Below, piece by piece: positions 1 to 29,249 of a stretch of 29,249 nt of DNA. How positions within the stretch are numbered: position 1 is the stretch's first letter; each line of letters starts with the position of its first letter. The notes under the pieces were generated by a model. That model was not told the origin of the DNA. It did not search any database and saw nothing but the letters and a program-made list of their open reading frames with translations. The stretch is from a virus, in the IMG/VR virus record IMGVR_UViG_3300047377_000264, positions 1-29,249 of that record. One strand, 5' to 3'. The position numbers and the translations under genes are program-made.

Positions 1-247
1 AAGACATTGTCGGTGCGATGGTATCGAGTAACTCCGAGAGTGGGATTACTGTTACTTACCAAGATGCAGACGGGACTCTCGACTTCAGTGTTGCTTCTCA
101 GACTGATCAGAACTTTACCAATGCCGATCACACTAAACTCAACAGTATTGAAACTAGTGCTGATGTCACTGACACGACTAATGTCGTAGCGGCTTTAACG
201 GCTGGTTCTAATGTTAGTATTGCCTCTGACGGAACTATCTCCGCTAC
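1..247 (+). repeat. 282-bp fibre repeat, copy A (partial)
   Basis: Bases 1-247 match bases 1552 onward and 1834 onward almost base for base. The match starts at AAGACATTGTCGGTGCGATG and ends near ATCTCCGCTAC. It encodes the segment from DIVGAM to about NGTISAT. The copy is cut by the window edge. Confidence 0.9.
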
Positions 248-3200
248 AGACACTAACACCAACACAACCTATTCTGCTGGATCTGGGTTGTCGTTAAGTA
301 GCACTACCTTTAGCCACTCAGATACTTCATCCCAAGGATCGGTAAACAATAGTAGCGGCACGGTGATTCAAGATATTACTCTTGATACTTATGGTCATAT
401 CACTTCGCTCGGCAGCACTAATTTAGATAGTCGTTACTATACTGAGACTGAAGCCGCAAACCACTTCAAGTCGTTAGTGGTGCAAGGTAACTTCATGAAC
501 ACATATTCGTGGTCAGGAGATACTGTTGGAAGTGCAAACAATGGTTGGTCTGATTTCGGATCTACTGCACCATTTAGTGGGACGGGCAGCTACGGTCAAA
601 ATGGAACTGATGCGGAAAACAGTAGAGCCGTAGAAACTTTGCCGAACGGGGCAAAAGGTGTGGTGTGGCAAACACCATCTAATGATTCCGCCAGTGGAGC
701 AGATGGGGGTTGGAACTGCACCATCAATGGAGTTGATTCTACCAAAGCATACAGATCAGTTATTTACTTTAGACGGACTGACGATTCAACTAGTGGAACT
801 TTTTATCACGGTTGTGCTGGTAGCCACACGTTAAATACAGATGGAACCACCAATACTAACCCATACTTTAAATCTCAGAGTTACAGTAGTTTCGTCCAAG
901 ATAGGTGGTATGTGTCTATAGGTTACATCCAGCCATATCAGGCATCAGGCACTACTAATAGTGTTAGGGGAGGTATCTACGACTGCACAACAGGTAAAAA
1001 AGTTTTTGCTTCAACCGACTTCATGATGAAGAACGGTTCTACTTCTCAGCAACATAGAACTTACTTATATTACAGCACTGACACATCTACCTCTATAGAT
1101 TTCTATGGGCCACGTTTTGAAGAAGTAAATGGTAATGAACCTTCAACTCAAGAGCTTGTAAACAAAGGTATAGATGGATTAGCTGCTATGTCTTTCCATA
1201 GCAAGTATGACCCAGAAGCTCTAAGTCAGTTAACTGAGTCGAGTGATGCTAACGATGATAAGTTCTTACTTTGGGATGAGTCTGCTTCTGAGTGGAAATA
1301 CATGAGGTTGGATGACCTCCAAGATAGTATTGATAATAACACCACCTATTCTGTAGGGGACGGTGGTTTAACTCAAAAGAACTTCACTACTACACTGAAG
1401 TCTAAGCTAGATGGTATCGAAGCTTCTGCTGATGTCACGGACACGACGAATGTCGTAGCTGCTTTAACCGCTGGCTCTAATGTTAGTATTACTTCTGGTG
1501 GAACTATCTCCGCTACAAATACGAACACTCAACTTTCTAACGAGCAAGTTCAAGACATTGTCGGTGCGATGGTATCGAGTAACTCCGAGAGTGGGATTAC
1601 TGTTACTTACCAAGATGCAGACGGGACTCTCGACTTCAGTGTTGCTTCTCAGACTGATCAGAACTTTACCAATGCCGACCATACTAAACTGAATAGTATT
1701 GAAACTAGTGCGGATGTAACTGACACGACAAATGTCGTAGCGGCATTAACGGCTGGTTCTAATGTTAGTATTGCTAGTAACGGAACTATCTCCGCTACCA
1801 ATACGAACACTCAACTTTCTAACGAGCAAGTTCAAGACATTGTCGGTGCGATGGTATCGAGTAACTCCGAGAGTGGGATTACTGTTACTTACCAAGATGC
1901 AGACGGGACACTTGATTTCAGTGTTGCTTCTCAGACTGATCAGAACTTTACCAATGCCGATCATACTAAACTGAATGGTATTGAGACTGGCGCAGACGTA
2001 ACTGACACGACAAATGTCGTAGCGGCTTTAACGGCTGGTTCTAATGTTAGTATTGCTAGTAACGGAACTATCTCCTCTACAAACACGAATACAACATATT
2101 CTGCTGGAACTGGGATCTCGTTAAGCGGAACTACGTTTTCTCTTACGGATACAGCTTCTAAGCTATCACTATCTGGTGGCACACTAACAGGAACTCTCAC
2201 TGCGAGAGATGTCAAGATAGGTAGCGATTACCATCTACAACGCTCCAACCACCATTCGGGTCACCTTGAAGGTTCCTACAATAATGTTGGTGCAAATGGC
2301 AGTAAGAGTAATCCAATTTATACAATTGGTTCAAGCTACAATCCTACAGATGCTGCTCTAAGCAATATGTATGGGATAGGCTATAGCCACACAGATGCTT
2401 CCTTCATTAGTATGACCGGAGCTTCTGGTTGGGGTATGTATGTTGCAGCCGATGGGGACGCGAGGGTTTTTCTTGGTGGATCTAATGGTGTTATATCTTC
2501 TACAGGAGAACACTATGTTGGCTCTAGTAGGGTGTTCCATGATACTTACCATCCAAATGCAGATACGCTCACTACTGCAAGAACAATTGCATTAGGTGGA
2601 GATGTTACTGGTAGTGCTAGTTTTAACGGCGGTTCAAATATTACGATATCTGCATCACTCGCGTCTGGTTCAGTCGGAGCAAGTGAAATTGCAGCTAATG
2701 CAGTTGGATCAAGTGAGATCGCCACTAACGCAGTTACTTCAGCCAAAATCGCGGCTGACGCAGTTGGGGCAAGTGAGATCGCAGCTAACGCAGTTGGTGC
2801 TAGTGAACTTAATGTAAGTGGAAATGGAAGCACATCTCAGTTCTTGAGAAGTGATGGTGATGGCACATTTACATGGGCAACTCCAACAGATACGAACACT
2901 AACACAACCTACTCCGCTGGTAGGGGATTAGATCTTAGTGGAACTGAATTCCAATTAGAGACTGATCTCAGAGATAGTATTAGTTATATTGGTTACGATA
3001 GTAATGATTACATTCAGTGGTCCAATAACAGTTCTGTTAGAGCGGTAGTCGCGGGGACACAAAGACTTATTGTCGGCACTTCTGGTATTGATGTTACAGG
3101 AAATGCTACTGCTGACACTTTTAGAACTGACACTAATAATGTTAATTATAATTTATTTACACGGAACCATAGTAGTAGCACCCTATATGTTCAAGCGGCT

Positions 3201-3494
3201 CAATCGAATAGCATACAAGGCATCGCTTCATTTAGGTATGGTAGCACCGCAGCAGCACAAGGAACTGAGGTTTGTGCTATAAGAAGGAACTCAAGCTACT
3301 TTATTAACACTAAATTAGGTGTGGGGACAAACAACCCCTCATCGACCCTAGATGTTTCTGGAACGGTTAAAAGTTCTGGTGATGTTGAAGTGACATCCTC
3401 TAGTGCGGGTGTAATATTGAAAGCTCCTAATGGATATAAATGGCGCGTTACCGTAAATAATAGTGGCATGATTACCACAACTAATGTTTCCTAA
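1..3494 (+). CDS. Tail fibre / receptor-binding protein (5' partial)
   Basis: The reading frame is open at the left edge (first full codon at base 3). The first bases match the middle of an internal repeat, so the true start lies upstream. At least 1164 residues are visible. They are rich in Ser, Thr, Asn and Gly, with very little Cys, as is typical of trimeric beta-rich phage fibres. Order: one repeat copy (bases 1-247); a unique domain rich in Trp and Tyr (about 470-1200) that may be a carbohydrate-binding beta-sandwich; one partial and two full repeat copies (about 1390-2082); a second unique part; a block of VGASEIAANA-like decapeptides (2667-2810); and a C-terminal part with the GVGTNNPSSTLDVSG-type sequence common near fibre ends. 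Motifs such as ADVTDTTNV and NTTYSAG also recur in fibre proteins. It probably binds the host surface; the receptor cannot be inferred. Confidence 0.82.
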   Translation, partial: DIVGAMVSSNSESGITVTYQDADGTLDFSVASQTDQNFTNADHTKLNSIETSADVTDTTNVVAALTAGSNVSIASDGTISATDTNTNTTYSAGSGLSLSSTTFSHSDTSSQGSVNNSSGTVIQDITLDTYGHITSLGSTNLDSRYYTETEAANHFKSLVVQGNFMNTYSWSGDTVGSANNGWSDFGSTAPFSGTGSYGQNGTDAENSRAVETLPNGAKGVVWQTPSNDSASGADGGWNCTINGVDSTKAYRSVIYFRRTDDSTSGTFYHGCAGSHTLNTDGTTNTNPYFKSQSYSSFVQDRWYVSIGYIQPYQASGTTNSVRGGIYDCTTGKKVFASTDFMMKNGSTSQQHRTYLYYSTDTSTSIDFYGPRFEEVNGNEPSTQELVNKGIDGLAAMSFHSKYDPEALSQLTESSDANDDKFLLWDESASEWKYMRLDDLQDSIDNNTTYSVGDGGLTQKNFTTTLKSKLDGIEASADVTDTTNVVAALTAGSNVSITSGGTISATNTNTQLSNEQVQDIVGAMVSSNSESGITVTYQDADGTLDFSVASQTDQNFTNADHTKLNSIETSADVTDTTNVVAALTAGSNVSIASNGTISATNTNTQLSNEQVQDIVGAMVSSNSESGITVTYQDADGTLDFSVASQTDQNFTNADHTKLNGIETGADVTDTTNVVAALTAGSNVSIASNGTISSTNTNTTYSAGTGISLSGTTFSLTDTASKLSLSGGTLTGTLTARDVKIGSDYHLQRSNHHSGHLEGSYNNVGANGSKSNPIYTIGSSYNPTDAALSNMYGIGYSHTDASFISMTGASGWGMYVAADGDARVFLGGSNGVISSTGEHYVGSSRVFHDTYHPNADTLTTARTIALGGDVTGSASFNGGSNITISASLASGSVGASEIAANAVGSSEIATNAVTSAKIAADAVGASEIAANAVGASELNVSGNGSTSQFLRSDGDGTFTWATPTDTNTNTTYSAGRGLDLSGTEFQLETDLRDSISYIGYDSNDYIQWSNNSSVRAVVAGTQRLIVGTSGIDVTGNATADTFRTDTNNVNYNLFTRNHSSSTLYVQAAQSNSIQGIASFRYGSTAAAQGTEVCAIRRNSSYFINTKLGVGTNNPSSTLDVSGTVKSSGDVEVTSSSAGVILKAPNGYKWRVTVNNSGMITTTNVS
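1552..2082 (+). repeat. Tandem 282-bp fibre repeats, copies B and C
   Basis: Copy B covers 1552-1833. Copy C starts at 1834, exactly 282 bases (94 codons) later, and stays nearly identical until about 2082. A half copy precedes B (about 1420-1551). The identity holds at synonymous positions, which points to recent duplication or ongoing recombination rather than selection on protein sequence alone. Confidence 0.9.
2667..2810 (+). repeat. 30-bp (10-residue) repeats in the fibre gene
   Basis: Five 10-residue units follow each other: GSVGASEIAA, NAVGSSEIAT, NAVTSAKIAA, DAVGASEIAA, then a shorter NAVGASEL. The units differ at many codon third positions, so this repeat is older than the 282-bp one. 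Such Ala/Ile/Val-spaced repeats are common in the shafts of phage fibres, where they probably form trimeric helical or beta segments. Confidence 0.8.
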
Positions 3495-3529
3495 AACTAT
3501 TTCAACAAAATTAACTAATATACAAAACA

Positions 3530-3916
3530 ATGGCTATACCAAGAGAAACTCCGTTTACTGTTTCACCCACACCAGAAAAAACTTTTAATTCTGTGTGGGT
3601 TAAAAACATTAATATTCACTGTCCACAGACTAACGAGGCTGGGAATACTGATGGGAATATTACACTTGAATTAGTTCCTTATAATAATTCAGACGGTTCT
3701 GAATCGATTTATGTTCCTTCGGGAACGGAAGGAGTTGAGTTCTTAACTGTTCCCACCCCTCCCGAATCAAGCAAATCCTTTTGGGATTCTGTCAATGAGG
3801 TTCCCGAAGTTGCGGCAGCGATGAATGCAATTATTGCTGCTGTAGCTCCACTTAGAGCGTGGATTGAGGAACAGAAAGAATCTTTTGCGGAAGAGCAAGA
3901 AGAGTCTCCCGAATAA
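3530..3916 (+). CDS. Hypothetical protein in the tail-fibre region (128 aa)
   Basis: I do not recognise this family. The start ATG follows an A-rich stretch with no Shine-Dalgarno sequence. Residues 1-75 look beta-rich (VWVKNINIHC, NITLELVPY). Residues 82-115 look helical (FWDSVNEVPEVAAAMNAIIA), and the C-terminus is strongly acidic with many Glu and Gln. The sequence shows no signal peptide or membrane segment. It lies 35 bases after the fibre gene and reads the same way, so a fibre-associated structural protein or fibre chaperone is a reasonable guess from position only. Confidence 0.7.
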   Translation: MAIPRETPFTVSPTPEKTFNSVWVKNINIHCPQTNEAGNTDGNITLELVPYNNSDGSESIYVPSGTEGVEFLTVPTPPESSKSFWDSVNEVPEVAAAMNAIIAAVAPLRAWIEEQKESFAEEQEESPE

Positions 3917-3934
3917 TATTTCTTTTTAAAAGCC

Positions 3935-3963
3935 TTGAAAAACAAAGAAGGCAACTTTATTTT
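3935..3963 (+). promoter_or_regulatory. Candidate sigma70-like promoter before the 65-aa gene
   Basis: TTGAAA (3935-3940), a 17-base spacer and TATTTT (3958-3963) lie 8 bases before the ATG at 3972. An alternative reading is a weak terminator: GCCTT (3932-3936) can pair with AAGGC (3948-3952), followed by a T-rich run. The two readings overlap and cannot be separated by eye. Confidence 0.35.
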
Positions 3964-3971
3964 ACTTGGAT

Positions 3972-4169
3972 ATGACAATTGAATTCACTGACGAAGAAAG
4001 AGACGGTATTATCCAACTCATCGACCTTGCTGTAAAGAACCCTGTATCGGGGGGCTTGAAGGTATCACAGGCTGCTAGTTTCCTTGCTCAAAAATTTATT
4101 GACCAAGCTCCTCCACAAGAGGGGAAGGAAGAGAAAGAGGGAGAGAAGCCTAAAATTGAAGTAGCATAA
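3972..4169 (+). CDS. Small acidic hypothetical protein (65 aa)
   Basis: A TTG at 3966 is in frame, but the ATG at 3972 is the likelier start. Residues 1-45 look like two or three helices (EFTDEERDGIIQLIDLAVKN, then VSQAASFLAQKFI). The last 20 residues are a Lys/Glu/Pro-rich tail. The stop overlaps the next start as TAATG (4167-4171), so the next gene is probably translationally coupled to this one. The family is unknown to me. The context is structural (tail). Confidence 0.7.
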   Translation: MTIEFTDEERDGIIQLIDLAVKNPVSGGLKVSQAASFLAQKFIDQAPPQEGKEEKEGEKPKIEVA

Positions 4170-5446
4170 TGCCCATACAGAGGAATCAACCCAGCCCTCA
4201 GAGGCAGACAGTCCTCACATTCGTATCTCCGAATGTGCAGGATTTATTGTTCTTTGAAACAATAGATGCTCAGAGGGTTGGGAAGAAACCTCCTGCATAT
4301 GGAACTCCGCACCCTGACACTGTAAACTTTCCTGATCACACTTTAGCGTATGTAAAACAGGCTGATCCTAATGGTCAGTTTTATTATTACTATTATGCAA
4401 ACACGAGGACTTCTCAGGATGATTATAACTTTGAGTATGCTCAATCTAGCTTAGGTCAGACCAAGTTTGATACTGTAGTAAGGACATACATAAGCTTACG
4501 TTCTTCGTTTACAGAAGACGATAGCACGGTGGTAGCGGGTTCTCCGATGCCTACCGCCCCCGCTGCGGCTAATTTTTCGGGGAAAGGTTATGTTCTAATG
4601 GGTCGCCAACAGAAAAGAATTGGTGATCGTGAGCTAGACGGGATCTTTGTTGTAGAGCAAAGAACTTATTTTGTTAGGGCGACTATCGAGACTCTCAAGT
4701 GGGACGACCTCTCCCACCGAAATCTCAAAAGCGCCTTAAAGTATTACTACACGGGAGAAATACCAACTGGTCAACCTACGGGGCAAACCAAAACAATTGA
4801 TGAACTTATACTAGACCCCGATAATGATTGGTGGAAAACGACATTAATAACCCACGATGCAGAGTCTAATTTAAAAGTTGCTGCTTACAGAGAAGGGAGA
4901 CAGATATCCACTGATTGGTATGAAGTTGTAAAGCAAGAAACAATCGCTGGTGTGGGGTCGGGTAACACGATTCTAGTGGATGAGTATTTTACCAGCATGG
5001 ATCACACGTTCCCGCCTGTTTTAGAGAGTATAAATGTTATTGGTTACGAGCGACATGATGGACAGGTTTTGGCTTTCCCTGAGTATCACATGAACCCCGA
5101 AGCATATCGAGGTCCATGTAAGACTAAAGTAACCGTTCAGTATTCGACCACTAAGTTTACTGGGGTAGAAGCAAAAGCAATGGTCCCACAATCATTCACT
5201 TTTGGAACTCCCTACGTTCGTATTTCCGTTCCGCCATGTCTAATGAATGGTGGTTTTGTTAGATGCACAACTGGAACGGTAGATCCAGTTTACAAATACA
5301 CCATATACAATAAACAGTTACCTGTAACTACTCCACCTAATTTAAATCAAATAGCTTCTACAGGACTTGTTGCTAGAGACAAACAAGAACCTTCTAGGGG
5401 TGGTTATGTGAGAACTACTTGGACGGTATTCCCACCCCAATTTTAG
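4169..5446 (+). CDS. Putative virion structural protein of the tail region (425 aa)
   Basis: The ATG overlaps the preceding stop. The protein is soluble and beta-rich, with many aromatic residues (a run of five Tyr near residue 73) and Pro-rich termini. There is no membrane segment or catalytic motif I can name. Its size, composition and place between fibre genes and the 757-residue surface protein suggest a tail, baseplate or fibre-connector component. This is inference from context. No family assignment is made. Confidence 0.7.
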   Translation: MPIQRNQPSPQRQTVLTFVSPNVQDLLFFETIDAQRVGKKPPAYGTPHPDTVNFPDHTLAYVKQADPNGQFYYYYYANTRTSQDDYNFEYAQSSLGQTKFDTVVRTYISLRSSFTEDDSTVVAGSPMPTAPAAANFSGKGYVLMGRQQKRIGDRELDGIFVVEQRTYFVRATIETLKWDDLSHRNLKSALKYYYTGEIPTGQPTGQTKTIDELILDPDNDWWKTTLITHDAESNLKVAAYREGRQISTDWYEVVKQETIAGVGSGNTILVDEYFTSMDHTFPPVLESINVIGYERHDGQVLAFPEYHMNPEAYRGPCKTKVTVQYSTTKFTGVEAKAMVPQSFTFGTPYVRISVPPCLMNGGFVRCTTGTVDPVYKYTIYNKQLPVTTPPNLNQIASTGLVARDKQEPSRGGYVRTTWTVFPPQF

Positions 5447-5448
5447 TG

Positions 5449-7722
5449 ATGGCTAGAGAAGGATTTTTTCAAAAGATAAAGAGCTTTCTCTTTGGGGAAA
5501 GCGAAGAAGCTATCAATGAGTTCTCACAACCAGAAGAAGCTGACGTTTCTATTCAAGATGCTGAGATTTCAGAGATTCCTTCTTTTAAGTTTTCTCCAAC
5601 GACAGAAGGAACATCAGATGCCCCCGCTGAATTTTATACTCATAGAGTAGATGTGGGTAGGGAAGCGCCCCCTATTCCCGAACAATATCGTGTAGAACAC
5701 GAACCTTACAGATACGAACCAGACGGTGATAAGAGGGTGTGTATTTCAAAAGCACACTTATACGAGATGCACCCTAAAAACGGAACTTGTGTTGAGCTGC
5801 ACGAGTTAGAACCTTTAAAAATAAAAGCGGATCGGGAGTGTGTTATCTATTCAGAATTCAATACTGACGAGCAGGGAAAAGTAATCGCAGACCCCGATAA
5901 TCCAGATGGTGCGTTGTATAGATTAGCGAAGAGTAAGGAGTTACCGGATTCTACTCAGTTTGAACTACCAGATGAAAGTGGATATAATGGTAAAGAAGGA
6001 AAATACGCCGTCCCTATTGTTTGGGTAAAAGATGGAAAGCTTTATCGTCACCAGTGGAACGAAGAGACGGATGGCAGAGAGGCTAGATTGTATGGGGGTC
6101 TAGAAGGAATTAGGGGTCCACTCCATTGGCATAGGGGCTATAATAAAATAAAAAACTTAGGGGGCGGTAAAAATGTTTACAAGAAATATGTCCGAGATGG
6201 CAAAGATGAAAAAGAATTTAGGAGTATAAATGAACGGGGGCAGGAGGGTCTTTCATCTCCATTTACAGGAGAGGCTCAAGTAAAAGTAAAGTATAACGCT
6301 GCTCAAGCAGATGCCTCTGAAATTCATGTCACGGGAAATGAATTCAACAAGCATTGGAAAATAGATGGTAAGGGTGTTGCGGTTGTCGAAGACGGACTCG
6401 TTACCTGTTTAAATGACCTTACTTGTGTAGAGCTTAACAAGACTACTGTTCTGTCTGCTGCATCAGGAACTACTACTGTTTTAACGGCAGGATCTACAAC
6501 TTCTGTAGCGCAAGCGCCCACTGCTACTAACTTCACTGCGGTCTTGACTAGTTCGGGAACGGTCACTGTAGCCTTGGAACCTCAACCTAGCAACATGGCT
6601 ACTGTCGTGTCGGCTGGGGCAGTAACCACTGCCGCCGCTCCAGTTACAGCAGGGAATTTAGACACTGTTGTCGGGGTTGTGGATGTGACGTATACAACTA
6701 CTGCAGCGCCCGTCACAACAGGTAATTTTACTTCAGTCTCTGGGGTGGCTACAACCACAACTGTAGCGGCTGGTGTTACAACGGGTAACATGACTTCCGT
6801 AATTGCTTCTTCTGGAACTACAACGGTCGCTTCCGCTGTTACAACGGGTAACATGACTTCCGTAATTGCTTCTTCTGGAACTACAACGGTCGCTTCCGCT
6901 GTTACATCTGGTAACATGGCTTCCGTTCTATCTTCCTCTTCGACCACACCTGTTGCATTGGCTCCAGATTCGACAACCGACATGGTAACGGATGTTTGGC
7001 GTGGTGGGGCAGCTACTACGGCTGGTGGGATGTCTATCGTGAAAGTCGCAGCTTGTGGTAACACAGGGGGAGAAGATGACGTTTGTTATTGGGTGATGGG
7101 GGTTATCGCGCAGGGGGCATTTGAAAACTCACCTCCCACATTCCCGTCCTTAATTACAGGAGCTACCACTACGAGTGTTGTTAAATCACTAAGCACCACT
7201 AATGTTGTTGATGCGGGGAGTCCTGTAAGTGTGGTGCAATCTGTCCCAACAACAGATGTCATCAGTGCGGGGAGTCCTGTAAGTGTGGTGCAATCTGTCC
7301 CAACAACAGATGTCATCAGTGCAGGAAGTCCAGTAAGCGTGGTGCAATCTGTCCCAACAACTACGGTTCTTAATTCGACAACTCCTGTAGATGTTGTGCA
7401 ATCTATCCCAACACACTCACTTGCTTATCAAGTAGCCCTTGAGCCTAGTTTGACCGTTGTTACTTCCACTACAGGAGTAAGTGTGCTTTCTTCCAGTTCA
7501 ACAGTATCTGTTGTAGCTAGTTTGCCTACTTCTGAAGTCGCTACGGCAGGAAGCACTGTCAATGTAATAAAAGACTTGAATCCTGTGGATGTGGTCACCT
7601 CAACGAATACTGCGGCAGTTTTAACGACAGGAACAACTGTAGAAGTTTACGCCCCAACGGGAAGTCTTAGTGAACCAATTAAGGTGGTTGAATGCCCCAC
7701 AAGTAACTTGTGTCCAGAATAG
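5449..7722 (+). CDS. Repeat-rich putative tail appendage or surface protein (757 aa)
   Basis: The ATG at 5449 lies just after the previous stop (TAG, 5444-5446). A TTG at 5419 would extend it by ten residues into the previous gene and is less likely. Residues 1-30 may form an amphipathic helix (GFFQKIKSFLFG). Residues 30-330 are a charged, mixed domain with Cys and Tyr. From about residue 330 on, the protein turns into Thr/Val/Ser/Ala-rich beta repeats, including a 21-residue unit (from residue 443) and an 18-residue unit (from residue 589). This looks like an extended beta-solenoid or shaft. A short non-repeat insert with two Cys (CGNTGGEDDVCYW) separates the two repeat families. Its position suggests an adhesin, spike or fibre. 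No enzymatic motif is visible. Confidence 0.72.
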   Translation: MAREGFFQKIKSFLFGESEEAINEFSQPEEADVSIQDAEISEIPSFKFSPTTEGTSDAPAEFYTHRVDVGREAPPIPEQYRVEHEPYRYEPDGDKRVCISKAHLYEMHPKNGTCVELHELEPLKIKADRECVIYSEFNTDEQGKVIADPDNPDGALYRLAKSKELPDSTQFELPDESGYNGKEGKYAVPIVWVKDGKLYRHQWNEETDGREARLYGGLEGIRGPLHWHRGYNKIKNLGGGKNVYKKYVRDGKDEKEFRSINERGQEGLSSPFTGEAQVKVKYNAAQADASEIHVTGNEFNKHWKIDGKGVAVVEDGLVTCLNDLTCVELNKTTVLSAASGTTTVLTAGSTTSVAQAPTATNFTAVLTSSGTVTVALEPQPSNMATVVSAGAVTTAAAPVTAGNLDTVVGVVDVTYTTTAAPVTTGNFTSVSGVATTTTVAAGVTTGNMTSVIASSGTTTVASAVTTGNMTSVIASSGTTTVASAVTSGNMASVLSSSSTTPVALAPDSTTDMVTDVWRGGAATTAGGMSIVKVAACGNTGGEDDVCYWVMGVIAQGAFENSPPTFPSLITGATTTSVVKSLSTTNVVDAGSPVSVVQSVPTTDVISAGSPVSVVQSVPTTDVISAGSPVSVVQSVPTTTVLNSTTPVDVVQSIPTHSLAYQVALEPSLTVVTSTTGVSVLSSSSTVSVVASLPTSEVATAGSTVNVIKDLNPVDVVTSTNTAAVLTTGTTVEVYAPTGSLSEPIKVVECPTSNLCPE
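6775..6929 (+). repeat. 63-bp direct repeat (21-residue unit)
   Basis: Bases 6775-6837 are repeated without visible difference at 6838-6900, starting at GTTACAACGGGTAACATGAC. A diverged partial third copy begins at 6901 (GTTACATCTGGTAACATGGC). The length is a multiple of three, so the repeat changes fibre length without breaking the frame. Confidence 0.9.
7213..7374 (+). repeat. 54-bp tandem repeat, three units (18 residues each)
   Basis: The units start at 7213, 7267 and 7321 and encode AGSPVSVVQSVPTTDVIS. The first two are nearly identical in DNA. The third differs at a few bases and diverges at its end. A further relative with VVQSIPT follows near 7390. Confidence 0.9.
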
Positions 7723-7740
7723 GTCAGATTGGCCCATACC

Positions 7741-7769
7741 TTGACTATTAGTTCTTTTTCCATTAAACT
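7741..7769 (+). promoter_or_regulatory. Candidate sigma70-like promoter before the adaptor-like gene
   Basis: TTGACT (7741-7746), a 17-base spacer and TAAACT (7764-7769) sit in the 52-base gap between two genes. The predicted transcription start falls on or next to the ATG at 7775, which would give a leaderless or very short-leader mRNA. Confidence 0.45.
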
Positions 7770-7774
7770 AGGGT

Positions 7775-8725
7775 ATGGCTACCCTTACCGTAGCGGGAGT
7801 TGAAGAAGCCCTGTCAAAGTTTAAATCCGTTGGTTCCTCATTTATACAGGAACTTAATCTAGTATTGCCTCGTTTATATGCAATGGGGATGTGGCGGGAT
7901 CTCCTGTATGAAACGACGATATCTACTACAGATGGTAATTTTACGCTGCCAGATGATGCCGAGGCAATTGTTTCAGCTCTTATGGATGACGATCCTGTCA
8001 AAGCGCAAAGTCAATTCCATGATTACAGGATCACTGGGAGGAATAGAGACGGCAATACTTTAGCTGGATTTGGTATAATTGATGACGGGTTAGCTCCTAC
8101 AGTCAACGAACTAGAAGCTGGCAAAACCTACGGTATTCATGTTATGCCTGTTGAGCCGCAACAATCTATCCCCAGAACTAGTAGTAATTTTATTACTGTT
8201 ACGGGGCTAAACACTAGCTCCGCACTAACTACCTATACCCCCACTTTTGATACGGCTGCTGCTACTACTTCTTCTTCCTTCGCGTTTACTGACGTTATAG
8301 AAATTAGGAATGGGGATTCTTCCCTCAAAGATCCAGTGAAGATTGTAGCTATTAATACTGCTGATGTTTCAGATAGGCTTGAGTTAGGCACTGTTCAAGA
8401 AGCTAATAAAGTAAACGCATATAGAAGATATAGGATATCCAATAGTTCTTCTGTGAAGAAGACATTGCGCGTTTTAGTTAAACGGAAGTTCAAGCAGCTA
8501 ATTAACTCTTACGATACGGTTAGACCGAGTAATCTCAATGCTATTAAACACGGTCTTCTCGGTAGTGTGGCTGAAGAAAATGCAGACCTTGAACGTGCGA
8601 ATTACCATTGGAACGTGTGCAAACAATTACTCGATGAAGAGCTAGATGCGTATCGAGGGGAAGCTAAACCAGTTTTACGATTTGATCCTAGTGGATCAGG
8701 ATCAAGAATACCTAACCTACTATAA
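7775..8725 (+). CDS. Putative head-tail adaptor / tail tubular (gp11-like) protein (316 aa)
   Basis: The N-terminal helices contain LPRLYAMGMWRDLLYE, followed by FTLPDDAEAIVSALM. The middle (about 90-220) is beta-rich. The C-terminus is a long helix (AIKHGLLGSVAEENADLERA, then HWNVCKQLLDEEL) and a Gly/Ser tail. This order (helical bundle with a Trp turn, an LPDD-type strand, a beta domain, an acidic C-terminal helix) resembles the T7 gp11 / P22 gp4 class of adaptors that join portal to tail. The resemblance is one of pattern, not a proven alignment. The middle domain is larger than in T7 gp11. There is no Shine-Dalgarno sequence; the start follows CATTAAACTAGGGT. Confidence 0.6.
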   Translation: MATLTVAGVEEALSKFKSVGSSFIQELNLVLPRLYAMGMWRDLLYETTISTTDGNFTLPDDAEAIVSALMDDDPVKAQSQFHDYRITGRNRDGNTLAGFGIIDDGLAPTVNELEAGKTYGIHVMPVEPQQSIPRTSSNFITVTGLNTSSALTTYTPTFDTAAATTSSSFAFTDVIEIRNGDSSLKDPVKIVAINTADVSDRLELGTVQEANKVNAYRRYRISNSSSVKKTLRVLVKRKFKQLINSYDTVRPSNLNAIKHGLLGSVAEENADLERANYHWNVCKQLLDEELDAYRGEAKPVLRFDPSGSGSRIPNLL

Positions 8726-8728
8726 ACT

Positions 8729-8905
8729 ATGATTAACTACATTTTAGAAAACCGAGACAGTCTTATTTCCGTTGCCACTGCTGTGGTGGCAGCAGCCTCT
8801 GCAATTTGTGCTTTAACTCCCACTCCTAAAGACGATGGGCTTGTGAGAAAGCTCTATATCATCCTTGAATGGGCGGCGTTAAATATCGGAAAAGCGAAGA
8901 AATAA
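8729..8905 (+). CDS. Small membrane protein at the head of the lysis cassette (58 aa)
   Basis: The ATG lies three bases after the previous stop. One hydrophobic Ala/Val-rich segment covers residues 12-29 (LISVATAVVAAASAICAL). A TPTPKDDG turn and an amphipathic C-terminal helix ending GKAKK follow. Proteins with this layout are common next to phage lysis genes. It may be a holin or a holin regulator, but I cannot assign that. It is separated from the next gene by one base. Confidence 0.65.
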   Translation: MINYILENRDSLISVATAVVAAASAICALTPTPKDDGLVRKLYIILEWAALNIGKAKK

Positions 8906-8906
8906 A

Positions 8907-9089
8907 ATGATCAGGGCAATTGCTGCCGCATTAGAGGCTTATGTTCTATACATAAAACTAAAGCACCGAAGATATGTTTACGAACTGGAAGATGAGATTG
9001 ATGAGCTTGCTGCCGATGGTAGCCCTGCTGCAAAGTTGCGGCTGGAGCGGGTTGCGAAACGACTCCACCGTGAACTCAAGCGCACTTAA
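8907..9089 (+). CDS. Small coiled-coil protein, possible inner-membrane spanin (60 aa)
   Basis: A short hydrophobic N-terminal helix (residues 2-18, with one Glu) is followed by a charged helix with a heptad-like pattern (YVYELEDEIDELAADG, then AAKLRLERVAKRL). A short transmembrane start, a coiled coil and a lipoprotein gene overlapping in another frame resemble the Rz/Rz1 arrangement. At 60 residues it is much shorter than a typical Rz (about 150), so the role is tentative. It shares 116 bases with the next gene. Confidence 0.6.
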   Translation: MIRAIAAALEAYVLYIKLKHRRYVYELEDEIDELAADGSPAAKLRLERVAKRLHRELKRT

Positions 9090-9222
9090 TGACCCCCCAA
9101 CAATTACGTTGATCGAGGGGGAAACATACCAGTTTTGTGAGGGTAGTTTAGTTGGTAGAGAAGATCACAAATTCCACAGTGATTACAGTTATCGAAGGGC
9201 AATTATTATAGGGAGCAAATGA
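8974..9222 (+). CDS. Putative outer-membrane lipoprotein (o-spanin / Rz1-like), nested start (82 aa)
   Basis: Read in the +1 frame relative to the 8907 gene and starting inside it. The N-terminus has basic residues (Lys6, Arg8), a hydrophobic run (LMSLLPMVALL) and Cys22 in the context LLQSC. This resembles a lipobox, although Gln at -2 is not the consensus choice. The mature part has a Pro pair and a conserved-looking end (HSDYSYRRAIIIGSK). Other possible starts are ATG 8992 and ATG 9001, which leave a tighter signal peptide. The stop overlaps the next start as ATGA (9219-9222). If it is an o-spanin, it would bridge to the inner-membrane partner to break the outer membrane at lysis. Confidence 0.65.
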   Translation: MFTNWKMRLMSLLPMVALLQSCGWSGLRNDSTVNSSALNDPPTITLIEGETYQFCEGSLVGREDHKFHSDYSYRRAIIIGSK

Positions 9223-9497
9223 TTAAGGGTTTTTTAAAGGCAATAGAGGATGGAGTCGCTAGTTTAAACTTCGACCCCGAAGGGGGCGGTTATGACTATG
9301 CCACTGCAAAAGCGCATGGCTTAACAAAAGATAAGGACGGTCATTGGCCTAGCAGGAGTCCTAAAACGGGGCAAATACTGAAAGGACGAAAACATAAAAC
9401 GTGGAAGGAAACAGAAGAGGGGGAGGCAAAGGCAAAATACGTTATCTTTAAAGACCCCAAAAGAGGGGGTAAATATTTTTCAAAAAAAAGAGAATGA
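9219..9497 (+). CDS. Conserved-type small phage protein of unknown function (92 aa)
   Basis: The ATG overlaps the previous stop and has GGGAG six bases upstream, one of the few good ribosome-binding sites here. The protein is basic and polar, with a GGGYDYATAKAHGLTKDKDGHW stretch (22 residues shown in part: YDYATAKAHG and GHWPSRSPKTG), a KGRKHKTW motif and KYFSK at the end. I recall similar small proteins in many podovirus-like genomes, often near lysis or neck genes, without a known job. There is no membrane segment. Its stop overlaps the next start as ATGA (9494-9497). Confidence 0.68.
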   Translation: MIKGFLKAIEDGVASLNFDPEGGGYDYATAKAHGLTKDKDGHWPSRSPKTGQILKGRKHKTWKETEEGEAKAKYVIFKDPKRGGKYFSKKRE

Positions 9498-9661
9498 ACT
9501 CTTCTAAACTAATCGACACCCTTTTAGGGACTTTAACACCAACCATAGCCGTAGCCGCATCTATGCAAGAGCAAATGGAGTATTGGCTCCGTGTAATATC
9601 TTTAATACTGGGTATCGCAGTAGCTGCGGTATCCCTCTATAGATTGATTTTTAAGAAATGA
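9494..9661 (+). CDS. Holin candidate, single-span membrane protein (55 aa)
   Basis: An amphipathic or weakly hydrophobic N-terminal half (LIDTLLGTLTPTIAVAAS) leads to one clear transmembrane helix, about residues 31-50 (WLRVISLILGIAVAAVSLYR), and a basic end (FKK). It is immediately upstream of, and overlaps (ATGA), the amidase gene, the usual place for a holin. Holins are too diverse for sequence proof. The other small membrane gene at 8729 is the alternative. Confidence 0.6.
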   Translation: MNSSKLIDTLLGTLTPTIAVAASMQEQMEYWLRVISLILGIAVAAVSLYRLIFKK

Positions 9662-10206
9662 TAGGGCTGGCAATAGGACACTCAAGGAGGGGGGACTCCG
9701 GCGCTTACACAGTTGGTAAGCCCAGCGTTAGTGAACACACGTTCAACACCGAATTGATTTCGTTAATTATACCGAAACTAAAAGTTCCGTATAAAATATA
9801 CGACGACTACAAAGCGTCTAGTTATGTTGGGGCGATGAATTATGTATCGCGAAAAATGAGGGAGGACGGTATAGATGCGTGTATAGAACTCCATTTTAAT
9901 TCTGCTGGGCCAAAAGCAACCGGACATGAATGGTTATATTGGGAGACTAGTAGAGGTGGAAAAAAATTAGCTTTGAAATTGAAGGAAGCAATGGACGAAG
10001 CGTATCCTGATTTAGCGTCTCGCGGGGTCAAAGCAAGGGGCAAGGGATCAAGAGGTGCTATGTTTCTCCGTAAGACTCCTTGCTATGCTTGTATCGCGGA
10101 GCCGTTCTTTGGATCTAGTCAATCTGATGTGGATCTAATACAATCAGATTTAGATAAGTTAGCCTCAGTTTATGCCGAAGGAATAAATACATTCTATGAA
10201 AAATGA
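9658..10206 (+). CDS. N-acetylmuramoyl-L-alanine amidase (Amidase_3-like endolysin)
   Basis: This is the phage endolysin: it would cleave the amide bond between MurNAc and the stem peptide in the periplasm. The whole 182 residues look like one catalytic domain, with no signal peptide and no cell-wall-binding domain. Zinc ligands by family pattern are His8 (AIGHSRRG), Glu26 (SVSEHTFN) and His79 (ELHFNS). The catalytic Glu is Glu148 (IAEPFFGS). All four are present. Lacking a signal, it should depend on a holin; the 9494 gene is the nearest candidate. The start overlaps the holin stop, and the stop overlaps the next start (ATGA). Confidence 0.88.
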   Translation: MIGLAIGHSRRGDSGAYTVGKPSVSEHTFNTELISLIIPKLKVPYKIYDDYKASSYVGAMNYVSRKMREDGIDACIELHFNSAGPKATGHEWLYWETSRGGKKLALKLKEAMDEAYPDLASRGVKARGKGSRGAMFLRKTPCYACIAEPFFGSSQSDVDLIQSDLDKLASVYAEGINTFYEK

Positions 10207-10505
10207 TTATACCCAAGAGTATACGGGTAGCGGGGCAGACAATTAAGATTCGTTTCTCAGATCTTAGTGACGAGGATTTGTATGGTTACTATAGTCACGA
10301 ACGAAAAATTATTTTTATTGCTGACCATTTAGAAGGGAAAGCCCTTTTAAGCACTGTTCGCCATGAGTTGATGGAAGCATCACTATGCCTGTCGGGGGTG
10401 GGATTTTGTGAGACCTTTGAGCAGGAAGCTGTGGTGCGGTGTATGGATGAAGTCTTCTTTCCTGCCTACGAGCGTTTGTTGAAACGAGTAGGAAAGGATG
10501 AGTAG
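10203..10505 (+). CDS. Small zincin-like protein with altered motif (100 aa)
   Basis: Helical after a short beta N-terminus. The segment STVRHELMEASLCLSG (about residues 50-65) sits where small phage metallopeptidase-like proteins (SprT or ImmA/IrrE type) carry HExxH, and a later FEQEAVVR (residues 72-79) resembles the helix with the third ligand. Here the second His is Glu58 (HELME), so normal zinc peptidase activity is doubtful. It could be a binding-only relative or use a different metal geometry. The start is coupled to the amidase stop. It overlaps the next gene by 8 bases. Confidence 0.6.
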   Translation: MIIPKSIRVAGQTIKIRFSDLSDEDLYGYYSHERKIIFIADHLEGKALLSTVRHELMEASLCLSGVGFCETFEQEAVVRCMDEVFFPAYERLLKRVGKDE

Positions 10506-11034
10506 GAAAAAATTACCAAAGCATTTCAAAAGATCCAATGGTATGTTGGTCTTTACGCCCACTAGTGACCATGTCAAAGAGGCTTTTGAACGTAGTGAAA
10601 AGCTGGGGGTTTTACCTAATTCTTTTACCCGAGGAGCTGGGCGCATGACGGGTTTCTTGGGGGAGGTTGCGTTTGAATGTTTATACCCTCAAGCTATTTA
10701 TGAGGGAGATGAATCTTTTAAACACGACTATGTTCTCGGTAACCGGACGATAGATATTAAATCAAAAAGCTGTGCTGGGGTTCCGCAACCCCACTACACA
10801 GCTTCTGTTAATTGTCCCGAAGGAAAAAAGTTACCCGCTAAAGCTTATTTCTTTGTTCGTGTCCGTAAAGATTTTCAGAAGGCTTGGCTTCTAGGTTGGG
10901 CTACTGCCCTTACTATACAGAGGAAAGCCGAATATAAACTTCGGGGGGAACCCGATGAATACGGATTCACATATAAAGTGGATGGGTATCATTTGCCGAT
11001 TTCATCTCTTAGAAAGGCTGGTTCTCTAAAGTGA
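10498..11034 (+). CDS. PD-(D/E)XK nuclease-like protein (178 aa)
   Basis: The nuclease core pattern is visible: Glu56 in a helix (TGFLGEVAFE), Asp77 (KHDYVLG), then a strand with Asp86-Ile-Lys88 (TIDIKSK). That is the E...D...DxK arrangement of the PD-(D/E)XK superfamily. The rest is a mixed alpha/beta domain with a YFFVRVRKDF strand. It could be a DNA-repair, host-DNA-degrading or junction nuclease; the sequence does not say which. Its 3' end overlaps the oppositely oriented primase-helicase gene by 26 bases, and it ends the rightward block. Confidence 0.65.
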   Translation: MSRKKLPKHFKRSNGMLVFTPTSDHVKEAFERSEKLGVLPNSFTRGAGRMTGFLGEVAFECLYPQAIYEGDESFKHDYVLGNRTIDIKSKSCAGVPQPHYTASVNCPEGKKLPAKAYFFVRVRKDFQKAWLLGWATALTIQRKAEYKLRGEPDEYGFTYKVDGYHLPISSLRKAGSLK

Positions 11035-13186
11035 CCTCTTCATAATCAATATCGAACGGTGATGTAACATCTATTATCCAGATCTTACCACTACCTTTAC
11101 CAACAGATTTTATGGGTCTAGTAGTTTTACTATGTTTACCCACATCTTCTAAATGTGACAATCCGTTGCGTATGAAGTCTATCTTATTAGAAGCCCCCAG
11201 TGGTCGCCCTCCATTGTATGAGTGCAATGCAACTTGAAGTTCTAGGATCGTTCCTCGCCACGAAGCCATCTTCTCGTTTTGTTCTCTACACGCTTTAGCA
11301 AAAAAGTCTATTAGTTCCGATACTTGAGATCTGCTGGAGTTATCGAAGGCAGCGTAGGAAATACTCCTGTCTATAAAGCTCTTAATACCAAATCTATCAT
11401 CGTCTAATACCGCTTCTGGGGGTTTCCAATCCATCAGCCACTTAGCAAAGTGAGGAAGTTCTTGTGCGATTATACTTTCTAGTTCTACCTTTTTTGGGAA
11501 AGCGAACGGTTCTTTACACACCCTAAAAGCCATTAGTTTATCCTTATTGCTAGAGTCCATTGTCGGCAGCACACTCATCGAGTTTGGATCATCGTTAAGA
11601 CTAACTATAATTCTACCAGCCCAAGGAAGTGTTACGGCATCTGAATATTTTGCCATGAATTCAATCCTCGGGTTAGCCACCCCACGTTTAATTAGCTCGG
11701 TTGCTTTTCGTTGATCTTGGAAAGATGCCGCACTAACTGTATCGTCGATGACCCAACACGCTGCCCTACCCAAGTCTTTATTAAATTTTGTCCCGCCTGA
11801 TAAGTAGTCACTCGCATCAGCAAACCCCCCTACAAGGGCAGCTATTATCTTGTTCGATAAAAGAGTTTTACCCCTCTTCGCTGGTCCCACTAGAATACAG
11901 GCTTGTCCTTGATCCTCTTTGTTGTTGTAGAATGCTTTGTAATACCGCTGCAACCACCCAAAGAAATAATATTTACTACGAATATTAGTTGAGTCCTCAA
12001 AGAACTGATCAAAAAATTTATTTAAGAAAGGCCACGTATTTATGTCGCCATCCATAGCGGGTTCGATGGGGCAGACCGTTGCTGAGTTAAGGATCTGCAA
12101 CCCGTTGTAAGACACAATCCTTTCATTCCGCCGAAACACAACCGGAGCTATTTCATCGATCCTATTTGTATTACTGATAAGGACAATGGCAGCTTCAACC
12201 TCTGAGACATTCTCACCTTTTTTTGGCCTACCCCCTTTAAATCCTCGCTGACGCAACTCCAATACTAGTTGATCTCTGGGTATAGGTTTTGCTGTTCCAT
12301 CAAGTTGTTTAAAGAATTGTCTTCCATTGAACCAATACTCATCGAGTAGATCCCCCATTTTCTGTTCTTCAAAGTCTTTGACAAAATCGGGACCAAAAAT
12401 ATCTCTCCATGTTTTCCAAGCAAGATCGCGATCTGAATATACGACCATCCCATCTTCAAATACTTGACAACCCTCACGATCAATACCGTCATCGATCCAA
12501 AATAATGGACCTCGTGAACCAACTTCAAAATCTCCTATCCATCTATTTGGAAATTTTTTCTCAACTTCTTCGGCAATAATTTCAATTGGGATAGACGTAT
12601 CTTTTGATTCGGGTGGCTTTTCTTGTGCTGCCTTGAATAAAGCTGTTTGAACAACTGAGCTAGGAATCTTTCCCCCCATGTTTACCCAATCTGTTCCAAT
12701 CTCCATAAGCTGTGACGGAGACTCAGACTTCTTGTCATAACCCGCAAAGATTTTTTGATATTGCAGAGCCTGTTTAAGATACTTAAAGAACCCAGCTACC
12801 AAAGTGTGGTGGATTGAAAGAGTCTCTTCTAATTCAAAAAACAATCTTATGTAACCACTGTATGTCCGGCAATACCAAGCTGGTAAAGCTTTAGGACATT
12901 TTGCTGTGATGATGTCTTTTACATTAGGCCAATCGGGTGGTGCGTCGAAGTCTGCTGGGATCGAGTGAATCTTGCATATCTTGTTTTCTCCTTCGATCCT
13001 TGCGTTGGGGTTAATCCCTTCAAATCCTGTCAAGAATGCGTGATCTGTATCACATTTGGCACACCATTCCCTATATAAAGCTTTGGATTTAAAAGGTGGT
13101 ATGGGTTTTACATTGATCTCTGTTGGATCATTTACGGTTATTAAAGCGTCTTTTGATTTTAAGTTTTTGAGGTATTTAATTTTCAT
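11009..13186 (-). CDS. Primase-helicase (AEP-like primase plus D5/SF3-like helicase)
   Basis: A 725-residue two-domain replication protein. The N-terminal half has a possible archaeo-eukaryotic primase metal site (PADFDA, Asp79 and Asp81) and YSGYIRLFFEL (109-119), which resembles the next AEP motif. The C-terminal half has a clear Walker A (GPAKRGKT, 434-441), Walker B (CWVIDDT, 477-483) and a sensor-like IIVSLND (527-532), as in phage and plasmid SF3/D5-type helicases. It would prime and unwind DNA for the adjacent PolA. The ATG overlaps the polA stop as ATGA, so the two are translationally coupled. The helicase call is firm and the primase call is moderate. Confidence 0.8.
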   Translation of the reverse strand: MKIKYLKNLKSKDALITVNDPTEINVKPIPPFKSKALYREWCAKCDTDHAFLTGFEGINPNARIEGENKICKIHSIPADFDAPPDWPNVKDIITAKCPKALPAWYCRTYSGYIRLFFELEETLSIHHTLVAGFFKYLKQALQYQKIFAGYDKKSESPSQLMEIGTDWVNMGGKIPSSVVQTALFKAAQEKPPESKDTSIPIEIIAEEVEKKFPNRWIGDFEVGSRGPLFWIDDGIDREGCQVFEDGMVVYSDRDLAWKTWRDIFGPDFVKDFEEQKMGDLLDEYWFNGRQFFKQLDGTAKPIPRDQLVLELRQRGFKGGRPKKGENVSEVEAAIVLISNTNRIDEIAPVVFRRNERIVSYNGLQILNSATVCPIEPAMDGDINTWPFLNKFFDQFFEDSTNIRSKYYFFGWLQRYYKAFYNNKEDQGQACILVGPAKRGKTLLSNKIIAALVGGFADASDYLSGGTKFNKDLGRAACWVIDDTVSAASFQDQRKATELIKRGVANPRIEFMAKYSDAVTLPWAGRIIVSLNDDPNSMSVLPTMDSSNKDKLMAFRVCKEPFAFPKKVELESIIAQELPHFAKWLMDWKPPEAVLDDDRFGIKSFIDRSISYAAFDNSSRSQVSELIDFFAKACREQNEKMASWRGTILELQVALHSYNGGRPLGASNKIDFIRNGLSHLEDVGKHSKTTRPIKSVGKGSGKIWIIDVTSPFDIDYEEVTLENQPF

Positions 13187-14976
13187 TTTTCATATCTAGT
13201 TTGTATTGATCCTTCAGCAGCTACGGGAATATCTGAAATCCAATCAGGAGGTTCCGACATAATTTTAATCACATTGTGTAACACTTCCTCCGCTTCAGTA
13301 GCGTCAGCTTCAACAACCATCTCATCGTGAACGTGCATGACAATATTGTATCCTGCTTTATCTACTCTTAGAAGCATATCAGAGAAAATATCTCGTGCTA
13401 ATGCTTGGGAGGCATTCTCCGCTACTAACCCTCCCCACAGTCTTACGGGAACATATTTACCATGCCGAGGAACTTTAGCGGTGTATTGTGTATTACTTGG
13501 ATCACCACCTGTTTGAAGTGTTCCGTAGTCCAGAATCCTACCGCTGGGTAGGTCAACGGTAAACTTGGGGTGTAGTCTTTTACCGTCTGCATCATATCCT
13601 CCGGTAACACTTACTGAACCTTTGATGTCTTCGCTATATTCATACCAAAGAGATTTTATCTTCTTCATTTTGTTCCTATAAGTGTCCACTCTTTTTTGAG
13701 CCTCCTTTTCGGTAATAGAAGACATACTCGCAAATCGTTTAGCCCCTGCCCCATACCCGCAACCTAACACCATTGCTTTTACAGCGTGTCTTTTTTCGGG
13801 ATCTACTTTTTTAAGTATTCCTTTTTCTTCATCCCACATCCCAAATCGAATAGCAAACGCTTCATAGATGTCGTCAGTATTTTTAATCTCCTCCATCATT
13901 TCGCGATCTTTAGCTAACCAACAAAGTGTGCGAACTTCAATCTGAGAAAGATCTACCACGATTAATTTTTTGTCAGGTTTTGGACAAATCAAATGCCTCA
14001 AGTTCACCCCAAACATTTCTTCTCTGGGTAAGTTCTGAAGGTTTAAGTTGCCTCCAGACCCGCTAAACCTACCTGTATGAGCGCCGAAATACATACATCC
14101 CCCGTAGTATCTGCCATCAGGCATGGTCGCATAATCAAAGCTTTCTAACTTCTTTTTAATAGAGTTTATTCTCCTCCAGCTTTTTACTGCGCCTATCCAT
14201 TTGTGTTCTTCACGATGTTCCTCAATCCATTTTTGAGCTTCTTCGTCTGCTTCGGCAAGACTATGGGGTGGGGTTAGACCCAGCAGTAAACATTGTTGAT
14301 CAAAAGCTGCCCTACTAAGAAGCGGTTTCTCGTCCAACCAAGGGATGTTTTGTTCTGCTTCAAACAAAGCTATGTTAATCGTTTCTAACTGAGTCTTTAA
14401 AAGTTCTGTATCTATGGGGATACCCCTTTGAACTATCCTCCGATTGACCGTGCTTATGTCCCGTTCAAACTGGGGCCATTGATCTTTGAGTGTTTCCCAT
14501 AACCTGAGACACAATTCACTATCCTTGAGGGCGTATTCACTAACCTCTTCTTTAAACTCTGGGGACATATCCTCCCATCGCTTACCAGACATATTATCTC
14601 GCGTAGACTTATCTACTGTAAGGTTGAAGAGTTTAGCCGTGGAACCTTTAAGTGATCTCGGCAACTTGCAATATGCTGCTAGATCTGCCGTGCAGTGCCA
14701 TTCTGCTGGTTCACAGTTATCCCACCAGTTTTGGGATACACCATACAGGAACAAGGTTTCATCAAAAGATGCGTTGTGGGATAAGACAACATTGCCATCC
14801 AACAAGCTCCAATCAAAGTCTTTAGGGTGACCAACAAAGTTTGTCCCCTCTGTTCCAACAACTGATACCATGTAAGCATCAAAGTTGGGGTGACTGAAAT
14901 AACCCAAAACTCCTAGAGTTCTTATAGAGCATTCCTTGTCATAATAAGTTTCGTAATCTATTGCGAAAGTATTCAT
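13183..14976 (-). CDS. polA: Family A DNA polymerase with 3'-5' exonuclease domain
   Basis: 597 residues; replicative phage polymerase. The proofreading exonuclease is intact: Asp7 and Glu9 (AIDYET), Asp72 (HNASFDE), and Tyr148 with Asp152 (YALKDSE). Polymerase motif A is VVDLSQIEVR (Asp342), motif B is RHAVKAMVLGCGYG (Arg396, Lys400, Tyr408) and motif C is HVHDEMVVE (Asp551). In motif B the residue matching E. coli Pol I Phe762 is Leu404. There is no 5' nuclease domain. The start ATG follows a 126-base leader that holds a strong GC hairpin and no Shine-Dalgarno sequence. The gene is followed directly by the coupled primase-helicase gene. Confidence 0.95.
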   Translation of the reverse strand: MNTFAIDYETYYDKECSIRTLGVLGYFSHPNFDAYMVSVVGTEGTNFVGHPKDFDWSLLDGNVVLSHNASFDETLFLYGVSQNWWDNCEPAEWHCTADLAAYCKLPRSLKGSTAKLFNLTVDKSTRDNMSGKRWEDMSPEFKEEVSEYALKDSELCLRLWETLKDQWPQFERDISTVNRRIVQRGIPIDTELLKTQLETINIALFEAEQNIPWLDEKPLLSRAAFDQQCLLLGLTPPHSLAEADEEAQKWIEEHREEHKWIGAVKSWRRINSIKKKLESFDYATMPDGRYYGGCMYFGAHTGRFSGSGGNLNLQNLPREEMFGVNLRHLICPKPDKKLIVVDLSQIEVRTLCWLAKDREMMEEIKNTDDIYEAFAIRFGMWDEEKGILKKVDPEKRHAVKAMVLGCGYGAGAKRFASMSSITEKEAQKRVDTYRNKMKKIKSLWYEYSEDIKGSVSVTGGYDADGKRLHPKFTVDLPSGRILDYGTLQTGGDPSNTQYTAKVPRHGKYVPVRLWGGLVAENASQALARDIFSDMLLRVDKAGYNIVMHVHDEMVVEADATEAEEVLHNVIKIMSEPPDWISDIPVAAEGSIQTRYEK

Positions 14977-14993
14977 AGTATGTGTATAGAGTT

Positions 14994-15032
14994 ACCCCAC
15001 CCCCCTTTTTTTACTGAACGGGAGGGTGGGGT
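14994..15032 (-). promoter_or_regulatory. Strong GC-rich hairpin in the polA mRNA leader
   Basis: On the minus strand ACCCCACCCTCC pairs with GGGGGGTGGGGT. This makes a 12-bp stem with one G-U wobble and a 15-base A-rich loop. The wobble pairs only in the minus-strand RNA; the plus-strand RNA would have a C-A mismatch. The stem ends 17 bases before the polA ATG. No U-run follows, so it is not a standard intrinsic terminator. Translational control or mRNA protection is possible. Confidence 0.6.
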
Positions 15033-15102
15033 GTTCTCGGGCTTTTATGCGATTACCCAAAGGCGGATGATTAACCAGCGCCAATTAACGCCGCCGCATT
15101 AC

Positions 15103-15300
15103 CTAATCGGTGCTACTAACGAGTTCCAATTCATTTTGTTTATGGAGATCCTTTAAATTTTGCTCAAGCCCCCCGAGCAAAATCTTGTTAGCCTGTAGAG
15201 CGGTTTCCGTATTATTGCGAACTGTTTCCAAATCTATAATAGATTTTTTCATAGCCTCAATTTCGGTCTCGTAAACTTCTTGTGGTGTAAGATCTTTCAT
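15103..15300 (-). CDS. Small coiled-coil hypothetical protein (65 aa)
   Basis: Almost entirely helical and charged, with a heptad-like pattern over residues 8-58 (VYETEIEAMKKSIIDLETV, then LLGGLEQNLKDLHKQ). There is no recognisable domain. It lies one base after the stop of the SSB-like gene, so the two are probably co-translated. It may be a small partner of a replication protein. The 126 bases between it and polA hold the hairpin above and a GC-rich segment. Confidence 0.65.
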   Translation of the reverse strand: MKDLTPQEVYETEIEAMKKSIIDLETVRNNTETALQANKILLGGLEQNLKDLHKQNELELVSSTD

Positions 15301-15301
15301 A

Positions 15302-15958
15302 CTACTGATTCATAAAACCTTCCACAAATGAAACGACTTCTTCGCTAGGCTCATCTTGCGTAATCGTAAGAGAAGGAGCGAACCATGAATACTTACCACG
15401 GGTGATAACCGAAGAAGTAAGATTCCATAGTCTAGTATGGATTGGAGTCTTCTTATTAAAGACGGCAAATGTGGTCAACCGTTTAAAGGTCTGACGATAA
15501 GCGTCTTTAGCTACATTGATGCGCCCCATTGCATAGTTCTTTTTGCCGAGAGGAAGCGGGAAAGCCTCAACATCATCGTTCCCTTCAAACAGGAAAGTGA
15601 TCTCTGCAAATTCAAGAAGGTTATACTCGCTATCTAAAGCAAGTTGATTCTTCTCTGCTTCCGATCCCGCAATTCTTGGGACATCATCAGAGTCATAGGG
15701 GATATCTTCCCGCCATTGCTTCGTTGCAATTAAAGGGATGACCTTGATAGGTGTTTCGGGTTGGGCCAATACGACAGACTTATCGAGGACAATGGACCCA
15801 TATGGAGCGGGTTCACCGTCACGACAAGTAATGTCACTGGTTTTTTGGACTACATTGATGCGGGGAATATCAATATCCGATGCGTCAATAGTGTCGGGCA
15901 ATGCCGCTGTTGCTAGTGCATTAGTGGGCTTAGTTGCTAATTCAGTTTCTTTACTCAT
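15302..15958 (-). CDS. Putative single-stranded DNA-binding / replication accessory protein (218 aa)
   Basis: The N-terminus is disordered and Ala/Thr-rich. A beta-rich core follows (IDIPRINVVQKTSD, GSIVLDKSVVLAQ, IKVIPLIATKQWRE), and the C-terminal tail is acidic and aromatic (QDEPSEEVVSFVEGF). The size is close to T7 gp2.5 (232 residues) and the gene sits between recombination and polymerase genes, where phage SSBs are usual. I recall similar beta-rich proteins in other phage replication modules, but no OB-fold motif can be proven by eye. Four tandem heptamers occupy the short gap before its ATG. Confidence 0.5.
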   Translation of the reverse strand: MSKETELATKPTNALATAALPDTIDASDIDIPRINVVQKTSDITCRDGEPAPYGSIVLDKSVVLAQPETPIKVIPLIATKQWREDIPYDSDDVPRIAGSEAEKNQLALDSEYNLLEFAEITFLFEGNDDVEAFPLPLGKKNYAMGRINVAKDAYRQTFKRLTTFAVFNKKTPIHTRLWNLTSSVITRGKYSWFAPSLTITQDEPSEEVVSFVEGFMNQ

Positions 15959-15960
15959 GG

Positions 15961-15988
15961 TTTCTAGTTTCTAGTTTCTTGTTTCTTG
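15961..15988 (-). repeat. Four tandem heptamers in the leader of the SSB-like gene
   Basis: Read on the coding (minus) strand: two copies of CAAGAAA followed by two copies of CTAGAAA, then CC and the ATG. They fill nearly all of the 36-base gap between the nuclease stop and the SSB-like start. The stretch is A-rich, C-poor and unstructured, and has no Shine-Dalgarno sequence. It could be an iterated protein-binding or translational control site. Confidence 0.75.
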
Positions 15989-15994
15989 TTGTCC

Positions 15995-17110
15995 TCAAGA
16001 CAAGGTGTGTCTTGAAGGAGATTCTTCGATGATTGAATTTTCCTGACAGGTCTTAATGAAGGATTCTGCCCTCGTTTTTTTCTGACCTCTTTCTGCCGTG
16101 TCGCCAATACTTTTGGCAATTTTGGCGAGGGGGATGGAAACGTGTTCCAATACTTGTTCGCTGTCCATCCCAAAGTCCTTGGCGAGTTCAATAAATTTTT
16201 TCTGGTCAGTAATATTTCTCCTACCCGCCATTTTCTTCAGCCTCAAATTGGGGAACTCAACACCCTCTTGCGCTAGTTTAATCGCCCTCTTCTTGAATCC
16301 ATCCGCCCAATTCGTCACAATTTTTTGGATAGCCCATAACTGTTCGATCACTTCGGGGTCTGTTGTTGAATCAAGATCGACATCAGGAAGTTGTGGGTTT
16401 ATCTTTTTAGCTACTTCCACAACTAGTCCACCTAGTGCGGGGCAAACACCCTCATACTTGCAGAAGCGACAATTCACGGTTGGAGTCAATTCTTCTAAAC
16501 TTGGAGTTCCGTTTTCCCACTTAGGTCGAACTCGTTCAGCTTCTAGAATGACTGAAGAGAGATCATCAATTAGGTCTTCAAGTTCGCTACGCTTAAATGT
16601 GTCTGATAAAATTTCATTTCGTTGTGGGATGAAGAACACGAAAGTAATTTCTTCCAACTCGGGGAATCTTTGGAAACACCCTACTGTATATGCACGAGCT
16701 TGATAATTATCTTTTGGGGTGTCGATGACACTAATCCCCGTCTTGTAGTCTATTAATACCCCTTCTTTTTTTCCAAAGATTGAGAGGTGATCACAAGTTC
16801 CAAACGTCGAGGTTCCTTTTAGTTCTATGTCGAGAAGGATTTCAGAGTGAGTTTCAGTCAGTTCCCTATCATCGTAGTTTTTTAAATACTCCGTTTGGTC
16901 TGCGATGATCTCTTCGTAGATTGAAATCTCTTGTTCACTCTGGAGATTGGAGGGATCTAAAATTTCGATGGCTTCGTGTATGCGAGTTCCCATCTCCGCC
17001 GCCGGATTGGTTCCTTCGCGACCTTTATATCCCGCACATCCCGCGCAGTATTTTAGAGACGATGGGGAGAACTCTGCGTGTCCTCTGTCAGCATGGTCTG
17101 GTGTTTTCAT
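15995..17110 (-). CDS. Cas4/RecB-like PD-(D/E)XK nuclease with Fe-S cysteines (DUF2800-type)
   Basis: Numbered from the ATG at 17110 (371 residues); an in-frame TTG at 17146 would add 12 residues. The motifs are: SPSSLKYCAGC (Cys22, Cys25), GTRIHEA (His45), FGTCDHLS (Asp107), VLIDYKTG (Asp121, Lys123) and QARAY (Gln137, Tyr141). A C-terminal Cys cluster CRFCKYEGVC (Cys214, Cys217, Cys223) completes a likely 4Fe-4S site. This is the layout of RecB/Cas4/AddB-like exonucleases and of the phage DUF2800 family. It probably degrades or resects DNA during phage recombination. The neighbours are RuvC-like and SSB-like genes, which fits a recombination module. Confidence 0.85.
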   Translation of the reverse strand: MKTPDHADRGHAEFSPSSLKYCAGCAGYKGREGTNPAAEMGTRIHEAIEILDPSNLQSEQEISIYEEIIADQTEYLKNYDDRELTETHSEILLDIELKGTSTFGTCDHLSIFGKKEGVLIDYKTGISVIDTPKDNYQARAYTVGCFQRFPELEEITFVFFIPQRNEILSDTFKRSELEDLIDDLSSVILEAERVRPKWENGTPSLEELTPTVNCRFCKYEGVCPALGGLVVEVAKKINPQLPDVDLDSTTDPEVIEQLWAIQKIVTNWADGFKKRAIKLAQEGVEFPNLRLKKMAGRRNITDQKKFIELAKDFGMDSEQVLEHVSIPLAKIAKSIGDTAERGQKKTRAESFIKTCQENSIIEESPSRHTLS

Positions 17111-17155
17111 CAGACGGACTGTGGGGCAGACCAGAAATTTGGTCAATAAGTTTTT

Positions 17156-17641
17156 TCAATTTTTTTGCACACCCCTGTAATAAAGGGCAACAAGGAACGC
17201 ATCAACCATTCCATCATGGGGTCTACGACATCTTTTATTCTTCAGCCAGCACTCTGCGGGAGCCAGTTCTTCAGCTTTAGCGAGAGCAACTTGTTTAGTC
17301 ATTCCTTTAGGTCTAAAACCTAGCATGGTCTTTTGCCATTTGTGGACCGAAATTCTTTGGACATCATAGTCGTTGGCTTCAGCCATACCTACAATTTTAC
17401 CAAAAGAAAGCGCCATAGATCTTACTGCTTGGGAACTCTTTGCATGAGCGAGGGGTTCTTCGATAGCAATTGTGAAAGGAGTGTTCAGATCGAGAATCCA
17501 TTCTTTAATAACACGAGTATCTACCTCTCTTTTTTTAGCCACCCACTTCGTAGGCATCGCGATCTTGTCTATGACAGACCCATCAAATTTAGAAACGGCA
17601 CAGAGACCCCCATCTAGTCCGTTATCAATTCCGATTATCAA
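17156..17641 (-). CDS. ruvC: RuvC-like Holliday junction resolvase (161 aa)
   Basis: RNase H-fold nuclease. The acidic residues are in place: Asp6 (GIDNGLDG), Glu61 or Glu62 (IAIEEPLA), and Asp143 and Asp147 (PHDGMVDAFLVA). A KWQKTMLG basic region lies between. The length matches bacterial RuvC (about 170). It would cut branched replication and recombination intermediates before packaging. The start is a TTG (17641-17639) that overlaps the stop of the upstream gene (TTGA), so translation is probably coupled. The next gene (nuclease) starts 46 bases downstream. Confidence 0.88.
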   Translation of the reverse strand: MIIGIDNGLDGGLCAVSKFDGSVIDKIAMPTKWVAKKREVDTRVIKEWILDLNTPFTIAIEEPLAHAKSSQAVRSMALSFGKIVGMAEANDYDVQRISVHKWQKTMLGFRPKGMTKQVALAKAEELAPAECWLKNKRCRRPHDGMVDAFLVALYYRGVQKN

Positions 17642-17871
17642 AACAAATTCAAAGTAATTATTAAGCCGTTCCCTTCTGCGGGAGCGTAGACAAATACATT
17701 TTTTGGTAAGGCTTGTAAAAAGAAAACTTCTTTTGCGTTCGATGGATTGACTCGGTAGAACGATCCCTCAAGTTGCTTTATCGTGAAGTAAAAATCATCC
17801 TTCTCATAATCTTCTTTCCTGATGATTACCTTGGGATCACTAACAAGCTCTTTCTTTTTAAATAAGGTCAT
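17638..17871 (-). CDS. Hypothetical protein (77 aa)
   Basis: A small mixed alpha/beta protein with charged N-terminal residues and a hydrophobic beta-looking C-terminal end (FLQALPKNVFVYAP, then LIITLNLF). I recognise no motif. It is coupled to the upstream gene by a TAATG overlap and to the RuvC-like gene downstream by TTGA, so it is part of the leftward operon. Function unknown. Confidence 0.65.
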   Translation of the reverse strand: MTLFKKKELVSDPKVIIRKEDYEKDDFYFTIKQLEGSFYRVNPSNAKEVFFLQALPKNVFVYAPAEGNGLIITLNLF

Positions 17872-18200
17872 TACTTTTCTACAATACTAGTGTCTAAAAA
17901 ACAGGGCGCACTCGGTCCTAAGTCGGCATCAATAAGCTGAGAAAGGGCGAACTTGGCATCTTGTTCCGTAAGTCCATGCTCTTCTTGCAGTAAAGTGCTT
18001 GCGATAGAACTACTATAACAGGCTATGGGAGGACCAGTCGCTAATTCAACAATACCAACTAGTGCTTCTTCAAGCTGATGGAAGAATATTACTTCGGCAA
18101 AACCAGTCTCTCTGTAATCATCTGAAGTAAGAGACCTTTTATGATAAGGGTCTTTCTTGGGGTTATAGTCCCATGAAAAGTTTTCAAAGTTATTTATCAT
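17871..18200 (-). CDS. Hypothetical protein (109 aa)
   Basis: The ATG at 18200 is chosen over a TTG three codons upstream. The N-terminus is rich in Asn, Asp and Tyr. A helical core follows (FAEVIFFHQLEEALVGIVEL, ASTLLQEEHGLTEQDAKFAL). No known motif is seen. It overlaps the end of the small-terminase candidate by 11 bases and the next gene by TAATG, so all three are likely translated from one mRNA. Confidence 0.65.
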   Translation of the reverse strand: MINNFENFSWDYNPKKDPYHKRSLTSDDYRETGFAEVIFFHQLEEALVGIVELATGPPIACYSSSIASTLLQEEHGLTEQDAKFALSQLIDADLGPSAPCFLDTSIVEK

Positions 18201-18780
18201 TGGATTCAATATCTATTACAGTTCCATTACCCCTATCCGCTTTTTTATTATTTAGAATGGAAATATCAATCTGCATTCTACTCGACCCTCCTCCTGTCTT
18301 AGAGTTAAGACCTAAGTTCCGCCGGATAAGCTGGTCTAATTCCGAAAGTTCTCGGACATTCTTTGGGCCTTTTAAGTTATTCATGTTGTCCCGAAGAAGT
18401 TTAATTCCGGCTGCTGCGATGTAGTGCTGATATTTCTCAGCGGGACTACTTTGACTTTCAGCGATCTCCATCATTGTCTCATCTTCTTCTAAGCGAGCAT
18501 CGTGCTTCGCTCTGAGAACAGCTTCGTCAGTCATGTTCTCCAAGTTCTGTTCAATTTTATCACCTAACTCATCGACAGGTTTTTCATTTGTGTCATTGTC
18601 TTCGGTCTTAACAGTCATATCCAACCCATTTTTTCTGGCTGGAATTCCTTTCTTTTTGAACCATCTTCGCACCGTCCCCGCATGAACCCCCAACTCTTTG
18701 GCAATAGAACTGGTTTTCCAATCTAAATTGTAAAGTTGGACGGCTCGGTCTTGAATGTCTTGTTTGGAATTGATACCCAT
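18190..18780 (-). CDS. Putative small terminase subunit, helix-turn-helix (196 aa)
   Basis: Residues 9-45 form a helix-turn-helix (DRAVQLYNLDWKTSSIAKEL, then GVHAGTVRRWFKKKG). An acidic linker follows, then a helical part (EKYQHYIAAAGIKLLRDNMN) and an end with LDQLIRRNLGLNSKTGGGSS and QIDISIL. N-terminal DNA-binding helices, a helical oligomerisation region and a flexible end next to the large terminase gene fit a TerS that recognises the packaging site. Oddly it lies on the opposite strand, diverging from terL and leading the replication operon. A transcription regulator is the main alternative. The upstream leader is A-rich without a Shine-Dalgarno sequence. Confidence 0.6.
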   Translation of the reverse strand: MGINSKQDIQDRAVQLYNLDWKTSSIAKELGVHAGTVRRWFKKKGIPARKNGLDMTVKTEDNDTNEKPVDELGDKIEQNLENMTDEAVLRAKHDARLEEDETMMEIAESQSSPAEKYQHYIAAAGIKLLRDNMNNLKGPKNVRELSELDQLIRRNLGLNSKTGGGSSRMQIDISILNNKKADRGNGTVIDIESNDK

Positions 18781-18798
18781 TTTTTTCTGTTCTATTGT
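18770..18798 (+). promoter_or_regulatory. Candidate promoter for the large terminase gene
   Basis: TTGATA (18770-18775), a 17-base spacer and TATTGT (18793-18798) lie 11 bases before the ATG at 18810. The -35 element is inside the start of the divergent HTH gene. A protein bound here, for example the HTH protein itself, could affect both directions. Confidence 0.4.
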
Positions 18799-18809
18799 TT
18801 TTAATAATT

Positions 18810-20597
18810 ATGGCTTTAAAAGAACAAAGGAGCAAGCAGTTACTCGAACCCAGAATTGATCCGGCTAGTAAGAAAATGGACGTTGGGGGTTTTCAGCTTC
18901 CTCCCACTAGTCTAATAACCGCACTTCTTTACGGGTTCGCTAACCATGAATCGGTTGTTGCTAAAGAATATTACTTTTGGAGGATCTGCGATGAGTTGTG
19001 GAATCACGATGAATTGCCAGACAAACTATGCGTTCGCCACCCTTGGGCGGAAATGATGATTAAAGCAGCACTCGAAAACAAATACCTCGCGATTGGAGGG
19101 AGTGCTTCGTCAGGAAAATCTCATATTATGGCTGCTTGGGGAATCGTAAATTGGTTGTCCCAACCTCAAGACACGCTTGTTCTTATGACTTCGACCACGC
19201 TTCGTGAAGCTCGAAAACGAATCTGGGGTAGTGTGATGTCTCTCCTAACCGTGATTGAGGGCGCACCAATCAAGATACGCGATTCAATTGGAAGTGCCTC
19301 TTACGTTAATGAGAAAGGAACACTCATTGAGAGGGCGGGGTTGTCTTTGATCTCAGCGGAGAAGAGTAAAACTAAAGAAGCTGTTGGCAAATTCATTGGT
19401 TTAAAACAAGCGAGGGTGATCCTTATCGGAGACGAATTATCAGAATTGTCAGAAGCTATTTTGAACGCTGGTCTCACAAACCTGTCTAAAAACCCCTCAT
19501 TCCAGATGATCGGGATGAGTAACCCCAACTCAAGATTTGATGCGTTTGGAATATGGTCCACTCCAAAAGACGGTTGGGATAGTGTCGATACAAATACTGC
19601 CGACGAATGGGAAACAAAATGGCATGGCAAATACATTCGACTAGATGGCGAGAGATCACCAAACATTATAGCTGGAGAGGTTATATATCCGTGGCTCCCC
19701 ACCCAAGAAAAACTTGACGAAGATAAGGCGCTATTGGGGGTTGAGAGTCGGGGGTATATGCGAATGGTTCGGGCAGTATTTTTTGATAGCGACGAAACCA
19801 CTGGCATCTACACAGAAAATGAACTGACTTCTAGTGGTGCTTTGAATAAAGTGAACTGGCAGGGAAACACCGTAAATCTAGCGGGTCTGGACCCGAGCTT
19901 CACCAATGGGGGTGATCGAACGTGTCTAGCTTTAGCTAAATGTGGGTATGACACTACTGGTCAGTATGTTATAGAGTTTGGAAAAATCATTCATTTAAAT
20001 GACGATGCCACAAATAAAGCCGTTCCACGAACCTATCAAATCGTTGAGCAAGTCCAGAAAGAATGTAAGAAGCACGGTGTGCTACCAGAGAATTTAAGCG
20101 TGGATGCCACGGGTGCTGGAGCGCCTTTCTGTGATGTGCTTGCTGGACAGTGGTCAAACAAATTTATGAGGATTTCTTTTGGCGGAAAGGCTAGTGACAA
20201 GCGTGTTAGCGCAAATAGCTCTAAAGTCGGGACTGATTTGTATGTCAATCGTGTGTCGGAGCTATGGTTTGTGGGAAAAGAATTGATGCGAACCAAACAA
20301 ATCTTTGGGATTGAGTCGGAACTAGCTCAAGAAATGACATCAAGAAACTACGACATGGTGAAGAGTGGGAGTCTCCGAATGAAGATTGAATCTAAACCGG
20401 AGTTCAAAGCTCGCTTCGGAAGGAGTCCAGACCTCGCTGACGCAGCGTTTCTTGCCCTAGATTGTGCTAGGCAGCGGCTTGGTTTAGTTGCGGTTGATCC
20501 CCCTGATACATCAAATTCTGTAATGCCTCACCGGAGGACTACTATAAAAAACTTAAGTAGTGCTTTGCAGAACAGTGAGACTACCCTCATTGATTGA
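18810..20597 (+). CDS. terL: Large terminase subunit (TerL)
   Basis: 595 residues from the ATG at 18810; a TTG at 18795 adds five residues and is less likely. The ATPase part has Walker A GGSASSGKS (96-104), Walker B VILIGDE (203-209) and a coupling-type MIGMSNPNS (233-241). The C-terminal nuclease has an RNase H-like acidic set: Asp361 (LAGLDPSF), Asp432 (LSVDATG), and Asp541/Asp544 (SPDLADAAF). The protein cuts concatemeric DNA and drives it into proheads. It opens the rightward late block and diverges from the small-terminase candidate. The start is preceded by TTTTTAATAATT with no Shine-Dalgarno sequence. Confidence 0.93.
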   Translation: MALKEQRSKQLLEPRIDPASKKMDVGGFQLPPTSLITALLYGFANHESVVAKEYYFWRICDELWNHDELPDKLCVRHPWAEMMIKAALENKYLAIGGSASSGKSHIMAAWGIVNWLSQPQDTLVLMTSTTLREARKRIWGSVMSLLTVIEGAPIKIRDSIGSASYVNEKGTLIERAGLSLISAEKSKTKEAVGKFIGLKQARVILIGDELSELSEAILNAGLTNLSKNPSFQMIGMSNPNSRFDAFGIWSTPKDGWDSVDTNTADEWETKWHGKYIRLDGERSPNIIAGEVIYPWLPTQEKLDEDKALLGVESRGYMRMVRAVFFDSDETTGIYTENELTSSGALNKVNWQGNTVNLAGLDPSFTNGGDRTCLALAKCGYDTTGQYVIEFGKIIHLNDDATNKAVPRTYQIVEQVQKECKKHGVLPENLSVDATGAGAPFCDVLAGQWSNKFMRISFGGKASDKRVSANSSKVGTDLYVNRVSELWFVGKELMRTKQIFGIESELAQEMTSRNYDMVKSGSLRMKIESKPEFKARFGRSPDLADAAFLALDCARQRLGLVAVDPPDTSNSVMPHRRTTIKNLSSALQNSETTLID

Positions 20598-20622
20598 CTT
20601 TCTCTTGAAAATACCTTAAATT
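20594..20622 (+). promoter_or_regulatory. Candidate sigma70-like promoter after terL
   Basis: TTGACT (20594-20599), a 17-base spacer and TAAATT (20617-20622). It has the same -35 and spacer as the site at 7741. The -35 begins inside the last codons of terL. The predicted transcription start falls at the ATG at 20629, again suggesting a leaderless message. Confidence 0.45.
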
Positions 20623-20628
20623 TAAACT

Positions 20629-21543
20629 ATGTCATTCCTGCAAAATCTTTTAACGGGCGGAAAAGAGGCAGCCGAAAGCATCGGCTCTGGGTTTTCACAA
20701 GGCGCTCAGAGATTAATCTCCGCTTTTGATGAGCAAAAACCTATTAGGAAAAAGGACCGGAAGTTCTTAAATAACTTGGATCGTAGGGCGATTGAATCTC
20801 TTTCAGCAGAGAAGGCGCTGGATAGAAGGGTCGGTTTGAGGGATGATATAACAAACGCTTTTAAATTGAGAGATCCTGATGCGCGGGAGGCAGAACTAAG
20901 TCGTATTAGAGAAATGGGTATTGATCCTGACGGGGACTTTGGGATTGACGAAGGGGCAATGGATCGTGAGATCCTTGAAGAGCGTAGGAATTTTGTTGGG
21001 TCGAGGATAGAAAAAATGCAAGCTAATAGAGATGCGAAAAGAGCGAAACAGAAAGCTGATTATGATGACTTCTTTGCTAGGGTTAACAGTCGTGGTGGGG
21101 GTCGCGTTGGGGAAAAGAGGAACGTCTACTCAAGACAAGGGAAACTAAGACTAGCTAAACGGTTACGAAAAGATGGGTTTGGTAGAGCAGCAGAAGCTGT
21201 CGCATTAGACTATGCCCGTTCACCAGAAGCTTCCGCTCCCGCAATTATGACACCAGAGCTGCGAGCTAAGATGGATAGGGATGCAGCTACCGCTGCTGAA
21301 ATACGAAGTATGAACGATGGTTATACACAACGATTAATCCGCTTATCGGACGAAGAACTCCGAGGAGGTGGGCGAAATCGTAACAGGCGAAATTTTAACG
21401 GGGGAAATCGTAACGGGGGAAATCGTAACGGGGGAAATCGTAACGGGGGAAATCGTAACGGGGGGAATCGTGACCTTGTTCAGCAGTTTCGGCAGCTTCT
21501 AGGAGCTGGATCTAATAACAACCGCCGCAACCGCCGCCGATAA
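20629..21543 (+). CDS. Charged helical virion-region protein with Gly/Asn/Arg-repeat tail (304 aa)
   Basis: Unrecognised family. The N-terminus has a short amphipathic segment (FLQNLLTGGKEAAESIGSGF). The middle is highly charged and helical, rich in Arg, Asp and Glu (NRDAKRAKQKADYDDFFARV). The C-terminus is a very basic, low-complexity tail of five NGGNR repeats (residues 257-281) and a run of Asn and Arg. The tail looks able to bind nucleic acid. Its position between terL and a giant inner-virion-type protein suggests a packaged or ejected protein, or an assembly factor. The stop overlaps the next start as TAATG. Confidence 0.65.
   Translation: MSFLQNLLTGGKEAAESIGSGFSQGAQRLISAFDEQKPIRKKDRKFLNNLDRRAIESLSAEKALDRRVGLRDDITNAFKLRDPDAREAELSRIREMGIDPDGDFGIDEGAMDREILEERRNFVGSRIEKMQANRDAKRAKQKADYDDFFARVNSRGGGRVGEKRNVYSRQGKLRLAKRLRKDGFGRAAEAVALDYARSPEASAPAIMTPELRAKMDRDAATAAEIRSMNDGYTQRLIRLSDEELRGGGRNRNRRNFNGGNRNGGNRNGGNRNGGNRNGGNRDLVQQFRQLLGAGSNNNRRNRRR
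21397..21471 (+). repeat. 15-bp tandem repeats, five units
   Basis: The unit AACGGGGGAAATCGT occurs four times without change from 21397 to 21456, then once as a one-base variant (21457-21471). It encodes NGGNR. The identical units suggest recent slippage expansion in frame. Confidence 0.92.
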
Positions 21544-22607
21544 TGTCTGAATTTAATTTTGAGCGAGACATCGCACCCGAAAGAAACACCTTTGGGTTTA
21601 CGGGAACAGAATCTGCATTCGCAAATGCGAAAGCTGATCAACAGATCATGCCCCAACTTGACTTGATGATCAAGTTGCGGGGACAACTAAGGCAAGAAAG
21701 AGCTGCTGATCTTGCATACGAGACGAGCATTTTTGATTTCAAGCAAAGAAAAAGAATGCTTCGTGATGAGAGGGAAGCGGACCAAAGAGCCGAAGACCTA
21801 TTGGGTCAAATTCAAATGACCGTTGAAGACGACCAGCTTAATCCTTTTGAGCGGCAAGAACAACTAAGTCTTATCCAATTGCAAAACGCCGACACGTTCG
21901 CTAATAGCAAAGTCGCGCAACAATCTTTACTCGCAGCGGGTAGATACCTTGGGTCTCAGATGCAGCAGAGAAATGAAAAACTATCTCGCAATCTAAGAAG
22001 AAAAGAAGAGCGAAGGAGAGCTGCTGACACGACAGGATTAGATGCTAATACTATTTTTAGAATGGAGTCGGAAGAACAAGTCGAAGACTTGAGACAATCT
22101 TATCGCGATCCAGATTCTGCTGGGGGTAAAAAACTCACGGCAAGGGAAAGAGCTAATCTTAGGAACGCTGGTTTTGCGGTAACTAAAAATATTGAGGACC
22201 GTGAGAAACAGGAGAAAAAAGAACGAGAGTCTAGGGAATCTCAAATATTTAATAATGAGGTAGCCATTGCGGAGACAACTCTTGAGCAAGTGAAAGATCT
22301 TCTTAGACAAGTAGCAGTCGATAAAAAGTTGAATGAGGACAGTAACGTAGATTTTGAAGCCTCATATGGTGGTCTTATACTTCCGAATGGGGAGTCTCTC
22401 AAAGTCCCAGAGAATGTCTCAGATGTTGCTGCTGCACTACAAAAACAATTACAAACAATCCGTTCTAATACCTTACGAGATATCGGGCAAAAACGTAGGA
22501 AGCGAAATAAATTTTTGATGGGCAACGATCCTACAGGAACCCCTACAGGAACCCCTACAGTAACTCCTACAGGAGATCCAGATCCAGAGGACATTATGGG
22601 CAGTTGA
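21543..22607 (+). CDS. Charged coiled-coil protein, possible ejection or assembly protein (354 aa)
   Basis: Helical and highly charged over residues 30-260, with long coiled-coil-like stretches (FKQRKRMLRDEREADQRAED, then LSRNLRRKEERRRAADT). A smaller mixed segment follows (GGLILPNGESLKVPENV), and the C-terminus is a Pro/Thr repeat tail (TGTPTGTPTVTPTGDP) encoded by 12-base DNA repeats. No enzyme motif is seen. The coupled start and its position just upstream of the giant protein suggest that the two act together, perhaps as ejected inner-core proteins. This is inference. Confidence 0.65.
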   Translation: MSEFNFERDIAPERNTFGFTGTESAFANAKADQQIMPQLDLMIKLRGQLRQERAADLAYETSIFDFKQRKRMLRDEREADQRAEDLLGQIQMTVEDDQLNPFERQEQLSLIQLQNADTFANSKVAQQSLLAAGRYLGSQMQQRNEKLSRNLRRKEERRRAADTTGLDANTIFRMESEEQVEDLRQSYRDPDSAGGKKLTARERANLRNAGFAVTKNIEDREKQEKKERESRESQIFNNEVAIAETTLEQVKDLLRQVAVDKKLNEDSNVDFEASYGGLILPNGESLKVPENVSDVAAALQKQLQTIRSNTLRDIGQKRRKRNKFLMGNDPTGTPTGTPTVTPTGDPDPEDIMGS

Positions 22608-22632
22608 ATAACACTCCCTAATAAAAACTAAT
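22604..22632 (+). promoter_or_regulatory. Weak promoter candidate before the giant gene
   Basis: TTGAAT (22604-22609), a 17-base spacer and ACTAAT (22627-22632) lie in the 46-base gap before the ATG at 22654. The match is poorer than at the other sites and the region is A-rich, so a chance match is quite possible. Confidence 0.22.
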
Positions 22633-22653
22633 ACCTAACATATTGCTTCTGCT

Positions 22654-25600
22654 ATGTCGGACCCAAGCGAACCTAAAACAACAGCGCCATTTAGCCCCAC
22701 TCCATATAGTGTGTGGGCTACAGAAAACCCCTTTGAAAATGAATTGGAGGGTAGAACTAAACACTTAGATAATCTTCGGCTTGAATATATTGCGGCTGGC
22801 AAATATAACGAAGATACTGAGAAAAAGTTCCAAGAAGGTTTTGAGAATGTTCTTATTAAGAAGGGTATATTAACACAGTCTAATTACCAACAGGCTCAAG
22901 AAGCTATCATTCAGTATTCGGAGGTTCTTCCATCAAATCAAAAAGATGTCCAGTTTGTTGCGGAAAACATGGGTGTTGGGATGGAGGCGATGGATTTCGA
23001 GGATGGGGAGCAAGAGAAGATTTTGCGATACGCAAAAGCGTTAGAGACAGGACAAGAACTGCCGGAAGATCTAGATGCTGCGGAGGTGCATGAGATAGCT
23101 CGTCAAAAGAGGCAGAACTATATCACAGAGCTGTATGAAAATGATGAGTTGTCGGCTGGAGTTTACTTCAACAAAAGTGGTCAGCGTGTCTTTCTTGGTG
23201 GAAAGATGGATGAAAGTTTATCGGAAGCGGAGATCTTAAAAGAAGGAAGTAAGTTTGGTGTAGTTCCTAGAGATATTTTTGCCTTTAGGCAATCAAGAGA
23301 AGTTCAAAAAGATAAGAGCGGCTTGATGGCATATGAGGTTGATATACGAGAAAGAGTGCAAGCCCAAGTTGAAGAGTTTGTAGATTTAAAAGAGGACTTC
23401 ACAGATCTTAAAGATGAAAAAGTTAGGGCTAGATTTGAGGCACTGGCTACTGCACTGGGTAAAGATAAGTCTTGGGGATGGGCAGATAAGGGTTGGGATT
23501 CTACGGGGGAAGTATTCGTTTCAATGGGTTCTAACATTAGAGAGAGTTGGAACTGGGCTACCGGAGACGATGAAGAAAAAAAATATTCTGAAGACTATCA
23601 AAGGTTTGAAGGCTTAAGGGAAGAGTTTGAAGATGACGTAGAACAAACTCGACGCGATCTTATTGAAGATCTTGCAAGGAAGACAGGGGCTAGTGTAGAT
23701 ATTCTAGAAGATGTTGTTGATGACATGGTTGTCGAGATAGCTGGGCATGGATCTAAAACCCTCGACTCGACCCTCATCTATGAAGAAGATGATGACGACC
23801 TATCGCAAAATGTTGTTCGACGAAAGTATAGGGGGACGTTTATTCAACCCGCTTTGATGCTGCATGAAGAGAAGTTTAGGAGATCGTTGAAGCAGAATGA
23901 TTTTTCTGACGAGGAGGTAGAGATTGAAAACGCGAAGAGGTTGGCGAGTAACGAGCTATTGGCGGATACTCGGAGTGATATCCTAAGAAAAGAATACGAT
24001 GAACAGTTCGTTACCGCAGAGTTGGAGGGGAGACAAAATGGTCTGACCCAAGCAGAGATTGTTGAAAAATTTGTAGCTGACGAAGATCCCAACTTGGGGT
24101 TACAGGGGCTTGGCATGAGTGTTACTCAGGGCTTTTCAACTCTGTATTACGGGGTGGGGGCATTGTTTGGGGCGGAGTATGGTAAAGAGGGATTACTAGA
24201 AAACGCTAAAGACCAAGCTCATCTAAATCAGATGAGAGAAATCTTCGGGCAAGACGCTGGGTTTTTTCAACAAGCATCCGAGCAGGTGGCTCCAATGGCT
24301 ATAGACGCTATTATTACTCTCGCCGCAGGACTATTCGCCATACCGTCAGGGGGAACATCTGTTGCAGCAGCAGCGGGTTACTTCACTTTAAAGCAGGGGG
24401 CAACCGCTTCGGCAAAAGCTCTAATCAAAAACACTTTTAATTCGGCGCTAAAGCAACAGGTGCGAGATGTTGCGGGGAGAGCCGTAAAAGAAAGCACAGG
24501 AGCTGCCTTACGAAGATTACAGGCATCGGGTTCATTTAAAGGTTTGTCCAACCGCCAAATGATTACTGCGTATAAAGGGTATAATAGCAAATTAGCAAAA
24601 ACTTTGGGCATCACGACTCCTCAGTTTGGAGTCGCCGCTTTGCGGTCAGGTAGTATGACTTATGGTGCAGTTCACCAAGCCGTTGCTGATGATTACACAC
24701 AACGGTATCAAGTTAATGGAGAGTGGGTAGATGGTTGGAGTGAAGAAAGAGTAAAGGAAGTTGCTCACGACACTGCTTGGGGGTCCATGATTTCCGCTGG
24801 AACAACTACTGGACTCATAACCGCGATTGCAGGAAAACTAGGTGGTGGTAAATATGGTGGTCTTGAGAGTGCTGTCCTTACAGGAGTCAGTCTTAAAACA
24901 ATTAAGAAACAAACCGACAGAATGGTGGGTCGGGTTTCTTCGGATAAAGCGTTTCTCAAATACATGGAGGATGCTGTTTCCTCCACCTTCAAAGAAGCGG
25001 GTGTGGGAATAGGTGGTCAAATTCTTAGGGGGGCTGCGGGTGAAGCTGGCGAAGAATTCATCGATGAGTTCGCAAACTCAATTATTCAATCTGCTTGGGC
25101 TAGACAAGATTTCTCTTTAGAAGAAACATTCTTCCAAGCTCTTCAAGGCGCGATGATCGGTGGGCTTATGGGGTCAGCCTCCCCCGCTATTAGTGCTGCG
25201 GCTAGAGAAGTCGGAGGTGATAGAGTTACGGATCTCAATCGGATGGCTGATATTGAAGCTAAAGTTGAGTCTGACTTTAGGCAGAGGTTGGCGGATAATA
25301 ATGAGTTAAAGAGGTTTGAAGATTTAGAAAAAACCGCCCCCAAAACTAATGCGGAGTATATCAAAAGAACTAGAGCTAAGTATGCTGAAGAGCGTGCGGC
25401 TAAAGAAGCCGAAGAATCGGCAGAGAAACCAGAAGGAGATGATTCAGCCGAGCAAACGGAAGAAGAAATAGCAGAAGAAGCAAAGAACATAAAAGATGCT
25501 GCCGAAGCTAATGTTACACAAGACGATCAGCAGCGGATAATTAACGCAGAAAAGAAAAAGAAAAACGCAAAAGGCAACGCTTCTCCTATTGTCACGACCA

Positions 25601-28600
25601 GTGATGCAATTACTGATGTCACCGGAACGGACACGAATCCAGACGCTGCGAATGCGGATGTTACCGGAGGTAACCCTGATGTTAAACCCGCACTGACTCC
25701 CCAACAGAAGTTTGATTTTTCCATCAAGGATATCGAAGCTAGGGAAAGGAGATACATCGAGGCAATGAAGGTTGTTGAAGAGCTTCCAGAAGCACTTCAA
25801 GCTGAACGATTGAAAGAGATTGAGGCTTTAGTTGCTTCGGGAAAGTTGGTCTCCCCAGAAACAGCAAGTATTCTTGTCGAGAAAGCAATCAAGGCACGGG
25901 AAAACGCTATCGCTGATGAAGCTAAACCAGCGAAGGTAACGAAGAAAGATTTAGATAAGCTAGAAGCAATCATTGAGCAGGGCTTTCCGGTCGCAGATAT
26001 TGGAACGAACCTAGAGCAACTGGGCCTTGATCTTGAAAGGACAGATGCAAAATATTTACGGGCAGTAGAAAAAGTAATCAAAGAAAAGATTGCTGAGAGA
26101 TACCCCACAATAAATCCGAAGAGAACGGATGGGGGTGTGAGGCTTCCTAATACTTTAGTTCCTTCGGGGACGGTCGTTATTGATAAGTATGGCAACGGTG
26201 TGTTTAACAACGATCCCGCTGGAATGGTTACTTTGTTGCGGAATAACGTAGCTATCCCATTAACGGAAGATCAGGCGACTAACCCCAATACTAATAAGTC
26301 TTTCGTCGTAGAAAAACAGGGGGACCAATACTTTGTTACCGACATCATGGTTCCTGTAAAGGGAGGCTTGATCTCGGCTAAGACTCCAATAAACAAGATC
26401 GGGGTTCACGAACCAGATTACGGTCCTGTTAAGACGAAGATCCGAAGACTTACTACTTTAAAGAACAGTATTGATTTAGAGGCTATCAATGATGTTAAGG
26501 TGGTAAGTCCGTTCCGAGCAGCAACTGGAAAGAAACCAGTTTCGGCAACAGTGCCACAGTTATTAAAAGATGCTAAAAATCTTCCTGCTCTCAAGCAGCT
26601 CATAACCGCCACAGGAGTTAATCTTGATAAAGATTACGTCGATGCTGCGGCTATAACAATGAGCCTAGATCTGCAAGAGCAGATTTATAACGCAGCTAAG
26701 AAGTCTAGCGAGTTGCGCGACACAAGAGTAGAAGCAACACCTACTGGGGAAGTTATTGTAGTTCGCGAGGATAAAGGTTTTTACGATTTAGATTTAAAAG
26801 CATCCGCCACAAAGAACGCTAAGTTTTTCAGCAAGGTTCAAGCCGAGAGAAAATCACAGGCTATCCGTGATGTGGCTTCGTTGCTTGAACCTGACACGGA
26901 CATAACTAAGCGCCCAGACTTGCACGATACAGAGAAGCAAGCCGACAGAGGTTTCAACGGTCCAAGAGTTCAGACTATTGAACCCCTCGGTGTTAAAAAG
27001 ATAAGTAAATATACTGCTTCAAAAATTGATGATGTAGCCACAGCTATCAAATTAGATGAACGTCTCCGAAGAGATGTAAAAGAACTCCTCAACAACGAAT
27101 ATCACGGTGGGAAGAAAGTAACTAATGACTATTCATCTGAGCAAGTAGCTGTAGAACTGGTTTACTTCTTAGCTTCACAAGGTGGGACTAATAAACCAGC
27201 CGCTGTCTTGGAGCAGAAACTTAGTAGTCGTAATCTAGATGTCATTAACCCCCAATACAAATTGGGGAAGGACATGAAAGATGCACTCACTTTACTGGGA
27301 GTAACTAGCCCCACAATGCAGGGAGCGTTAGATACAGATATCAATTTGTATAAGCTTATTGAGGCAGAACTACAACAGTTAGTTGGCAAAGACACATTAC
27401 TTTCATATGGGGATGTAAAAGCTTTTTACACTCAAGTCCGAGATCAAGCTCATGCCCACCGAAAAAGAGCCGTTAATGATGGTCGTTCTAGGAAACAAAG
27501 TCGCCGTAAAAACCTAAGAGAAATAGCAGAGCTAGGTCTACTAGATGACGATCCCGAATCTGTTATCGACTCTCTTGAAGAGATTGCAGAGTCAGGACCA
27601 AAACCACTAAGACTTTTAGCTAAAACTCTGCTCAAGAACAAAGAGCTTATTCGTTCTGTAAGATTTCTTATCGAGGGTTCCCCATCTTCTTATGCGGGGG
27701 TGTATTACATCGATGGATTGGGGAAGAGGACGGTAGTAATTAACGTAGATAGAACTGGAAAAAGAGGTGTGGCAGACACTTTAATCCACGAGTATCTCCA
27801 TGTCTTTACTGCCGACATCTTTAGAACACCACCGGAATCTAGAACAGAAGCTCAGAACGAAGCGGTAGCAAATCTAGAAGAGATACTCCGTATTGCGAAA
27901 CCTTTTGCAGAAAAATCAGGTAAGGGCAATCTTACATACGGGACATCAAACATCGACGAGTTTCTGACACACATCCTCACTGATCCTGAGTTCCAATCAT
28001 TCCTCAACAGGGTAATTCCTGAGAAGGGGAAATCAAATCTGTTCCAAAAGGCGATCAGAGCATTAGCTAAGTTGCTGGGAATTAGGACTAGGGAACTAAA
28101 ATCAGCTCTCCAAGACGCACTTGACCTAACCAAGAGAGCTTACACACCCCAGCCCGAAACCAAAGCAGCGTTCGCGAGTCAGGCTGCAGATAGGATTCAC
28201 AAGTCTCAAGCTGATCTACACCAGATGGCGAAGGACATGGACATGGCAAATGATGCTGCCGTGAATGAAAAGCTTGAGCAGAGAGCAGAAGAGATTGTTG
28301 AGTTTGCTGGTGCTTATATTCCGAGTGAGCTTAATGTAGTTGTAGATAATGCAAGCCCAGAGATAGCAACTGTAGATAGTGCTACAGGGGCGCTTATACT
28401 CAACCCAAAACGAGCAGCTCTGTATCTAGCTAACCAAGGAGTATCGGGACTAGATGCCCAAAGGAGGAAACACGCCATTGGAATTATTTTAAATAAGGCA
28501 GTGGGTCAAGCGGCAGCAGATACGATGATATCTGATACTCAGTATGTTGAAATAACTCAGGCAATGACGCAGTCAGAGCTGGAGGCTGAGATTAAAGAAG

Positions 28601-29249
28601 CATACCCACTCGACGAACAGCAAGAAGCATTCGATAGACTGAGAAGTGAAGACGGAAAGGTTGCTGCTACGGAGCGGTTTAATTTAGCTAAGAAAGCTAT
28701 CGCCAGACATACCGAGTTAGCCACTACCGGAAGGACGACCAACCAACAGATGGCATTCTTGCAATCCAACCCATCTTTGATTCCGACCTTCATCACTTAC
28801 ATGAAGGCATTCCTCAGTAAGCTGACTTACCACAGGACATTGGATGATGTTTCTCCTGAGATGCGTAAGGCAGTCAACAACACGGTCAGGGAGATCAGGG
28901 GTTTGTCACTTAACTACAAGCCATCTCCTAGCATTATGCACCACAATCCTCGTGATCCGTATGCGGTCATCGAGAAACTTATGGAGCAAGCCGTCGATGT
29001 TAATATGCTAGAGCCTACTGCTAAGACAGATACGGCTAGTTTACGAAATCGTTTAACAGAGCAGCAAGATTCAGACGCTGGTGTTTCGGGATCACAAGCT
29101 ACTCAACCAGCGGAACAACCGACTCCACAACCCGCTACTGGATCTCAGTTTAGTCAAGATTCAAAGTTGCCTAACTTCCTCGATGAAGTTCAGATGCAGG
29201 AAAAATCAATTGGTAACTGGCTAGAGATTCTTGATGTTCCTCTCTTAGA
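22654..29249 (+). CDS. Giant inner-virion / polyvalent-type protein with zincin motif (3' partial, at least 2198 aa)
   Basis: The frame from the ATG at 22654 is open to the window end. Residues 1-475 are helical and acidic. Residues about 478-848 are rich in Gly, Ala and hydrophobics, with glycine-zipper-like stretches (IITLAAGLFAIP, GAMIGGLMGSASPAISAAA) that may enter membranes. A Glu/Ala/Lys-rich linker (about 900-955) follows, then mixed domains. At 1712 there is LIHEYLHVF (His1712, Glu1713, His1716), followed by TSNIDEFLTHILTDPEF with Glu1769 as a likely third zinc ligand. That pairing is typical of the metallopeptidase domain in giant phage polyvalent proteins. The visible end is Gln/Pro/Thr-rich. 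Probably it is packaged and injected with the DNA, with a protease acting in the virion or host. Confidence 0.8.
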   Translation, partial: MSDPSEPKTTAPFSPTPYSVWATENPFENELEGRTKHLDNLRLEYIAAGKYNEDTEKKFQEGFENVLIKKGILTQSNYQQAQEAIIQYSEVLPSNQKDVQFVAENMGVGMEAMDFEDGEQEKILRYAKALETGQELPEDLDAAEVHEIARQKRQNYITELYENDELSAGVYFNKSGQRVFLGGKMDESLSEAEILKEGSKFGVVPRDIFAFRQSREVQKDKSGLMAYEVDIRERVQAQVEEFVDLKEDFTDLKDEKVRARFEALATALGKDKSWGWADKGWDSTGEVFVSMGSNIRESWNWATGDDEEKKYSEDYQRFEGLREEFEDDVEQTRRDLIEDLARKTGASVDILEDVVDDMVVEIAGHGSKTLDSTLIYEEDDDDLSQNVVRRKYRGTFIQPALMLHEEKFRRSLKQNDFSDEEVEIENAKRLASNELLADTRSDILRKEYDEQFVTAELEGRQNGLTQAEIVEKFVADEDPNLGLQGLGMSVTQGFSTLYYGVGALFGAEYGKEGLLENAKDQAHLNQMREIFGQDAGFFQQASEQVAPMAIDAIITLAAGLFAIPSGGTSVAAAAGYFTLKQGATASAKALIKNTFNSALKQQVRDVAGRAVKESTGAALRRLQASGSFKGLSNRQMITAYKGYNSKLAKTLGITTPQFGVAALRSGSMTYGAVHQAVADDYTQRYQVNGEWVDGWSEERVKEVAHDTAWGSMISAGTTTGLITAIAGKLGGGKYGGLESAVLTGVSLKTIKKQTDRMVGRVSSDKAFLKYMEDAVSSTFKEAGVGIGGQILRGAAGEAGEEFIDEFANSIIQSAWARQDFSLEETFFQALQGAMIGGLMGSASPAISAAAREVGGDRVTDLNRMADIEAKVESDFRQRLADNNELKRFEDLEKTAPKTNAEYIKRTRAKYAEERAAKEAEESAEKPEGDDSAEQTEEEIAEEAKNIKDAAEANVTQDDQQRIINAEKKKKNAKGNASPIVTTSDAITDVTGTDTNPDAANADVTGGNPDVKPALTPQQKFDFSIKDIEARERRYIEAMKVVEELPEALQAERLKEIEALVASGKLVSPETASILVEKAIKARENAIADEAKPAKVTKKDLDKLEAIIEQGFPVADIGTNLEQLGLDLERTDAKYLRAVEKVIKEKIAERYPTINPKRTDGGVRLPNTLVPSGTVVIDKYGNGVFNNDPAGMVTLLRNNVAIPLTEDQATNPNTNKSFVVEKQGDQYFVTDIMVPVKGGLISAKTPINKIGVHEPDYGPVKTKIRRLTTLKNSIDLEAINDVKVVSPFRAATGKKPVSATVPQLLKDAKNLPALKQLITATGVNLDKDYVDAAAITMSLDLQEQIYNAAKKSSELRDTRVEATPTGEVIVVREDKGFYDLDLKASATKNAKFFSKVQAERKSQAIRDVASLLEPDTDITKRPDLHDTEKQADRGFNGPRVQTIEPLGVKKISKYTASKIDDVATAIKLDERLRRDVKELLNNEYHGGKKVTNDYSSEQVAVELVYFLASQGGTNKPAAVLEQKLSSRNLDVINPQYKLGKDMKDALTLLGVTSPTMQGALDTDINLYKLIEAELQQLVGKDTLLSYGDVKAFYTQVRDQAHAHRKRAVNDGRSRKQSRRKNLREIAELGLLDDDPESVIDSLEEIAESGPKPLRLLAKTLLKNKELIRSVRFLIEGSPSSYAGVYYIDGLGKRTVVINVDRTGKRGVADTLIHEYLHVFTADIFRTPPESRTEAQNEAVANLEEILRIAKPFAEKSGKGNLTYGTSNIDEFLTHILTDPEFQSFLNRVIPEKGKSNLFQKAIRALAKLLGIRTRELKSALQDALDLTKRAYTPQPETKAAFASQAADRIHKSQADLHQMAKDMDMANDAAVNEKLEQRAEEIVEFAGAYIPSELNVVVDNASPEIATVDSATGALILNPKRAALYLANQGVSGLDAQRRKHAIGIILNKAVGQAAADTMISDTQYVEITQAMTQSELEAEIKEAYPLDEQQEAFDRLRSEDGKVAATERFNLAKKAIARHTELATTGRTTNQQMAFLQSNPSLIPTFITYMKAFLSKLTYHRTLDDVSPEMRKAVNNTVREIRGLSLNYKPSPSIMHHNPRDPYAVIEKLMEQAVDVNMLEPTAKTDTASLRNRLTEQQDSDAGVSGSQATQPAEQPTPQPATGSQFSQDSKLPNFLDEVQMQEKSIGNWLEILDVPLL

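Follow-up and report, generated by a model that had tools for sequence, protein, structure and literature searches.

An overlapping lipoprotein gene pair beside the endolysin gene of an uncultured marine phage from IMG/VR is probably a two-component spanin

The window analyzed here is the complete stretch of 29,249 nucleotides of the IMG/VR virus record IMGVR_UViG_3300047377_000264. The features relevant to this report, with the basis for each in brackets, are:

8729..8905, + strand: H58, a 58-residue membrane protein and holin-like candidate (phrog_9685, E=3.4e-13; hydrophobic segment)
8907..9089, + strand: I60, first partner and i-spanin candidate (kept in 101 distinct loci)
8974..9222, + strand: O82, overlapping lipoprotein and o-spanin candidate (in frame, together with I60, in every fetched locus; codon tests)
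8974..9036, + strand: O82 signal peptide of 21 residues, which ends with LLQS and is coded inside I60 (sequence)
9037..9039, + strand: codon of the O82 lipobox Cys, Cys22 (Cys in all testable loci but one)
9091..9213, + strand: conserved C-terminal domain of O82, coded outside the overlap (alignment)
9219..9497, + strand: g92, a 92-residue basic protein (homolog also after the pair in Ayaqvirus S45C18)
9494..9661, + strand: h55, a 55-residue protein and second holin-like candidate (C-terminal hydrophobic segment, dG19 0.5)
9658..10206, + strand: endolysin, an N-acetylmuramoyl-L-alanine amidase of the Amidase_3 type (PF01520, E=1e-11; phrog_435 endolysin, E=1.6e-30)

The first gene of the pair encodes the 60-residue protein MIRAIAAALEAYVLYIKLKHRRYVYELEDEIDELAADGSPAAKLRLERVAKRLHRELKRT, and the 82-residue lipoprotein is read in the +1 frame relative to it. 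An earlier note, made from the sequence alone, had reported that two frames are used over 116 bases, one of them encoding a signal peptide with LLQSC, and had proposed an Rz/Rz1-like spanin pair. Both ORFs, the overlap of 116 bases, and the lipobox are indeed present. The lipoprotein gene had also been described as nested. This had to be revised: O82 starts inside I60 and continues for 133 bases beyond it, and the arrangement is therefore overlapped rather than nested.

IMG/VR scans returned 269 candidate stretches with a relative of O82 and 98 with a relative of I60, and the 80 best of each set were retained. Both genes are present in all 157 loci fetched from these sets, and both frames could be read in 101 distinct loci. 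All of the 82 distinct homologous nucleotide sequences keep the O82 frame open from its start onward (four had been scored as closed under a fixed window, in which a stop sits just before the O82 start), and the third forward frame is open in none. Upon synonymous recoding of I60, the O82 frame remained open in a mean of 2.6% of the trials, and 0.06% combined an open frame with a lipobox-like Cys. Changes at wobble sites, counted on the tree, are less frequent inside the overlap than outside for I60 (9.1 vs. 15.9 per site, p 8e-5) as well as for O82 (5.0 vs. 18.1 per site, p 6e-12). Protein-level selection therefore acts on both frames.

The start codon of O82 differs between relatives. Most close relatives use the ATG equivalent to position 8980, one locus (L081) combines this ATG with another at 8974, and the phage analyzed here, together with one further locus (L001), has ATG at 8974 and ACG at 8980. 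The changes at both positions are silent in I60. The start has thus been shifted by two codons through paired silent changes (gain of ATG at 8974, loss of ATG at 8980), and its position relative to the lipobox is −21 here and −19 in most relatives. This swap preserves the translatability of O82 and counts in favor of a spanin pair. In one locus (L054, 6-329), a deletion near the contig start fuses the two frames into a single ORF (VKLFFQLL...DALAA-AVLPLTSCGWN...), which may be natural or an assembly error.

The O82 frame might be suspected to be open by coincidence, with an equally fortuitous lipobox, since it is short, lies partly inside another gene, and has no database match. Such an explanation is refuted, and we assign it practically no probability: all 82 distinct sequences have the frame open (P about 0.026 for each independent recoding), both frames show wobble constraint, the O82 domain is conserved past the overlap, and the start codon has been swapped. 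A frame broken in close relatives or a loss of its Cys, which the earlier note had considered fatal to its proposal, was not encountered, apart from the single Cys replacement described below.

The Cys of the lipobox LLQSC is retained in all testable loci except one (L152, 48-326), where Phe replaces it (LLPSF) and the other family features are intact. The residue which follows this Cys is Gly in O82 and is never Asp among its relatives; Gly rather than Asp fits an outer-membrane location. The C-terminal domain, with the alignment motif DPPTxTLxxGxxYxFxEGxLxGR...KFHSDYSYRRAIIIG, is predicted to form beta strands with moderate confidence (pLDDT about 80 in part). For an o-spanin, the mature domain shows unusually strong conservation and little proline, which counts against the spanin reading. 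O82 of this phage has a further cysteine, Cys55, but neither partner has a Cys outside the lipobox in 76 of 96 loci; at least one periplasmic Cys has been reported for 507 of 528 published spanin pairs. O82 ends with YRRAIIIGSK and has no C-terminal hydrophobic stretch long enough for a transmembrane domain (TMD), by which a unimolecular spanin is ruled out.

I60 consists of a weakly hydrophobic amphipathic N-terminal helix, followed by a charged helical hairpin. Its invariant residues are E28, D29, D32, L34, G38, K43, L44, R48, R52, and E56. AlphaFold2 models two helices (2-37 and 40-59, pLDDT 92), which form a self-contained hairpin. The membrane-anchored coiled coil postulated in the earlier note was not recovered, as there is no convincing TMD in I60: its best 19-residue window contains 4 charged residues and has a crude insertion energy (dG19, from Hessa scale values without position weighting) of 8.7, compared to −2.5 for lambda Rz, 0.7 for the first partner of DFL12phi1, and 4.7 for T7 18.5. 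One K/R residue precedes the hydrophobic stretch and four follow it, which by the positive-inside rule favors a cytoplasmic C-terminus. I60 thus fits poorly to the textbook rule for i-spanins. However, the first partners encoded next to the phrog_8971-like lipoproteins of UAB_Phi78, Aeromonas phage Tola, and Vibrio phage 236O40-1 have 61-69 residues and dG19 values of 5.0-10.1, and that from Tola is labeled 'transmembrane helix containing' in its record. Because the SP6-like first partners are equally weak anchors, this trait, which I60 shares with a recognized spanin subtype, does not exclude I60 as an i-spanin.

Searches of I60 and O82 against PHROG, Pfam, NCBIfam, and GenBank phage sequences gave no significant match, so that neither frame could be connected to a known spanin family, although the definition of a two-component spanin does not demand such homology. 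O82 has a weak match to the Rz-like spanin family phrog_1275, which was rejected because it is confined to the signal peptide. PDB profile searches found nothing, a structure search with the I60 hairpin returned only non-specific helical matches, and the O82 model was too uncertain for such a search. The two proteins are a new sequence family, but other phages provide precedents for their arrangement and small size. A tblastn search with the terminase-like protein of the window (18795-20597; phrog_2, E=1.7e-10) at a cutoff of 1e-5 found no match among 50,697 GenBank phage records, and the phage group has no close named relative among them. Seven matches to genome contigs were dismissed as a guide to the host, as these are MAG-binned contigs from unrelated phyla and likely misbinned viral sequences; no host was assigned. 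Two long ORFs of the window (18-3494 and 5443-7722) are rich in internal repeats (ESGITVTYQDADGTLDFSV... and TSVIASSGTTTVASAVTTGNM..., respectively), and the former matches the tail fibre families phrog_6162 and phrog_11011.

The pair is located in a lysis cassette, a common but not obligatory place for a two-component spanin, with transmembrane protein genes adjoining and the amidase gene downstream. All 98 testable loci have a homolog of this Amidase_3 gene 3' of the pair, at a distance of about 0.2-1.9 kb (the other three of the 101 loci are on contigs which stop 52-279 bases after O82). H58 has one strong hydrophobic segment (dG19 0.1) and belongs to phrog_9685, which carries no assigned function; it is likely a holin-like lysis gene. 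The assignment of h55 as a holin-like candidate is based on its hydrophobic segment and a weak match to the holin family phrog_565 (E=0.11). The g92 gene is optional, being present in few close relatives of this phage and absent from most; g92 (9219-9497) and another locus (L159, 4570-4842) have the motif GHWPSRxPKxGxILKGRKHKT in common, and it occupies the same place in Ayaqvirus.

As H58 could be used as an independent probe, the DNA downstream of its homologs was inspected in 69 distinct loci, each with at least 400 nt available. An out-of-frame lipoprotein is encoded within 400 nt 3' of the H58 homolog in 60 of these, with an expectation of 0.016 per slot in the rest of the same DNA; most of the 60 pairs fall into two families and are thus not 60 independent events. 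At least four unrelated kinds of pairs can be distinguished. One is the I60/O82 type, which has a distant member in L222 (E=6e-5 for the first partner, E=0.016 for the lipoprotein), a potential bridging locus for which no further relatives were found. Another is the Ayaqvirus type (AP013544), where the pair is followed by a g92 homolog, and a third is represented by L217 and L224. In the fourth kind (L209, L245, L251), the lipoproteins match phrog_8971, a family of Rz-like spanins (E 4e-10 to 2e-12), and the first partners match phrog_9219; the lipoprotein of L251 shares about 50% identity with the UAB_Phi78 Rz-like spanin. The H58 family, with the motif TPTPKDD...LALNxGKAK, is a marker of overlapping lipoprotein pairs in a range of unrelated phages (8729-8905; L173-L252).

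Because of the gene architecture, the position in a lysis cassette, and the recognized Rz-like spanins by which this slot is filled in unrelated phages, we consider it likely that I60 and O82 form an overlapped two-component spanin which completes lysis by disrupting the outer membrane. The spanin-like reading of the earlier note is thus well supported, but the membrane-anchored coiled coil and the minimal size are not borne out. After export, O82 would be cut and presumably lipidated at Cys22; it would then be attached to the periplasmic side of the outer membrane, from which its conserved C-terminal domain would extend into the periplasm. The N-terminal helix of I60 may keep this partner at the inner membrane, where its helical hairpin would be available to O82. 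Before the pair acts, the holin-like protein would open the inner membrane and the amidase would remove the wall; I60 and O82 may then make contact and draw the membranes together until the outer membrane fails.

Lack of a family match, the weak TMD and wrong-side charges of I60, its self-contained hairpin, and the mostly absent periplasmic cysteines all speak against a spanin. Several of these points would be accommodated if only O82, alone or with another partner, were lytic at the outer membrane and I60 were a peripheral or cytoplasmic hairpin which regulates H58 or h55 (timing, antiholin-like). The weak anchor, the charge distribution, the confident soluble hairpin model, and the proximity of the transmembrane protein H58 in many loci agree with such a role, which we nevertheless regard as unlikely: the first partners of the SP6-like and related pairs are equally weak anchors (dG19 5.0-10.1 vs. 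8.7), and the genes for I60 and O82 co-occur in every fetched locus. Even less probable is an outer-membrane lipoprotein with another function, e.g., superinfection exclusion as by T5 Llp, whose gene overlaps an unrelated one. In its favor one could cite the strong conservation of the mature O82 domain, the tail genes close by, and the general lack of Cys for a disulfide linkage. Against it, a protein that blocks varied receptors should diverge, the endolysin is linked to the pair in 98 of 98 testable loci, and recognized spanins hold the same slot in other phages.

The reading as a spanin provides a likely function for two orphan protein families which are common in uncultured marine phages. 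It also provides a practical marker, as the H58 gene predicts an adjacent overlapping lipoprotein pair that is usually unannotated. More speculatively, and with rather low confidence, I60/O82 might belong to a widespread spanin class in which the first partner is an amphipathic helical hairpin without TMD or disulfide linkage that reaches the lipoprotein after H58 has opened the membrane, or is anchored by H58. If the weak-anchor trait is true, it questions the TMD requirement for i-spanins, a criterion by which phages are called spanin-less.

The closest counterparts in organization are the SP6-like pairs (o-spanin phrog_8971, first partner phrog_9219), among them that of UAB_Phi78, which is listed with overlapped spanins (Kongari et al., 2018; PMC6139136). 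As in I60/O82, the first partner is small (69 residues in UAB_Phi78) and has a short, weak N-terminal hydrophobic helix, the lipoprotein gene starts inside it in another frame, and the pair adjoins a small transmembrane protein and the endolysin; related pairs are found directly 3' of H58 homologs in viral contigs. In contrast, there is no sequence similarity, and O82 has its own KFHSDYSYRRAIIIG domain. The 69-residue ORF of UAB_Phi78 (L308, 1728-1937), which overlaps the annotated Rz-like spanin and is itself unannotated in NC_020414, is, we infer, the i-spanin meant by Kongari et al. Ayaqvirus S45C18 (AP013544.1) has the same gene order, with an H58 homolog, a first partner lacking a clear TMD and an out-of-frame lipoprotein, and a g92 homolog. 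It differs in that the sequences are unrelated, the 73-residue lipoprotein (LMSGC; phrog_456 Rz-like spanin, E=0.01) is encoded wholly inside the gene for the 104-residue first partner, and the amidase is encoded elsewhere in the genome.

The spanins of DFL12phi1, a marine member of the Schitoviridae, also overlap by 116 bases (PMC6139136), but their first partner has a clear TMD. A profile search ruled out kinship with I60/O82; the identical length of the overlap seems coincidental. The earlier note suggested that I60/O82 might be a minimal spanin, with an inner partner far smaller than known Rz proteins. We dropped this view because published spanins reach down to 62 periplasmic residues (range 62 to 300; PMC6139136), compared to roughly 40 + 61, about 100 in total, for I60/O82, and because the first partners of SP6-like and related pairs have only 61-69 residues; the pair is small but does not set a new minimum. 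A total of 143 i-spanin and 125 o-spanin families are known, many of them singletons (PMC6139136). Lambda Rz/Rz1 and T7 18.5/18.7 likewise use one stretch of DNA in two frames beside lysis genes, with a lipoprotein as second partner. Lambda Rz and T7 18.5 are much longer than I60 (153 and 143 vs. 60 residues), and lambda Rz also differs from I60 by its clear N-terminal TMD, its long periplasmic coiled coil, and its cysteines.
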